Below, in pieces: positions 1 through 64,000 of a DNA stretch of 64,000 nucleotides; within the stretch, counting starts at the first letter, position 1, and every line of letters begins with the position of its first letter. Under the pieces are notes generated by a model. That model did no database searches. It worked only from the letters and a program-made list of their open reading frames with translations, and was not told the origin of the DNA. The translations under genes were made by a program, and so were the position numbers. Where the stretch lies: positions 372,001 to 436,000 of the forward strand of contig NZ_JAGQFT020000001.1 in assembly GCF_018122625.2 (NCBI RefSeq), written 5' to 3'. Source of the stretch: Coralloluteibacterium stylophorae. Lineage in GTDB: Bacteria; Pseudomonadota; Gammaproteobacteria; Xanthomonadales; Xanthomonadaceae.

Positions 1-820
1 GTTCGGGGTCCTGGAGATCGCCGGTCCGGATGCCGTTGCGTTCGCGCAGGCGCAGTTCACCAACGACGCGGCCGCCCTCGCCGACGGCCATTGGCAGTGG
101 AGCGGCTGGCTGACGCCGAAGGGCCGCGTCATCGCGCTGTTCGCCCTGCTGAAGCTGGATCCGGAGCGCGTGTGGCTGCTGCTGCCGGACGCGCCGGCGG
201 CGACCCTGGCCACGCGTCTGGCGCGCTATGTCTTCCGCAGCAAGCTGAGGCTGGACGTGCGCGACGGGCTGCGGATCCTCGCCGACATCGACGGCGCGGT
301 GCTGCCTGCCCCGCCCTCGCCCGCCGCGATCCTGCGGATCGCGGGCATGACGGTGCTGGACCTGTCGGATGCGCACGCACCGCGGCGGTTGGCACTCGTC
401 GAGGATGCGGCCGCGGACGCTGGCGGCGCAGCGCCCATCGCGGCGCAGTGGCGGCGGAGCGATCTCGCCGCGGGCCTGCCGCGCCTGGTCGGCGACCAGG
501 TCGAGGCGTGGACGCCGCAGATGCTGGGGCTGGACAGCCTGCGCGCCTACAGCCTGAAGAAGGGCTGCTATCCCGGGCAGGAGATCGTCTCGCGCACCCA
601 CTACCTCGGCCAGGCCAAGCGCGGCCCGGTGCTGCTGTCCGGCGGCGGGTTCGCGGACGGCGATGCCGTGCGCATGGGAGATCGGGATGTCGGCATCGTC
701 GTCGCCGCTGCCGACGACCTCGCCCTGGCCGTGATCGCGCTCGAGCACCGGACCGCGGCACTGTCGTGCAACGGCAGTCCCTGTACGGTGCAGCCGTTCC
801 GCGAGGGCCTGGCGCGCTGA
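1..820 (+). CDS. ygfZ: YgfZ/GcvT-like folate-binding protein (5' truncated)
   Basis: The reading frame is already open at base 2 and runs to a TGA at 818-820, so the N-terminus lies outside the window. The visible C-terminal part carries the family signature KGCYPGQEIVSRTHYLGQ (about 556-609), which contains the conserved cysteine of the YgfZ branch of the GcvT aminomethyltransferase fold. YgfZ proteins bind folate and help assembly or repair of Fe-S clusters, notably in the tRNA-modifying enzyme MiaB; they act in the cytoplasm. This role comes from family knowledge, not from the sequence. About 270 residues are present, close to full length, so only a short N-terminal part is missing. Confidence 0.88.
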   Translation, partial: FGVLEIAGPDAVAFAQAQFTNDAAALADGHWQWSGWLTPKGRVIALFALLKLDPERVWLLLPDAPAATLATRLARYVFRSKLRLDVRDGLRILADIDGAVLPAPPSPAAILRIAGMTVLDLSDAHAPRRLALVEDAAADAGGAAPIAAQWRRSDLAAGLPRLVGDQVEAWTPQMLGLDSLRAYSLKKGCYPGQEIVSRTHYLGQAKRGPVLLSGGGFADGDAVRMGDRDVGIVVAAADDLALAVIALEHRTAALSCNGSPCTVQPFREGLAR

Positions 821-959
821 GCCCGGTGTCGCGGAAGCAGCGGCGCCAGCGGCTGCTATCCTCCGCCGCCGGGCGGACTCCGGCACACGCAGCGCGATGT
901 CGCGGGAACCGCCTCGACGCCTGCGGGATCCGCCGGCCCCCATCCAGAACGGAGAACGC

Positions 960-1469
960 ATGGACAGGTCGATCGGATCGCTGGGCCTCATCGTGGCCGT
1001 CTCGCTGCTGCTGGCGGCATGCCAGTCGGGCCAGGTCAGGGAGCTGCCGCCCGAACCCGCGCCTGCGCCCGCGCCACCGGTCGCACAGGCCAGCAGCGTG
1101 CGCCTCTCCGCCGATGCGCTGTTCGCATTCGGCCGGGCCGACATCACCGACGACGGCGCCGAGGCCGAGCAGACCCTCGCCGCCCTCGCCGCGCGGCTCG
1201 CCACGGCGGAACGCGTGGAGTCGGTGCAGGTCCTCGGCTACACCGACCGGATCGGCTCCGACAGCTACAACGAGGAGCTCTCGCGCCAGCGCGCCGAGGC
1301 CGTGCGCGCGTTCCTGGTCGAGCGCGGCATCGCCGCCGACGTCATCGCCGCCGAGGGTCGCGGCAAGGCCGACGCCATCGTCGACTGCCCGGACCTGCGC
1401 GGGCGGGCGCTGATCGACTGCCTGGCACCGAACCGGCGGGTCGAGATCAACATCGTCGCGGTCGAGTAG
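960..1469 (+). CDS. OmpA-family peptidoglycan-binding lipoprotein
   Basis: 169 residues. The start at 960 follows an AGAACGGAGAA purine stretch and gives a clean lipoprotein signal (SLLLAAC lipobox, Cys about residue 21). A Pro/Ala linker follows, then an OmpA C-terminal domain with GYTDRIGSDSYNEELSRQRA and a terminal NRRVEI; Asp and Arg of these motifs normally contact diaminopimelate. Two cysteines (CPDLRGRALIDC) just before NRRVEI look like the disulfide loop common in OmpA-type domains. It should be anchored in the outer membrane and grip peptidoglycan. An in-frame upstream ATG at 897 would add 21 residues and spoil the signal peptide, so I reject it. Monocistronic by spacing. Confidence 0.87.
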   Translation: MDRSIGSLGLIVAVSLLLAACQSGQVRELPPEPAPAPAPPVAQASSVRLSADALFAFGRADITDDGAEAEQTLAALAARLATAERVESVQVLGYTDRIGSDSYNEELSRQRAEAVRAFLVERGIAADVIAAEGRGKADAIVDCPDLRGRALIDCLAPNRRVEINIVAVE

Positions 1470-1485
1470 CCGCTCGACCCGCGCG

Positions 1486-2040
1486 TTAGCCCGGCCGCCG
1501 CCGGGCCAGCCATGCCGCGCGCGACTGCCCCCAGATACCGATGTCCTTCTGGTCGTGCGGCGCGGGCAGGCGACCCATCCGCAGCAGCGTGGAGCCCAGC
1601 CGGGCCGCAACCCGCTGCGACGGGACGTTGTCGGGATCGATGGTATGGACGATCTCGCTCCAGCCGAGGTGGTCGACCGCCCAGTCCATCGCAGCGGTCG
1701 CGCCTTCGACCGCGTAGCCCCGTCCCTGCGCGTCGCGCACGAGGGTCCAGCCCACCTCGGTCCCGGGCCAGCCGTCGGTTTGCCAGGGGCCGAGCCTGCC
1801 GATCCAGCGCCCGCTCGCCTTCTCGATCACCGAGAACATCGCGAAGCCGCAGGCCTGCCAGGCGCCGATCTGCGTCATCAGCGCGCGCCACACCATCGAG
1901 CGCGGCTGCGCGCCGCCGATGAAGCGGACGTGCTCGGCGTCGCCCATCAGCCGTACGAAGTCCTCGAGGTCGGCGAGCTGCGGTGGACGCAGCAGCAGGC
2001 GTTCGGTCTCGAGGATCGGGCCGGGGGTGGCGGCGTGCAT
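1486..2040 (-). CDS. GNAT family N-acetyltransferase (RimJ/RimL-like)
   Basis: 184 residues. The N-terminus has the RimJ-type opening ILETERLLLRPP; the acetyl-CoA region is VGWTLVRDAQGRGYAVEG followed by the typical NVPSQRVAARLG helix. These proteins acetylate protein N-termini, amino acids or small molecules with acetyl-CoA; the substrate cannot be told from sequence. The start is preceded by CAGGAG about 8 nt upstream. It lies 20 nt downstream of the acyl-CoA dehydrogenase on the same strand, so the two may be co-transcribed. Confidence 0.85.
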   Translation of the reverse strand: MHAATPGPILETERLLLRPPQLADLEDFVRLMGDAEHVRFIGGAQPRSMVWRALMTQIGAWQACGFAMFSVIEKASGRWIGRLGPWQTDGWPGTEVGWTLVRDAQGRGYAVEGATAAMDWAVDHLGWSEIVHTIDPDNVPSQRVAARLGSTLLRMGRLPAPHDQKDIGIWGQSRAAWLARRRPG

Positions 2041-2060
2041 GAAGGCGTCTCCTGCGGAGG

Positions 2061-3224
2061 CTAGAAGGCACTGATGCCGGTGAGTTCGCGCCCCACGACG
2101 AGCTGGTGCACCGTCTCGGTTCCTTCGTAGGTGATCACCGATTCGAGGTTGAGCGCATGCCGGATCGCGGCGTGGTCGGTGGTGATGCCCGCGGCGCCGA
2201 GGAGGTCGCGGCACTCGCGGGCGATGTCCAGAGCGGTACGCACGTTGTTCCACTTGGCCAGGGAAACCTGGGTCGGCTGCATGCGCCCGGATTCCTTGAG
2301 CCGCCCCAGGCGCAGCGCCATGAGCTGGGCCAGCGTGATCCGGCGTGCCATGTCGGCGAGGCGGAGCTGGACCGATTGCGTCGCTGCGACCGGACGGCCG
2401 AAGAGCACGCGCTCGCGGGTGTAGGCGATGGCCTCGCGGTGGCAGGCGACGGCGGCGCCGATCGCGCCCCAGGCGATGCCGTAGCGGGCCTGGGTCAGGC
2501 AACCCAGCGGCGCCTTCAGTCCCTGCGCCCCCGGCAGCCGCGCACTGTCCGGCACGCGCACGTCGTCGAGGTACAGCGCGGCGGTGTCGGACGCGCGCAG
2601 GCTCATCTTGCGCGGGATCGGCGTGCGGGCGAAGCCGCGGGCGTCGGTCGGCACCAGGAAGCCGCTGACGCCAGCGCCCGTGCGCGCCCAGACCACCGCC
2701 AGCTGCGCGATGCTGCCGTTGGTGATCCACGTCTTCGCGCCACGGATCAGCCAGTCGCCGCCGTCGCGGCGCGCCTGGGTGCGCATGCTCGCCGGGTCGG
2801 AGCCGGCGTGCGCCTCGGTGAGGCCGAAGCAGCCGATCACCTCGCCGCGCGCCATCGGCGGCAGCCAGCGGCGCTTCTGCTCCTCGCTGCCATAGGCATG
2901 GATCGGATACATGCACAGCGAACTCTGCACCGACACGAAGCTGCGCAGCCCCGAATCGCCGCGTTCGAGCTCCTGGCAGACCAGGCCGTAGGCCACCGGA
3001 CCGAGTCCGCCGCCGCCGAACTCCTGCGGAAGCGTCGATCCGAGCAGCCCCAGTCCCGCGAGCTCGCCCACCAGCTCGGAGGGGAACCGCCCGGCGTCGA
3101 AGCACTCGGCGATGATCGGCAGCAGGCGCGTGTCGACGAAGCGCGCCACGCTCTCGCGCACCGCGCGCTCCTCCGGCGTCAGTTCCGCGTCGAGGTCGTA
3201 AAGATCGCTGGGGTCGAGAACCAT
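2061..3224 (-). CDS. gcdH: Glutaryl-CoA dehydrogenase (acyl-CoA dehydrogenase family)
   Basis: 387 residues, the family's normal length. FAD/acyl-CoA binding motifs are FGLTEAHAGSDP and WITNGS in the middle domain, RYGIAWGAIGAA in the C-terminal helical domain, and YEGTETVHQL near the end, whose Glu is in the position of the catalytic base of glutaryl-CoA dehydrogenases; the protein ends with LTGISAF, typical of GcdH. The enzyme oxidatively decarboxylates glutaryl-CoA to crotonyl-CoA in lysine and tryptophan breakdown and passes electrons to ETF. No other gene of that pathway is adjacent. Confidence 0.88.
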   Translation of the reverse strand: MVLDPSDLYDLDAELTPEERAVRESVARFVDTRLLPIIAECFDAGRFPSELVGELAGLGLLGSTLPQEFGGGGLGPVAYGLVCQELERGDSGLRSFVSVQSSLCMYPIHAYGSEEQKRRWLPPMARGEVIGCFGLTEAHAGSDPASMRTQARRDGGDWLIRGAKTWITNGSIAQLAVVWARTGAGVSGFLVPTDARGFARTPIPRKMSLRASDTAALYLDDVRVPDSARLPGAQGLKAPLGCLTQARYGIAWGAIGAAVACHREAIAYTRERVLFGRPVAATQSVQLRLADMARRITLAQLMALRLGRLKESGRMQPTQVSLAKWNNVRTALDIARECRDLLGAAGITTDHAAIRHALNLESVITYEGTETVHQLVVGRELTGISAF

Positions 3225-3291
3225 GGACGGCGCACCTGACGGGACGCGGCGAGTCTAGCCGCGGAGGAGACCGCGCTGGCCCGCAACGAGA

Positions 3292-3317
3292 ACGGGCCGG
3301 TCTTGCGACCGGCCCGT
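3292..3317. terminator. Terminator-like hairpin after the glycine-zipper gene
   Basis: A perfect 11-bp inverted repeat (ACGGGCCGGTC, loop TTGC, GACCGGCCCGT) lies about 27 nt beyond the stop of the minus-strand gene at 3344-3910. A smaller perfect stem GTCGCGT-GGG-ACGCGAC (3328-3344) abuts the same stop. Neither has a T-run, so this is a GC-rich hairpin of uncertain strength. Confidence 0.55.
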
Positions 3318-3343
3318 CGGCGTCCGCGTCGCGTGGGACGCGA

Positions 3344-3910
3344 CTACTGCCGCGACACCGGCTGCGAGCTGCCCTCGGCCTGTGTCACCACCGCGCCGTC
3401 GACCACCGGCAGCGCCACGCCCGGATCGCGATCCATGCGCACGGTGCGCACCTCGTCGTTCCAGCGGTAGGTGACCTCGTAGCCGGCCTGGCGCTCGCGC
3501 GTGCTGGTGTCGGTGACGGTATGGCACTCGCGCTGCGTCGACTGGACGATGTTGTTCTCCTGGTAGTTCTCCTGGACCTTGCGGCCCGCGAACGCACCGC
3601 CGACGGCACCTGCCGCGGTCGCGATCTTGCGGCCGCTGCCGCCGCCCACCTGGTTGCCCAGCAGGCCGCCGACCACGGCGCCGGCCACCGTCCCGCCGAT
3701 CTTGTTCGGGTCCCGCACCGGCTTGCGGTGCGACACGACGCGGTCCTCGCAGACCTCGCGGGGCGTCTCGACCGTCTCGGTCTCCACGACCGGCTCGACG
3801 CGCACGACCTCGGCGAACTGCGGGCCGCTGTTGCTGCGCTGGTAGGCCGCGACGGCGACGCCGCCGATCAGGACGGCCGCGACTGCACCGATGATGATCT
3901 TGTTGTTCAT
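3344..3910 (-). CDS. Glycine-zipper 2TM-domain protein
   Basis: 188 residues. The N-terminus has one hydrophobic segment (IIIGAVAAVLIGGVAVAA). The middle holds the repeated glycine zipper GGTVAGAVVGGLLGNQVGGG and AAGAVGGAFAGRKVQEN, the signature of the rickettsial 17-kDa antigen/SlyB-type 2TM family. These proteins sit in the envelope; their molecular job is poorly defined. The C-terminal half has VTYRWNDEVRTVRMDRDPG, seen in this subfamily. An AGGAA element 8 nt upstream supports the ATG at 3910. It resembles the lipoprotein at 6268-6759 in organisation. Confidence 0.85.
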   Translation of the reverse strand: MNNKIIIGAVAAVLIGGVAVAAYQRSNSGPQFAEVVRVEPVVETETVETPREVCEDRVVSHRKPVRDPNKIGGTVAGAVVGGLLGNQVGGGSGRKIATAAGAVGGAFAGRKVQENYQENNIVQSTQRECHTVTDTSTRERQAGYEVTYRWNDEVRTVRMDRDPGVALPVVDGAVVTQAEGSSQPVSRQ

Positions 3911-4097
3911 GGCAACGGTTCCTGGAGTGGCGGCGGACCGCCTGGGTGGGTGACGGCGCGATTCGAGCATCGCGAGGCTGAACAGGTCCGAAAAATTCCA
4001 TGATGCCCGGCCGGCCATGCCGATGCCCAGCGCAGGTGGCCGTCGCCGGCGCCGCGCATGGCATCGTGGTGCACCCTGCCCCCGACTCCGCCGCCGG

Positions 4098-4877
4098 ATG
4101 CTCGTCGACACCCACAGCCACCTCGACATGCCCGCCTTCGATGCCGACCGCGACGAGGTGCTCGCGCGCGCGCGTACGGCCGATGTCCTCCGCCACGTCC
4201 TGGCCGCGACCCACCACGACGCGTGGCCGCGCCTGCGGACGGTGTGCGCCGCGCACGCCGGGCTGCATCCCGCCTACGGGCTGCACCCGGTATTCCTGCC
4301 CCGGCACCGCCGTGGCCACCTGGCCAGCCTGCGCGAGTGGCTGGAGCGCGAGCGTCCGGTCGCCGTGGGCGAATGCGGCCTCGACTTCCACGTCGAGGGC
4401 CTGTCCCACGACGAGCAGCTCGTCTACTTCGATGCGCAGCTCAGGCTCGCACGCGACCTCGACCTGCCGGTGATCGTGCATGCGCGACGGGCGCTCGATG
4501 CGGTGATCCAGGCGGTGCGGCGCGTGGGCGGCCTGAGCGGCGTGGTGCACAGCTTCTCGGGGAGTCCGGAGCAGGCGCGCCGGCTCTACGCGCAGGGATT
4601 CATGCTCGGCATCGGCGGACCGGTCACCTACGAACGCGCGCAGCGGCTGCGCCGCACCGTCGCCGCCATGCCCATCGAGCACCTGCTGCTCGAGACCGAT
4701 GCGCCCGACCAGCCCGACAGCCTGTGGCGGGGACGGCGCAATGAACCGGCCCGGCTCGGCGCGGTTCTGGCCGTCGTGGCCGGGCTGCGCGGCGCGCCGG
4801 AGGACGCCATCGCGGCGGCGACCACGGCCAATGCGCTCAGGCTGTTTCGCCTGCCTTCGTCGCCGACGCCTGCCTGA
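4098..4877 (+). CDS. TatD-family metal-dependent hydrolase
   Basis: 259 residues starting MLVDTHSHLDM. The metal ligands of the TatD TIM-barrel are all visible: HSH near the N-terminus, Glu in GECGLDFH, His in VIVHAR, His in VVHSFSG and Asp in LLLETDAPDQP. TatD/YjjV proteins are cytoplasmic Mg2+-dependent DNases/exonucleases. Upstream in-frame ATGs would add an arginine-rich, non-homologous extension, so 4098 is preferred. The 3' end overlaps the convergent tcdA gene by 41 nt. Confidence 0.88.
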   Translation: MLVDTHSHLDMPAFDADRDEVLARARTADVLRHVLAATHHDAWPRLRTVCAAHAGLHPAYGLHPVFLPRHRRGHLASLREWLERERPVAVGECGLDFHVEGLSHDEQLVYFDAQLRLARDLDLPVIVHARRALDAVIQAVRRVGGLSGVVHSFSGSPEQARRLYAQGFMLGIGGPVTYERAQRLRRTVAAMPIEHLLLETDAPDQPDSLWRGRRNEPARLGAVLAVVAGLRGAPEDAIAAATTANALRLFRLPSSPTPA

Positions 4878-5700
4878 GCAGCAGCGCCAGGGTCCGGGAC
4901 ACGGCCGCGAACGCGAACGCCCCGGTGACGTGCGTGGCCGAACCGAGCCCGCCGCCGCACTCCATGCGCAAGGCGCCGTCGGCACCGCCGCTGGGACGCA
5001 CTCCGCAGACGCTGCCGTCGGCCTGCGGGTACTGCACGTTCTCGAGCGAGTACACCGCCGAGACGCCGAAGAACCGGTCCGGATTGCGCGGGAAACCGTG
5101 CGCGTGGCGCAGCCTCTTGCGGACCAGGGCGAGCATGGCGTCGTGCTCGGTGCGACTGAGGTCGCGCACCCGCACCTGGGTCGGGTCGGTGCGCCCGCCG
5201 GCGGAGCCTACGACCACCAGCGGCAGCTTGCGGCGACGCGCCCAGGCGACGGTCTCGACCTTGACCCGCAGGCTGTCGCAGGCGTCGATGACGATGTCGT
5301 AGCCGGCGTCGAGCAGGACGTCCATGTTCGGGACGGTCAGGAACTGCTCGACGACGGCGAGGTCGATGCCGGGACTGATCGCCCTGCAGCGCTCGGCCAG
5401 GACCGAAGCCTTGCTGCGGCCGTAGCCGCCGTCGAGCGCATGCAGCTGACGATTGGTGTTGGACACGCAGACGTCGTCGGCGTCGAGCAGGCCGAGCCGG
5501 CCGATCCCGCTGCGCGCCAGCGCCTCCACCGCCCACGAGCCCACGCCGCCGAGCCCGACCACGCAGACCGAGGCGGCGCCGAAGCGCGCCAGCGACCCGC
5601 GCCCGTAGAGGCGCTCGATCGCTCCGAAGCGTTCGAGCCTCGCCTGTTCCGGATCCGTCCGGACGGGGCGGTCGAAGGCGGTCGAAGATGCGCTGTCCAT
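4837..5700 (-). CDS. tcdA: tRNA threonylcarbamoyladenosine dehydratase (ThiF/E1-like)
   Basis: 287 residues. It has the E1-like Rossmann motif SVCVVGLGGVGSWAVEALAR, the ATP-site LLDADDVCVSNTNRQ and DACDS, as in TcdA/CsdL. TcdA uses ATP to cyclise t6A37 of tRNAs into the hydantoin form ct6A. The Cys in the GSVCGVRPSGG segment is near the expected C-terminal region. In Escherichia coli it works with the CsdA-CsdE sulfur system, not seen here. The 3' end overlaps the convergent tatD-like gene. Confidence 0.88.
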   Translation of the reverse strand: MDSASSTAFDRPVRTDPEQARLERFGAIERLYGRGSLARFGAASVCVVGLGGVGSWAVEALARSGIGRLGLLDADDVCVSNTNRQLHALDGGYGRSKASVLAERCRAISPGIDLAVVEQFLTVPNMDVLLDAGYDIVIDACDSLRVKVETVAWARRRKLPLVVVGSAGGRTDPTQVRVRDLSRTEHDAMLALVRKRLRHAHGFPRNPDRFFGVSAVYSLENVQYPQADGSVCGVRPSGGADGALRMECGGGLGSATHVTGAFAFAAVSRTLALLLRQASATKAGETA

Positions 5701-5753
5701 GCGCGCAGTTTACGGCGTGCTACGGTGCGCCTTCATCCACCGCTGCTGCGACC

Positions 5754-6161
5754 ATGCGCCAGTTCTTCCTGCTCGCCCTGGGCTTCGTGATCGGGATCTT
5801 CGCTGCGGTGAGTCTGTATGCGGCGTGGCAGTCGCGGCAGCCGCCGAACGTGCAGGCGGGCAGCATGGCATTGCTGTCGTACCACGTCGGCGGCATCAAG
5901 GCCGCGCTCGACGGCGGTCGCTGCGACCGTGGGACGTTGCAGCCGCACGTCGCGTCGATGCAGGCGCTGGCGGGACAACTCGGCCCGATCTTCGCGCCGA
6001 CCGGGGACGACGCCCAGTTCGGCGAACGCGCCGTCGCGCTGCGCGAGGCGCTCGCGGGACTGGATGCCGACATCGGCTCGGGGCGCGGCTGCGCGGCTGT
6101 CGGCGAGGCCGTCGCCGCCGTCGGCGAGACGTGCTCGGGCTGCCACCGCGCCTTCCGCTGA
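5754..6161 (+). CDS. Cytochrome c'-like haem protein with N-terminal membrane segment
   Basis: 135 residues. An N-terminal hydrophobic stretch (FFLLALGFVIGIFAAVSLYAAW) acts as signal anchor. The single haem-binding CxxCH motif is at the very C-terminus (ETCSGCHRAFR), which is where four-helix cytochromes c' carry it. The rest is helical and alanine-rich. It probably sits on the periplasmic face and could bind gas ligands or transfer electrons, but no redox partner is next to it. An earlier in-frame ATG at 5688 would overlap tcdA and hide the signal segment, so 5754 is chosen. Confidence 0.75.
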   Translation: MRQFFLLALGFVIGIFAAVSLYAAWQSRQPPNVQAGSMALLSYHVGGIKAALDGGRCDRGTLQPHVASMQALAGQLGPIFAPTGDDAQFGERAVALREALAGLDADIGSGRGCAAVGEAVAAVGETCSGCHRAFR

Positions 6162-6267
6162 AAGAACGCTCGACATTCCGACCACGGACCGCTCGCAGTC
6201 CGTTCATGAATGTCGAACTAGGTTAGCCGGCATCCCGGGCAACGACCCAGCCATCAGGAGGCCACCC

Positions 6268-6759
6268 ATGAAGATCAAGCCGCTTCTGACCGCGACCGCC
6301 ATGAGCGTCGCCCTTGCCGCCTGCGCGACCGGCGGTGGCTATGGCGGCGGCTACGGCGGTGGCGGCGGCTACAGCAACGCCGGTTATGGACAGCCGCAGC
6401 AGCGCGTCTGCTACGACTGCGGCCAGGTCGAGCGCATCGAGACGGTGTACGGCGCACGCGACAACAGCCGCACCGGCGCGGTGCTCGGCGGACTCATCGG
6501 TGCCGTCGCCGGCAACCAGATCGCCAAGAACACCACCGACAGCAAGGGCCGGCGGAACACCGCAACCGTTGCGGGCGCGGTCGGTGGTGCCGTCGCCGGC
6601 AATGCGATCGAAGGCAAGATGAACGAGCAGACCTACGACATCTACGTCCGCATGGACGATGGCAGGCGCATCGTGATCAACCAGAACGGCCTGCCGAACG
6701 GTCTGCGCGAGGGCGCCTACGTGCGCGTCAACGGCAACGACATCGACGTGATCCGCTGA
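6268..6759 (+). CDS. Glycine-zipper 2TM-domain lipoprotein (SlyB/17-kDa antigen type)
   Basis: 163 residues. A strong AGGAGG Shine-Dalgarno (6257-6262) precedes the ATG by 5 nt. The signal peptide ends in a lipobox ALAAC. A Gly/Tyr-rich segment follows, then CYDCGQVERIETVYG, and two glycine zippers (GAVLGGLIGAVAGNQIAKN and AGAVGGAVAGNAIEGK). The C-terminal YDIYVRMDDGRR domain ends the protein. Predicted outer-membrane lipoprotein of envelope integrity; exact role not known. It is the second member of this family within 3 kb. Confidence 0.87.
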   Translation: MKIKPLLTATAMSVALAACATGGGYGGGYGGGGGYSNAGYGQPQQRVCYDCGQVERIETVYGARDNSRTGAVLGGLIGAVAGNQIAKNTTDSKGRRNTATVAGAVGGAVAGNAIEGKMNEQTYDIYVRMDDGRRIVINQNGLPNGLREGAYVRVNGNDIDVIR

Positions 6760-6783
6760 TCCCACGGACGCCGCGTCACTTCC

Positions 6784-6811
6784 GAACGGCCGGGCCTGCC
6801 CCCGGCCGTTC
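6784..6811. terminator. Bidirectional terminator hairpin
   Basis: A perfect 11-bp stem (GAACGGCCGGG / CCCGGCCGTTC) with a 6-nt loop sits between two convergent genes, 25 nt after the plus-strand lipoprotein and 6 nt after the end of the minus-strand hydrolase. It is followed by GCGTTTC, a weak T-rich tail. Confidence 0.65.
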
Positions 6812-6816
6812 GCGTT

Positions 6817-7698
6817 TCAGGGCGTCGCGCAACGCGCGCTCCGCAACGGGATGCCGCGCTCCTGCAGCCACGCGCCGATACGATGCGCGACGGCATCCGG
6901 TGCGCGCATCCACGCGAAGTGGTCCGCGGCGACGCCCAGTTCCTCCGGTCCCATCGCGGCCACCTGCGCATCGACCTGCGGCATCTTGGCGATGAGATTG
7001 GCGAGCGAGGCCTGCGGTGCGAGCCAGTCGTCGCGCAGCACGACGCCGAGCATCGGCAGTCGCACCGCGCGCAGCTTCGCTTCCAGATCCTCGTCCATCC
7101 CCGCCGCCCTGTAGATGCCCGAGCGGCCGCTCCGGCTCCAGTCGGCGATGACGCCGCGCGCCTCGCGCCCGCCGAATCCGACGCGCCGCCCTGGGAAATG
7201 GCCGTACGTGTGCGCCAGCGCCGCCGCCAGCCGGTACGCCGCCGGCAGCGCCGCGCCGCGCACCCCTGCGAAGCCACTGCGGTGCGGAGTGCCGCTGGCG
7301 ACGACGAGCAGGCCTGCGGCGTCCTCCGCGCGCGAAGCCGCGAACAGGCAGGCGAGCTGTCCGCCCAGGCTGTGGCCGCCGAGCATCAGCGGCAGCTCCG
7401 GGCGCGCTGCGCGCAGCGCAGCCAGCGATGCCGGCAGGTCGCTTTCGAGCAGCTCGCGATAGCCCCAGTCGCAGTGGCGCCCGGCACGCAGGCTGCTGCT
7501 GCCCAGCCCGCGCCATTCGTGCACAGCCACGGCGACGCCGGAACCCGCCAGCGTCGCGGCGAAGGCATCGTAGTTGCGTGCCGGGACGCCCATCGCAGGC
7601 AGCCACAGCAGGGCTACGACCGCTTCGGGCCGGTTCGTGGTGCGCAGCGCCCAGCGATGGCCGTCGAAAGCGACGGGCGACAGCAGGTCCATGTCCAT
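6817..7698 (-). CDS. Alpha/beta-hydrolase (serine-type, COG4757-like)
   Basis: 293 residues. The nucleophile elbow GGHSLGGQLA lies in the middle of an alpha/beta-hydrolase fold with the preceding ALLWLPAMGVPARNYD oxyanion region and WRGLGSS strand. His of DHFAWM near the C-terminus is a candidate catalytic base. Substrate is not predictable; likely a cytoplasmic esterase or lipase-like enzyme. Start at the first of two close ATGs (7698 or 7692); no clear ribosome site. Converges with the lipoprotein gene at a shared hairpin. Confidence 0.78.
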   Translation of the reverse strand: MDMDLLSPVAFDGHRWALRTTNRPEAVVALLWLPAMGVPARNYDAFAATLAGSGVAVAVHEWRGLGSSSLRAGRHCDWGYRELLESDLPASLAALRAARPELPLMLGGHSLGGQLACLFAASRAEDAAGLLVVASGTPHRSGFAGVRGAALPAAYRLAAALAHTYGHFPGRRVGFGGREARGVIADWSRSGRSGIYRAAGMDEDLEAKLRAVRLPMLGVVLRDDWLAPQASLANLIAKMPQVDAQVAAMGPEELGVAADHFAWMRAPDAVAHRIGAWLQERGIPLRSARCATP

Positions 7699-7803
7699 CC
7701 GCGCGAGGATGCCACGCCTCGCGGCCGCAACAGGCACGCGTTTCACGGACGTTTGATAGCGCCGATGTGATGGTGCGGCACCGTTCCCACCGTGAGCCCC
7801 GCC

Positions 7804-8307
7804 ATGGAAAACAACGCCGATCACACCCGCAGCCTGCACGAACTGGGCGAGCTGATCGACGGCATCGACGTCGCGATGCTGACGACCCGCACCGCGTCCG
7901 GCGGCATGGTCAGTCGTCCGTTGCAGACCCTGCGCATGGAGCCGTCCGGCGACCTGCTGTTCTTCACCTCCGCCAGCAGCGGCAAGGTCGACGAACTGAC
8001 CCAGCATCCGGAGGTCAACCTGGGCTATGCCGAGCCCGACAAGCAGGTCTATGTCTCGGTACGCGGGACGGCGACCATCGAGCGCGACCGCGCCCTCATC
8101 GACGACCTGTGGACGCCGATGGCGAAGGCCTTCTTCCCCGAGGGCAAGGACGATCCGGACCTGGTCGTGCTGCGCGTGCGCATCGAGAGCGCCGACTACT
8201 GGACCGGCTCGGGCAATTTCGTGGGGCGCGCGATCGGCTTTGCCCGTGCGCTCGCGGGCGAGGGTTCGTCGGCCATGGGCGAGCACGGCCACATCGAGCC
8301 GCGCTGA
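7804..8307 (+). CDS. Pyridoxamine 5'-phosphate oxidase-family protein (general stress type)
   Basis: 167 residues with the split-barrel flavin-binding pattern of the pyridoxamine oxidase-like general stress proteins: MLTTRTASGGMVSRPLQT, LLFFTSASSGKVDEL, VNLGYAEPDKQVYVSVRGTA and a Trp in SADYWTG. Family members bind FMN, F420 or haem; the substrate is not known. An in-frame GTG at 7792 could add four residues. A short gap with a ribosome site separates it from the EF-hand gene, so the two may be co-transcribed. Confidence 0.82.
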   Translation: MENNADHTRSLHELGELIDGIDVAMLTTRTASGGMVSRPLQTLRMEPSGDLLFFTSASSGKVDELTQHPEVNLGYAEPDKQVYVSVRGTATIERDRALIDDLWTPMAKAFFPEGKDDPDLVVLRVRIESADYWTGSGNFVGRAIGFARALAGEGSSAMGEHGHIEPR

Positions 8308-8338
8308 GCGCACACCCCGTTCCCCCAAGGAGACAGCA

Positions 8339-8827
8339 ATGACCTCCACACGCATGCTTCCGCTGCTGCTCGGCGCGGTACTCGCCGCTCCGGTCCTGGC
8401 GCAGACGCCGCCCGTCGCGCGTCCGACCGGTTCCACGCTGCCGCCACCGCCGCCCCTGCCCCCGCCGCCCTCGGCGGCACCGGCACCCACACCGGCCCCG
8501 GCACCGATGCCGCAGTCGGCGCCCCGCAGCTATCCAGCGCAGGCCGCGCCGGCCTCGACGATGTCGGGCCCGGCGCCGAACTACGGCGCGAACCAGGTGC
8601 AGCTGCGTGGCGCCGCCGGGCAGACGATCACCATCCGCTCGCGCCCTGGCGACATCGACCGGTCGCAGTACGTCGTCGACTTCGGCCAGTTCGATCGCAA
8701 CGGCGACGGCCGGATCACCCGCGGCGAGGTGCCGGCAGGCCATCCGTTGCAGGGCCAGTTCCATGTCGTCGACAGCGACAACGACGGCAGCCTGACCCGC
8801 CAGGAACTCTCCGGCTGGCTGCGCTGA
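8339..8827 (+). CDS. Secreted EF-hand calcium-binding protein
   Basis: 162 residues. AAGGAGA 6 nt upstream supports the ATG. A signal peptide (LLPLLLGAVLAAPVLAQ) leads into a long proline/alanine-rich linker, then two EF-hand loops, DRNGDGRITRGE and DSDNDGSLTRQE, with acidic residues in the canonical Ca2+-ligand positions. It is presumably periplasmic or exported; function beyond calcium binding cannot be told. A GC-rich hairpin follows the stop. Confidence 0.82.
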   Translation: MTSTRMLPLLLGAVLAAPVLAQTPPVARPTGSTLPPPPPLPPPPSAAPAPTPAPAPMPQSAPRSYPAQAAPASTMSGPAPNYGANQVQLRGAAGQTITIRSRPGDIDRSQYVVDFGQFDRNGDGRITRGEVPAGHPLQGQFHVVDSDNDGSLTRQELSGWLR

Positions 8828-8860
8828 CACGACTGACCGGAGGAGATCGCCGGACACGAT

Positions 8861-8891
8861 CGAGGGCGGGTCGCGCTGCGGCCCGCCCTCG
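8861..8891. terminator. Bidirectional terminator hairpin
   Basis: CGAGGGCGGG pairs with CCCGCCCTCG across an 11-nt centre that can partly extend the stem (TCGCG against TGCGG). It lies between the convergent EF-hand gene and the cold-shock gene and is followed by CTTCGTCC. Confidence 0.6.
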
Positions 8892-8941
8892 CTTCGTCCG
8901 ACGTGACACCGGCGCGGACGCCACGGCCCGCGCCTCCGGGG

Positions 8942-9151
8942 TCAGAGCGGCTGGACCTCGTCGGCCTGCAGGCCCTTCTGGCCCTGCACCACCTTGAAGC
9001 TCACCTTCTGGCCTTCCTTGAGCGACTTGAAGCCGGTGCCCTGGATGGCGCGGAAGTGCACGAACACGTCCTCACCGCTCTCGCGGCTCACGAAGCCGAA
9101 GCCCTTGGCGTCGTTGAACCACTTCACGGTGCCGATTTCACGATCCGACAT
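8942..9151 (-). CDS. Cold-shock domain protein (CspA family)
   Basis: 69 residues, one cold-shock OB-fold. RNP1 is KGFGFV and RNP2 is VFVHF, with the flanking aromatic [10 protein letters not shown]. It binds single-stranded RNA/DNA and melts RNA structure. TAGGAGT precedes the ATG by about 7 nt. The upstream 250 nt are gene-free and could hold the long structured leader usual for csp genes; I could not define its fold. Confidence 0.93.
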
Positions 9152-9401
9152 TGCAAGACTCCTACAACTACATCGATGGGTGGATTGCGGCGCGGCTGCG
9201 CCATCGAGCTGGTTGCAGGAACTGCGATCTTCTCCGGCTCCGCGGCCGGTCGGCGGGGGGCGCGACCGACAGGAGTCGAAGCATGACACCGGCAAACACA
9301 GCCGCGCGCGATGCTAACCCCGGATTCAGGCGATTGCGAGAACACGCCCCGGAGCCCCCTCGCCCGTCGACGAACGGCGCCCGCACACCGGCAGGCGGAC
9401 G
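9152..9401 (-). other. Gene-free 250-nt stretch upstream of the cold-shock gene
   Basis: No ORF with coding character is seen. The stretch ends at the ribosome site of the cold-shock gene and begins just after the stop of the UdgX gene. A long 5' leader, as is usual for cspA-like genes, fits here, but no promoter or cold-box could be recognised by eye. Confidence 0.3.
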
Positions 9402-10820
9402 TCACCCTGCCTGCAGCAGGGCCAGGTCGGCGACCAGCTCGCGATAGGCGGCCGCCCGCTCCGGACCCGCGCGCAGCACGAACGACGGGTGCGCGGTGAG
9501 CATCACCGACGCATCTCCGGCGGGAAACCAGCGCCCACGCTCCTCCTGCAGCCGTACGCCACGCCCGAGCACGGCTTCCGCCGCGATCGCGCCGAGGCAG
9601 ACGATCCGCCGCGGACGCACCTGCATGCGCTCGGCCGCGAGCCAGACGCTGCAGGCGGCACGCTCGCCCGCCGCGGGATTGCGGTGCAGACGACGGGTGC
9701 CGCGCTGCTCGAAGCCGAAGTGCTTGACCGCGTTGGTGACGTAGAACGCGCCGCGGTCGAGCCCGAGTTCGCCCAGGGCCCGGTCGAGCAGGCGCCCGGC
9801 GGGCCCGACGAAGGGACGGCCGGACAGATCCTCCTCGTCGCCCGGCTGCTCGCCGATCAGCATGACCTCGGCGTCCTCGGGGCCTTCGCCGAACACCGTC
9901 TGCGTCGCCGGCTCCCACAGGCGGCAGGCGCGGCATGCCGACGCCGCCGCGCGCAGTCCCGCCAGGCCCTGCTCCGCCGGCGCAGGCGGCAGCGGCCCCG
10001 GGATGCGCCTGCGCGCCGGCTCCGGCGCCCGTTCGACCATGGCCTGTACCTGGCGCGCGGCGTCGCGCTCGAGCTGCGGGATCAGCGTGGCCTCGGGCAG
10101 GTTCTTCCAGTAGCGACGCGGCATCTCCTTGCGCATCATCCGCGCGTTCGCCCGCGCCGGATTGAAGATGCTGGCGTAGTAGGTCCGCCACAGCGGCTCC
10201 ACGGCATCCTCGGCGGGCACGTCCTCGCGACGTGCGCCGGGGCCGTGGTGGAGTGCATCGCCATCCCAGGCGACCGAGCCCTCGGGCGACGCGATCGCCC
10301 AGCGCATGCCGGCGAAGCGACGCGCGAAGAACGGCGCGACCAGCCCGAGGATGCGGTGCTCGGGCTCGAACCAGGCCGCATATCCCGGCGTGTCGTCCCC
10401 GGTGTCGGCGACGATCTCCCTGAAGCGGACGAACGCCTTCATCTTGTGCATGTCGCGCCGCACCTCCCGCGCCATCGCCTGCGCGCGGAGCACGTCCGGA
10501 TCGGCCGCCCGGTCGAGCACGCCGGCCTCCCCCCGCGCCAGCCGCCAGAGGATGCGGTACAGCAGCCCGAGACGCTGCGGATCCCGATGCGCCAGCACCT
10601 CGGTGGCGAGGGCGGCGAAGCGCCGCGGCACCCGCAGGTGAGCGACCGCGTCGGCGGCGACCACGGGCGCGTCCTCGACGTCGGCCGTGGCGAGCAGTGA
10701 GGGCGCATCGGTCTCCGACCACGCCACCGCCTCGGGCGCCAGACCGGCCGCCAGCGCCTGCCGCGCGACCTGCCGCCATGCCGCGTAGCCGGCGACGGTG
10801 CACCGCGCGCGATAGATCAT
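9402..10820 (-). CDS. DUF4130-UdgX fusion: uracil-DNA glycosylase-family repair protein
   Basis: 472 residues in two parts. Residues about 1-240 match the TIGR03915/DUF4130 DNA-metabolism domain (MHKMKAFVRFRE, FEPEHRILGLVAPFFARRF, WKNLPEA). Residues about 270-472 are a family-4-like uracil-DNA glycosylase of the UdgX type: paired cysteines in ACRACRLW, motif GEQPGDEEDLSGRPFVGPAG, the arginine-rich loop RGTRRLHRNP, and AHPSFVLR. In UdgX the His of the KRRIH-type loop attacks the deoxyribose and leaves a covalent protein-DNA link; the His is kept here with TRR instead of KRR. The ATG overlaps the stop of the radical SAM gene (ATGA), so translation is coupled. Confidence 0.85.
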   Translation of the reverse strand: MIYRARCTVAGYAAWRQVARQALAAGLAPEAVAWSETDAPSLLATADVEDAPVVAADAVAHLRVPRRFAALATEVLAHRDPQRLGLLYRILWRLARGEAGVLDRAADPDVLRAQAMAREVRRDMHKMKAFVRFREIVADTGDDTPGYAAWFEPEHRILGLVAPFFARRFAGMRWAIASPEGSVAWDGDALHHGPGARREDVPAEDAVEPLWRTYYASIFNPARANARMMRKEMPRRYWKNLPEATLIPQLERDAARQVQAMVERAPEPARRRIPGPLPPAPAEQGLAGLRAAASACRACRLWEPATQTVFGEGPEDAEVMLIGEQPGDEEDLSGRPFVGPAGRLLDRALGELGLDRGAFYVTNAVKHFGFEQRGTRRLHRNPAAGERAACSVWLAAERMQVRPRRIVCLGAIAAEAVLGRGVRLQEERGRWFPAGDASVMLTAHPSFVLRAGPERAAAYRELVADLALLQAG

Positions 10821-12043
10821 GGCCGTGGCGCGAACAGGTCCGCCTGCGCCGGCGTCGCCGCGAACTCGGCCTGCAGCCGCGCGCTGTCGCGCTCGCGCAG
10901 CGCCGGGCGATGGTCGAGGGTGACGACGAAGGGGCGCACCTTGCGCAGCGGCACGCGCAGCCGGCGCAGGTCGTCCAGCCGCAGTCGGGCGAAGCGCCGC
11001 TGCGCCAGGATCCGCTCGACGTTGCGCGCGCCCAGACCCGGCACGCGCAGCAGTTCCTCGCGCGGCGCGGTGTTGACGTCGACCGGGAAGCGCTCGCGGT
11101 GGCGCAGCGCCCACGCCAGCTTGGGATCGATGTCGAGCGGCAGCATCGACTGCCCCGCGGGCGCGATCTCGTCGACGTCGAAGCCGTAGAAGCGCAGCAG
11201 CCAGTCCGCCTGGTACAGGCGGTTCTCGCGCACCAGCGGTGGCGGCTTGGCCGGCAGCAGCCGCGATGCGTCCGGGATCGGGCTGAAGGCCGAGTAGTAG
11301 ACGCGGCGCAGCCGGTAGTTGCCGTAGAGGTTGGCGCTGGAGGTGAGGATGCTGCGGTCGTCCGCGGCGTCGGCCCCGACGATCATCTGCGTGCTCTGCC
11401 CGGCCGCGGCGAACCTCGGCGCCCGGCGGTCCTCCTTCGCCTCCTCGATACGCCAGCGCAGCCGACCCATGGAGGCGCGGATGTCGCCGGCGCGCTTCTC
11501 GGGCGCGAGCGCGCCGAGCCCGGCCTCCGTCGGCATCTCGACATTGATGCTGAGGCGGTCGGCGTAGCGGCCGGCGAGATCGATCAGCTCCGGCGCCGCA
11601 TCGGGAATCGTCTTCAGGTGGATGTAGCCACCGAAGCGATGGTCTTCGCGCAGGCTGCGCGCGATCTCGACCAGCTGCTCCATGGTGCGGTCGGGACTCG
11701 CGATGATGCCGGAGCTCAGGAACAGGCCTTCGATGTAGTTGCGCCGGTAGAAGTCCAGGGTGAGGTCGACCACTTCCGCGGTGGTGAAGCGTGCGCGCCT
11801 GACGTTGCTGCTGCGCCGGTTGATGCAGTACGCGCAGTCGTAGATGCAGAAGTTGGTCAGCAGGATCTTGAGCAGCGAGATGCAGCGGCCATCGGGCGCA
11901 TAGGAATGGCAGATGCCCATGCCCTCGGTCGAACCGATGCCGCGCGAGGCCAGCGAATCGCGCCGGGTTCCTCCCGACGAGGCGCAGGACGCGTCGTATT
12001 TGGCAGCGTCGGCCAGGATCGCGAGCTTGTCGACCAGCTGCAT
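10817..12043 (-). CDS. Putative DNA modification/repair radical SAM protein (TIGR03916-like)
   Basis: 408 residues starting MQLVDKLAILADAAKYDASC. The radical-SAM [4Fe-4S] site is CIYDCAYC (C-x3-C-x2-C). The C-terminal part has a helix-hairpin-helix DNA-binding motif, REELLRVPGLGARNVERIL, pointing to work on DNA. The family is nearly always next to the DUF4130/UdgX gene, as here with a 4-nt overlap. Its chemistry is not known. An in-frame ATG 16 codons upstream is rejected because the homologous region starts at MQLVDKL. Confidence 0.85.
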   Translation of the reverse strand: MQLVDKLAILADAAKYDASCASSGGTRRDSLASRGIGSTEGMGICHSYAPDGRCISLLKILLTNFCIYDCAYCINRRSSNVRRARFTTAEVVDLTLDFYRRNYIEGLFLSSGIIASPDRTMEQLVEIARSLREDHRFGGYIHLKTIPDAAPELIDLAGRYADRLSINVEMPTEAGLGALAPEKRAGDIRASMGRLRWRIEEAKEDRRAPRFAAAGQSTQMIVGADAADDRSILTSSANLYGNYRLRRVYYSAFSPIPDASRLLPAKPPPLVRENRLYQADWLLRFYGFDVDEIAPAGQSMLPLDIDPKLAWALRHRERFPVDVNTAPREELLRVPGLGARNVERILAQRRFARLRLDDLRRLRVPLRKVRPFVVTLDHRPALRERDSARLQAEFAATPAQADLFAPRP

Positions 12044-12083
12044 GGGCGCGGGGACGGACGGGCGGGCCAGTGGACACCGCGGC

Positions 12084-12132
12084 CGTCTCACCGGGTGAGA
12101 CGCAACGAGCCCGCGCCGGGGGCGCGGGCTCG
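12084..12132. terminator. Two consecutive hairpins between the four-helix gene and the radical SAM gene
   Basis: CGTCTCA-CCGGG-TGAGACG (12084-12102) and CGAGCCCGCGCC-GGG-GGCGCGGGCTCG (12106-12132) are both perfect. They lie after the stop of the minus-strand gene at 12164-12607 and upstream of the radical SAM gene, so they would terminate the former or fold in the leader of the latter. Confidence 0.55.
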
Positions 12133-12163
12133 CGGGCGGTCGCCTTGGGTAACGCCGGCGACG

Positions 12164-12607
12164 TCAGCCGTTGCGGCCGAGCGAATGCTTGAGGTCGCGC
12201 ATCTGCGCGTGGTCCTGCTCGACCTGCGGCTGGTACTTCTGCGCGATGGCGCGGACCTCGGCGTGCTCGGAGTCGTTCACCGCCTCGCGGAAGGCGTGCA
12301 CGATGCGGTCCTCGAACTCCTCCAGCTGCGAGATGTACTCGACGTCCGAGTTCTTGCTGAGCTTGGCGCGCATCTCGCCCCAGCCCTTGCGCAGGCTGCC
12401 GCCGACGCTGCCATCGCTGGGCGTGGCGCCGAGGGCGGCGACCTTGGTCTTGAGTTCGCCGGCGATCGAGGCCTTGGTCGCGGCCATGCGCTCGAACAGC
12501 TGCTTGTACTGCGCGTGATCGGCATCGCCGGCGGCATCGCGGTAGAAGTCGCGGCTGTCCTCGAGCACGTCGATCAGGTCGTTGAGGCTGGTGGTCTGCT
12601 TGCTCAT
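12164..12607 (-). CDS. PA2169-family four-helix-bundle protein (DUF2383)
   Basis: 147 residues, almost all helical and charged, with the ferritin-like pattern SLNDLIDVLEDSRDFYRDAA, EYISQLEEFEDRIVHAFREA and HAEVRAIAQKYQPQVEQDHAQMRDL. Glu and His spaced along helices resemble a diiron site, but metal binding has not been shown for the family as far as I know. Often stress-linked. Single gene with hairpins downstream. Confidence 0.82.
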   Translation of the reverse strand: MSKQTTSLNDLIDVLEDSRDFYRDAAGDADHAQYKQLFERMAATKASIAGELKTKVAALGATPSDGSVGGSLRKGWGEMRAKLSKNSDVEYISQLEEFEDRIVHAFREAVNDSEHAEVRAIAQKYQPQVEQDHAQMRDLKHSLGRNG

Positions 12608-12756
12608 TGCGTACCTCGCTTGGTCGGGGTGGAGTCGCCCGGGGCGACGTTGCGCGCAGGTTCGCAGCCGCTGCGACAAGGCGCCGTGTGGGCGGCTTGC
12701 ACGTCGTCACCACGAAACCGTCTGCAGGGTGTCCGCCGCCACGTACGATCCCCCCC

Positions 12757-13248
12757 ATGAGCTTCGACCCAACCCTTCTCCTCTATGTCCTGGGCGCGCT
12801 GCTGGTCGTGGTCGGCATCGCCGGCCTGATCCTGCCCGCCCTGCCCGGCCCGCCGCTGGTCTTCGGCGGCATGCTGGTAGCCGCGTGGGCGGAGGACTTC
12901 GAGCGGGTCGGCGCGGTCACCCTGATCGTGCTGGCGGTGATGGCCGCGCTGGCCTACCTGATCGACTTCGCGGCGGGCGTGCTCGGCGCCAGGCGCTACG
13001 GCGCCAGCACGCTCGCGCTGTGGGGCTCGGCGATCGGCACGGTCGTCGGCCTGTTCTTCGGCCTGCCGGGACTGATCCTCGGCCCCTTCGCCGGTGCCGC
13101 CGTCGGGGAGCTGATCCACAGCCGGCGCATCGGCCTGGCCTCGCAGGTCGGCATGGCGACCTGGCTGGGCATCGTGGTCGGCGCCATCGCCAAGATCGCG
13201 CTGTCGTTCGTGATGATCGGCGTGTTCGTGTTCGCGCTCATCGTCTAG
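12757..13248 (+). CDS. DUF456 membrane protein
   Basis: 163 residues, nearly all hydrophobic, with about four to five membrane segments. The DUF456 hallmarks GLILPALPGPPLVFGGM and FGLPGLILGPFAGAAVGEL (glycine/proline-rich half-helices) are present. Function not known. The next gene starts 4 nt after its stop, so the two are probably one transcript. Confidence 0.85.
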   Translation: MSFDPTLLLYVLGALLVVVGIAGLILPALPGPPLVFGGMLVAAWAEDFERVGAVTLIVLAVMAALAYLIDFAAGVLGARRYGASTLALWGSAIGTVVGLFFGLPGLILGPFAGAAVGELIHSRRIGLASQVGMATWLGIVVGAIAKIALSFVMIGVFVFALIV

Positions 13249-13252
13249 GCGG

Positions 13253-13945
13253 ATGCGCACCTTCCTGCTGCTGGTGCTGGCGGTCGCCCTGGGCGTGCTG
13301 GCGCTGATGCGCGGCTGGATAGCCATCCCGGACCGCCTGGACCCGTGGGCCCCGCTCGTCCTCGACGAGCCACCCGGGCCGTTCACGCGCTGGAAGCTGG
13401 GCCGCCTCGAGGACGACCGGCAGGCCTGCGCGCGCCTCCTGGAATCCTCGGGCTTCGCCGCCGTCGCCGTCGACGACCGCCGCGGCGACGACGGCTGCGG
13501 CTGGCGCAACGCGGTCCGGATCGGCCCAGGCTCCGATCCGGCGGTCGGCAGCGCCTTCACCCTGCAGTGCGCGGCCGCCGGCGCGCTCGCGCTGTGGGAG
13601 CACCAAGTGCTGCAGCCGGCCGCACGCCGCCGGTTCGGCCGCGGCGTGCGCGCGCTCGAGCACTACGGCTCCTATGCCTGCCGCAACGTCTACGGGCGCG
13701 CGAGCGGCCGCCGCAGCCAGCATGCGACCGCGAACGCCTTCGACCTGGCCGGCGTGATCCTGGACGACGGCCGCCGCATCCGCGTGGCCGGCGACTGGGA
13801 CGGCGGCGACGAGGAGGCGGCCTTCCTGCGCGAGATCCACGACGGCGCCTGCGGCCTGTTCAACGGCGTGCTCGGGCCGGACTACAACCGCGCCCACCGC
13901 GACCACTTCCATCTCGACCGCGGCGGCTACCGGATCTGTCGCTGA
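13253..13945 (+). CDS. Extensin-like C-terminal domain protein (M15-like fold)
   Basis: 230 residues with an N-terminal hydrophobic anchor (FLLLVLAVALGVLALM). The domain is rich in paired cysteines and ends with SQHATANAFDLAGV and HRDHFHLDRGG. The spacing of H-x6-D and H-x-H resembles the zinc site of M15 D,D-/L,D-peptidases, so the protein may cut or bind peptidoglycan in the periplasm. No activity has been assigned to the family that I know of. Likely co-transcribed with the DUF456 gene. Confidence 0.8.
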   Translation: MRTFLLLVLAVALGVLALMRGWIAIPDRLDPWAPLVLDEPPGPFTRWKLGRLEDDRQACARLLESSGFAAVAVDDRRGDDGCGWRNAVRIGPGSDPAVGSAFTLQCAAAGALALWEHQVLQPAARRRFGRGVRALEHYGSYACRNVYGRASGRRSQHATANAFDLAGVILDDGRRIRVAGDWDGGDEEAAFLREIHDGACGLFNGVLGPDYNRAHRDHFHLDRGGYRICR

Positions 13946-14024
13946 CGCGTCGCCGTCCTGCTGCCACGCCGCCTGCACGGGGCGGCCCCGATGCTGGCGG
14001 GCCCCGAGCCGTCCGCCCCGCCCG

Positions 14025-14852
14025 ATGCACCGTCCGCGTTCCCTGTCCTGGCTGCTCGCCGCCGTGCTCGTCGTCGCGGGCTGCGTGAGGATCGGCGATG
14101 CCTCCGTGCCGATCCCCACGCTCATGGACCGAGCCGTCCCGGGACACAGCGCCGACGTGCTGGTGGTCGTCCTGCCCGGACGCGGCGACGACCTGGAGAC
14201 GCTGTCCCGACGCGACCTGCTAAGGCGCATCCGCCGCCATTGGCCGCAGGCGGACGTGCTGCTGACCGGCGCCACCCTCGCCTACTACCGCGAGGGGCGG
14301 ATCGCCCGGCGCCTGCACGACGAGGTCGTCGCTCCGGCGCGCCGTGCCGGCGGCTACCGCCGGGTCTGGTTCACCGGCATCTCGCTCGGCGGGCTGGGCG
14401 CGCTGGTCTACGAGAGCACCTATCCCGACCAGGTGGAGGGCGTCGTCCTGCTCGGTCCCTATCTCGGCGACCGCGCGATCCTCGAGGAGATCGCCGCCGC
14501 AGGCGGCATCGGCAGCTGGGCACCGGGCCCCGCCCCGGCCGCCGTCACCGAGGCCAACTTCCAGCGCGAGGTCTGGCGCCGCATCCAGGCCCTGTCCGAC
14601 GCGCCCGCCCGGGCCGCGCGCATTCACCTCGCCTACGGCGAGCGCGACCGCTTCAACGGCGCCCTGCCCCTGATGCGCCAGGTCCTGCCGGACGGCCAGG
14701 TGCACGTGGTGCGCGGCGGCCACGACTGGCAGGCCTGGTACCGCGCCGCCGAGACCATCTTCGGCGGCATCGAGCCGCGCCAGGCGCGCTTCAGCGCGAG
14801 CGCGCCCAGCGGCGGTGGTCGACCAGCAGGCAGCGGTCCTGCACGACCTTGA
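14025..14852 (+). CDS. Alpha/beta-hydrolase lipoprotein
   Basis: 275 residues. The signal peptide ends in the lipobox VVAGC. The hydrolase core shows the nucleophile elbow WFTGISLGGLGAL, an acidic region LAYGERDRFNGA and a late His in RGGHDWQAWY, a plausible Ser-Asp-His triad. Substrate unknown; location should be the periplasmic side of the envelope. The low-complexity C-terminal tail overlaps the convergent CoA-binding gene by 62 nt, and may be an overrun of the ORF rather than conserved protein. Confidence 0.75.
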   Translation: MHRPRSLSWLLAAVLVVAGCVRIGDASVPIPTLMDRAVPGHSADVLVVVLPGRGDDLETLSRRDLLRRIRRHWPQADVLLTGATLAYYREGRIARRLHDEVVAPARRAGGYRRVWFTGISLGGLGALVYESTYPDQVEGVVLLGPYLGDRAILEEIAAAGGIGSWAPGPAPAAVTEANFQREVWRRIQALSDAPARAARIHLAYGERDRFNGALPLMRQVLPDGQVHVVRGGHDWQAWYRAAETIFGGIEPRQARFSASAPSGGGRPAGSGPARP

Positions 14853-15240
14853 TCCCGGCCTTCGCCAGCACCTCGGCCACCCCGTCGTTGCGGATCCCGA
14901 GCTGGAACCACACCGACGCCGGCCGCGCCGCGATCAGGTCGTCGACGTGCGGGGGGATGTCCTGCGGCCGCCGGAACACGTCGACCATGTCGACCCGCGG
15001 CTCGATCTCCGCCACCGTCCGGTGCACCGGGCGGTCGAGGATGCGGGTGACCTCCGGGTAGTAGACCGGCACCGGCACCACGTCGAGCCCCGCGCCCGCG
15101 AGGTAGTGGGCCACGTCGAAGGCGGGCTGCCCGCGCTGGGCCTCGGTCTTGATGCCGAGCACGGCGATGCGCCGGGTCGCGGCGAGCAGGGCGTCGATGC
15201 CGGCGGTGTCCTGGATCAGGTTGTCGCGCCAGTCGCTCAT
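14791..15240 (-). CDS. CoA-binding Rossmann-fold protein (YccU-like)
   Basis: 149 residues starting MSDWRDNLIQD. The CoA_binding domain pattern is AVLGIKTEAQRGQPAFDVAHYLAG, MVDVFRRPQDIPPHVDDLIAAR and VWFQLGIRNDGVAEVLAKAGIKVVQDRCL. Such proteins bind CoA in vitro; physiological role is not defined. Lies 66 nt downstream of the glutathione peroxidase on the same strand. Confidence 0.85.
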   Translation of the reverse strand: MSDWRDNLIQDTAGIDALLAATRRIAVLGIKTEAQRGQPAFDVAHYLAGAGLDVVPVPVYYPEVTRILDRPVHRTVAEIEPRVDMVDVFRRPQDIPPHVDDLIAARPASVWFQLGIRNDGVAEVLAKAGIKVVQDRCLLVDHRRWARSR

Positions 15241-15306
15241 GGTGTCCCTTGAACCGTTCCGCGGACGCACGATGATCGCCGCGGCGCAGGCGCGGCGGCG
15301 TGAGGG

Positions 15307-15795
15307 TCAGGCACTTCCCAGCGCCGCCTCGATGTCGCGCGAGAGTTCGGCCGGGCGCGCGGTCGGCGCATAGCGTGCGATGACCTCGCCGTCGCGGCCG
15401 ACCAGGAACTTGGTGAAGTTCCACTTGATCCGCTCGGTGCCGAACATCCCCGGCTTCTGCGCCTTGAGCCACTTCCACAACGGGTGCGCGGCCTCGCCGT
15501 TGACGTCGACCTTGGAGAACAGCGGGAAGTCGACGTCGAACTTGGTCCTGCAGAACGCGGCGATCTCCGCCTCGCTGCCCGGCTCCTGATGGCCGAACTG
15601 GTCGCAGGGGAATCCCAGGACGGCGAAGCCGCGGTCGCGGTAGGTGCGCTGCAGCTGTTCGAGGCCTTCGTACTGCGGGGTGAAGCCGCATTCGGAGGCG
15701 ACGTTGACCACGAGCAGCACCTGCCCGCGGAACTGGGCCAGGTCGATGTCGATGCCTTCGATGTCGCGGGCGCTGAACTCGTGGAGGGTGGTCAT
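15307..15795 (-). CDS. Glutathione peroxidase (cysteine type)
   Basis: 162 residues. Peroxidatic Cys lies in NVASECGFTPQYEGL, the Gln/Trp partners in FPCDQFG and KWNFTKFLV. It reduces peroxides with glutathione or thioredoxin; it has Cys rather than selenocysteine. Start at 15795 gives the usual N-terminus; an in-frame ATG nine codons upstream is possible. Confidence 0.9.
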   Translation of the reverse strand: MTTLHEFSARDIEGIDIDLAQFRGQVLLVVNVASECGFTPQYEGLEQLQRTYRDRGFAVLGFPCDQFGHQEPGSEAEIAAFCRTKFDVDFPLFSKVDVNGEAAHPLWKWLKAQKPGMFGTERIKWNFTKFLVGRDGEVIARYAPTARPAELSRDIEAALGSA

Positions 15796-15971
15796 GCGGA
15801 CGGTCCCATGCGGGCTGGACATGCATTCTAGGCCGCGCGCGCGCGCGGCCGGCGTGAGCGCCCGTGGGGCCGGATCTTCACTCCAAGCGAGAAGCTGCTT
15901 GCCGCGCGCGGGCCTTCGCGCGGCGCGACGGCGGGCCTAGAGTGCGGGATCCACCCCCGCCGGAGCCCACG

Positions 15972-17009
15972 ATGTCCACCGCCAGCATGAAGGCCGTCGG
16001 CCTCACCCGTTACCTGCCCATCGACGACCCGGACGCGCTGCAGGATCTCAGCGTGCCGATGCCCGTGCCGGAGCCGCGCGACGTGCTGGTGCGGGTCGAG
16101 GCGGTCGGGGTGAACCCGGTCGACACCAAGGTGCGCGCGCCCAAGGACGCCCCGGTGCAGCCGAGCCCGCGGATCCTCGGCTGGGACGTGGCCGGCGTGG
16201 TCGAGGCGGTCGGCGCCGAGGTCACGATGTTCCGTCCCGGCGACGAGGTCTACTACGCCGGCGACATCACCCGCCCCGGCGGCAACAGCCGCTACGCGGT
16301 GGCCGACGAGCGCATCGTCGCGCTCAAGCCGAGGACGCTGGACTTCGCCCAGGCCGCGGCGCTGCCGCTGACCGCGCTGACCGCCTGGGAGTCGCTGTTC
16401 GACCGCCTGCAGCTCGACCCCGAGGGTGGCAATGCCGGGCAGAGCCTGCTGATCATCGGCGGTGGCGGCGGCGTGGGCTCGCTCGGCATCCAGTTCGCCA
16501 GGCGCGCCGGGCTCACCGTGATCACCACCGCCAGCCGCGAGGAGACCTCGGCCTGGGTGCAGGAGCTTGGTGCCGACCACGTCGTCGACCATCGCAGGCC
16601 GCTGCGGCCGCAGGTCGAGGCGCTGGGCTTCGCCCATGTCGACTGGATCGCCGACTTCGCCAACACCGACCCGTACTGGGACCAGATGGTCGACCTGGTC
16701 CGCCCGCAGGGCCGCATCGTCACCATCGTCGACAACACCGGGCCGCTGGCGACCGCCGAGGCCAAGGCCAAGAGCGTCACCCACGCCTGGGAGATGATGT
16801 TCACCCGCGCCCGCTTCCGCACGCCCGACATGATCGAGCAGCACCGCATCCTCGAGCGCGTGGCCGCGTGGATCGACGACGGCAGCCTCAGGCAGACGCT
16901 CAAGACCCGGCTCGGGCCCATCGATGCGGCCAACCTGCGCGAGGCACACCGCCGCCTCGAGAGCGGCACCGCGATCGGCAAGATCGTGGTCGCCGGCTGG
17001 AAGGACTGA
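15972..17009 (+). CDS. Zinc-type alcohol dehydrogenase-like quinone oxidoreductase
   Basis: 345 residues, medium-chain dehydrogenase/reductase fold. The opening MKAVGLTRYLPIDDPDALQ and VNPVDTKVRAPK match the zinc-free ZADH/quinone reductase subfamily (TIGR02817-like). The nucleotide-binding loop is LLIIGGGGGVGSLGIQFAR. NADPH-dependent reduction of quinones or enones is likely. The start codon is 8 nt after a weak GGAG. Monocistronic. Confidence 0.83.
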   Translation: MSTASMKAVGLTRYLPIDDPDALQDLSVPMPVPEPRDVLVRVEAVGVNPVDTKVRAPKDAPVQPSPRILGWDVAGVVEAVGAEVTMFRPGDEVYYAGDITRPGGNSRYAVADERIVALKPRTLDFAQAAALPLTALTAWESLFDRLQLDPEGGNAGQSLLIIGGGGGVGSLGIQFARRAGLTVITTASREETSAWVQELGADHVVDHRRPLRPQVEALGFAHVDWIADFANTDPYWDQMVDLVRPQGRIVTIVDNTGPLATAEAKAKSVTHAWEMMFTRARFRTPDMIEQHRILERVAAWIDDGSLRQTLKTRLGPIDAANLREAHRRLESGTAIGKIVVAGWKD

Positions 17010-17072
17010 TCGCCCGCGCGCCGGGGCATCAACACGCCTCCACCACGCCATGGCGCCGGATGATCGCGCGCC

Positions 17073-17564
17073 ATGGCGTCCATCCCCTCGTCTCCGCTGC
17101 GGCGCGCATCGGCGCTCGCGCTCGTCCTCGTGCTCTGCGGCTGCGACCTGCCGCGCGATCCCGCCGGCAGCACCGAACGCATCGTCGGCGGCACCCTGCG
17201 CATCGGCGTGGTGGATGCGCCGGGCTGGACCGATGCGGCGGCGCGGACGGGTGCGGAGGCGGACGCGGTGCGGCGCTTCGCCGCGACCCTCGGCGCGCGC
17301 CCGGTGTGGCGGGCGGGCAGCGAATCGCAGCTGATGCACGCGCTTCAGATCGCCGACGTCGACCTGGTGGTCGGCGCGATCGCCGCCGATTCGCCCTGGG
17401 ACCGCCGCGTCGGCATGAGCCGGCCCTTCCCCGCGAAGCGCTACGCCGCGGCGGATGCCGAGGTCTTCGTGCCCGCGCACGTGTGGGCGGTGCAGCCGGG
17501 CGAGAACCGCTTCCTGCTGCGGGTCGAGGCCTTCCTTGAGCAGGACCGGCAGGCGGCCCGGTGA
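17073..17564 (+). CDS. Short lipoprotein resembling half of a solute-binding domain
   Basis: 163 residues. A signal sequence ends at LVLCGC, a possible though imperfect lipobox. The pattern GGTLRIGVVDAPGWTD, followed by VVGAIAADSPWDRRVGMSRPF, is like the first lobe of family-3 periplasmic binding proteins (for example MltF-like), but the second lobe is mostly missing. The stop overlaps the GTG start of the cation transporter (GTGA), so the two are translationally coupled. I cannot assign a ligand. Confidence 0.65.
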   Translation: MASIPSSPLRRASALALVLVLCGCDLPRDPAGSTERIVGGTLRIGVVDAPGWTDAAARTGAEADAVRRFAATLGARPVWRAGSESQLMHALQIADVDLVVGAIAADSPWDRRVGMSRPFPAKRYAAADAEVFVPAHVWAVQPGENRFLLRVEAFLEQDRQAAR

Positions 17565-18517
17565 GGCCCATCGCCCCGTTCCACGCGCCGCCGGAGGTCG
17601 TCGCCCACGCCGCACGTGCGCGCCGGCTGCAGGGCTGGATGATCGCCTACAGCCTCACCGTGATCGCGACCATGGGCCTGGCCGCCGGCGAATCCCAGGC
17701 CATGCGCACCGCCTGGATCGAGGACATGCTGATGCTGGTGCCGCCGGTCGCCTTCCTGGTCGCCGACCGCCTCCGCCGCCGCCAGCCCGACGCGATCTTC
17801 CCCTTCGGCCGCTTCAGCGCGGTCAACGCCGCCTACCTGGTCAGCTCGTTCGCGCTGATCGCGGTGGGCGGGATCCTGCTCTACGAAGGCCTCTCGACGC
17901 TGGCACGCGGGGAGCGCCCGACGCTCGGCTCGGTGTTCGTCGGCGAGCGCCAGCTGTGGACGGGCTGGCTGATGTGGGCGGCCCTGCTGTGGGCGGTGGC
18001 GCCGGCGGTATGGCTGGGCCACAGGCTGCAGGGGCCGTCGATCGCCCTGCACGACCGCGCCCTCCACGGCAGCTCGGAGATGCTCAAGGCCGACTGGCAG
18101 ACGGGACTGGCCGCCGCGGTCGGCGTGCTCGGCATCGGCCTGGGCCTGTGGTGGATGGACGCGGCCGCGGCGATCTTCGTCTCGCTCAGCGTCATCCACG
18201 ACGGCGTGCGCAACAGCGGCCGCGCCTTCGGCGCGCTGATGGACCGGCGGCCGATGCAGATCGCCGACCACACCCGACCCGACGACCTGGTCGAGCGCTT
18301 CGAGGAGGCCCTGCGCCTGCTGCCGGGCGTGGCCGACGCCGAGGTGCGCCTGCGCGAGTCGGGCTGGCTGCTCCTGGGCGACGTGGTGATCGACACCCGC
18401 CCGGGGGTGAGCGAAGCCCAGGACGAGACGCTGTACCGGGAAACCGCCGCCTGCGCTGCGCGCATCAGCTGGCGCATCCACGATCCGAACGTGACCCTGC
18501 GCCATCCGCTGGCGTGA
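17561..18517 (+). CDS. Cation diffusion facilitator transporter
   Basis: 318 residues from a GTG start. About five to six membrane segments (for example VIATMGLAAG, MLMLVPPVAFLVA, VSSFALIAVGGILLYEG, LMWAALLWAVAPAVWLG). Acidic/His residues at TM2 (WIEDMLML) and TM5 (HGSSEMLKADW) are in the places of the CDF metal site. The C-terminal cytoplasmic domain is LPGVADAEVRLRESGWLLLGDVVIDT. Probably exports Zn2+, Fe2+ or a related divalent metal with proton exchange; the metal is not predictable. Confidence 0.8.
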   Translation: MRPIAPFHAPPEVVAHAARARRLQGWMIAYSLTVIATMGLAAGESQAMRTAWIEDMLMLVPPVAFLVADRLRRRQPDAIFPFGRFSAVNAAYLVSSFALIAVGGILLYEGLSTLARGERPTLGSVFVGERQLWTGWLMWAALLWAVAPAVWLGHRLQGPSIALHDRALHGSSEMLKADWQTGLAAAVGVLGIGLGLWWMDAAAAIFVSLSVIHDGVRNSGRAFGALMDRRPMQIADHTRPDDLVERFEEALRLLPGVADAEVRLRESGWLLLGDVVIDTRPGVSEAQDETLYRETAACAARISWRIHDPNVTLRHPLA

Positions 18518-18582
18518 GCGGTCGCGGCGTCGCCGGCCGGGGGCGTGCATCCGGTGCGCGAGACCCGCACGGCGCGGCGGCT

Positions 18583-18588
18583 TACAAT
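18583..18588 (+). promoter_or_regulatory. -10-like hexamer upstream of fpr
   Basis: TACAAT in GGCTTACAATGGG, 51 nt before the fpr start, is a near-consensus sigma-70 -10 element in a GC-rich surround. No good -35 lies 17 nt upstream. Confidence 0.4.
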
Positions 18589-18638
18589 GGGCGGCTTCCG
18601 GTCAGCCGTATCGCCGCCGGCCCAACCCAACGAGACCG

Positions 18639-19415
18639 ATGTCCGCATTCGATACCGAGCGCGTCCTCGCCGTCAGGCACTGGACCGACGCCTACTTCAG
18701 CTTCACCACGACCCGCAGCGCAGGCCTGCGCTTCGAGAACGGCCAGTTCGTGATGATCGGCCTGCCGGTCGACGGCCGCCCGCTGGTCCGCGCCTACTCG
18801 ATCGCCTCCGCCAACTGGGAGGAGGAGATGGAGTTCTTCAGCATCAAGGTGGCCGACGGTCCGCTGACCTCGCGCCTGCAGCACATCCAGCCCGGTAGCG
18901 AGATCCTGGTCAGCCGCAAGCCGACCGGCACGCTGCTGATCCACGACCTGCACAAGGGCCGCAACCTCTACCTGCTCGGCACCGGCACCGGGCTGGCGCC
19001 GTTCCTGGCGATCATCAAGGACCCGGAGACCTACGAGCGCTTCGAGCGCGTCGTCGTCTGCCACGGCGTGCGCCACGTCGCCGACCTCTGCTACCGCGAC
19101 TACATCCAGCACGAGCTGCAGGAACACGACCTGCTCGGCGAGATCCTCGCCGGCAAGCTGCTGTACTACCCGGCGGTGACGCGCGAGGACTTCGTGCACC
19201 GCGGCCGCCTGACCGAGCTGATGGCCAGCGGCGCGATGATGGAGCACCTCGGCATCGAGCCGCTGGATGCGGCCCACGACCGCGCCATGATCTGCGGTAG
19301 CCCGCAGATGCTCGCCGACTTCCGCGAGCTGCTCGACGCCCGCGGCTTCACCGCCTCGCCGCGGATCGGCACCCCGGCCGAGTACGTGTTCGAGCGCGCC
19401 TTCGTCGAGAAGTGA
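18639..19415 (+). CDS. fpr: Ferredoxin--NADP reductase
   Basis: 258 residues, the usual bacterial FPR size. FAD-binding motif RAYSIAS and the NADP-binding LLGTGTGLAPFLAI are present, as is the C-terminal EYVFERAFVEK, where the last aromatic and Glu/Lys end is typical of subclass-I/II bacterial FPRs. It passes electrons between NADPH and ferredoxin/flavodoxin, supporting Fe-S enzymes and oxidative-stress defence. Monocistronic with its own -10-like element. Confidence 0.92.
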   Translation: MSAFDTERVLAVRHWTDAYFSFTTTRSAGLRFENGQFVMIGLPVDGRPLVRAYSIASANWEEEMEFFSIKVADGPLTSRLQHIQPGSEILVSRKPTGTLLIHDLHKGRNLYLLGTGTGLAPFLAIIKDPETYERFERVVVCHGVRHVADLCYRDYIQHELQEHDLLGEILAGKLLYYPAVTREDFVHRGRLTELMASGAMMEHLGIEPLDAAHDRAMICGSPQMLADFRELLDARGFTASPRIGTPAEYVFERAFVEK

Positions 19416-19493
19416 GGCCGCGCGGCCTTCACGAACCCCGTCGCACCCTGCTGCGTCGAACGCGGTCGGGGCCTCCCCGCCGCGTCGCCATGA

Positions 19494-19682
<189 letters not shown>

Positions 19683-19690
19683 TGCATCCG

Positions 19691-19713
19691 ACGGCCCGCC
19701 TCGCGCGGGCCGT
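19691..19713. terminator. Bidirectional terminator hairpin
   Basis: ACGGCCCGC-CTCGC-GCGGGCCGT, perfect 9-bp stem, followed on the plus strand by TCTTCGT. It separates the small acidic gene from the convergent DUF2207 gene, 14 nt before that gene's stop. Confidence 0.7.
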
Positions 19714-19726
19714 TCTTCGTCCGGAC

Positions 19727-21475
19727 CTAGCGGCCGCCGCCTCCGCCGCCACCGCCCCCGCCGCCGGAGAAGCCGCCACCCCCGAAGGAACTGCTGCCCG
19801 GGCTGCTGCCGGGCGGCGTCGTCGCCGAGGCGATCTGCGACGACAGCGAGGCGCCCAGCGCACGTCCGATGTCCTGCGCGCTGGCGCCGATGAAGCCCGG
19901 CGCCAGCATCCACGACGAGCCGCTCAGCTCGCGCCGCGCCGCCGCCTCGCCCACCGCCTCGGTGAAGCGCGCGGTCCATGCTTCCTCGAGATCCAGCGCC
20001 AGCGCGTAGGGCAGCAGCGCCTGGTAGCGCCCGCCGTCGAGCGGCGGCTCGTTCCCGGGCAGGCCGAGCCTGGCCAGTTCCTCGCGCTCGGCCACGCGCA
20101 GGTAGAGCCGGAAGCCCTCGATCTCGTCGAGCAGCGCCCGCCCCTTCGCCGTCGGCGCACGCATCAGGATGCCGAACACCACGTTCAGCGCCACCAGCAG
20201 GAGCACGCCGGCGGCGATCAGGCCGATGCCGTGGCCGCCGCTGACGGCGAAGGCCAGCACCGCCGTCGCCAGGCTGGCGGCGATTCCGGCGAACAGCCAG
20301 CCTCCGTTGGCGCGCATGTAGGCGGGCCGGTAGCGCGCGTGCAGGGCACCGCCGTGCCCGGTCCTGGCCTCGTCCAGGAGGGCGGCGTTGTCCTGTCCGA
20401 TGGCGACCACGCGTCGGTCTTCCGCGAACATGGCGAGCACGGCGCGTTGCCCGGGATCGTCCGGGGGCCCGATGCGACCCTCGGCGGTGATCTCCAGCCG
20501 CCAGGGTTCCTTGCCGGCGATGTCGTGGTGGATGCGCAGGAACCCGTCCACCGCGAGCTGCACGACATCCGCGGTGAAGGCGGCATCGTCGTAGGCGATC
20601 TTCGTCATGAAACGCACGCCGCCGGCGGTATGGCCGGCGGGCGGCTCGTAGCGCGGGATGATCGTCCCCGGCCGCGGGTCGCGGCCGTGGCGCAGCCAGC
20701 CGACCAGGTACATCGCCAGCACCCCGGCCAGCCCCAGGCCGATGACGATGAGGCCGAGGTTGTCGCGCAGCAGCCAGGCCACCCGCTGCGCCTGCGACGG
20801 TGCGGCGACGAGCCCCTTCGGGAAGGCGACCACCGCGGTCATGCCTTCCTCCGGGGCCAGGCCGCGGGTGCTCTCCACCAGGGCGCCGTCGGCGCGGGTC
20901 TCCACCCTCGCCTCGCGCCCGCGTGCGCCGTAGGCGCCGGTGTAGGCCTCGGCGGCGATGGCATCGGCGCCGGGCGCCGAGGGCAGCGTGATCCGCGCCG
21001 ACGCCGCCTCGATCGGCAGCGCCCAGCCGTTGCCGGTGACGTTCCAGTACAGCTCGTCGTGGTCGTCGAAGAAGCCGAGCTGGCGCGTGGTCCGGTAGCG
21101 CAGGGTGTAGCGGATCGTGGCCGGCACATCGAGCAGGGCGTCGTCGCCGGTGTTGATGCGCACGCCGTTGGCGCGGTCCTCGGTGAAGAAGGGTTCCGGA
21201 CGCCCGTCGCGCTCCACCCCGAGCACCTCGAATCCGACCGCTACGCGGTTGCCGAGGCGGTCGCGGTAGCGGGTCGGGAACTCGCGGTAGATGCCGCGGC
21301 GGATCGCGCTGCCCTCCGCGCGCACGGTGATGGTCTCGATGACCTCGAGGCTGCCGTCGGCCAGGACCTGCACGTCCTGGTCGAAGGCGAGCACCCGCTC
21401 GCGCGCGCCGGCGGCGCAGGCCAGGCAGGCGAGCACGGCGGCCAGGAGCAGGCGGAACGACAGGCTGCGGCTCAT
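19727..21475 (-). CDS. DUF2207 membrane protein
   Basis: 582 residues. A signal peptide (LLLAAVLACLACAAGA) is followed by the DUF2207 beta-rich domain with VLADGSLEVIETITVRAEG and RRGIYREFPTRYRD. Membrane segments follow (LIVIGLGLAGVLAMYLVGWL and two near residues 420-470). The C-terminus is a run of glycine and serine (SFGGGGFSGGGG), as often in the family. It overlaps the LemA gene by 4 nt (ATGA); LemA-DUF2207 pairs are common, function not settled. Confidence 0.88.
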   Translation of the reverse strand: MSRSLSFRLLLAAVLACLACAAGARERVLAFDQDVQVLADGSLEVIETITVRAEGSAIRRGIYREFPTRYRDRLGNRVAVGFEVLGVERDGRPEPFFTEDRANGVRINTGDDALLDVPATIRYTLRYRTTRQLGFFDDHDELYWNVTGNGWALPIEAASARITLPSAPGADAIAAEAYTGAYGARGREARVETRADGALVESTRGLAPEEGMTAVVAFPKGLVAAPSQAQRVAWLLRDNLGLIVIGLGLAGVLAMYLVGWLRHGRDPRPGTIIPRYEPPAGHTAGGVRFMTKIAYDDAAFTADVVQLAVDGFLRIHHDIAGKEPWRLEITAEGRIGPPDDPGQRAVLAMFAEDRRVVAIGQDNAALLDEARTGHGGALHARYRPAYMRANGGWLFAGIAASLATAVLAFAVSGGHGIGLIAAGVLLLVALNVVFGILMRAPTAKGRALLDEIEGFRLYLRVAEREELARLGLPGNEPPLDGGRYQALLPYALALDLEEAWTARFTEAVGEAAARRELSGSSWMLAPGFIGASAQDIGRALGASLSSQIASATTPPGSSPGSSSFGGGGFSGGGGGGGGGGGR

Positions 21476-22032
21476 CGGGTCGCCTCCACGACGGGAGCGG
21501 CGCGGGCCGCGGGATCGGGTTCGTAGAACTCGGCCGCGCGGACGCCGGCGGCGGTGGCGACGATGCGGTCCGGCACGCGCTGCACGCCGTCGTTGAGATC
21601 GCGCACGGCGCCGTTGTAGAAGCGGCGCGCGTACTGCAGCTGCTCCTCGATCCCCACCAGGTCGCGCTGCAGCTGCGCGAAGTTGGCGCTGGCGTCGAGG
21701 TCCGGATAGGCCTCGCGCAGGGCGAGCAGCCGCGCCAGCGAGCGCCCCAGCGCGTCTTCGATCGCAGCCAGCTCCGGCGGCCGGGAGCTGGCCAGCGCCT
21801 GCGCGCGCAGCGCAGTCGCCGCCTCGATGGTGGCCCGCTCGTGCGCCGCGTGGCCGCGCACGGCCTCCACCAGCATCGGCACCAGGTCGTGCCGCCGGGT
21901 CAGCTGCACGTCGATGTCGGCCCAGGCCGAGCGCACCCGGTTGCGCAGGCGCACCAGGCGGTTGAACACCACGACGGCCCAGAGCGCGGCGAGCGCCACT
22001 GCCGTCACTGCAATCCACGGTCCTGCCTGCAT
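21472..22032 (-). CDS. lemA: LemA family protein
   Basis: 186 residues. One N-terminal membrane segment (WIAVTAVALAALWAVVVF) and then long helices: NRVRSAWADIDVQLTRRHDLVPMLVEAV, the LemA family signature, and QLQRDLVGIEEQLQYARRFYNGAVRDLN. The cytoplasmic helical bundle sits on the inner membrane. Not to be mixed up with the LemA/GacS sensor kinase. Co-transcribed with the DUF2207 gene. Confidence 0.9.
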   Translation of the reverse strand: MQAGPWIAVTAVALAALWAVVVFNRLVRLRNRVRSAWADIDVQLTRRHDLVPMLVEAVRGHAAHERATIEAATALRAQALASSRPPELAAIEDALGRSLARLLALREAYPDLDASANFAQLQRDLVGIEEQLQYARRFYNGAVRDLNDGVQRVPDRIVATAAGVRAAEFYEPDPAARAAPVVEATR

Positions 22033-22125
22033 GCGTTCCCCGCGCGCATCGACGGCCGCGGGCCGTCCGGAACCGGCGAGTGTCGCATCAGCGGGAGCGA
22101 CCGGCTCCACACCGCGGCCACCCGA

Positions 22126-22147
22126 ATGGTGTAAAAATGGACACCAT
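22126..22147. promoter_or_regulatory. Candidate LexA2 operator (inverted repeat over the lexA2 start)
   Basis: ATGGTGT (22126-22132), 8-nt spacer, ACACCAT (22141-22147): perfect 7-bp arms. It covers both possible lexA2 start codons, so binding would block initiation, which fits LexA self-repression. It differs from the E. coli SOS box. That LexA2 binds it is inference. Confidence 0.5.
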
Positions 22148-22808
22148 GGACACCCCCACCGACCGCCAGCAGGCCATCCTCGACCACCTCGCCGCCTGCC
22201 TCGCCGCGGATGGGCGCCCGCCCACCCTGGCGGAGCTGGCGCGGGCCTTCGGCATCCTTCCCAATGCCGCGCGCAAGCACCTGCAGGCGCTGGAGGCCAA
22301 GGGCTGGATCGAGCTCGCCGCCGGCAAGGCGCGGGGGATCCGGCTGCTGGGCGGCAGGGCGCCCTCGCCGTCGTCCAGCGGGGCGAGCGCGGCGCGCGCA
22401 CCGCGGCTGCGTGCCCTGCCCGGCGGCCTGAGCCTGCCCCTGGTCGGCCGCGTCGCCGCCGGCAGTCCGATCCTCTCCGAAGGCAACATCGAGGCGCACT
22501 TCGGCCTCGATCCCGCGCTGTTCCGGCCGCGCCCGCACTTCCTGCTGCGGGTCGAGGGCCAGAGCATGACCGGCGCCGGCATCCTCGACGGCGACCTCAT
22601 CGCCGTGCACCGCACCCCGGTGGCCGACAGCGGCCGCATCGTGGTGGCCCGCGTCGAGGGCGAAATCACCGTCAAGCGCCTGGACGCCAGCCCGGCGCGG
22701 ATCCGGCTGCTGTCGGAGAACCCCGCCTTCGCCCCCATCGAGATCGGCCGCGACGTCTCGGACTTTGCGATCGAGGGCCTGTATGTCGGTGCCATCCGCC
22801 GCACCTGA
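22137..22808 (+). CDS. lexA2: LexA-type SOS repressor (LexA2)
   Basis: 223 residues. The N-terminal winged helix reads PPTLAELARAFGILPNAARKHLQAL. The S24 peptidase half has the Ala-Gly self-cleavage site in GRVAAGSPI, the catalytic Ser in VEGQSMTGAGILDGD and the catalytic Lys in EITVKRL. It should represses SOS genes until RecA filaments trigger self-cleavage. Two close ATGs (22137, 22146) are possible and neither has a Shine-Dalgarno, so the message may be leaderless. A second, canonical LexA is expected elsewhere. Upstream of imuA-imuB-dnaE2 in the classic cassette order. Confidence 0.85.
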   Translation: MDTMDTPTDRQQAILDHLAACLAADGRPPTLAELARAFGILPNAARKHLQALEAKGWIELAAGKARGIRLLGGRAPSPSSSGASAARAPRLRALPGGLSLPLVGRVAAGSPILSEGNIEAHFGLDPALFRPRPHFLLRVEGQSMTGAGILDGDLIAVHRTPVADSGRIVVARVEGEITVKRLDASPARIRLLSENPAFAPIEIGRDVSDFAIEGLYVGAIRRT

Positions 22809-23130
22809 GGCCGTCATGCGCATTCCCGCCTTCCCCCGCCCCTTCGCCGGAGCGGCCCCAGCTGCGATCTGTGGGAGGGGCTTCAGCCCCGACGGGCGTC
22901 CCGGCCGGGGTGCACCCGTCGCGGCCGGAGCCGCGCCTGCAGGGGCGCGAGCCACATCCGGAGAGCCCCCCCGGGCGCGACAGACTTCCGCCGGAGCGGC
23001 CTCGGCCGCGGTCGGCTCGGCCCGCTCCGGGCAGGCGTCGGGGCTGAAGCCCCTCCCACAGGGGAGGCTCGCGGCCGGAGCCGCGCCTGCGCGGGACCAG
23101 GCCGCGCCTGCGACCGGGGGCGCCTGAGCC
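22809..23130. repeat. Intergenic repeat region between lexA2 and imuA
   Basis: 322 nt without a convincing gene. It holds REP-like palindromes: GTGGGAGGGGCTTCAGCCCC (from 22871) and its inverse GGGGCTGAAGCCCCTCCCAC (ending near 23060), with GGAGC/GGCCGCG-rich fragments between. The frame stays open by chance (spurious peptides such as GLKPLPQG). In other genomes lexA2 and imuA are close, so this looks like an insertion into the operon. Confidence 0.75.
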
Positions 23131-23754
23131 ATGGGTGCCGTCGTCTCCCTCTCCGCTGCGCTCGGCGACGGCCGGCTGTACCGTGCCGGCAGGCCGCTGG
23201 CGCGGACCACCGAGGCGGTGGCCAGCGGGCTGGACGTGCTCGACGCCGCCCTGCCCTGGGGCGGTTTCCCGCGCGCGGCGCTGACCGAGCTGCTGCTGCC
23301 GGCCGACGGCATCGGCGAACTCGGCCTGCTGCTGCCGGCCCTGCGCAGGATCGCCCGCCGCGAGCGCATCGCCTTCGTCGCGCCGCCGTGGATCCCCTAT
23401 GCCCCGGCGCTGGCCGAGGCCGGCCTGCCGCTGGAGCGCCTGACCTGGGTCGACGCGCCGCCGCCGCGCGCGGCCTGGGCCAGCGAGCAATGCCTGCGCG
23501 CCGGCTGCTTCGGCGCGGTCCTGGGCTGGGTCGGCAGCGGCGACGACCGCGTCATGCGCCGCCTGCAGGTCGCCGCCACCGACGGCAGCGCGCTCGGCAT
23601 CGCCCTGCGCCCGCTGCGGCATGCGCGCAACCCGAGTCCGGCCGCCCTGCGCCTGGCACTGGCGGCGCAGGGCGACGGGCTGGAGATCCGCGTGCTCAAG
23701 TGCCGCGGCGCCGTGGCCCCCAGCCAGCCGCTGCACGCGGCGCGTGCGCATTGA
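23131..23754 (+). CDS. imuA: Translesion synthesis-associated protein ImuA
   Basis: 207 residues. A RecA/SulA-like fold is suggested by SGLDVLDAALPWGGFPRAALTELLLP and the later IAFVAPPWIPYAPALAEAG and QCLRAGCFGAVLGWV. ImuA works with ImuB and DnaE2 in error-prone bypass of DNA damage, and is essential for damage-induced mutagenesis where tested. The stop at 23754 lies 7 nt before the imuB start, so they are co-translated. Confidence 0.85.
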   Translation: MGAVVSLSAALGDGRLYRAGRPLARTTEAVASGLDVLDAALPWGGFPRAALTELLLPADGIGELGLLLPALRRIARRERIAFVAPPWIPYAPALAEAGLPLERLTWVDAPPPRAAWASEQCLRAGCFGAVLGWVGSGDDRVMRRLQVAATDGSALGIALRPLRHARNPSPAALRLALAAQGDGLEIRVLKCRGAVAPSQPLHAARAH

Positions 23755-23761
23755 GCCGGCG

Positions 23762-25423
23762 ATGCTCTGGGCCTGTCTCCATCTCCCCGCGCTGGCGGTC
23801 GAGGCGGTCTTCGCCGACCGCGACGACCACGCGCCGCGCGCGGTCCACGACCCGGCGCACCGGCACCGCCGCCTGGTCGGGACCGATCCGGCGGCGCAGG
23901 CGCTCGGCATCCATCCCGGCCTGACCAGCGCCACCGCCCGCGCGCTCGCCGCCGACCTCGCCGTCCGCCCGCGCGATCCCGCCGCCGAGCGCGCCTGCCT
24001 GACCACGGCCGCGGCGATGGCCTACGCCTTCAGCGGCCAGGTCGCCATCGCCCTGCCGGACGCGGTGCTGCTCGAGGTCGGCGCCAGCCTGCGCCTGTTC
24101 GGCGGCTGGACGGCGATCGACGCCGGCCTGCGCGAGGGGCTGTCGCGGCTCGGGCATGCGCACCGGATCGCGGTGGCGCCGACGCCGGCCGCCGCGCACG
24201 CCTTCGCCAGCCTGGAGGACGGCCGCCATCTCGGCGACCGCAGAGCGCTCGCGGCGGCCCTGCGCACGCTGCCGCTGGAGGCCGCCGGCCTGCCCGTCGA
24301 GGCCACCGCCCTGCTCGCCCGCGCCGGCCTGCGCCGGCTGGGCGAGGTGCTGGCGCTGCCGCGCGCCGACCTGCTGCGCCGAGTCGGCAAGCCGGTCGGC
24401 CTGCACCTGGACCGCCTGTGCGGACGCGCCGAGGACATCCGCACGCTGTACCGCCCGCCGGACCGCTTCGAGCGCGGGATGGAGTTCGAATACGGCATCG
24501 CCGACAGCGGCGCGCTGCTGTTCCCGCTCAGGCGGCTGGTCGACGCGCTCGCTGCGTTCCTGTCGGCCCGCGACGGCGGGGTGTCGCGCTTCGTGCTGCG
24601 GTTCGTGCACGAGGGCGCGCCGCGGACCGAGCTCGCCGTCGGCCTGCGCAAGCCCATGCGCGCCTCCCAGGCGCTGTTCGACGCCGCCCGCGGCCGGCTC
24701 GAGCGCCATGCCCTGGCCGCGCCCGCGCACGGGCTGCAGCTGGTCGCCGAGCACCTGCCGCCGTTCATGCCCGAACTGCGCGACCTGTTCGAGGCCGGCA
24801 GCCGCGGCGCGCTCGACCACGACGCCCTGGTCGAGCACCTGCGCGCACGCCTCGGCGACGACAGCGTGCGCAGCCTGGCGGTGGCCGCCGACCACCGCCC
24901 GGAACGCGCCTGGCGGGTGCTGGAGCCAGGCGAGACCACCCGCAGGCCGGCTGCGCCGTCGCGTCGGCGCAGGCCCGCGCGCGCCCTGCCGACGGAAGCG
25001 CACGACACACCGGCCGCGCTGCAGCGTGCATCGGAACCGGCATCCGCCACAGCAGCGGATGCGCGAACGGAGCCGGCATCGCCCTCGCCGCCGCGACGCC
25101 ACCACGAGGCAACCAGTCTCCACCTGCTCCCGCCGGCGCGCCCCCACGGCTTCCTGCCCCACCCGGCCAACGATGCCCACGGGGCGCGCGTCCACTCCGC
25201 GCCGGTCGCGCGCCGGCCGCTGTGGCTGCTGCCCGAGCCGGTCCCGCTGCGCGCCCGCATCGTGCGCCTCGTCGGCGGCAGCGAACGCATCGAGAGCGGC
25301 TGGTGGGACGACGCCGACGCCCGCCGCGACTACGTCGCCGCCGACCTCGACACCGGCCAGCGCGCCTGGCTCTACCGCGAGGCCGGCGGCGAGGGCTGGA
25401 TGCTGCATGGGTGGTTCGCATGA
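23762..25423 (+). CDS. imuB: ImuB, Y-family polymerase-like mutasome hub
   Basis: 553 residues starting MLWACLHLPALAVEAVF. It has a Y-family polymerase fold, but the usual acidic catalytic residues are not at their places, as in other ImuB proteins, which tether DnaE2 to the beta clamp rather than polymerise. A long low-complexity Arg/Pro/Ala linker (about residues 390-460) precedes the C-terminal part (RIESGWWDDADARRDYVAAD and WMLHGWF). An in-frame GTG at 23744 that overlaps imuA is an alternative start. Confidence 0.85.
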   Translation: MLWACLHLPALAVEAVFADRDDHAPRAVHDPAHRHRRLVGTDPAAQALGIHPGLTSATARALAADLAVRPRDPAAERACLTTAAAMAYAFSGQVAIALPDAVLLEVGASLRLFGGWTAIDAGLREGLSRLGHAHRIAVAPTPAAAHAFASLEDGRHLGDRRALAAALRTLPLEAAGLPVEATALLARAGLRRLGEVLALPRADLLRRVGKPVGLHLDRLCGRAEDIRTLYRPPDRFERGMEFEYGIADSGALLFPLRRLVDALAAFLSARDGGVSRFVLRFVHEGAPRTELAVGLRKPMRASQALFDAARGRLERHALAAPAHGLQLVAEHLPPFMPELRDLFEAGSRGALDHDALVEHLRARLGDDSVRSLAVAADHRPERAWRVLEPGETTRRPAAPSRRRRPARALPTEAHDTPAALQRASEPASATAADARTEPASPSPPRRHHEATSLHLLPPARPHGFLPHPANDAHGARVHSAPVARRPLWLLPEPVPLRARIVRLVGGSERIESGWWDDADARRDYVAADLDTGQRAWLYREAGGEGWMLHGWFA

Positions 25424-25534
25424 GCGGGTCGTGGCTGTTCGCCCGCTCCTGCGAGGCATGGCACAGGCGGCCCGCGCCCGATCCACTGTTGGATCGACGG
25501 CAGCCGCAACGGCTTCCGAAGCGCTGCGGGCTCC

Positions 25535-25591
25535 GGGTCACTTCTTCTTTGCTTGCCCAAAAAAGAAGTAACCAAGAAGAAAGGGCACCCC
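25535..25591. repeat. Dispersed intergenic element with CTTCTTCTTTG/CCAAGAAGAAAG arms
   Basis: GGGTCACTTCTTCTTTGCTT begins here; TGCCCAAAAAAGAAG and then AACCAAGAAGAAAGGGCACC complete it. The halves are imperfectly inverted (CTTCTTCTTTG against CAAGAAGAAAG) and flank an A-run, so it can form a hairpin. I recognise it as a repeat common between genes in Xanthomonadaceae and relatives. It is strikingly AT-rich compared with the surrounding DNA. Confidence 0.6.
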
Positions 25592-25723
25592 GGGCGGCCC
25601 GCCCTCCGGTGCTCCGCACCTGCGGGTGCGCGGGCGCCTTCCGGGCGTCCCTGCCCGCGCCCGCTGCGCGGCTGATCCTCCAGGCGTCCGCCGTGCCTCA
25701 CGGGGACCGGGAACGGCAACGGC

Positions 25724-26110
25724 AACAGCAACCGCAACGGCCGGTGACCTGTGCCGGGGCCGGCGCGGTGCGGCAGCGGGGCCTGCACGAGCGATCGCAG
25801 GCGACTCGAAGCGTCCGCCTCGATTCGGTCACGTGGCACCGTGCGGGCTTGGTCACCGATTCCCCCGGTGCGGTCGCGGCTGAAGCCGCTCCTACAGGGG
25901 ATGGCCAAGCGCCTCACCGGGAACCGCAACAGCAACCGCAACGGCCGGTGACCTGTGCCGGGGCCGGCGCGGTGCGGCAGCGGGGCCTGCACGAGCGATC
26001 GCAGGCGACCGGAAGCGCCCGCCTCGAACCGGGCATGCCGCGTCGCCAGGACCACGTCACGCGACACCCCGCTGCGCTCGCGGCTGAAGCCGCTCCTGCA
26101 GGCGACGACC
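25724..26110. repeat. 204-bp tandem duplication upstream of dnaE2
   Basis: The block that opens with AACAGCAACCGCAACGGCCG is repeated 204 nt later (25724 and 25928). The first 85 nt are almost identical between copies (GGTGACCTGTGCCGGGGCCG and on through CGAGCGATCGCAGGCGA), the rest diverges. Each copy ends in a REP palindrome, GCGGCTGAAGCCGCTCCT (near 25876 and 26083). Together with 25424-25723 it makes a 743-nt gap between imuB and the conserved part of dnaE2 that I judge non-coding. Confidence 0.75.
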
Positions 26111-26166
26111 GGGCGCCTGCGGGGGCCGGATCGCAGGGCGGCGGCACGGTCACCCCGCTGCGCCGG

Positions 26167-29100
26167 GTGGAGGCGGGCCGGCCGGGCGAGCCGGTCGGTG
26201 CGGCCGGGGAGCCGCCGCGCGTGCCGCGGCGCGCCGCCGCCTATGCCGAGCTCCACTGCCTGTCGAACTTCAGCTTCCAGCGCGGCGCATCCACCGCCAG
26301 GGAGCTGTTCCACACCGCGAAGGCGCAGGGCTATGCGGCGCTGGCGATCACCGACGAGTGCTCGGTCGCCGGCATGGTGCGGGCGCTGGAGGCGAGCGAG
26401 GAAAGCGGGCTCAAGCTCATCGTCGGCAGCGAGTTCGCCCTGGTCGATGGCCCCAGGCTGGTGCTGCTGTGCGCGGACCGCGCCGGCTACGCGAACCTGT
26501 GCCGGCTGATCACCACCGCGCGCCGCAATGCCGGCAAGGGCGACTACCGGCTGACCCGCGCCGATCTCGACGCGCAGCCGCTGGACGGCCTGCTGGCGCT
26601 GTGGCTGCCGCCGCGCGCCGCGGACGCCCCCGTGGGAACGGCTTCGGCCGCGACCTGCGCCACATCCGGAGGCGACGATCCGGTCGCGGCTGCAAGCGTT
26701 CCTCCGGAGGCCCATGGCCGCGGAGCCGTGCGGCCGCCAGGTCCCGATTCCCGATCCCCGTCCCACCGGCACCGCGCCACCGTACCCATCGCGGCCGAGG
26801 CCGTGCCTGCGGAGTTCGCGGCCCAGCGCGAGGAGCTGGCCTGGCTGGCGGCCCGCTTCCCCGGGCGCGCCTGGATCGCGCTCGAGCTCCACCGCAGCGC
26901 CGGCGACGACGCCCACCTGGCCCGCCTGCACGACCTGGCGCAGGTCTCCGGCCTGCCGCTGGTCGCCGCCGGCGACGTGCACATGCACCGCCGCAGCCGG
27001 CGCCGGCTGCAGGACGTGATGACCGCGATCCGCCTGCGCCGGCCCGTCGCCGACTGCGGGCACGCGCTGTTTCCCAACGGCGAGCGCCACCTGCGCCGGA
27101 TCGCCGAGCTGGCCGCGCTGTACCCGGACGCTGCCCTGCGCGAGACGCTCGCGGTCGCCGCGCGCTGCACGTTCTCGCCGCGCCAGCTCACCTACGACTA
27201 TCCGCAGGAGCTGGTGCCGCCGGGCCGGACCCCCACCGGGCACCTGCGCATGCTGACCGAGGAAGGCGCCGTCCGGCGCTGGCCGCAGGGCGTGCCGCCA
27301 GCGGCGCGCGAGAAGATCGAGAAGGAGCTCGCGCTGATCGCCGAGTGCGGGTTCGAGGCCTTCTTCCTCACCGTCGAGGACATCGTCCGCTGGGCGCGCG
27401 GGCGCGGCATCCTCTGCCAGGGCCGCGGGTCGGCGGCCAACTCCATCGTCTGCTACTGCCTGGGGGTGACCTCGGTTGGCCCCGACCGCATCGAGATGCT
27501 GTTCGAGCGCTTCGTGTCCAAGGCGCGCAAGGAGCCGCCGGACATCGACGTCGACTTCGAGCACGAGCGCCGCGAGGAGGTCATCCAGTACGTCTTCGCC
27601 AAGTACGGGCGCCAGCGCGCGGCGCTCGCGGCGACGGTGATCAGCTACCGCGCCAAGAGCGCGGCGCGCGACGTGGCGCGCGCGCTGGGTTTCGGCGAGG
27701 ACGGCATCGACCGCCTCGCCCACGCCTTCTCCTGGGCGCACGGCGAGGTCGCCCTGCACCTGCGCCTGCGCGAGGCCGGCTTCGATCCGGACGCGCGCGA
27801 GATGCGCCTGCTGGTGGCCCTGGTGGCGGAGCTGATGGGCCAGCCGCGGCATCTGTCGCAGCACGTCGGCGGCTTCGTCATCTCCGGCGAACCGCTGTGG
27901 AACCTGGTGCCGGTCGAGAACGCCTCGATGCCCGACCGCACCGTGATCCAGTGGGACAAGGACGACCTCGAGGAGCTCGGCCTGCTCAAGGTCGACTGCC
28001 TCGCGCTCGGCATGCTGACCTGCCTGCGCAAGGGCTTCGAGCTGATCGCGAGGCACCACGGCGACACGCTCACCCTCGCCGGCATCCCCGAGGGCGACGC
28101 GCCGACCTACGCGATGATCCAGCGCGCCGAGACGCTGGGCACCTTCCAGATCGAGTCGCGCGCGCAGATGGGCATGCTGCCGCGGCTGAAGCCCGCCAGG
28201 TACTACGACCTGGTGATCCAGGTGGCGATCGTGCGCCCGGGTCCGATCCAGGGCGACATGGTGCATCCCTACCTGCGCCGCCGCAGCGGCGAGGAGGCCA
28301 TCGTCTACCCGAAGCCGGAGATCCAGGCCGTACTGCAGAAGACGCTCGGCGTGCCGCTGTTCCAGGAACAGGTGATGCAGCTGCTGATCGTGGCGGCGAA
28401 GTTCGACCCCGGCGAGGCCGACCGGCTGCGCCGGGCGATGGCGGCATGGAAACGCCGCGGCGGCCTCGACGACTGGGAGCCGATGGTGATCGAGCGCATG
28501 ACCGGCAACGGCTACAGCCTCGAGTACGCGCAGCAGGTGTTCCAGCAGATCCGCGGCTTCGGCAGCTACGGCTTCCCCGAGGCGCATGCGGCGAGCTTCG
28601 CCCTGCTCGCCTACGTGAGCTGCTGGCTGAAGTGCCACGCCCCGGCGGCCTACGCCTGCGGTCTGCTGAACGCGCAGCCGATGGGCTTCTATGCGCCGGC
28701 GCAGATCGTCGCGGAGCTGCGCGGCAACGGCGTGCAGGTGCGCCCGCCGGACGTCGCCGCGAGCGACTGGGATTCCACGCTGGAGCTGCTGCCGCAGGCG
28801 CAGTCGGGCCTCGGCCGCGACGCGCGGCGATACCACGGCGCGCATGCGCTGCGGCTCGGTCTGCGGCTGATCTCGGGCCTGGACGAGGCCAGCGCCGCGC
28901 GCATCGTCGCCGCGCGCGCGGAGCGGCCGTTCCGCGACGTGTCCGACCTGGTCGCCCGCGCCCGCCTCGACGCCCATGCGCGCAACCGCCTGGCCGACGC
29001 CGGTGCGCTGCGTGCGCTGGCCGGGCATCGCCATCGCGCGCAGTGGGAGATCGCCGGCAGCGCCTCGCGTCGCGACCTGCTGCTGGACGTGCCGACCGCG

Positions 29101-29547
29101 GAAGGCGCGCTCGCCCTGCGCCCGCCGACGGTGGCGGAGGACACCCACGCCGACTACGCGACCCTCGGCCTCACCCTCGGCACCCATCCGCTGAAACTGG
29201 TGCGCCGCCCGCTCGCCGGGCGCCGCGTGCAGCGCAGCGACCGCCTGCCGCGCCTGCGCAGCGGCAGCCGCGTGCGCTGCGCCGGGCTGGTGATCCTGCG
29301 CCAGCGCCCCGACACCGCCAGCGGCATCACCTTTCTGACGCTCGAGGACGAGGCCGGCGTGGTCAACGTCATCGTCCGCCGCAGCGTCGCCGAGCGGCAG
29401 CGCGCGGAACTGCTAGGCGCGGTCCTGCTCGCGGTCGACGGCCGCGTCGACCACCGCGAGGGCGTGAGCCACCTGATCGCCGAGCGCCTGCACGACTACG
29501 GCGACCTGCTGCCGGGCATCGGGCCGGTGTCGCGGGATTTTCATTAG
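26167..29547 (+). CDS. dnaE2: Error-prone DNA polymerase DnaE2
   Basis: C-family polymerase, 1126 residues from the GTG chosen here. The PHP domain opens with AYAELHCLSNFSFQRGAS. Catalytic Asp residues sit in PPDIDVDFEHERREEV; finger and palm motifs include GRGSAANSIVCYCLGVTS and SQHVGGFVISGEPL. The beta-clamp/HhH and OB regions follow, ending at the TAG. It is the polymerase of the ImuAB mutasome. Starts are uncertain: GTG 26167, GTG 26221 (GGGGAG 9 nt upstream) or ATG 26035, the last of which would place repeat DNA in the coding region. Residues about 150-216 are extra compared with family members and match a decayed REP repeat. Confidence 0.85.
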   Translation: MEAGRPGEPVGAAGEPPRVPRRAAAYAELHCLSNFSFQRGASTARELFHTAKAQGYAALAITDECSVAGMVRALEASEESGLKLIVGSEFALVDGPRLVLLCADRAGYANLCRLITTARRNAGKGDYRLTRADLDAQPLDGLLALWLPPRAADAPVGTASAATCATSGGDDPVAAASVPPEAHGRGAVRPPGPDSRSPSHRHRATVPIAAEAVPAEFAAQREELAWLAARFPGRAWIALELHRSAGDDAHLARLHDLAQVSGLPLVAAGDVHMHRRSRRRLQDVMTAIRLRRPVADCGHALFPNGERHLRRIAELAALYPDAALRETLAVAARCTFSPRQLTYDYPQELVPPGRTPTGHLRMLTEEGAVRRWPQGVPPAAREKIEKELALIAECGFEAFFLTVEDIVRWARGRGILCQGRGSAANSIVCYCLGVTSVGPDRIEMLFERFVSKARKEPPDIDVDFEHERREEVIQYVFAKYGRQRAALAATVISYRAKSAARDVARALGFGEDGIDRLAHAFSWAHGEVALHLRLREAGFDPDAREMRLLVALVAELMGQPRHLSQHVGGFVISGEPLWNLVPVENASMPDRTVIQWDKDDLEELGLLKVDCLALGMLTCLRKGFELIARHHGDTLTLAGIPEGDAPTYAMIQRAETLGTFQIESRAQMGMLPRLKPARYYDLVIQVAIVRPGPIQGDMVHPYLRRRSGEEAIVYPKPEIQAVLQKTLGVPLFQEQVMQLLIVAAKFDPGEADRLRRAMAAWKRRGGLDDWEPMVIERMTGNGYSLEYAQQVFQQIRGFGSYGFPEAHAASFALLAYVSCWLKCHAPAAYACGLLNAQPMGFYAPAQIVAELRGNGVQVRPPDVAASDWDSTLELLPQAQSGLGRDARRYHGAHALRLGLRLISGLDEASAARIVAARAERPFRDVSDLVARARLDAHARNRLADAGALRALAGHRHRAQWEIAGSASRRDLLLDVPTAEGALALRPPTVAEDTHADYATLGLTLGTHPLKLVRRPLAGRRVQRSDRLPRLRSGSRVRCAGLVILRQRPDTASGITFLTLEDEAGVVNVIVRRSVAERQRAELLGAVLLAVDGRVDHREGVSHLIAERLHDYGDLLPGIGPVSRDFH
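26629..26815. repeat. Decayed REP-type composite repeat inside dnaE2
   Basis: The arms GTGGGAACGGCTTCGGCCGC and CATCGCGGCCGAGGCCGTGC and the centre CGATTCCCGAT-CCCGTCCCACC line up with the same three-palindrome unit seen at 29722-29923 (GTGGGAGCGGCTTCAGCCGC, ATTCCCGACTCCCGCTCCAC, CCATTGCGGCTGAAGCCGCT). The reading frame is kept across it and codes for a Pro/Ala/Ser/His-rich stretch in the PHP domain. Confidence 0.65.
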
Positions 29548-29551
29548 TGGG

Positions 29552-29720
29552 TGGGGAATCGGGAAGCGGGAAGCGGGAATCGGGACCTGGGGCTTTGGCT
29601 TTGGCTTTGGCTTTGGCTTTGGCTTTGGCTTTGGCTTTGGCTTTGGCTTTGGCTTTGGCTCGGGACTCGGGACTCGGGACTCGGGACTCGGGACTCGGGG
29701 CTTGGGGCTTGGGGCTTGGG
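29552..29720. repeat. Nested heptamer/hexamer microsatellite
   Basis: A degenerate GGGAATC/GGGAAGC heptamer array opens the stretch, then (GGCTTT) repeats about 11.7 times (29591-29660), then CGGGACT five times (29661-29695), then GGGGCTT three times. Copy number should vary between strains by slippage. Its reverse reading gives a spurious (PK)n peptide. Sits directly behind the dnaE2 stop. Confidence 0.9.
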
Positions 29721-29721
29721 C

Positions 29722-30120
29722 GCGGGCTTCTGTGGGAGCGGCTTCAGCCGCGACCGGGCCTGCCGCCAGATCCGACGCCATGTCGGGGCTGAAGCCCCTC
29801 CCACATGGGATGCCTGCAGCCGCGAGGTCTGCATTCCCGACTCCCGCTCCACCATCACCGCAACGCCCGTCCCCATTGCGGCTGAAGCCGCTACTACGCA
29901 GGGTCATGGCCGCGGGCGATGACGCGGGCTTCTGTAGGAGTGGCTTCAGCCGCGACTGGGCCTGCCGCCAGATTCCGACGCCACGTCGGGGCTGAAGCCC
30001 CTCCCACATGGGATACCTGCAACCGCGAGGTCTGCATTCCCGACTCCCGCTCCACCATCACCGCAACGCCCGTCCCCATTGCGGCTGAAGCGCTCCTACG
30101 GAGGTCCACGGCCGCGGGAT
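29722..30120. repeat. 202-bp tandem duplication of a composite REP unit
   Basis: GCGGGCTTCTGT begins both copies (29722 and 29924). Each has three palindromes: GGAGCGGCTTCAGCCGCGAC (varied as GGAGTGGCTTC in copy 2), GTCGGGGCTGAAGCCCCTCC and GCGGCTGAAGCCGCTAC/GCGGCTGAAGCGCTCC, with identical TGCATTCCCGACTCCCGCTC spacer. Fills most of the 662-nt gap between dnaE2 and the next gene; no gene is seen in the gap. Confidence 0.9.
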
Positions 30121-30209
30121 CGTGCGACCGCCTCACCGCCCCCGCCGATTAACCGCGCACTGACGGCCGCGCTGCTACATGTGCGCGCGAGCCTCCCCGG
30201 GGATCCACC

Positions 30210-30860
30210 GTGTCCAACGCCGCGCCCGTCCTGTTCTGCCTCGTCCTGTGCCTGGCGCTCGCCGCCTGCCGCGATCCCGAGACCGGCGGCCCGCCGACCA
30301 CCGACGAGCCCGCCGCGCCGGTCAGCAGCCCGGGCATCCGCCCGGTCGATGCCGACGACGCCGTCGGCCCGGCCGGCGCGGACGACGAGCCGCGGGCGAC
30401 TGCGCCCGCACCGCGACCACGCGCGCCCGGTTCGAACGCTGCGACGCAGGCCGCCCTGGCAGAGGCGTCGCCGCAGACCCTGGTCGAGCGCCTCGGCGGC
30501 CGCATCGACGATCGCGCCATCCGCGTCGACCTGCCCTCCGAAGTGCTGTTCGAGTTCGACCGGGCCGAACTGACGCTGACCGCGCAGCAGGATCTCGAGA
30601 CCCTCGCGGCCCTGATCCGCGCCACCGACGGTCCGGTGTCGATCCACGGCGACACCGACACCGGCGCCAGCACGGCCTACCGGCAGGCGCTGTCCGAGCG
30701 CCGCGCCCTGGCCGTGCGCGACTGGCTGACCGGCCGTGGCGTCCCGGCCGGACGCCTGCGCGCGCAGGGCTTCGACGGCGACGGCCCGCCGGTCACCGGC
30801 GAACCGGATGCGCAGGACGGCCCGCGCGACCGCATCGCCGTGGTGATCGGCCGCGACTGA
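30210..30860 (+). CDS. OmpA-family lipoprotein with degenerate peptidoglycan motif
   Basis: 216 residues from a GTG start. A lipoprotein signal ends in LALAAC. A long acidic/Pro/Ala linker leads to an OmpA-like C-terminal domain: VLFEFDRAELTLTAQQDLETLA, GDTDTGASTAYRQALSERRALAVRDWL, RGVPAGRLRAQGFDGDGPPV. The usual NRRVEI end is replaced by PRDRIAVVI, so diaminopimelate gripping may be altered. Probably outer-membrane anchored. Ten nt before the DUF2236 gene, possibly an operon. Confidence 0.82.
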   Translation: MSNAAPVLFCLVLCLALAACRDPETGGPPTTDEPAAPVSSPGIRPVDADDAVGPAGADDEPRATAPAPRPRAPGSNAATQAALAEASPQTLVERLGGRIDDRAIRVDLPSEVLFEFDRAELTLTAQQDLETLAALIRATDGPVSIHGDTDTGASTAYRQALSERRALAVRDWLTGRGVPAGRLRAQGFDGDGPPVTGEPDAQDGPRDRIAVVIGRD

Positions 30861-30869
30861 GCCCGCCGC

Positions 30870-31793
30870 ATGCCTCCGTCCGCGGCCCGCCTGCATCCCA
30901 CCGCCCTGCTCCACGCCGGCATCCGCCGCCTCGTGGTCGGCGTGGTCTCGGACTCGCGTACCACCGGGATCGACTACGCCGCGCCGGTGGGCGACCCGGG
31001 CCTGTTCGGTCCCGACAGCGCGACCTGGCGCATCCATGCCGACTTCCCGGCGATGATGGCCGGCGGCCTGTGCGCGCTGATGCTGCAGACCCTGCATCCG
31101 CGTGCGCTGGCCGGGGTCTGGGACCATTCCGACTTCCGCCACGACCTGCTCGGCCGCCTGCGCCGGACCACGATCTTCGTCGGCGGCACCAGCTTCGCGC
31201 CGACCGCCGCGGCCGATGCGCTGATCGCGCGCGTGCGCGGCATCCACACCCATATCGGCGGCGTCACCGCCGACGGCACGCCCTACCGGGCCGACGATCC
31301 GGACCTGCTCACCTGGGTGCACTGCACCGAGATGTGGAGCTTCCTGCAGGGCTACCGCCGCTACGTGAAGCCGGTGCCGGCCGCGATCCAGGACCGCTAC
31401 TGGGACGAGACCGCGTGCATCGCCGAGGCGCTGGGCGCGCGCGGGGTGCCGCGCTCGCGTGCCGCGGTCGAACTCTATTTCCGGCGGGTGCGGCCGGAAC
31501 TGCGCTACGACGCGCGCTCGGCGACGGTGCTGGGCGTGCTCGACCGGGCCGAACTGCCGGTGCCGATGGGCAGTGCGATCCGGCCGGTGTTCCTCGGTGC
31601 CGGCGCGGCGCTGCTGCCGGACTGGGCCTGCGCCCTGCTCGGCCGCTCGCGTGTGCAGCGCGTGGGCGATGCGGTCGCCGCACGCAGCCTCGCGCTCGCC
31701 GCACCGGCGGTGCGCGGCGCGCTGGCCGAAGGCGTGGCGGCACGGAGCTGCCGGCGCATGGGCCTGTCGCCGGCGATCCTGCGGCACTGGTGA
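30870..31793 (+). CDS. DUF2236/MpaB-family oxygenase-like protein
   Basis: 307 residues. MLQTLHPRALAGVWDHS, TTIFVGGTSFAPTAAADA and LLTWVHCTEMWSFLQGYRRYVKP are the conserved blocks of the DUF2236 (MpaB/latex-clearing protein) fold, including candidate haem/metal-ligand histidines in LHP and WVH. Characterised relatives are haem oxygenases acting on isoprenoid or phenol substrates; the substrate here is not known. No signal peptide. Confidence 0.82.
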   Translation: MPPSAARLHPTALLHAGIRRLVVGVVSDSRTTGIDYAAPVGDPGLFGPDSATWRIHADFPAMMAGGLCALMLQTLHPRALAGVWDHSDFRHDLLGRLRRTTIFVGGTSFAPTAAADALIARVRGIHTHIGGVTADGTPYRADDPDLLTWVHCTEMWSFLQGYRRYVKPVPAAIQDRYWDETACIAEALGARGVPRSRAAVELYFRRVRPELRYDARSATVLGVLDRAELPVPMGSAIRPVFLGAGAALLPDWACALLGRSRVQRVGDAVAARSLALAAPAVRGALAEGVAARSCRRMGLSPAILRHW

Positions 31794-31803
31794 ACGCTGC
31801 CGC

Positions 31804-32394
31804 TCAGCCCGGCTGCAGCGCCTCGCGGATGCGCCGGCGCAGGCGCGCGAAGCGGCGGCGCACCTTGCGCGCGCGCAGCGGGGCGATCCAGTGCGACAGC
31901 GGCAGCGCCTCCTTGCGCTGGACCAGGCTCTTGACGTCGACGCAGACCAGCTCGACGCCACCGGAGGCGTCCTCGCGCGGCACCAGGTTCATCAGGTTGA
32001 CGTCGAACAGCGGCAGCCGGTTGCGCAGGACCACCGCCTGCAGGCGCTCGGCGGCCGCGCACAGCGTATCCGCGTCGTAGCGGCGCGCGGCCAGGCAGGT
32101 CTGCAGGTCCACGGCATCGCGTCCGTCGGCATGGCGCACGCGCGCGCACTGCAGCGCCTTGCCATGGGGCGTGCGCAGCGGTCCGCGACAGCGCGCGAAC
32201 CATGGCCAGTCGTGGTCCGCCAGGCGCGTGGCCAGCCACGCGTGCGCGGCGAGTTCCACCGCGTTGTGCCCGCCGGACCGGGGATCGCCGCCGTTCTCGA
32301 ACTTGAGGCAGGCCTCCGGATCGTCCGGGTCCGCCACCACCAGCCGGTTGAGCCCGCGCGCGAGCACGCGATAGCCGTTCCAGGTGTCGCTCAT
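31804..32394 (-). CDS. YrbL-like kinase-fold protein
   Basis: 196 residues. [27 protein letters not shown] resembles the nucleotide-binding start of PhoP-network protein YrbL, and [16 protein letters not shown] with [16 protein letters not shown] resembles its catalytic/metal loops, a shrunken protein-kinase-like fold. The C-terminus is very basic. Function not known; family call is by pattern and moderate in strength. Located between convergent and tandem partners, upstream of gyrA's terminator. Confidence 0.6.
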
Positions 32395-32418
32395 CGCGGT
32401 GCCGGACCGCCGCAACGC

Positions 32419-32450
32419 ACGACGCCGCCGGATCGGTCCGGCGGCGTCGT
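32419..32450 (-). terminator. gyrA terminator hairpin
   Basis: Perfect 14-bp stem ACGACGCCGCCGGA-TCGG-TCCGGCGGCGTCGT about 27 nt beyond the gyrA stop on the minus strand. Very stable; no T-run. It also separates gyrA from the YrbL-like gene. Confidence 0.7.
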
Positions 32451-32476
32451 CGAGGCCAGGCGCAGGTCGCTCGGCA

Positions 32477-35131
<2,655 letters not shown>

Positions 35132-35220
35132 CAGGAATCCGTTGTTGCGCAGGCACTTGCCTGCTCCCCTGGCGGGTGGAAGGCGCAGCCCGCGGCGGAG
35201 CCCCGGGGTGCGCGTGCAAA

Positions 35221-35241
35221 GCGCGTGATTCTAGCACGCGC
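35221..35241 (-). promoter_or_regulatory. gyrA -10-like element framed by an inverted repeat
   Basis: On the minus strand TAGAAT (35233-35228) lies 97 nt before the gyrA start. It is framed exactly by GCGCGTG and CACGCGC, perfect 7-bp arms, spacer 7 nt. It could be the -10 inside an operator or a hairpin; no convincing -35 was found 17 nt upstream. Confidence 0.4.
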
Positions 35242-35326
35242 GGCGCTGCCCAGACCCCGCCGGCGGCGCCGCGGAGCGCAACGCCGCTACCATCGCGGGC
35301 CCGTGTCAGAACCCCGAGGCCGACGC

Positions 35327-36127
35327 ATGACCGAGACCCCCGACACCGCCTCCGGCATCCGGCTCGCGCTCGATGCCGGCGTGGCCCGCATCACCCTCGC
35401 GCGGCCGGCGCTGCACAACGCCTTCGACGACGCCCTGATCGCCGCGCTCGACCAGGCGCTGGCGCGCCTGGAGCGCGACCCGGCGGTGCGCGCCGTGGTG
35501 CTGGCCGGCGACGGCGCGTCCTTCTCCGCCGGCGCCGACCTCAACTGGATGCGGCGCATGGCCGCGGCCTCCGAGGCCGACAATCGCGCCGATGCCGCGG
35601 CGCTGGCCGCGCTCATGCGCCGCCTCGACGCGTTCCCGAAGCCGACCATCGCCCGCGTGCACGGCGCGGCCTTCGGCGGCGGGGTCGGCCTGGTTGCCTG
35701 CTGCGACATCGCCGTCGGCGTGCCGGACGCCAGGTTCGGCCTGACCGAAACCCGCCTCGGCCTGGTGCCGGCGGCGATCTCGCCGTTCGTGATCGCCGCG
35801 ATCGGGGGCCGCCAGGCGCGGCGCTGGTTCCAGACCGCCGAGGTCTTCGACGCCGCCGAGGCGCTGCGGATCGGCCTGCTGCACCAGGTGGTCGAGGCCG
35901 ATGCGCTGGACGCGGCGGTGGACCGCCAGTGCGCGCTGCTGGCCAAGGCCGGGCCGATCGCCGTCGCCGAGGCCAAGCGCCTGGCGCGCGAGGTGGCGCT
36001 GGACCTCGACGCCGCGGACCTCGACGCGCGCAACGCCGCGCTGATCGCCCGCCTGCGCGTCTCGCCCGAGGGCCAGGAGGGCCTGGGCGCCTTCCTCGAC
36101 AAGCGCGCCGCGGCCTGGACCGTCTGA
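35327..36127 (+). CDS. liuC: Methylglutaconyl-CoA hydratase (enoyl-CoA hydratase family)
   Basis: 266 residues, crotonase fold. [15 protein letters not shown] and [26 protein letters not shown] are diagnostic of the LiuC/AUH type; the oxyanion-hole Gly-Ala and the later [10 protein letters not shown] Glu match crotonases. It hydrates 3-methylglutaconyl-CoA to HMG-CoA in leucine degradation. First of three genes of this pathway, in order C-D-E. Confidence 0.88.
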
Positions 36128-36217
36128 GCCGCGGTCCAGGCGCGGATGCTGCGCCGCCCGTCGACGGACGCGGGCGCGGCGGCTAACGTTCTGCGGGTTT
36201 CCCTGCCGGCTTCCCGC

Positions 36218-38211
<1,994 letters not shown>

Positions 38212-38215
<4 letters not shown>

Positions 38216-39114
38216 GCGACAGCGTGCGCATCGTCGAGGTCGGTCCCCGCGACGGCCTGCAGAACGAGAAGGCGATCATCGCCGCGGCCGACAAGATCGC
38301 GCTGGTCGACCGCCTCTCGGCCACCGGCCTGCGCAGCATCGAGGCGACCAGCTTCGTCAGCCCGAAGTGGGTGCCGCAGCTCGCCGACGCCGCCGAGGTC
38401 TACGCCGGCATCGCGCGTCGTCCTGGCGTGCACTACCCGGTGCTGGTGCCGAACGCGACCGGCTACGAGCGTGCCCGCGCCGTGGGGGTCGAGGAGATCG
38501 CGGTGTTCACCGCCGCCTCGGAAGCCTTCAACCAGCGCAACGTCAACGCCTCCATCGACGCCTCGCTGGAGCGCTTCGCGCCGGTGCTGGAGTGCGCGCG
38601 CGCCGACGGCGTGCGCGTGCGCGGCTACGTCTCCACCGTGCTCGGCTGTCCCTATCAGGGCGTGGTGCCGGTCGCCGACGTCGTGCGCGTCGCGCGGGCG
38701 CTGCACGCGATGGGCTGCTACGAGGTCTCGCTCGGCGACACCATCGGCATCGGCACGCCGCGCGCGGCGCGCGAGATGCTGCGTGCGGTGGCCGCGGAGG
38801 TGCCGATGGCGGCGCTCGCGGTCCACTTCCACGACACCCGCGGCCAGGCGCTGGCCAACATCCTCGCGTGCCTGGAGGACGGCGTACGCGTGGTCGATGC
38901 GGCGGTGGCCGGCACCGGCGGCTGCCCCTATGCGTGCGGCGCCAGCGGCAACGTGGCGAGCGAGGACGTGGTCTACATGCTCGAGGGGCTCGGCATGGAC
39001 ACCGGCGTCGACCTGGACGCCCTCATCGACACCGGGCGCTGGCTGTCGGCGCTGCTGGGACGCGAGAACGCCAGCAGCGTCGGGCGCGCCGGCCGCGGCA
39101 CGCCCGCGGGCTGA
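38212..39114 (+). CDS. liuE: Hydroxymethylglutaryl-CoA lyase
   Basis: 300 residues, DRE-TIM barrel. Opening VGPRDGLQNEK with the catalytic Arg-Asp, LGCPYQGVV, SLGDTIGIGTP, HFHDTRGQALAN and the active-site Cys in GGCPYACGASGNVA. Splits HMG-CoA to acetoacetate and acetyl-CoA, the last step of leucine breakdown. Translationally coupled to liuD. Confidence 0.92.
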
Positions 39115-39124
39115 GCCGGCCGCT

Positions 39125-40360
39125 TCAGGCGGCGAGCGCCGCGGCCTCCAGACGCGCGGCGTAGGACGCCAGCAGGCGGTCGATCCAGGCGTCGAAGCCG
39201 AGACCCAGGTGCCGCGTTCGCTCGAAGGCGTTGCGGCTCATCGTCGCGCACAGCAGGTCGTCGTCGGCGATGCGGCGCATGGCCCCGGCCAGGCGTGGCG
39301 TGTCGCGCGGCGGCGCCGCCAGCCCGGCCTCGGCGTCGACGATGTCGGCGGCCAGGAAGGCGGTGTCCGCGGCGATCACCGGCAGGCCGCTCCACAGCGC
39401 CTCGGTCGCCACCAGTCCATAGGGCTCGGGATAACGGCTGGGCATCAGCAGCGCGCGGTGGCCGCGGACGATATCCGGCAGCGCCGCCGGCGGCTGCTGG
39501 CCGAGGAAGCGCATTTCGGGATACTCCGCCGCCAGCCGCTCGCGCAGCACGCCGTCGCCGACCAGGGTCAGCGTCTGCCCCGCGGCGCGCGCCGCCGCGC
39601 AGGCGAGGTCGGGACCCTTGGTGTCCTCCAGCCGCCCGATGAACAGGAAGCCGCGGTTGTCCTCGGCGCGGATCCGCGTGTCGCTCCACGGCCGCACCGG
39701 ATTCGGAAGCGTCTGGATCGCCGCGTCGGGGATCGCGCCGCGCATCAGGAACGGGCGCATCGCCTCGTGGATGGCCAGCACCGGCGGCGAACGCCGCACG
39801 TCGAACAGGTTGCGGTAGACCGCCTGCCGAGCCACCCGCCAGAGCTTGTGCGGATAGGAACGGCGATCGCAGTCGGCGCGGATGCAGGCCGGCGACAACG
39901 GGGTCAGCGGACACACGGCGCCGCTCTTGAGGAAGGCGTAGGCGCCATTCGGGCAGGCCAGGAAGAAGTCGTGCGCCGACAGCAGGGTGCGCGGGAGCAC
40001 GGGCCGCAGCGCGGCGAACACCGACGGCGACAGGATCTGCGCCCAGCCGTGCAGGTGATAGACCGTATCCGGCGTGTCGTGGGCGGCGATCCAGCGCTCG
40101 ACCAGCGCGCGGGCCTCACGGTTGTAGAGGCCCGACACCATGGCGCGGCCGGGCGACAGGCTGGTCAGGCGTGCGCTGCCCAGGCCCACCAGGTCGACGC
40201 CGAGGGCGGCCAGCTCCGGATTGCGTCCCTCGTCGCCGCACAGGTAGGTGACCGCCTCGCCGCGCTCGCGGAAGGCGCGCGCCGAGGCCAGCGCCAGCGC
40301 GGTCGCCCCGCCCTTGGGTACGGCGATGTCGTTGAGGACGACGATGCGGCCGGGCCTCAC
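39125..40360 (-). CDS. Glycosyltransferase family 4 (GT-B)
   Basis: 411 residues from a GTG that overlaps the stop of the pyruvyltransferase gene (GTGA). N-terminal lobe has VLNDIAVPKGGATALAL; the C-terminal sugar-nucleotide site is GFLFIGRLEDTKGPDLA and PSRYPEPYGLVATEALWSGLPVIA, the E-x7-E type motif of GT4. It would add a sugar to a polysaccharide or lipid-linked glycan in the cytoplasm; donor and acceptor unknown. Two-gene unit with the upstream gene. Confidence 0.85.
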   Translation of the reverse strand: MRPGRIVVLNDIAVPKGGATALALASARAFRERGEAVTYLCGDEGRNPELAALGVDLVGLGSARLTSLSPGRAMVSGLYNREARALVERWIAAHDTPDTVYHLHGWAQILSPSVFAALRPVLPRTLLSAHDFFLACPNGAYAFLKSGAVCPLTPLSPACIRADCDRRSYPHKLWRVARQAVYRNLFDVRRSPPVLAIHEAMRPFLMRGAIPDAAIQTLPNPVRPWSDTRIRAEDNRGFLFIGRLEDTKGPDLACAAARAAGQTLTLVGDGVLRERLAAEYPEMRFLGQQPPAALPDIVRGHRALLMPSRYPEPYGLVATEALWSGLPVIAADTAFLAADIVDAEAGLAAPPRDTPRLAGAMRRIADDDLLCATMSRNAFERTRHLGLGFDAWIDRLLASYAARLEAAALAA

Positions 40361-41595
40361 GCGCGGCTGTCCCTGGTCTCCGGCATCACCACCGGCACGC
40401 GTCCGGCGGTGGGTGCCGCCACCGCCGACTCCAGCGCACCGAGGATGGCGCCGACGTCGCGCCGCGCCTCCGCCACCACGCGCGCGTGCCCGGCTTCGTC
40501 GATGCCCTCGCCGAGGCCCCTCGCCACCAGCGCGAGCAGCGCGGCCGGCTCCAGTTCCGCCGGATCCACCACCCACTCGCCGCGACCGACGCTCTCGAAG
40601 AAGCTGTTCAGCTTGATGTCCCAGGAGAAGCCGACATGCGGCACGCGGTAGGACCACGCGGCGATGCAGGCATGCATCCGGTGCGCCATCAGGAAGGCGC
40701 TGGCGGAGACGAAGCCGGCGAAGGCGTCCGGATCGGCGAACGCCGGCTCGGCGGCGACCAGCCCGGGCGCGGCCTCCTGCAGGCGCGGTGTCAGCCGCTC
40801 CAGGTAGTCGCGGTCCTCGGGGCTGCCGTTGGTGAACAGGCGGATCGGTCGCCCGAGGGCGCGCAGTGCGGCGACCACCTCCACCAGCCAGTCGTCCAGG
40901 CTCAGAAAGTCGGACGGACCGGTGGCGTGGTACTGCAGCAGAACCGGATCGGTCAGGCCGAGGGCGATGTAGCCGGCGTTCGCACGCGCGGGGAAGTGGT
41001 CGGCGGTGAGCACGCCCGGGTCCCGCGCCAGGCTGGCCGGCGGCACCTCCTCCGGGCGCAGGCGCCGGTTCCATACCGACCGCGACCGCTCGTCGCGGAC
41101 CGTCGCGCGCACCATGCGGCTGCGCCGGAAGGCGTCGGCGAAGAGACGGTGGCCGCGGCGCGTCCAGTTGTCGCTGACGCCCACGGCGAACACCGCCACC
41201 GGCAGCGACCTGCGCGCGGTCTCGCCGAGCGCGGCGTTGACCTTGAACGGAAAGTTGAGGTCGGCATCGGCGATCAGGTTGCCGCCGCCGAGGATGGCCC
41301 CGTCGACCCTGGCCAGCGCGCGGCGCCAGCGCGGCCGCAGGCGGCTGCGCACCAGCATGCCCAGCATCTGCGCGACCGCCAGCCGGCGTACCGGGCCGGG
41401 CAGCGCCTCCAGGACGCGCAGCACCTTGCCGCGATGCCTGCTGCCGGTGCCGTAGCCGCTGCGCCCGGCCAGGTCGAGCGGCACGATGTGCGTGTCGGGA
41501 CGCTGTCGCAGGATCTCGCGCTCGAGGCATTCCGAGAGCAGCCCGTCGCCCAGGTTGGCGCTGTATTTGACGCTGAAGATCGCGATACGCTTCAT
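40357..41595 (-). CDS. Polysaccharide pyruvyltransferase family protein
   Basis: 412 residues. The opening IFSVKYSANLGDGLLSECLEREI and GAILGGGNLIADADLNFPFKV match the pyruvyltransferase (PS_pyruv_trans) domain; late motifs include SASAFLMAHRMHACIAAWSYRVPHVGFSWDIK. It transfers pyruvate from phosphoenolpyruvate to sugars of exopolysaccharide. With the overlapping glycosyltransferase it makes a small glycan-decoration unit without the rest of an EPS cluster. Confidence 0.83.
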   Translation of the reverse strand: MKRIAIFSVKYSANLGDGLLSECLEREILRQRPDTHIVPLDLAGRSGYGTGSRHRGKVLRVLEALPGPVRRLAVAQMLGMLVRSRLRPRWRRALARVDGAILGGGNLIADADLNFPFKVNAALGETARRSLPVAVFAVGVSDNWTRRGHRLFADAFRRSRMVRATVRDERSRSVWNRRLRPEEVPPASLARDPGVLTADHFPARANAGYIALGLTDPVLLQYHATGPSDFLSLDDWLVEVVAALRALGRPIRLFTNGSPEDRDYLERLTPRLQEAAPGLVAAEPAFADPDAFAGFVSASAFLMAHRMHACIAAWSYRVPHVGFSWDIKLNSFFESVGRGEWVVDPAELEPAALLALVARGLGEGIDEAGHARVVAEARRDVGAILGALESAVAAPTAGRVPVVMPETRDSRA

Positions 41596-41822
41596 GGCTT
41601 CTTCACCTATCCGACGAGCCTCCGGCCGCTCCGTCCATCATCGGGCGCGCGGGAGTCCGGGACGTCTTCGAACCGCGAGGCAGCTCGCACCCGCATGATC
41701 CCTCCGCGCATGAATGCTGCTCTGCACTATGCCCCGTCGATGGTTACGACCGCCACTCCCGGAGCAGGTCATCCGCAGGGCGGAGCAGCGCCGATGACCG
41801 CCCAGCAGCGGGAGCGCGCACC

Positions 41823-42395
41823 ATGATCCGGGTCGCCCGGGCGGGGGATGCGGAGGCGGTGCAGGCGATCTACGCGCCCTGCGTGACCGGTTCCGCACTC
41901 ACCTTCGAGACCGAGGTGCCGGACGTGGCGGCGATGCGCACCCGCATGCTCGACCGCCTCGAGCATTACCCGTGGCTGGTGCTGGAGGAGGACGGGCGCG
42001 TGCTCGCCTACGCCTATGCCTCGCGGTTCCGCGAACGCGCGGCCTACGACTGGATCGCCGAAACCTCGGTCTACACCCATGCCGATGCCCGCCGCCGCGG
42101 GCTCGCCCGGCACATCTACGGCGTGCTGCTCGACGTGCTGGCCCTGCAGGGCCTCACCCAGGCCGTCGGCGTGATCACCCTTCCCGGCCACGGCAGCGTC
42201 GCGCTGCACGAGGCGATGGGCTTCGCGCCGGCGGGTGTGTGGCGCGCCAGCGGCTGGAAGCTCGGCGCCTGGCACGACGTCGGCGTGTGGCAGCGCCAGC
42301 TGCGCGACGCCCCCGGTCCGCCCGTACCGACCACGCCGTTCGCCCGCCTCGCAGGCACGGACGACCTCGACCGCCTGCTCGCCGCGCGCTGTTGA
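41823..42395 (+). CDS. Phosphinothricin acetyltransferase-like GNAT
   Basis: 190 residues, Pat/Bar-type GNAT. IRVARAGDAEAVQAIYAPCVTGSALTFE, DWIAETSVYTHADARRRGLARHIY with the acetyl-CoA loop, and GFAPAGVWRASGWKLGAWHDVGVWQR are all subfamily marks. Such proteins acetylate phosphinothricin-type herbicides or methionine sulfoximine; native substrate uncertain. Plain ATG start; 227 nt of gene-free DNA lie upstream, shared with the divergent EPS genes. Confidence 0.85.
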   Translation: MIRVARAGDAEAVQAIYAPCVTGSALTFETEVPDVAAMRTRMLDRLEHYPWLVLEEDGRVLAYAYASRFRERAAYDWIAETSVYTHADARRRGLARHIYGVLLDVLALQGLTQAVGVITLPGHGSVALHEAMGFAPAGVWRASGWKLGAWHDVGVWQRQLRDAPGPPVPTTPFARLAGTDDLDRLLAARC

Positions 42396-42439
42396 ACGCG
42401 GGAACGCCGGCACCGGGCGATGCGACCGCGGCCTGCGGC

Positions 42440-42445
42440 TAGAAT
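42440..42445 (+). promoter_or_regulatory. -10-like hexamer upstream of the SDR gene
   Basis: TAGAAT in GGCTAGAATCGCC, 32 nt before the start codon, is a good -10 match. No -35 matches at a normal distance. Confidence 0.3.
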
Positions 42446-42476
42446 CGCCGGCCCGGATCCACTCCCAGGAGCGCCC

Positions 42477-43247
42477 ATGCAGTCCATCGACGTCCGTGCC
42501 GTCATCACCGGCGGCGTCTCCGGCCTCGGCCTCGCCGTCGCCCGGCATCTGGTCGCCGCCGGCGGCCGCGTCGCGCTGTTCGACGTCGCCGACGACAAGG
42601 CCGCGGCCGCGCTGGAGCTGCTCGGCGAGACCAACGCGCGCTACTTCCATACCGACGTCACCGACGAGGCCGGCGTGGTCTCCAACGTGGCCGCGGCCAG
42701 GGACTTCCTTGGCGGGCTCAACGTGGCGGTGAACTGCGCCGGCATCATCGGCGCCGGCCGCGTGCTCGGCCGCGACGGCACCATGCCGCTGGCGACCTTC
42801 TCGGGCACGGTGATGGTCAACCTGGTCGGCAGCTTCAACGTCGCCAAGGCCTGCGCCGAGCAGTTCCAGCACAACGCGCCGGGCGCGGACGGCGAGCGCG
42901 GGGTGGTCGTCAACACCGCCAGCGTCGCCGCCTACGAAGGCCAGATCGGCCAGGCCGCCTACTCCGCCTCCAAGGCCGGCATCGTCGGCATGACCCTGCC
43001 GATGGCCCGCGAGTTCGCGCGCATCGGCGTGCGCGTCATGACCATCGCGCCCGGCATCTTCTGGACGCCGATGGTCGACGGCATGCCGCCGCAGGTTCAG
43101 GAGTCGCTGGCGGCCTCGATCCCCTACCCCTCGCGCCTGGGCAAGCCCGAGGAGTTCGCGCGCACCGTCGCCTTCATCCTCGACAACGGCTACCTCAACG
43201 GCGAGACCATCCGCCTCGACGGCGCGGTGCGCCTGCAGCCGAAGTGA
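42477..43247 (+). CDS. SDR oxidoreductase, 3-hydroxyacyl-CoA dehydrogenase type
   Basis: 256 residues. NAD(P) loop [22 protein letters not shown]-like NCAGIIGAG, the catalytic Ser/Tyr/Lys triad in [25 protein letters not shown] and the C-terminal [13 protein letters not shown]. The overall sequence is close to type-II/HSD17B10-like 3-hydroxy-2-methylbutyryl-CoA dehydrogenases, which act in isoleucine breakdown. AGGAG precedes the ATG. Likely in the same transcript as efpL, 73 nt downstream, or separate. Confidence 0.85.
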
Positions 43248-43320
43248 CCGCGGGCGGTGCCGACGCGCCGCACCGCCCCGCCATCCCGCATCCCTCCCCC
43301 GCATCGGACAGCAGATCGCA

Positions 43321-43884
43321 ATGAAGGCCTCGGACATCAAGAAGGGCAACGTCGTCGAGCACAACGGCGGCGTCTACCAGGTGCGCGACATCGAGCGCAG
43401 CTCGCCGCAGGGCCGCGGCGGCAACGTGACCTTCCGCTTCACCCTGTACAGCGTGCCGGGCGGCGCCAAGCTCGACCTCAGCCTGCGCGCCGAGGACGAC
43501 CTCAGGGAGGTCGAGCTCAGCCGCCGCCAGGCCAGCTTCTCGTACAAGGACGGCGAGGCGTTCGTGTTCCTCGACGCCGAGGACTACACGCCCTACCAGC
43601 TCGACGCGGAGGTCGTCGGCGACGACGCCGGCTACATCACCGAGGGCCTGGAAGGCTGCTACGTGCAGATCATCGACGACGCGCCGGTCGCCCTGCAGCT
43701 GCCGCAGACCGTGGCGCTGGAGGTCACCGATACCCCGCCCGAACTCAAGGGCGGCACCGCCACCAAGCGCCCGAAGCCGGCGACGCTGGCGACCGGGATC
43801 GAGATCATGGTCCCGGAGTACGTCACCAACGGCGAGACCATCCTGGTCAACACCACGACCGGCGAGTTCGCCGGCCGCGCCTGA
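43321..43884 (+). CDS. efpL: Elongation factor P-like protein
   Basis: 187 residues, three-domain EF-P fold. The tip loop is SSPQGRGG with Arg32 at the place of the modified Lys in EF-P, as in EfpL/YeiP (SPTARG in E. coli). C-terminal domains have [29 protein letters not shown]. EfpL helps ribosomes through proline-containing stalling sites and does not need lysylation. ATG at 43321 is the family start. Confidence 0.92.
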
Positions 43885-43936
43885 GCATCCCGCGCCGGCA
43901 CGCCCGGCGCGCGCCGCGCATCCTCCATGCCTGCGG

Positions 43937-44488
43937 CTACGCGCTCCGCCGGCCGGAGCGCGCCAACCACTTGCGCGCCATGCGCCGGACCGAGCCTTCC
44001 GCTTCGGTATCCACCGCCAGGGAGCGCACCTCGCGCCAGGTCATGTCCAGCGATTCCTCGTTGCGGGAGAAGGCCTCGCTGCCGCCGGCGCGCACGACGT
44101 AGCGCACGTCGTAGTGCCAGTGCGCCGGCTCCATGCCGCGCGCCGGGATCCGGTGCCGGTCGACGTCCAGGATCGCCGGCTCGACGCACAGGTCGGCCAG
44201 GCCGGTCTCCTCCGCGGCCTCGCGCAGCGCGACGCGGGCGAGGTCGCGATCGCCGTCGGCATGCCCCCCGGGCTGCAGCCAGCGATCGAGTTTGCGGTGG
44301 TGCATCAGGAGCGCGCGCTGGCCGTCGGCGCTCACCAGCCAGGCCGACCCGGTGAAGTGGCCGACCTCGTGGCGCCGTTCGAATACGTATGCGGAAGACC
44401 GCAGGAACGCGAGGAACAGGTCGATGGCCGCGGCTTCTTCTGGATGCGCGGCGCGATAGGCGTCCAGCGCGGTGGCGAGATCGGGCAT
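43937..44488 (-). CDS. Nudix hydrolase
   Basis: 183 residues. The Nudix box is GHADGDRDLARVALREAAEETGL; the core REAAEETG is intact, whereas the first Glu of the consensus is Arg, as is variable in this subfamily. The upstream WLQPGGHADG fits the HrpZ-like CDP-X/NUDIX phosphohydrolase pattern. It cleaves a nucleoside diphosphate linked to something unknown. Converges with efpL; divergent from the permease. Confidence 0.85.
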   Translation of the reverse strand: MPDLATALDAYRAAHPEEAAAIDLFLAFLRSSAYVFERRHEVGHFTGSAWLVSADGQRALLMHHRKLDRWLQPGGHADGDRDLARVALREAAEETGLADLCVEPAILDVDRHRIPARGMEPAHWHYDVRYVVRAGGSEAFSRNEESLDMTWREVRSLAVDTEAEGSVRRMARKWLARSGRRSA

Positions 44489-44619
44489 GGGATACGGCAA
44501 CGGACGTGGAGACGGACGATGCGGCGCAGCATAGCGCGCCGGCCGATGTGCCTTGTGGCTGCCATGGCGCATCCGATATGGTCGGACGGTTTCGATCACG
44601 CGACAACGACGTGACAGCC

Positions 44620-44643
44620 GGCCGCCCTCCCGCGGCCGCTTTT
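44620..44643. terminator. Hairpin with T-run in the permease leader
   Basis: GGCCGC-CCTCCC-GCGGCC (44620-44637, extendable by one C-G pair) followed by GCTTTTCT. It ends 17 nt before the permease ATG, with the GGGGAG ribosome site between, so it could attenuate transcription or be chance. Confidence 0.35.
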
Positions 44644-44659
44644 CTGGCCGGGGAGCCCC

Positions 44660-46171
44660 ATGCTGAAACATCTGATGATCACCAAGCCGATCGAGGCGCA
44701 GCCGCACGTGGACGCGGGCGAACCGGTCGAGGGCAGCCTCGGCGGCGAGGTCGGCCTCAGGCGCACCCTGACCGCGCGCCACCTGGTGATGCTGGGCCTC
44801 GGCGCGGTCATCGGCGCCGGCATCTTCGTGATCACCGGCACCGCCGCGGCCAACCACGCCGGCCCGGCGATCATGCTGAGCTTCGTCATCGCCGGCTTCG
44901 CCTGCGCCATGGCCGGCCTGTGCTACGCCGAGTTCGCGGCGATGATCCCGGCCTCGGGCAGCGCCTACAGCTACACCTACGCGACGCTGGGCGAGGCGCT
45001 GGCCTGGTTCGTCGGCTGGAGCCTGGTGCTCGAATACCTGTTCGCCGCCTCCACGGTCGCGGTCGGATGGTCGGGCTACACCACGAGCTTCCTGGAGACG
45101 CTCGGCATCCACCTGCCCGCGGCGCTGACCCAGGCGCCGATCAACTTCTGCACCCACGAGGCGGCGCAGGCCGGCAGCTGCGAATACAACACCTTCGTGC
45201 TCACCGGTTCGCTGTTCAACCTGCCGGCGGTGCTGATCGTGGCCGCGGTGGGCTGGCTGTGCTACCGCGGCATCAGGCAGTCGGCGACGGTCAATGCCAT
45301 CGTGGTGTCGATCAAGGTGCTGGTGATCCTGCTGCTGATCGGCTTCGGCAGCCAGTACGTGGACAGCGCCAACTGGGCCCCCTTCATCCCCGCCAACGAG
45401 GGCGCCGACCGCTTCGGCTGGGCCGGCGTGCTGCGCGGCGCGTCGATCGTGTTCTTCGCCTACATCGGCTTCGACGCGGTCTCGACCGCGGCGCAGGAGG
45501 TCAAGAATCCGCAGCGCAACATGCCGATCGGCATCCTCGGCTCGCTGGTGCTGTGCACGGTGCTCTACATCGTGGTCTCGGCCATCCTCACCGGGATGCT
45601 GCCCTACACGGAGCTGGGCACCGCCAAGCCGGTGGCCACCGCGCTCGCGGCCTACCCGTCGCTGGGCTGGCTGAAGACCTTCGTCGAGATCGGCGCGATC
45701 GCCGGCCTGACCACGGTCATCCTGGTCATGCTGATGGGCCAGCCGCGCATCTTTTACTCGATGGCCAACGACGGCCTGCTGCCGAAGTTCTTCGGTGCCG
45801 TGCACCCGAAGCACCAGACTCCGCACAAGGGCACCGTGCTGGTGGCCATCGTCGCCGCGACCATGGCCGGCCTGCTGCCGATCCAGCTGCTGGGCGACGT
45901 GGTGTCGATGGGCACCCTGGTGGCGTTCGCCACGGTCTGCCTCGGCGTGTTCGTCCTGCGCCGGACCCAGCCGCAGCTGGCGCGCCCGTTCCGCGTGCCG
46001 CTGGTGGGCATCGTCGCGCCGCTGGGCGTGCTGACCTGCCTCGGCCTGATCGCGATCATGCCGCTGCTGAACTGGATGGTGCTGCTGGTGTGGACCATGA
46101 TCGGCGCGGCGATCTACCTCGGCTTCGGCTACCGCAACAGCAAGCTGCGGCAGGGGACGACCGGCGCCTGA
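44660..46171 (+). CDS. APC-family amino-acid permease (CAT type)
   Basis: 503 residues with 12 or more hydrophobic segments. The first conserved block is GLGAVIGAGIFVITGTAAANHAGPAIMLSF, with the GAGIF turn of APC carriers; SGYTTSF, FFAYIGFDAVSTAAQEVKNPQRN and the cytoplasmic-loop RIFYSMANDGLLP are present, as in YfnA-like cationic/branched-chain permeases. Inner-membrane amino-acid uptake; substrate not predictable. Followed by a bidirectional terminator. Confidence 0.87.
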   Translation: MLKHLMITKPIEAQPHVDAGEPVEGSLGGEVGLRRTLTARHLVMLGLGAVIGAGIFVITGTAAANHAGPAIMLSFVIAGFACAMAGLCYAEFAAMIPASGSAYSYTYATLGEALAWFVGWSLVLEYLFAASTVAVGWSGYTTSFLETLGIHLPAALTQAPINFCTHEAAQAGSCEYNTFVLTGSLFNLPAVLIVAAVGWLCYRGIRQSATVNAIVVSIKVLVILLLIGFGSQYVDSANWAPFIPANEGADRFGWAGVLRGASIVFFAYIGFDAVSTAAQEVKNPQRNMPIGILGSLVLCTVLYIVVSAILTGMLPYTELGTAKPVATALAAYPSLGWLKTFVEIGAIAGLTTVILVMLMGQPRIFYSMANDGLLPKFFGAVHPKHQTPHKGTVLVAIVAATMAGLLPIQLLGDVVSMGTLVAFATVCLGVFVLRRTQPQLARPFRVPLVGIVAPLGVLTCLGLIAIMPLLNWMVLLVWTMIGAAIYLGFGYRNSKLRQGTTGA

Positions 46172-46192
46172 GCCGGGCGCGAACTCCGGTAC

Positions 46193-46222
46193 GGAAACGG
46201 CGCGGACATCCGCGCCGTTTCC
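46193..46222. terminator. Bidirectional terminator
   Basis: GGAAACGGCGCGG-ACAT-CCGCGCCGTTTCC, perfect 13-bp stem (14 with the closing A-T), followed by ATTTGA. It is 22 nt after the permease stop and serves the convergent rmuC from the other side with the REP cluster between. Confidence 0.8.
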
Positions 46223-46243
46223 ATTTGAGCGGTAGCCAAGTCG

Positions 46244-46346
46244 CGTAGGAGCGGCTTCAGCCGCGACCGCGCCTGTGTGGGAGGGGCTTCAGCCCCGACA
46301 GTCTTCCGGTTCGGCGGAGCCGGTCGCGGCCGAAGCCGCTCCTAGG
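46244..46346. repeat. REP-like triplet between permease and rmuC
   Basis: Three palindromic units in a row: GTAGGAGCGGCTTCAGCCGC (46245 on), TGTGGGAGGGGCTTCAGCCC (46275 on), and GGTCGCGGCCGAAGCCGCTC (46322 on). Order direct, direct, inverse. Typical location between convergent 3' ends. Confidence 0.85.
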
Positions 46347-46360
46347 GAACGCTGCCGGAT

Positions 46361-47848
46361 CTACTCGTCGGCATCACCGTCGGCGTCGTCGCCGACGGCA
46401 TCGAGCAGCGGCTGCGCAAGCTGCTTCTTCGGCGCGGCGCCGAGGCGCCTGAGCTTCTCGACCTGGCCGACGAGGTTGCCGCGGCCCTGGGTCAGCTTGC
46501 CGAGCGCGTCCTGCTGCGCCTTCTGCGCACGGCCCAGCGCGTCTCCGATCCTGTCGAGGTCCTCGACGAAGCCGACGAACTTGTCGTAGAGCGCGGCGGC
46601 GCGGTCGGAGATCGCCTTGGCGTTGCGGTTCTGGTCCTCGGTGCGCCAGATCTGCCCGATCAGCTTGAGCGAGGCCAGCAGGTTGCCCGGGCCGACCAGG
46701 ATGATCTTCTGCTTGAAGGCGGTGTCGTAGAGCGAGGTGTCGGCGCGCACCGCCTCCAGGAACGCCGCCTCGATCGGCACGAACATCAGCACCAGGTCCG
46801 GGCTCTGCAGGCCCTCGAGGCGGCTGTAGTCCTTGTCGCCGAGCTGGCGCACATGGGTGCGCATGGCCAGCGCATGCCTGGCCATGCAGGCGGCGCGCGC
46901 CTCGGGATCGTCCTCCTCGCAGGCGCGCTGGTAGTCGACCAGGTTCATCTTGGCGTCGATGACGATGTGGCGGTCGCCCGGCAGCAGCACGATGGCGTCG
47001 GGCCGGTAGCGGTCGCCTTCGCCGTCGCGGAAGCTTTCCTGGGTCAGGTAGTGGGTGCCCTTCTCCAGCCCGGCGGATTCCAGCAGGCGCTCGAGCTTGA
47101 GCTCGCCCCAGTAGCCCTGGGTGCGGTTCTCGGTGGTGAGCGCGCGGGTGAGGCTGTGGGCCTCGTCCGACAGCCTGCGGTTGAGGTCGAGCAGCTGCTT
47201 GAGTTCGGTCTGCAGCGCCGCGCGGTCCTTGTTCTCCTTGTCGTAGGAGTCGCTGACCAGCTTGCGGAAGTCGCCGATCTGCTCGCGCAGCGGCCCGAGG
47301 AGCTGGCCGATCTGCGCGCTGTTCTGCTCGCTGAAGCGCTTCGACTTGTCCTCCAGGATCTCGGCGGCCAGCGCCTTGAACTCGTGGGTCATGCGCGCGC
47401 GCGCCTGTTCCAGCTCGCGCAGGCGCTCGTCGGCAGCGGCCTTCTGCTCCTCCAGGCGCGCGGCGAGCTCGGCGCGCTGCGCGGTGGCGCCCCGCAGCGC
47501 GGTCGCCTGCTCGCGGAGCTCGGCCTGCGCGGCATCGAGCTGGCGAGCGACGGCATCCATCCGCTGCAGCCGGGCCTGCGCGCCGGCCAGCTCGATGCCG
47601 CTGCGCTCCAGCCGCGTGCGCAGCTCGGCGATCTCCGCATCGCGGTCGCGCAGCTGGGCCCGCGCCTCCTCGTGCTGGCGTTCGAACGCCTCGCGGCCGG
47701 CGGCGAGCGTGGCCACGTCCGGCTCGCGGTCGCGGCGTCCCTGCTCGCGCGCGGCCAGCGCACGGGCCCGCAGCAGCGGCAGCAGAACGACGGCGGCGAG
47801 GACCGAGCCGGCGAGGAAGGCGAGGATGGCGAGCGGGACAGGGGACAT
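46361..47848 (-). CDS. rmuC: DNA recombination protein RmuC
   Basis: 495 residues. N-terminal membrane anchor ([19 protein letters not shown]), long coiled coil (about 40-200), then the RmuC nuclease-like domain with [46 protein letters not shown] and [11 protein letters not shown]; the D-x14-D/E-x-K pattern is PD-(D/E)XK-like. RmuC limits inversions and repeat recombination. An acidic tail ends it. The ATG at 47848 starts the anchor cleanly. Confidence 0.9.
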
Positions 47849-47971
47849 CGGAAGCGCAACTCCAGGCAGACGCGGCAACGGGCCGGGCGCAGAGTCTAGC
47901 GACGCCGTCTCACCCGCCGCGACGCGACGCTGCGTCGCCCCACGCCCACGCACAGCCGACGGCGCCGTCGC

Positions 47972-47977
47972 TACACT
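47972..47977 (+). promoter_or_regulatory. -10-like hexamer close to the mtnB start
   Basis: TACACT in GCTACACTGCGC ends only 7 nt before the mtnB ATG, so a transcript from it would be leaderless or nearly so. No Shine-Dalgarno is seen. Tentative. Confidence 0.3.
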
Positions 47978-47984
47978 GCGCGGC

Positions 47985-48614
47985 ATGTCCAGTCTCCCCT
48001 ACTCCCAGGCGGCGTTCAGCGACGCGGCCAAGGCGCTGATGTCGACCACCGCCGAGCTCGCCGCGCTCGGCTGGACACCGGCGACCAGCAGCAACTTCTC
48101 GCAGCGGCTCGACGCCTCGCACGCGGTCATCACCGCCTCGGGTGCGGACAAGGGACGACTGACCGAGGGCGACTTCCTCGCCGTCGACCTCGCCGGCGCG
48201 CCCGTGTCCAGCGCGTTGAGGCCGTCGGCCGAGACCCTGCTGCACACCCAGCTCTACGCCCGCGACCTCGCCGGCTGCGTGCTGCACACCCACTCGCGCA
48301 CGCAGACGGTGGCCTCGCGGCTGTTCGCGCGCGCCGGCCGCGTGCGGATCGAGGGCTACGAGCTGATCAAGGCCTTCGCCGGCAATACCACCCACGAAGC
48401 GGCGATCGAGATCCCGGTCCTGCCCAACACCCAGGACATGCCGGCGCTGGCGGCCGAGGTCGAGCGCCTGCTCGACGCCGGTCCGCTGTGGGGCTACCTG
48501 ATCGACGGCCATGGGCTCTACGCCTGGGGCCGCGACCTCAAGGAGGCCCGGCGCCACCTCGACGCGTTCGAATTCCTGCTCGCCTGCGAGCTCGACCTGA
48601 GGAGACTGTCATGA
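47985..48614 (+). CDS. mtnB: Methylthioribulose-1-phosphate dehydratase
   Basis: 209 residues, class II aldolase-like fold. [23 protein letters not shown] and the zinc-site [16 protein letters not shown] are diagnostic. It dehydrates methylthioribulose-1-phosphate to a diketone in methionine salvage. The ATG of mtnD overlaps its stop (ATGA). mtnA and mtnN/mtnP are not seen in the window. Confidence 0.92.
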
Positions 48615-49165
48615 GCCGCCTGCGCATCTTCGCCGCGGACGATCCCTCCGCCCCCGTCCTCGACACCCGCGACCACGCCGAGATGGCCGACCAGCTCGGC
48701 CGCATCGGCGTGCGCTTCGAACAGTGGGAGGCGAGCCGCCCCGTCGCCGCCGGCGCCAGCCAGGAGGAGGTGCTCGAGGCCTATCGCGCCGACGTCGACC
48801 GCCTGGTCGCCGAGAACGGCTTCAAGTCGGTCGACGTGGTCAGCATCGCGCCGGACAACCCGCAGCGCGAGGCCATGCGCACCAAGTTCCTCGACGAGCA
48901 CTTCCACAAGGAGGACGAGGTGCGCTTCTTCGTCGACGGCTCGGGGCTGTTCACCCTGCACGTCGAGGGCAAGGTCTACGAGGTCGAGTGCGTCAGGAAC
49001 GACCTGATCGCGGTGCCCGACGGCACCCGGCACTGGTTCGACATGGGGCCGGAGCCGTCCTTCGTCGCGATCCGCTTCTTCACCGAGCCCGACGGCTGGG
49101 TCGGGCACTTCACCGGCACCGACATCGCCGGGACCTTCCCCCGCTACGAGAAGATCGCCCGATGA
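48611..49165 (+). CDS. mtnD: Acireductone dioxygenase
   Basis: 184 residues, cupin fold. Metal ligands appear in [16 protein letters not shown] (His, His, Glu) and GTRHWFDMG (His), the classic HxHx4E...H set. With Fe2+ it turns acireductone into formate and the ketoacid of methionine; with Ni2+ it goes off pathway. AGGAGA ahead of the ATG. Overlaps mtnC by ATGA. Confidence 0.93.
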
Positions 49166-49890
49166 CCACCGCCACCGGCAAGCGCAGCATCCTGGTCGAC
49201 GTCGAAGGCACCATCGGCTCGATCTCCTTCGTGCGCGACACCCTGTTCCCCTACGCGCGGCAGGCGCTGCCGGCCTTCGTGCGGGCGCGCGGCGGCGAGC
49301 CCGAGGTGCGGGCCCTGCTGGACTCGGTCGCCGCCGAGATCGGCACCACCAGCGACGGCACCATCATCGAGACCCTGCAGGGCTGGATCGACGCCGACAG
49401 CAAGCACACCGCGCTCAAGGCGCTGCAGGGGCTGATCTGGCGCGACGGCTACGCCAGCGGCGCCTACGTCGCCCACCTCTACGACGACGCGGTGGCCAAG
49501 CTGCGCGAATGGCACGACGCCGGCCACCCCATCCACGTCTACTCCTCGGGTTCGGTCGAGGCACAGCGGCAGTTCTTCGCGCATACCGCCGCCGGCGACC
49601 TCACCGGCATCGTCAGCGGCCACTTCGACACCGGCGTGGGCGCCAAGCGCGAGGTGGCGAGCTATCGCGCGATCCTCGCCGAGCTCGGCGTGCACGGCGA
49701 GGCGGTGACCTTCGTCTCCGACGTGGTCGAGGAACTCGACGCCGCCCGCGAGGCCGGCATGGCCACCGTCCTGGTCGACCGCCGCGAGGACTACCCGGAG
49801 CCGCGCGAGGGCACCGCCACCCACGGCCATGCCCGCGTGGAGAGCTTCATCGAGATCGACCCCAACGTGGTCGAACCCGATCCCGCCTGA
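49162..49890 (+). CDS. mtnC: Enolase-phosphatase E1
   Basis: 242 residues, HAD superfamily. The first motif is [10 protein letters not shown] (DxEGT rather than DxDGT, normal for MtnC), then [12 protein letters not shown] (Ser of motif II), Lys in [10 protein letters not shown] and [12 protein letters not shown] (motif IV). Enolises and dephosphorylates the diketone to acireductone. Last of the overlapping mtnBDC set. Confidence 0.93.
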
Positions 49891-49891
49891 G

Positions 49892-51301
49892 GTGCCCGCA
49901 CGCGGCTCCTGCCCGTCCCGCGCCATCGCCGCCCTGCGCTGGCCGTGGCGCGGCCTGCTGGCGGGGATCCTGGTCCCGCCGCCTCCGCGCCTGCCGCCGG
50001 CGCCGCCGCTGGCGGTCTTCCTCGCCGGCCTGCTGCCGGTGGCGTGGGCGCTGGCGCTCGACGCCTGGCTGGTTCCCGAGCCCCGGCAGTTCCTCGTTCC
50101 CGCCTTCGGCGGCCATGCGCTGTCGCTGGTGTTCGCGCTGGTGGCGGGGCGCGCGACGGCGCACCTGCTGGACCGTCCGGCGCACTGGCTGGCCTTGGCT
50201 GCGCTGCTCCTGGCCGCGCAGATGCCGCTGCGGATCGCGACCGACCTGCTGCTGGCGTGGAGCGACGCCGGCTGGCTGGACATGGCGGCGTGGCTGGGCC
50301 CGGTCCTGCTGCTCCCGGTGGTCGCGAGGATCGTGCAGGGCGTGGCCGCGGGCGCGCAGTTCGCTCGCCGGCTCGCGGCCTGGGCGGCGCTGTGCCTGCT
50401 GTGGGCCGCGCCGAACGCGGCGCTGCCGCCGGAGCCGTTCTGGTACGAGCACGTGCCCCTGGTCGAGGACGCCGCGCCCGCGCCTGCCTTCGATCCCGAG
50501 GCGGTGCTCTCCGCGCAGCCGGCGCTGGTGGATGCGGCGCTCGGGCGCCTGCGCCCGCAGACGCCGGGGCGCATCGACCTGTTCGCCATCGGCTTCGCCG
50601 GCGACGGCAACGAAGGCGTGTTCCGCAACGAGGTCGACTACCTCGCGCGCCTGCTCGCCGGCCGCTTCGACGCCGCCGGCCGCACCCTGCGCCTGGTCAA
50701 CGCGCCGGACACCGTCGACCGCCTGCCGCTGGCGACGATCACCAACCTGCGCCGTGCGCTGGCCGGCATCGCCGGGCACATGGACGTGGACGAGGACATC
50801 CTGCTGCTGTTCGCGACCAGCCACGGCAGCGCCGACCACCGGCTCTATGTCGACCTGCCGCCATTGCCGCTGGCCCAGGTCTCGCCGCGGATGCTGCGCG
50901 AGGCGCTGGACGAGGCCGGCATCCGCTGGCGGGTGGTGGTCGTCTCCGCCTGCTTCTCGGGCGGCTTCGTCGACGCGCTGGCGGCACCACGGACGCTGGT
51001 CATCACCGCCGCCCGTGCCGACCGCAGCTCGTTCGGCTGCGGCGCCGAGGCCGACATCACATGGTTCGGCGACGCCTTCCTGGTCCACGGCCTCAACCGC
51101 ACGAGCTCGCTGCCCGAAGCCTTCCGCATCGCGCGCGAGCAGGTCGCGGCCTGGGAAGCGCGCGAGGGCGAGACGCCGTCGGAACCGCAGTACGTCGCCG
51201 GCCGGCGCATCGAGGCCCACCTCGCGCGCTGGCGCAGGACGCTCGACGGCCATGCGCCGCCGGTTCCCTTCGCGCCACCCGCGCACAGCGTGCAGGATTG
51301 A
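49892..51301 (+). CDS. Membrane-anchored C13 (legumain-like) peptidase
   Basis: 469 residues from a GTG 1 nt after mtnC, so very likely same transcript. The N-terminal half is hydrophobic with about five to six segments (LAVFLAGLLPVAWALALDAWL, LALAALLLAAQMPL, and others); the C-terminal half is a C13 caspase-like domain with the catalytic His in LLFATSHGSADH (His311) and Cys in VVVSACFSGGFVDAL (Cys354). It also has GFAGDGNEGVFRNE and TAARADRSSFGCG. C13 enzymes cleave after Asn/Asp. The end of the protein includes GETPSEPQ, which resembles a repeat-encoded peptide. Confidence 0.78.
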   Translation: MPARGSCPSRAIAALRWPWRGLLAGILVPPPPRLPPAPPLAVFLAGLLPVAWALALDAWLVPEPRQFLVPAFGGHALSLVFALVAGRATAHLLDRPAHWLALAALLLAAQMPLRIATDLLLAWSDAGWLDMAAWLGPVLLLPVVARIVQGVAAGAQFARRLAAWAALCLLWAAPNAALPPEPFWYEHVPLVEDAAPAPAFDPEAVLSAQPALVDAALGRLRPQTPGRIDLFAIGFAGDGNEGVFRNEVDYLARLLAGRFDAAGRTLRLVNAPDTVDRLPLATITNLRRALAGIAGHMDVDEDILLLFATSHGSADHRLYVDLPPLPLAQVSPRMLREALDEAGIRWRVVVVSACFSGGFVDALAAPRTLVITAARADRSSFGCGAEADITWFGDAFLVHGLNRTSSLPEAFRIAREQVAAWEAREGETPSEPQYVAGRRIEAHLARWRRTLDGHAPPVPFAPPAHSVQD

Positions 51302-51400
51302 TCGCGCCACGGAAACAAGACCGCCGGACACCGCGCCCGCGGTTTCGCCGCGCGGCCTGGCGCCCTACCCTATGGCGCCCCTCCAGTCACGGCCGCCGCC

Positions 51401-51883
51401 ATGCCCTCCTTCGACGTCGTCTCGGAAGTCGACAAGCACGAACTCACCAACGCGGTCGACCAGGCCAACCGCGAACTCGGCAACCGCTTCGACTTCCGCG
51501 GCAGCGACGCGAAGTTCGAGCTCGAGGAGTCGACCATCACCCAGAGCGCGCCGAGCGAGTTCCAGCTGCAGCAGATGCTCGAGATCCTGCGCGCGCGGCT
51601 GATCGCACGGAAGATCGACGTGCGCGCGCTGGACGTCGCCGACCCGGAGACCAATGTCGCCGGCAGCCGGCAGAAGATCACGGTCAAGCAGGGCATCGAG
51701 CAGGCGACGGGCAAGAAGATCGTGGCCGCGCTCAAGGCGGCCAAGCTCAAGGTCGAGGCGCAGATCAACGGCGACAAGCTGCGGGTGACCGGCAAGAAGC
51801 GCGACGACCTGCAGGCCGCCATCGCGCAGTTGCGCGCGGGCGAGTTCGACGTCCCACTGCAGTTCGACAATTTCCGCGACTGA
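51401..51883 (+). CDS. yajQ: YajQ-family nucleotide-binding protein
   Basis: 160 residues. MPSFDVVSEVDKHELTNAVDQANREL, FDFRGSDAKFELEE and the late LRVTGKKRDDLQAAIAQLR are the family hallmarks. YajQ proteins have two RRM-like folds; the Xanthomonas member XC_3703 binds cyclic di-GMP. Its Glu/Arg-rich surface and stand-alone position are as usual. Confident family call, ligand by analogy. Confidence 0.93.
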   Translation: MPSFDVVSEVDKHELTNAVDQANRELGNRFDFRGSDAKFELEESTITQSAPSEFQLQQMLEILRARLIARKIDVRALDVADPETNVAGSRQKITVKQGIEQATGKKIVAALKAAKLKVEAQINGDKLRVTGKKRDDLQAAIAQLRAGEFDVPLQFDNFRD

Positions 51884-51928
51884 AACGCCGCCTGTGCCGT
51901 CCGGCGCGAGCCGGCGCTGCGCAGGCGG

Positions 51929-51948
51929 TATGATGTAAACGTTTACAT
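51929..51948 (+). promoter_or_regulatory. LacI-family operator over a -10 element
   Basis: ATGTAAACGTTTACAT (51933-51948) is a perfect 16-bp palindrome with the central CG of LacI/GalR-type operators. TATGAT (51929-51934) is a -10 match that overlaps it, 46 nt before the beta-glucosidase start. A bound repressor would block RNA polymerase; likely sugar-induced. No LacI-type gene is in the window. Confidence 0.7.
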
Positions 51949-51979
51949 GATGGCCCGGAGCGGCCCAGGGAGTGACTGC

Positions 51980-54163
51980 ATGAGCCAACGCGATCCCCGG
52001 ATCGAGGACCTGATCGCCCGCATGACGCTGGACGAGAAGGTCGGACAGCTGGGCGTGTTCGCGGACGCGGTGCGGCCGTTCATCCCCGACATCAATCCGG
52101 AGGTGAACACCCGCGGCGCCAACGAAGTCCTCGAGCAGATCCGCGCCGGCCGTGTCGGTGCGCTGTTCAACGGGGTCGGTGCGGCGGAGGGCCGCGAGGC
52201 GCAGCGCGTCGCCGTCGAGGAGAGCCGGCTCGGCATCCCGCTGCTGTTCGGCTCCGACGTCATCCACGGCATGCGCACGGTGTTCCCGATCCCGCTCGGC
52301 GAGGCGGCGAGTTTCGAGCCGGAACTGGCCGAGCGCACCGCGCGTGCCACGGCCGTCGAAGCCACCGCCGCCGGCATCCACTGGACCTTCGCCCCGATGG
52401 TCGACGTCGCCCGCGACCAGCGCTGGGGCCGCGTCGCGGAGAGTTCGGGCGAGGACGTCCACCTCGGCATGCGCATGGCGGTCGCGCGGGTGCGCGGCTT
52501 CCAGGGCGAAGACCTCGCCGCGCACGACTGCCTGCTGGCCACGCCCAAGCACTTCGCCGCCTACGGCGCGGTGTCGGGCGGCATGGACTACAACAGCGTC
52601 GACATCTCCGAGGCCGCGCTGCGCGACATCCACCTGCCGGCGTTCAAGGCCGCCTTCGACGCCGGCGCGGTCACCGTGATGAGCGCCTTCAACGACATCG
52701 CCGGCGTTCCCGCCTCGGGCAACCGCTGGCTGATGACCGACCTGCTGCGCGGCGAATGGGCATTCACGGGCTTCGTCGTCTCCGACTACACCGCCGACAT
52801 GGAGCTGGTCGCCCACGGCTACGCCGCCGACGACCGCGACGCTACCCGCCTGGCCTTCACCGCCGGCGTCGACATGAGCATGCAGAGCGGCTTCTACGCC
52901 GCCCACCTGCCGGCCCTGGTCGAGTCCGGCGAGGTGCCGATGGCCGCGATCGACGAGGGCGTGCGCCGGATCCTCGGAGTCAAGGCGGCGATCGGCCTGT
53001 TCGACGATCCCTACCGTTCGCTCGACCCGGAGCGCGAGGCCGACACTTCGCACCTCCCGGCGCACGACGCGCTGGCCCGCGACGCCGCACGGCGTTCGAT
53101 CGTGCTGCTGAAGAACGACGGCGACGTCCTGCCGCTGCGCGCCTCGGGCCAGAGGATCGCCCTGATCGGGCCCTTCGCCGAGGACCGCGACAACATCGAG
53201 GGCTGCTGGACGCTGTTCGGCGACCGCAGCCGCTACGTCGGCATCGCCGACGGCATCCGTGCGGCGATCGAGGACGAATCGCTGCTGACCGTGACCAGGG
53301 GCTGCGACTTCGAGGCGCCGGTCGAGGGCGGCATCGAGGCCGCGGTCGCCGCGGCGCGCGCAGCCGACGTGGTCCTGCTCGCCGTGGGCGAACCGCAGGG
53401 CTTCACCGGCGAGGCGCAGTCGCGCACCCAGATCGTGATGCCGCCGGCGCAGCAGGCGCTGGCCGAAGCCGTCGCCGCCACCGGCACGCCGGTGGTGGTG
53501 CTGCTGCGCAACGGCCGCGCGCTGGCGCTCGAGGGCGCGGTGCGCGACGCGCAGGCGATCCTGGTGACTTGGTTCCTCGGCACCCAGACCGGACCGGCCA
53601 TCGCCGACGTGGTGTTCGGCGCCTACGCCCCGTCGGCGCGCCTGCCGGTGAGCTTCCCGCTCGACGCCGGGCAGCAGCCGTTCTTCTACAACCGCCCGCG
53701 CACCGGCCGTCCGGAGATCCCGGGCCAGCCGTGGGCGTTCAAGGCGCGCTGGCGCGAGATCCCCGACGCGCCGCGCTATCCGTTCGGCCACGGCCTGACC
53801 TACACCCGCTTCGCCTACGGCGCGCCGGTGCTCAGCACCACCCGCCTGGGCTGGGACGAGACGCTGACGGTGCGCGCGCGGATCGGCAACGTGGGCGAGC
53901 GCGCCGGCGAGGAAGTGGTGCAGCTCTACGTGCACGACCGCGTCGCCAGCCGGGTGCGGCCGGTGCGCGAGCTCAAGGGCTTCCGCAAGATCCGGCTCGA
54001 GCCGGGCGCGAGCGCGGAGGTCGAGTTCACCCTGCACCGCGAGGACCTCGCCTTCCACGGCGTCGACGCGAAGCCGGTGACCGAGCCCGGGCTGTTCGAC
54101 GTGTGGGTTGCGCCGTCCTCGGCCGAGGGCGAGCCGGTGCAGTTCGAGCTGCTGCCGGGCTGA
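51980..54163 (+). CDS. Glycoside hydrolase family 3 beta-glucosidase
   Basis: 727 residues with no signal peptide, so cytoplasmic. (Alpha/beta)8 domain: LLFGSDVIHGMRTVFPIP, CLLATPKHFAAYGA with the KHF motif, and the nucleophile Asp in FTGFVVSDYTADMEL. The C-terminal domain carries the acid/base region (GEPQGFTGEAQSR) and a fibronectin-III-like end domain (VRARIGNVGERAGEEVVQLYVHD). GGGAG lies 8 nt ahead of the ATG. Degrades beta-glucosides imported by another system; regulated by the operator at 51929-51948. Confidence 0.9.
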   Translation: MSQRDPRIEDLIARMTLDEKVGQLGVFADAVRPFIPDINPEVNTRGANEVLEQIRAGRVGALFNGVGAAEGREAQRVAVEESRLGIPLLFGSDVIHGMRTVFPIPLGEAASFEPELAERTARATAVEATAAGIHWTFAPMVDVARDQRWGRVAESSGEDVHLGMRMAVARVRGFQGEDLAAHDCLLATPKHFAAYGAVSGGMDYNSVDISEAALRDIHLPAFKAAFDAGAVTVMSAFNDIAGVPASGNRWLMTDLLRGEWAFTGFVVSDYTADMELVAHGYAADDRDATRLAFTAGVDMSMQSGFYAAHLPALVESGEVPMAAIDEGVRRILGVKAAIGLFDDPYRSLDPEREADTSHLPAHDALARDAARRSIVLLKNDGDVLPLRASGQRIALIGPFAEDRDNIEGCWTLFGDRSRYVGIADGIRAAIEDESLLTVTRGCDFEAPVEGGIEAAVAAARAADVVLLAVGEPQGFTGEAQSRTQIVMPPAQQALAEAVAATGTPVVVLLRNGRALALEGAVRDAQAILVTWFLGTQTGPAIADVVFGAYAPSARLPVSFPLDAGQQPFFYNRPRTGRPEIPGQPWAFKARWREIPDAPRYPFGHGLTYTRFAYGAPVLSTTRLGWDETLTVRARIGNVGERAGEEVVQLYVHDRVASRVRPVRELKGFRKIRLEPGASAEVEFTLHREDLAFHGVDAKPVTEPGLFDVWVAPSSAEGEPVQFELLPG

Positions 54164-54173
54164 GACCCGCGCC

Positions 54174-55700
54174 TCAGGGCGCGGCGTCCTCGAGCCGGTA
54201 CTGCGTCGTCGCGCGCAGCTCGCCGCGCCAGCGGTCGAAGGCGCGCACCTCCACCTCGTGCGTGCCTGCCGCCAGATCGGTCGGCAGGCCGCCACGCCAC
54301 AGATGCGCGGAGGTCTCGGCCTGCGGGGCGCGGTCGAAGCCGCGCAGCGCCGCGGCCGCATCGTCGGCGACATTGACCGCGACCAGGCGCGGGTCCGGCG
54401 CGTCGACACGGGTCATCGGCATCCACTCGCCGCCGTCGATGCGCATCTCCACCCGGTCGCCGTCGATGCCCATGAACACGTTGGCGTGGATGCCGACGCC
54501 CGGCCAGGCCCCGCGCCGCAGCACCTTCGGCGCATGCAGCGCGATGCCCTGCTCCGGCGGCGCACCGGCCGCGTAGTAGCGCAGCGCGTAGCCGGCGTCG
54601 GCGCCCACCCGCATCAGCGCATGCCCGTTCGGCGTGCCGTCGGCCATGGTCGCGTCGGGCACGCCGCGCGCGTCGGGTACGCCGCTCCAGAAGGCGCCGC
54701 AGACCGCACCGACGTTGTACTCGTGCAGCGGACGGGCGCCGCGCCAGCCCTGCTGCTCGGCGTGGAACCAGTGCTGCTGGGTGTGACTGTGCGCGGTGAG
54801 CACGAGCACGTGCGGGAAGCGCTCGAGCAGGCGGTACAGGCGTTCGCGCTGGACCGGGTCGAAATCGTCATGGCGGTCGCGCGGATACAGCGGGATGTGC
54901 ATCGCCAGCACCACCAGGTTGTCCGGGTCGATGCCGCCCAGATAGCGCTCCATGAAGGCGAACTGATCCTCGCGCAGGCCGCCGTGGTAGGCCGGACGCT
55001 GCCCCGGATGCGCGAGCACGTCGTCGAGCACCACCACCCGCGCGTTGCCCTCCTCCCAGGCGTAGGTGTCGGGCCCATAGGTGCGGCGGAAGCCGGTCAG
55101 CGCGTGCGCGTCGTCGGCGGCATCCAGGTCCATGTCGTGGTTGCCGGGCACGTGCAGCCACGGCATCCCCAGGCGCGTGGTGACGGCATTGATCGCCGGG
55201 TACAGCGACAGGTCGTCGTCGACGACGTCGCCCAGGGTGATCCCGAAACGGGCGTCGCGGCCGGGGACGGCACCGGTGCGGATCGGCTCGACCACGTCGG
55301 TGGCGTAGTGGCCGACGTCGGCCTCGCGCGCGACCTGGGTGTCGCCGAAGACCAGCACGTCGAAGGGCCCCGGGCCGGGGGCATCCGCGCAGTCGAGGGC
55401 GAAGTCCCATGCACCCGCGTCGCCGGGCCTCGGCGCGATGCCGCCGTGGCGCCAGAACGCCGGCAGGCCGTCGTCGCCGGCCGGCAGGCTGCACCGCGGC
55501 GGCTTGATCACGAAGACGGTGTCGCCCTGCCCCGCCTCGAGCGCGAAACGACCGGCCGCATCGGTAGGCACGATGTCGCGGCCGTTGGAGACCTGCACGT
55601 CGGCCACGCCGACCCCGCCGTCGTGCACCCGCCCGGAAAGCGTCGCCGCGTGCAGGGACGGGGCGGCGAGGATCAGCGCGAACGGGACGAGGCGGCGCAT
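54174..55700 (-). CDS. Secreted calcineurin-like metallophosphoesterase
   Basis: 508 residues. Signal peptide MRRLVPFALILAAPSLHA, then an N-terminal beta domain (VSNGRDIVPTDAAGRFALEAG), a metallophosphatase core with FGDTQ, LGDVVDDD, VPGNHDMD, MHIPLY and LTAHSHTQQHWFH, all two-metal ligands, and a C-terminal beta domain starting near GIHANVFMGIDG. This three-domain layout is common in bacterial periplasmic phosphoesterases; the substrate is not known. It converges with the beta-glucosidase 10 nt apart. Confidence 0.85.
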   Translation of the reverse strand: MRRLVPFALILAAPSLHAATLSGRVHDGGVGVADVQVSNGRDIVPTDAAGRFALEAGQGDTVFVIKPPRCSLPAGDDGLPAFWRHGGIAPRPGDAGAWDFALDCADAPGPGPFDVLVFGDTQVAREADVGHYATDVVEPIRTGAVPGRDARFGITLGDVVDDDLSLYPAINAVTTRLGMPWLHVPGNHDMDLDAADDAHALTGFRRTYGPDTYAWEEGNARVVVLDDVLAHPGQRPAYHGGLREDQFAFMERYLGGIDPDNLVVLAMHIPLYPRDRHDDFDPVQRERLYRLLERFPHVLVLTAHSHTQQHWFHAEQQGWRGARPLHEYNVGAVCGAFWSGVPDARGVPDATMADGTPNGHALMRVGADAGYALRYYAAGAPPEQGIALHAPKVLRRGAWPGVGIHANVFMGIDGDRVEMRIDGGEWMPMTRVDAPDPRLVAVNVADDAAAALRGFDRAPQAETSAHLWRGGLPTDLAAGTHEVEVRAFDRWRGELRATTQYRLEDAAP

Positions 55701-55769
55701 CGATGGATCCGGAGCAGGGACATGCCGGCATTATCACCGACCCCGATGACGCGCCTGCGGCATTTGCGC

Positions 55770-55873
55770 CTGCAGGAGCGGCTCCAGGCGCGACGTGTGG
55801 GAGGGGCTCCAGCCCCGACGCCTATCGAAGCAAGGACGTCCACCCGCGGTCGCGGCTGAAGCCGCTCCCACGC
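55770..55873. repeat. REP-like triplet downstream of hisI
   Basis: GCAGGAGCGGCTCCAGGCGC, TGTGGGAGGGGCTCCAGCCC, and GGTCGCGGCTGAAGCCGCTC in the order direct, direct, inverse, as in the cluster at 46244-46346. The first two have CTCCAG in place of CTTCAG. It ends 9 nt from the hisI stop, within the 181-nt gap. Confidence 0.82.
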
Positions 55874-55881
55874 GAGATGCG

Positions 55882-56490
55882 TCATCCCCGGTGGCGGTCG
55901 CGCAGCACGCGGCGCACGTCTTCGAGGCCAAGGCCGCGCGCGCGCAGCAGGACGGTCAGGTGGAAGACCAGGTCGGCCGCCTCGCCGAGCAGGTCCGCAT
56001 CCTCCTGCGCCACCGCCGCGAGCGCGGTCTCCACGCCCTCCTCCCCCACCTTCTGCGCGATGCGGCGGATGCCGCCGTCGAACAGGCGCGTGGTGTAGCT
56101 GCCGTCCGGGCGCGCGCGTGCGCGCTCCGCGACCAGCGCATCGAGCTCGGCCAGGAACTCGCCCGGGGCCTCCGGGAAGCAGCTGGTGCGCTGCAGGTGG
56201 CAGGTCGGCCCGTTGGGATGCGCCAGCACCAGCAGGGTGTCGCGGTCGCAGTCGACGTCGACCGCGACCAGGTCCAGCACGTGCCCGCTGGTCTCCCCCT
56301 TGGTCCACAGGCGCTGCCTGCTGCGGCTGAAGAAGGTCACCTGCCGCGTGTCCAGCGTCCGCGCCAGCGCGGCGCGGTCCATGTAGCCGAGCATCAGCAC
56401 GCGCAGGGTCGCCGCGTCCTGCACCACGGCCGGCAGCAGGCCGTCCGCCGCCTTGTCCCAGGCCAGGCTGTCGATGGTGTCCAGGGTCAT
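55882..56490 (-). CDS. hisI: Bifunctional phosphoribosyl-AMP cyclohydrolase / PR-ATP pyrophosphatase
   Basis: 202 residues; HisI-HisE fusion. The cyclohydrolase half has [33 protein letters not shown] and metal ligands [13 protein letters not shown]. The pyrophosphatase half has [29 protein letters not shown] and [14 protein letters not shown]. Carries out the second and third steps of histidine synthesis. Last gene of the operon; start overlaps hisF (ATGA). Confidence 0.93.
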
Positions 56491-57269
56491 GCCGCCTCCA
56501 TGTCGCGCACCTCGATGCCCGCGCCACGCAGGGTGCGCTTGAGCGCGTCGATGCGGATGCTGCCGTCGTGGAAGGCGCCGGCGGCGAGACCGGCGTCGAC
56601 GTCGGCGACGGTGAAGGCCTCGACGAAGTGCTCGGCGCTGCCGGCGCCGCCCGAGGCCACCAGCGGCACCGCGCAGACCGCGCGCACCGCGCGGAGCTGC
56701 TCGATGTCGTAGCCGCGGCGCACGCCGTCGGAACCCATGCAGTTGAGCACGATCTCGCCGGCGCCGCGGCGCTGCGCCTCGGCCACCCACTCGAGCGTGG
56801 TGCGCGCGAGCGCACGGGTCGCATCCGGGTCGCCGGTATGGCTGCGCACGCGCCAGGTGCCGTCGGCGTCGCGCAGCGAGTCGATGCCGACCACCACGCA
56901 CTGCACGCCGAAGGCGTCGGCGAGCTCGCTCACCAGCTCCGGCCGCTCCAGCGCCGGGGTGTTGACCGAGATCTTGTCGGCGCCGGCGTGCAGCACCGCG
57001 CGCGCGGCCTCGACGCTGCGGATGCCGCCGGCGACGCAGAACGGGATGTCGAGCGTGCGCGCCACCCGTTCGACCCAGCCGCGGTCGACGGTGCGGCCCT
57101 GCGGGCTGGCGGTGATGTCGTAGAACACGAGTTCGTCGGCGCCGGCGTCGCGGTAGCGCACCGCGAGCTCGACGATGTCGCCCATGTCGACGTGGTCGCG
57201 GAAGCGCACGCCCTTGACCACGCGGCCGTCGCGCACGTCGAGGCAGGGGATGATGCGGCGGCTCAGCAT
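56487..57269 (-). CDS. hisF: Imidazole glycerol phosphate synthase, cyclase subunit
   Basis: 260 residues, TIM barrel. [19 protein letters not shown] with the catalytic Asp11-type residue, [10 protein letters not shown] with the second catalytic Asp, and [13 protein letters not shown]. It takes ammonia from HisH and forms IGP and AICAR. Overlaps hisA by 7 nt and hisI by 4. Confidence 0.94.
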
Positions 57270-58033
57270 GGCGACTGCTCCGGGCGGTCCTGCAGCGCCG
57301 TGCGCAGGTCGAGACGGCCCTCGAGCAGGGCGCGGCCGAGCACGGCGCCGCCGCAGCCGGCCGCGCGCGCGGCGCGGACGTCGTCGAGCCCGCGCACGCC
57401 GCCGGAGGCCTGGATCCGCAGGCTCGGGAAGCGGGCGGCGAGGCCGCGGTAGAGCTCGATGTTGGGGCCCGACAGCATGCCGTCGCGGTCGATGTCGGTG
57501 CACAGCAGGTGGCGCAGCCCGGCGCCGGCGAAGCGCCCGCACAGCGTCTCCAGCAACGGCGCATCGGGATCCGAGCGGGTCCAGCCGTGCGTGGGCAACC
57601 GCCAGCGCCCGTCGGCATCGCGGCGGGTGTCGAGGGCGACGGTGATGCGCCCGGCCCCGTGCACGCCGGCCCATTCGCACACCAGCTCCGGCTGGGCCAC
57701 GGCCAGCGAGCCGACCACCGCCCGCTCCACGCCGGCGTCGAACATCTGCGCCAGCATCTCCGCGCTGCGCACGCCGCCGCCGCTCTGCACGCGCAGGCCG
57801 AGGTCGCGCAGCCGCGGCACCAGCGCGGCGAGGCTCCAGCCGCCATGGCGGGCGGCGTCGAGGTCGACCAGGTGCAACCACTGCGCGCCGGCCGCGGCGA
57901 AGCCCTCCGCCACCGCCAGCGGATCGTCCGCATAGCGCGTCTCGCGCGCGTAGTCGCCCTGGGCGAGACGCACGACGCGACCGTGGCGCACGTCGATCGC
58001 GGGAAGAAGGGTGAAGTCCTGGCCGTCGCTCAT
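57263..58033 (-). CDS. hisA: Phosphoribosylformimino-AICAR isomerase
   Basis: 256 residues, TIM barrel. [20 protein letters not shown] with the catalytic Asp, [23 protein letters not shown] with the second catalytic Asp, and [10 protein letters not shown]. Converts ProFAR to PRFAR. Overlaps hisH by ATGA. Confidence 0.94.
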
Positions 58034-58629
58034 TCGGGTCGCCACGTCATGAAGTTCTGGAGCAGGCGCGCACCGACCGCCGCCGAGCGCTCCGGATGGA
58101 ACTGCGCACCGGCGACGTTGCCGCGCGCCACCACCGCCGCGAAGGGCTCGCCGTGCACGCTGGCGGCGATGCAGTCGGCGGTCACCGGCGCGGCGAAGCT
58201 GTGCACGTAGTAGGCCCAGGCGCCGGCATCGATGCCGGCCAGGAGCGCACTGTCGGCATGCGGCTGCACCCGGTTCCAGCCCATGTGCGGCACGCGCACG
58301 CCCGGCGCCTGCGGCAGGCGCCGCACTCGCCCGGGAAGCAGGCCGAGGCAGTCGACCCCGCCCTCCTCCGACGCCTCGAACAGGATCTGCATCCCCACGC
58401 ACACGCCCAGCAGCGGGGTGCGCAGGCCGCGGATCGTCCCGACCAGGTCGAGCTCGCGCAGGCGCGCCATGGCCGGGCCCGCCGCGCCGACGCCCGGAAG
58501 GATCACGCGCTCGGCCGCCTCGATCTCCGCCGCCGTGCTGACCAGCGGCGCGTCGATGCCGAGGCGCTGCAGCGCGTACTGCACCGAGCCCAAGTTGGCG
58601 CCGCCGGAATCGACCAGGACCAGGCTCAC
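58030..58629 (-). CDS. hisH: Imidazole glycerol phosphate synthase, glutaminase subunit
   Basis: 199 residues from a GTG start. Class-I amidotransferase: [13 protein letters not shown] (catalytic Cys), [14 protein letters not shown] (His and Glu). It makes ammonia for HisF. The GTG overlaps the hisB stop. The start [16 protein letters not shown] fits the family. Confidence 0.93.
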
Positions 58630-59738
58630 AGCGCCCCCTTGGTGCTCGGCAAATCGCTGCCGCTGCGCGCCACCGCCGTGCGCAGCGCCCGCGCCACCGC
58701 CTTGAAGCAGCCCTCGACCATGTGGTGCGCGTTCTCGCCTCGCACGCTCAGGTGCAGCGACATCAGCCCGGTCTCGCACAGCGAACGGAAGAAGTGCGGC
58801 ACCAGCTCGGTCGGCAGTTCGCCCACCCGCTCGCGCGGAAAGTGGCCCTCGAACACGAAGTAGGGGCGGCCGGAGAGATCGAGCGCGGCACTGGCGTGGG
58901 ATTCGTCCATCGGCACCCGTACCGACGCGGCGCCGATCGCGGCCACGCCGGCCTCGCCGCCGTCGGCGTCGCCGTCGCCGTAGCGGCCGATGCCGCGCTT
59001 GTCCTCCAGGGCCTGGCGCAGCGCCTGGCCGAGCGCGAGCGCGCAGTCCTCGACGGTGTGGTGCTCGTCGACATGGAGGTCGCCCTCGCAGCGTACGGTG
59101 AGCGCGATGCCGGCATGCTTGCCGATCTGCTCGAGCATGTGGTCGAAATAGCCGAGCCCGGTGTGGGCCTGCGGCTCCGCGGCGCGGTCGAGGTCGAGGT
59201 CGACCACGATGCGGGTCTCCTTCGTCCTGCGCTCCACGCGCGCGGTGCGCGGCGCGTTCACCAGCGCATGCACGATCTGCGGCCAGCCCAGCTCAGGGCC
59301 GATCCGGAACGCGCGCACGCCGAGGTTCGCCGCGAGCTGCACGTCGCTGTCGCGGTCGCCGATCACCGCCGAGCGCGCGCGCGACCAGCCGTCGTCGCCC
59401 AGGAAGTGGCGCAGCATGCCGGTACCCGGCTTGCGGTTGGGCGAGTTGTCGGCCGGCAGGCTCGGGTCTATCAGCACCTCGTCGAAGCGCACGCCCTGCG
59501 ACTCCAGCAGCTGCATCAGCAACTGGTGCGGACCGTCGAAGGTGATCTGCGGAAAGGCGTCGGTGCCGAGCCCGTCCTGATTGCTGACCATCACCAGGCT
59601 GTAGCCGGCCTCCTGCAGCTTCAGCAGCGCCGGCAGCATGCCGTCGACGAAGCGGATCTTCTCGAAGCGGTCGATCTGGAAGTCGTCCGGTTCGTGGATC
59701 AGGGTGCCGTCGCGGTCGACGAACAGGATCTTCCTCAT
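58626..59738 (-). CDS. hisB: Bifunctional histidinol-phosphatase / imidazoleglycerol-phosphate dehydratase
   Basis: 370 residues. The N-terminal HAD phosphatase has [12 protein letters not shown] and Zn/Asp motifs with IGDRDSDV. The C-terminal dehydratase (from about residue 185) has [13 protein letters not shown] and two [18 protein letters not shown] metal sites. Fused form is typical of enteric and xanthomonad species. Confidence 0.94.
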
Positions 59739-60832
59739 GCCGCACCCGCCTGCCGGACCACGCCCAGCGCGTCGAGGACGGCATCGTTCTCCAGCGGCGC
59801 ACCGACGGTGATGCGCAGCGCGTCGTCCAGGCCTGGCAGGTGGCGCATGTCGCGCACCACCACGCCGGCGTCGGCCAGCGCGCGCAGCGCGGCATCGGCA
59901 TCGGCGAAGCGCACCAGCAGGAAGTTGGCGTCCGAGGGATGCACCCGGCGCACGCCCGGCGCCGCGGCCAGCGCCGTGGCCAGCCGCTCGCGTTCGTGCA
60001 CGACCTGGCCGATGCGCGAGCGCGTCGACTGCAGGGCGAAATCGTCCAGCGCCGCCAGGGCCAGCGCCACCGACGGTGCCGGCAACGGATACGGCGCCGA
60101 GATGTTGCGCAGCACGCGCACCAGCGCCGGATCGCCGAGCACGTTGCCGATGCGGGCACCGGCGAGCGCGTGCGCCTTGGACAGCGTGCGCAGCACCACG
60201 AGGTTGGGATGCGCGCCGAGCAGGCCGACGGCGCTGGCGCCGGGATCGGCGAACTCGGCGTAGGCCTCGTCCACCACCACCACCGCCTGCCTGGCCAGCG
60301 CCGAGGCGATGCCCGCGACCGTGGCCAGCGGCACGATCTCGCCGGTCGGGTTGTTCGGCGAGCACAGGAACACCAGGCGCACGTTGCGTTCGCGTGCGGC
60401 GGCGACGACCGCCTCCGCATCCACGCCCCAGCCTGCGTCCGTCTCCCGCAGCGGCACCTCGACCAGTGGGGCGGCCTGCACGCGCGCGGCGACGGCGTAC
60501 ATGCCGAAGGTCGGTGGCGCGATCAGCACCGCGTCCTGACCGGCCCGGCACAGCGCGCGGACCAGCAGGTCGATGCCCTCGTCGCTGCCGCGCGTCGCCG
60601 CCAGGCGTCCCGGGCCCACGCCGTAGAGCGCGGCCAGGCGCGCGACCAGCGCCTCCGGCTGCGGTTGCGGATAGCGATTGAGCCCGGGCGACTGCGGATC
60701 GGAATCGGCGACCGCGCGCCAGGGCGATTCGTTGGCGTTGAGCCAGACCCGGCCCTGCCCGCCCTCGCGGCGCGCCGAGCTGTAGCCGCCGAAGGCGCGC
60801 AGGTCCTCGCGCACCAGATCGAGCACGCTCAT
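59735..60832 (-). CDS. hisC: Histidinol-phosphate aminotransferase
   Basis: 365 residues, PLP fold-type I. NANESPW, the PLP site [13 protein letters not shown] (Lys bound to PLP), DEAYAEFAD and a late [10 protein letters not shown]. It makes histidinol phosphate from the keto form with glutamate. Overlaps hisB and hisD by ATGA. Confidence 0.94.
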
Positions 60833-62157
60833 GCCTCCACCTCCGCGTCCAGGCGCACCGACACGGCACGCGCGTGCGCATCCAGGCCCTCCGCCTGCGC
60901 GATCCTCAGGGCGCAGGGCCCGATCGCGCGCAGGCCCGCTGCGCTGACGTGCTGGACGCTGATCGCGGTCTGGAAGCTCGCCACCGACACGCCCGACAGC
61001 GCGCGTGCGTGGCCGGCGGTCGGCAGCACGTGGTTGGTGCCGCTGCAGTAGTCGCCGAGCGCCTCCGGCGCATGGTCACCGCAGAACACCGAACCCGCCG
61101 CGCGCACGCGGTCGAGCCAGGGCTCCGGCGCGCGCAGCTGCAGGATCAGGTGCTCGGGTGCGTAGTCGTTGCTGATCGCGAAGGCCTGTTCGAGATCGGC
61201 CACGTGCAGCAGGCGCGAGGCCTCCAGCGCGCGCGCGGCGATGTCGGCGCGCGGCAGGGCCGCGAGCTGGCGGCCGAGCTCGCCGGCGACGCGCTCGAGC
61301 AGGCCGCGGTCGTCGCTGATCGCGATGGTCTGCGAATCCGGGCCGTGCTCGGCCTGCGAGAGCAGGTCGGCGGCGATGAAGTCGGCGCGCGCGCCGGCAT
61401 CGGCGATCACCAACACCTCGGAGGGACCGGCCGGCATGTCGATCGCCGCGCCATCGGCGTCCTGCGCCACCACCTGCTTGGCCGCGGTGACGTAGGCGTT
61501 GCCGGGGCCGAACAGCTTGTCGCAGCGCGGCACGCTGGCGGTGCCGTAGGCCATCGCGGCGATCGCCTGCGCACCGCCGATGCGGAACACGCGACGCACG
61601 CCGGCGATCGCGCAGGCGGCGAGTACGGCCGGGTCGACGCTGCCGTCCGGACGCGGCGGCGTGCACGCGACGATCTCCTCGCAGCCGGCCAGCCGCGCAG
61701 GAATGCCGAGCATGAGCGCGGTCGACGGCAGCGGCGCGCTGCCCGCCGGGATGTACAGGCCGACCCGGCGGATGCCGCGCAGCATGCGTCCGCAGCGGAC
61801 GCCCGGCGCGGTCTCGATCTCGAAGTCGCCGGCCATGCCGGCGCGGTGCCAGGCCTCGATCCGGCCCGCGGCCTCCTCGAGCGCGGCGACCAGGTCCTCC
61901 GGCAGCGCGGCGCGCGCGACGGCGAAGGCCCCGGCGTCGACCTCGATCGCGTCGAGCTCGGCGTGGTCGTAGCGCCGGGTCAGCGCGCGCAGGGCGCCAT
62001 CGCCGTCGGCGCGGACCTGGGCGATGGTGCGGCGGACCGCGGTGTCGAGCGCGGCGGCGAGCGAAGCCGTCGGCCGCCGCAGCAGCATGCGGCGCGCGTC
62101 GGCGTCGATCCCGTCCCAATCGACGACCTGCGGCAGCACGGGAGCGGTCGTGCTCAT
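60829..62157 (-). CDS. hisD: Histidinol dehydrogenase
   Basis: 442 residues. [58 protein letters not shown] and [11 protein letters not shown] are the conserved zinc/NAD motifs. Last two oxidations to histidine. Overlaps hisC and hisG. Confidence 0.95.
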
Positions 62158-63053
62158 GCCAGCATCCTCTCGACCGGCAGCACCAGAAGCCCGCGCGCGC
62201 CGGCGCGCTTCATGTCCTCCAGGTGCTGCCAGGTGACGGCGCTGCGGCAGATCGCCTGCAGCGCGACGTCGTCGGCATCGCCGTCGATGCGGGTCAGGGT
62301 CGGTGGCTCGGCGTCCGGCAGCATGCCGATCAGCGCCGGCAGCGCGGTGCGGGGCGCCTGCAGCATGACCAGCTTGCTGTCGCGCACGCGCAGCACGCCG
62401 TCGAGGCGACGCAGGAACAGCGCGGCGAGTCCGGCGCGTTCGTCGCCGAAGCCGTCCGGCGGCCCGGCCAGCACCGCCTCGCTCTCGAACACGATCTCGC
62501 TCTCGACCAGCTGGTTGGCCGCGAGCGTACCGCCGGTGGAGACGAGGTCGCAGATCGCCTCGGCCTTGCCCAGGCGCGGCGCGATCTCGACCGACCCGGA
62601 CAGCAGCACCACCTCGGCATCGATGGCGCGCTCGCGCAGCCAGGCCTCCAGCAGCCCCGGGTAGCTGGTGGCGATGCGCTTGCCGGCCAGCGCCGATGCC
62701 GGCTGGCCGGCGTCGTCCTGCGGCACCGCGATCGACAGCCGGCAGCTGCCGAAGCCGAGCGTGCGCAGCTCGCGGTAGGCCTCCGCCTGCCCGGCCGCGC
62801 GCCGGTTCTCGGCCTGCTCGGCCAGCACGTTGCGGCCGACGATGCCGAGATCGCAGGTTCCCTCGGCGATCAGGCCCGGGATGTCGTCGTCGCGGACCAG
62901 CAGCAGGTCGATCGGAAGCGACTCGCCGTAGCAGAACAGGCGGTCGCGGCTCTCGCGGAACGACAGGCCGATGCGCGCGAGCAGTTCGCGGGCGGGATCG
63001 GCCAGGCGGCCGGACTTCTGAATGGCGATACGGAGACGGTCGCGCGCCTTCAT
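62154..63053 (-). CDS. hisG: ATP phosphoribosyltransferase (long form)
   Basis: 299 residues, the long HisG type with a C-terminal regulatory ACT-like domain (so feedback inhibition by histidine is expected). Opening [35 protein letters not shown] and the PRPP-type loop [14 protein letters not shown]. First step of the pathway. The start follows a modest ribosome site; the 55-nt gap to the regulator gene is the only non-overlapping junction. Confidence 0.94.
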
Positions 63054-63108
63054 GGCGACTCCAGGATGTACGGGAAGAGGACTGCTGTTGCTGCGGATGC
63101 GGGCGCGC

Positions 63109-63435
63109 TCAGGCGCGCTGGGCCTGAGGGCGATGTCGCAGGCGGCGTGCGGCAACGGCATAGCCGCCCTCGCCCGAGGCCAGCGTGCGCGCGACGCGGG
63201 TGATCGTGGTGGTGCTGACCGCGGTGCGTTCGTGGATCTCGCGATAGGTCACGCCGTCCAGCAGCAGCGGGACCACCCGCCAGCGGTCGGAGATCGCCTG
63301 CAGCTCCGCCGGCGTGCACAGGTCGACGAGGAACGCGCGCACCTCCTCGACGCTGCGCAGGCGGCACAGCGCCTCGCTCAGGGCGTCGAGCGCGAGGTCG
63401 GGTGCATCGGTGGCGTCGGCGGTGCGGCGTTTCAT
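63109..63435 (-). CDS. YerC/YecD-family TrpR-like regulator, probable his repressor
   Basis: 108 residues. The TrpR-like helix-turn-helix is [32 protein letters not shown], with [23 protein letters not shown] ahead of it. A TrpR-type protein located directly upstream of hisG and carrying its own inverted repeat (63451-63470) is most simply the histidine-responsive repressor of the operon (called HisR in some comparative work). Histidine binding is inference. Family call is firm. Confidence 0.88.
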
Positions 63436-63450
63436 GGCCCGCGCATGCTA

Positions 63451-63470
63451 CGTGTTAACGCATTAACACG
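63451..63470. promoter_or_regulatory. Operator upstream of the TrpR-like gene and his operon
   Basis: CGTGTTAACGCATTAACACG: perfect 8-bp arms CGTGTTAA / TTAACACG with a 4-nt centre, 16 nt upstream of the regulator start. Its TTAA-rich arms stand out in this GC-rich DNA and it lies where RNA polymerase should bind. It would switch the regulator and the his operon together. Confidence 0.75.
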
Positions 63471-63621
63471 CAACGACGAGGCCGACGGTGCTGGGCCATG
63501 TCTTTCCCCATTCAGTCACGCCCCATGTAGCTGAACCCGGTATGCGCGCGGGGACGAGGAGGAACGGACGCGGGCATCCGCAGCGTTCGAAGACCCGTCC
63601 TCGGACACATCTGGAGACGTC

Positions 63622-64000
63622 ATGAAGCATCTGCTCGCAGCCGCCCTCGCCGCCGCGCTCGCCGCCGGACCCGTGCTGGCCGAGGCCGCACCGGTCGCAC
63701 CGCATCACGACCAGGACCGCCGCGAACGACGCAGCGACGATCGGAACCGCAGCCACGACGACCGCCGCGGCGACCATCGCGACCGCGACGACGTGCGGCA
63801 GCGGCGCGTCGTCGTGGACCATCGCCGTCCCGCGCACCGCACGCCCACGCCGAAGCACCGCGTCGTCGTGCAGCGCTACCGCGCCCCGGTGCGGTACGCG
63901 GCGCCCGTCGGCCATCGCGTCCAGCGCTGGCGCAGCGGCCAGTACCTGCCAGCGGCGTACTACGCCCGGCCCTACCACGTCGACCATCGCCGCTACGGGC
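63622..64000 (+). CDS. RcnB-family periplasmic protein (3' truncated)
   Basis: At least 126 residues; the gene runs off the window. GGAGACG precedes the ATG by a few nt. Signal peptide LLAAALAAALAAGPVLAE, then a long Arg/His/Asp repeat region, then VQRWRSGQYLPAAYYARPYHVDHRRYG, the start of the RcnB-type domain (named for a nickel/cobalt homeostasis protein). The His/Asp-rich part may bind metals. Role not known in this family branch. Confidence 0.75.
   Translation, partial: MKHLLAAALAAALAAGPVLAEAAPVAPHHDQDRRERRSDDRNRSHDDRRGDHRDRDDVRQRRVVVDHRRPAHRTPTPKHRVVVQRYRAPVRYAAPVGHRVQRWRSGQYLPAAYYARPYHVDHRRYG

Follow-up and report, generated by a model that had tools for sequence, protein, structure and literature searches.

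Genes and repeats of the locus

The analysed DNA, a stretch of 64,000 nucleotides from the genome of Coralloluteibacterium stylophorae (the window), encoded on its forward strand a lexA-type SOS repressor (22080-22808; TIGR00498, 186.6 bits, cut-off 110.95) upstream of imuA (23131-23754; NF033429, 195.9 bits, cut-off 150), followed by imuB (23621-25423) and dnaE2 (imuC; 26167-29547), the gene of an error-prone DNA polymerase. The start of imuB is uncertain, and the gene was named by its place between imuA and dnaE2, its match to Pfam IMS being weak (24.2 bits, cut-off 23.2). The start of dnaE2 is also uncertain (GTG 26167 or GTG 26221, with the frame open further upstream); orthologue alignments of the protein start a few residues past position 26227. 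The dnaE2 product matched the error-prone DNA polymerase model NF004225 with 1416.5 bits (cut-off 939) and contained the Pfam domains PHP, DNA_pol3_alpha, finger and HHH_6.

REP copies were present in the lexA-imuA gap (22868-23077, no strand assigned; cores at 22874, 22918 and 23037). The imuB-dnaE2 gap held two 201-nt direct repeats of 83% identity (25714-26118, forward strand), both of which have a REP arm close to the end (cores at 25873 and 26077). Downstream of dnaE2, a composite unit at 29722-29923, used as the intergenic reference, was followed by a second tandem copy at 29924-30125 (both forward strand; spacing 202-203 nt, 97% over 118 nt), with REP at five places within 29735-30004. 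The original prediction that the imu gaps carry the repeat family also found in dnaE2 was therefore borne out. The dnaE2 frame is open far upstream (24418-26166), through the two direct repeats into imuB, so a gene-calling pipeline might give DnaE2 an N-terminal extension that contains REP. Directly downstream of the gene (29588-29714), tandem GGCTTT hexamers were followed by G-rich heptads of the CGGGACT type; quadruplex-forming repeats in Xanthomonas are a subject treated in PMC4692102.

A worn REP composite read in frame within dnaE2

Positions 26629-26815 of the forward strand (residues 135-197 counted from 26227), in loop 2 of the PHP domain, consisted of a REP composite in the frame of dnaE2. 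The segment was aligned end to end (26632-26814) with the intergenic unit 29722-29923, through the outer arms at either end, the inner arm and the ATTCCCGA...CACC spacer; identity in the aligned columns of the global alignment was 72.8%. Its local score was 54 against this unit and 44 against the second unit. In comparison, codon shuffles of the segment scored 11.8 on average against the composite unit (n = 2000, sd 1.8, maximum 25), dinucleotide shuffles reached at most 23 (n = 2000), and 138 other windows of dnaE2 scored 15 or less. Chance similarity to the repeat was thus ruled out by both kinds of shuffle. A search of the whole genome with 26600-26830 gave at least 87 matches at E ≤ 10, self included, with 40 of 322 candidates scored; among those scored, the best non-self match had an E value of 3.8e-11 (76% over 96 query bases) and the next best 1.6e-9. 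Two of the matches listed spanned 153 and 178 query bases. The BLASTN-type comparison with other copies in the genome, proposed together with the original prediction, therefore returned significant non-self matches, and a segment without relatives among the repeats was not what was found. A search of plasmid DNA gave no match.

The three 20-nt REP arms of the segment differed from the core consensus by two, four and five mismatches, which marks the dnaE2 copy as worn. Arm 1 (26635-26654, forward strand; two mismatches), in which the GTAG tag is worn to GTGG, is read as GTASAAT. Arm 2 (26683-26702; four mismatches) lies in the opposite orientation, on the reverse strand, and is read as VAAASVP; arm 3 (26788-26814, reverse strand; five mismatches) is read as IAAEAVPAE. 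Arms 1 and 2 pair with a score of 15, whereas those of the intergenic unit reach 21. The spacer GATTCCCGATCCCCGTCCCACC (26746-26767, forward strand) was common to the composites in an alignment of five copies. The segment is confirmed as a worn but full-length copy of the REP composite with its three palindromes; it had been proposed to be a decayed, in-frame composite lining up with 29722-29923 in arms and spacer, and the score, the full-length alignment and the arm mismatches agree with both statements.

The insert comprised approximately 62 amino acids in frame, was free of stops in all six frames and left dnaE2 open. The frame of the gene was intact across the segment, as anticipated for a repeat that became protein-coding without a frame shift, and its translation would follow from this intact frame. 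The GC contents at codon positions 1, 2 and 3 were.81/.74/.73 in the segment, compared with.70/.52/.95 before and.76/.48/.96 after it; this flat profile, unlike that of the flanks, points to a past as non-coding DNA. Mismatches between the segment and the intergenic unit were distributed 19/11/17 over codon positions 1/2/3, with no excess at the third. The lack of such an excess speaks, if only weakly, against prolonged selection on the peptide, as the unit used for comparison may not be the copy's true ancestor. A promoter and terminator scan near the segment found nothing. In the predicted model of the PHP domain, residues 136-187 had pLDDT values below 50, which may partly come from the few aligned sequences in the insert, and lay between a strand (122-126) and a helix (195-210). 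The solved folds nearest to the model were E. coli Pol III alpha and its relatives.

The REP family of the genome and its transposase

The REP core occurred 350 times in the 4.0 Mb genome (up to two mismatches), compared with four occurrences of a reversed control pattern, a high copy number with dispersal. The cores had the form GTAGGA-GCGGCT-TC-AGCCGC-GAC or GTGGGA variants of it, the dnaE2 copy having GTGG. With a short palindrome, an unpaired GTAG tag, a dinucleotide and a 3-bp tail, the element has the features by which the GTAG class is defined in the text of PMC3733652, and its GTAG tag, GA dinucleotide and GAC tail match GTAG-1/2 as described there.

A REP cluster was judged intragenic if its two flanks were coding in one and the same frame and this frame ran open through the cluster. 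Among 43 clusters, 41 were not intragenic, one lay at an edge and one, that of dnaE2, was intragenic; five of the 41 are weak negatives, since at neither distance did both flanks show a clear coding signal. The sample comprised 37 stretches at other REP places among the matches listed (contigs C1-C5) and five from the window. An earlier GC-frame test on 27 non-self loci and the dnaE2 copy had the same outcome. That the repeat usually sits between genes held for the clusters tested, as none of the other 41 looked intragenic.

Five Y1 transposase genes were found in the genome. One of them (G000:C5:227562, L153; Y1_Tnp, 27.2 bits, cut-off 23) was flanked by pairs of the window's REP on both sides (positions 1221, 1318, 1907 and 1955 of L153), making it a RAYT gene in the arrangement that a passage of PMC3733652 names a REPtron. 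The other four had no window REP within the fetched flanks. Four near-identical Y1 transposase genes without the window REP in their fetched flanks lay within approximately 10 kb at G000:C4:399096-409204 (L149-L152).

Absence of the segment from most orthologues

The linker from LLALWLPP to LAWLAARFPGR measured 74 residues in the DnaE2 of the window. The commonest length was 7 (41 of 119 loci, a set in which the window's gene appears three times and some loci are DnaE1). A survey of 60 genomes from 55 genera, the window's genome included, gave at least 37 N-terminal pieces of other DnaE2s, of which 34 ended at residue 128-143 and three at 158-203. The three late-ending pieces (G005, G014 and the second copy of G046) had long loops of their own. 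Approximately 60 PHP residues had been thought to have no equivalent in the family; this was true of most orthologues, and some have long loops. The proposed alignment of orthologues accordingly found most of them without the segment, and orthologues sharing it in unrelated sequence did not turn up. An insertion common to the family was ruled out, since most orthologues lack it.

Recurrence of long loops in the PHP domain

When the PHP domain was used as a query against 297 genomes of the family, 243 matched, and approximately 230 of these have DnaE2 (243 minus 13 weak DnaE1-like matches with a best E value weaker than 1e-22). In 13 genomes the alignment was split by a long loop. Two kinds were distinguished by position: loop 1 precedes the LALWLP strand and loop 2 follows it. 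Loop DNA was searched in its own genome for 12 of the 13, and dispersed repeats were found in seven (G000, the genome of the window, and G014, G097, G123, G136, G238 and G262). A loop was considered repeat-bearing if the matches listed hit the locus's own part of the joined query; per-genome totals may include the loops of other genomes and are not copy numbers. Two genomes stand outside the seven of 12: G010, with 19 matches, the listed non-self ones being to sister loops, and G315, a frameshifted draft whose own loop was not queried. In the latter (L176), dnaE2 was frameshifted around several SMAG-like repeats in loop 1.

The repeats differed between genomes. The loop of G014 contained REP and a CCCTCTCC-type repeat, that of G097 the ATTCCCGCG palindrome, and those of G136, G238 and G262 SMAG-like repeats. 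Repeats in loop 1 of the g11 genomes resemble SMAG elements, to which they may belong. The SMAG elements of Stenotrophomonas correspond to GTAG families 6-9 in the text of PMC3733652. The G123 loop had at least 63 matches with the joined query, self included, one non-self copy being 100% identical over 145 nt. Elsewhere in that genome (e.g. G123:C87:12784-13336), units of approximately 135 nt stood in tandem runs and were 95-98% identical to the loop insert. This repeat is apparently young and active. The original prediction of an in-frame repeat in dnaE2 was right for this gene, but the event is not a one-off: other repeat families occupy the same loops in other genomes, and a second region of DnaE2 as well.

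Five of the 12 searched loops contained no dispersed repeat, with matches to self only in G005, G080 and G109 and three matches each in G195 and G295; the G295 loop had a SMAG-like look, worn. A recognisable repeat is thus not required for a long loop to form or be retained. The second DnaE2 of G046, with a loop of 154 residues, was not repetitive in its own genome. The loops of L145 (G046:C6) and L175 (G195), of 154 and 162 residues and with one and three genome matches, had a weakened codon-position signal.

A scan of genome contigs found long loops in 18 of 80 loci, and ten of these were searched in their own genomes. Repeated DNA was present in seven (L035, L039, L079, L045, L055, L069 and L054) and absent from L068, L108 and L038, a proportion that is not a rate, the ten having been picked partly for their repetitive look. 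In a class-wide sample of 370 genomes, long loops broke the alignment in G000, the second G046 copy and G422; G669 was left out of this judgement on account of a masked run. Smaller, non-splitting extensions of the loops were measured only where they were fetched (G370, G010).

Controls and a second insertion-prone region

Relatives from the same genus had loops of ordinary length. The combined loops had 21 residues in G032 and G096 and 132 in G123 of the same genus, and 21 in G061 and G124 compared with 71 in G097. In another genus, short totals in G159 (21), G226 (28) and G285 (27) stood against 46 in G262, 62 in G136 and 93 in G238. In a tree of 89 rows constructed without the loop columns, the 15 repeat-bearing rows (G010 among them) required ten changes, at least five of them forced by strong branches; the tree is a quick one, enriched for long loops. 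The PHP domain of DnaE1 served as a control in the same 297 genomes: 290 matched, and at most four showed a sign of interruption in the table of genomes (G313 and G315 in two pieces, G158 and G210 as weak single matches).

Insertions of at least 15 residues along DnaE2 gathered at residues 110-140 and 786-796 of the reference (L004), with scattered cases elsewhere, on a map that takes in deliberately fetched long-loop genomes, some viewed twice. The PHP loops were initially regarded as by far the main insertion site. This view was dropped after a recount on loci that had not been fetched for their loops, in which the second region was nearly as prone. In two sets of such loci, net insertions of at least 15 residues were found in the PHP loops in 3/30 and 18/80 rows and at residues 780-800 in 5/30 and 10/72 rows; for insertions of at least 40 residues the counts were 1/30 and 5/80 in the PHP loops and 0/30 and 3/72 in the second region. 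DnaE2 thus has two insertion-prone regions, the PHP loops being one of them.

The second region lies close to the HhH domain. Six of its inserts of at least 25 residues were examined within their own short loci, and palindromic or repeat DNA was present in five (L020, L036, L049, L051 and L086). In L020 (G007), reference residues 786-796 held an in-frame pair of the window's REP core with one mismatch per arm, together with a perfect inverted repeat 18 bases or more in length. Inverted repeats of this minimum length were also present in L036 and L051. A CCCTCTCC-type repeat stood in L086 and a short palindrome in L049; the insert of L093 had no palindrome in its own short locus. For L020 and L051, 18-mers of the insert recurred in the same short locus.

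Relation to known repeat systems

Intragenic REPs are known, as is DnaE2 as their target, and the present case is not a new kind of system: the text of Di Nocera et al. 2013 (PMC3733652) describes REPs in genes, many of them for DNA synthesis and repair, and names DnaE2. The composite resembles the GTAG/CGTC intragenic REPs of that text in lying in frame in such a gene, DnaE2, and in its GTAG tag, unpaired dinucleotide and 3-bp tail. According to the same text, the REP-bearing gene is in many species the only intragenic case, and a site shared by two species (both Xanthomonas) is reported there only for recB, REPs in other genes belonging to one functional category being said to lie at different sites. 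Unlike the insertions in that account, those in DnaE2 collect here in two adjacent PHP loops and the second region; two preferred DnaE2 regions would fit the 'different sites' of PMC3733652. The element also differs from the REPs described there in being a three-palindrome composite of 62 residues, and the loops additionally contain repeats unlike GTAG/CGTC REPs.

A further parallel are the Rickettsia palindromic elements (RPE; Ogata et al. 2002; Claverie and Ogata 2003, both as cited in PMC3733652), palindromic repeats that also lie in frame in proteins. As with RPE, the dnaE2 insertion is in frame, the gene is open and relatives carry the gene without the insert, the window's genome being the sole member of its genus among the genomes compared. 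RPE, which belong to another organism and family, are spread over many genes; in the present case a single gene has received many repeat families. In the literature searched, which took in PMC3733652 outside its Figure 7 and supplement, no description was found of preferred DnaE2 regions, of the range of repeat families or of the contrast with DnaE1.

Origin of the insertions

We consider it very probable that a REP was inserted by transposition into a tolerant loop and later drifted, and that the recurrence stems from tolerance at a few landing places in DnaE2. The mobility of this REP-type repeat is probably owed to the REP-associated tyrosine transposase that the genome encodes, a route suggested by the REP-flanked gene. 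The repeat would have entered dnaE2 at a length and in a frame that kept the gene open, landing in the loop of the PHP domain between strand and helix (residues 126-195), where extra residues would do little harm, and the inserted copy would then have drifted. The harm would be small in a dispensable polymerase whose PHP active site is as a rule inactive: passages of PMC12926913 describe DnaE2 as a non-essential, SOS-induced polymerase and, at the level of the family, its PHP active site as generally disrupted. A dispensable, SOS-induced enzyme with a disrupted PHP site would explain why the loops are filled in DnaE2 and not in DnaE1. In other lineages, loops 1 and 2 around the LALWLP strand have taken in unrelated repeat families several times, and the region near the HhH domain seems to have taken in repeats too, so that DnaE2 would offer a few tolerant landing places. 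In the simplest account, mobile repeats would insert widely and persist wherever they leave the frame open and the fold accommodates the additional residues. Tolerance as the cause of the recurrence is what we infer from this pattern.

The same insertions could have been selected, the added residues tuning the mutasome (e.g. through contact of the PHP domain with ImuB or ImuA) and altering mutability. AlphaFold models in PMC12926913 place the most extensive predicted DnaE2-ImuB contact on the PHP domain, PMC3733652 weighs neutral loops against mutator effects and speculates on the latter, and all six loop-2 REP arms of G000 and G014 are read in one Ala/Gly-rich phase. That common phase may be chance, as one of the two arms in the second region of L020 is read in another (SRLKPLL). 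Third codon positions showed no excess of changes, close relatives lack the inserts, and repeat type, length and place vary between lineages; we therefore regard selection of the inserts as quite unlikely. A related possibility is that a few DnaE2 loops, first of all the two in the PHP domain, act as a general evolutionary port by which selfish intergenic repeats of unrelated families repeatedly enter protein, some peptides then being kept for effects on mutasome docking or mutation. We regard it as unlikely. If it were true, mobile repeats would tune the inducible mutagenesis of their host. Several repeat families in the same loops might alternatively mean that the site itself, by its target sequence or structure, attracts repeats, with tolerance secondary. 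GTAG REP, SMAG-like repeats, the ATTCCCGCG palindrome, CCCTCTCC-type repeats and C-rich direct repeats would then need different machineries with one target, and the insertion points scatter over reference residues 110-140 while the second region collects repeats too, which makes such a preference very unlikely. Our estimates for the port, for selection and for target preference were each lowered somewhat because the second region proved nearly as insertion-prone.

Decay of the whole gene, with the insert as one sign of it, would suit the G315 draft genome, in which a frameshifted dnaE2 lies beside loop repeats. The dnaE2 of the window, on the other hand, has an open frame, a score of 1416 bits with the family model and strong codon bias on both sides of the insert, and we find a dying gene extremely doubtful here. 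The least credible reading is that low-complexity Ala/Pro linkers resemble the repeats by composition only. Linkers and repeats are both GC-rich, and some long loops, such as that of the second G046 copy, are plain Ala/Thr tracts; for the window, however, this was refuted by codon and dinucleotide shuffles, which never reached half the observed score, and by the matching spacer and arm order.

Under insertion with subsequent tolerance, the reading we prefer, DnaE2 carries, at the same places, many inserts that differ in age and repeat family and range from the G123 insert, identical over 145 nt to another copy in its genome, to the worn copy of the window. They would provide a datable, replicated natural series in which to follow the origin of protein segments from non-coding DNA and to ask whether an inducible mutator polymerase tolerates or uses such segments.
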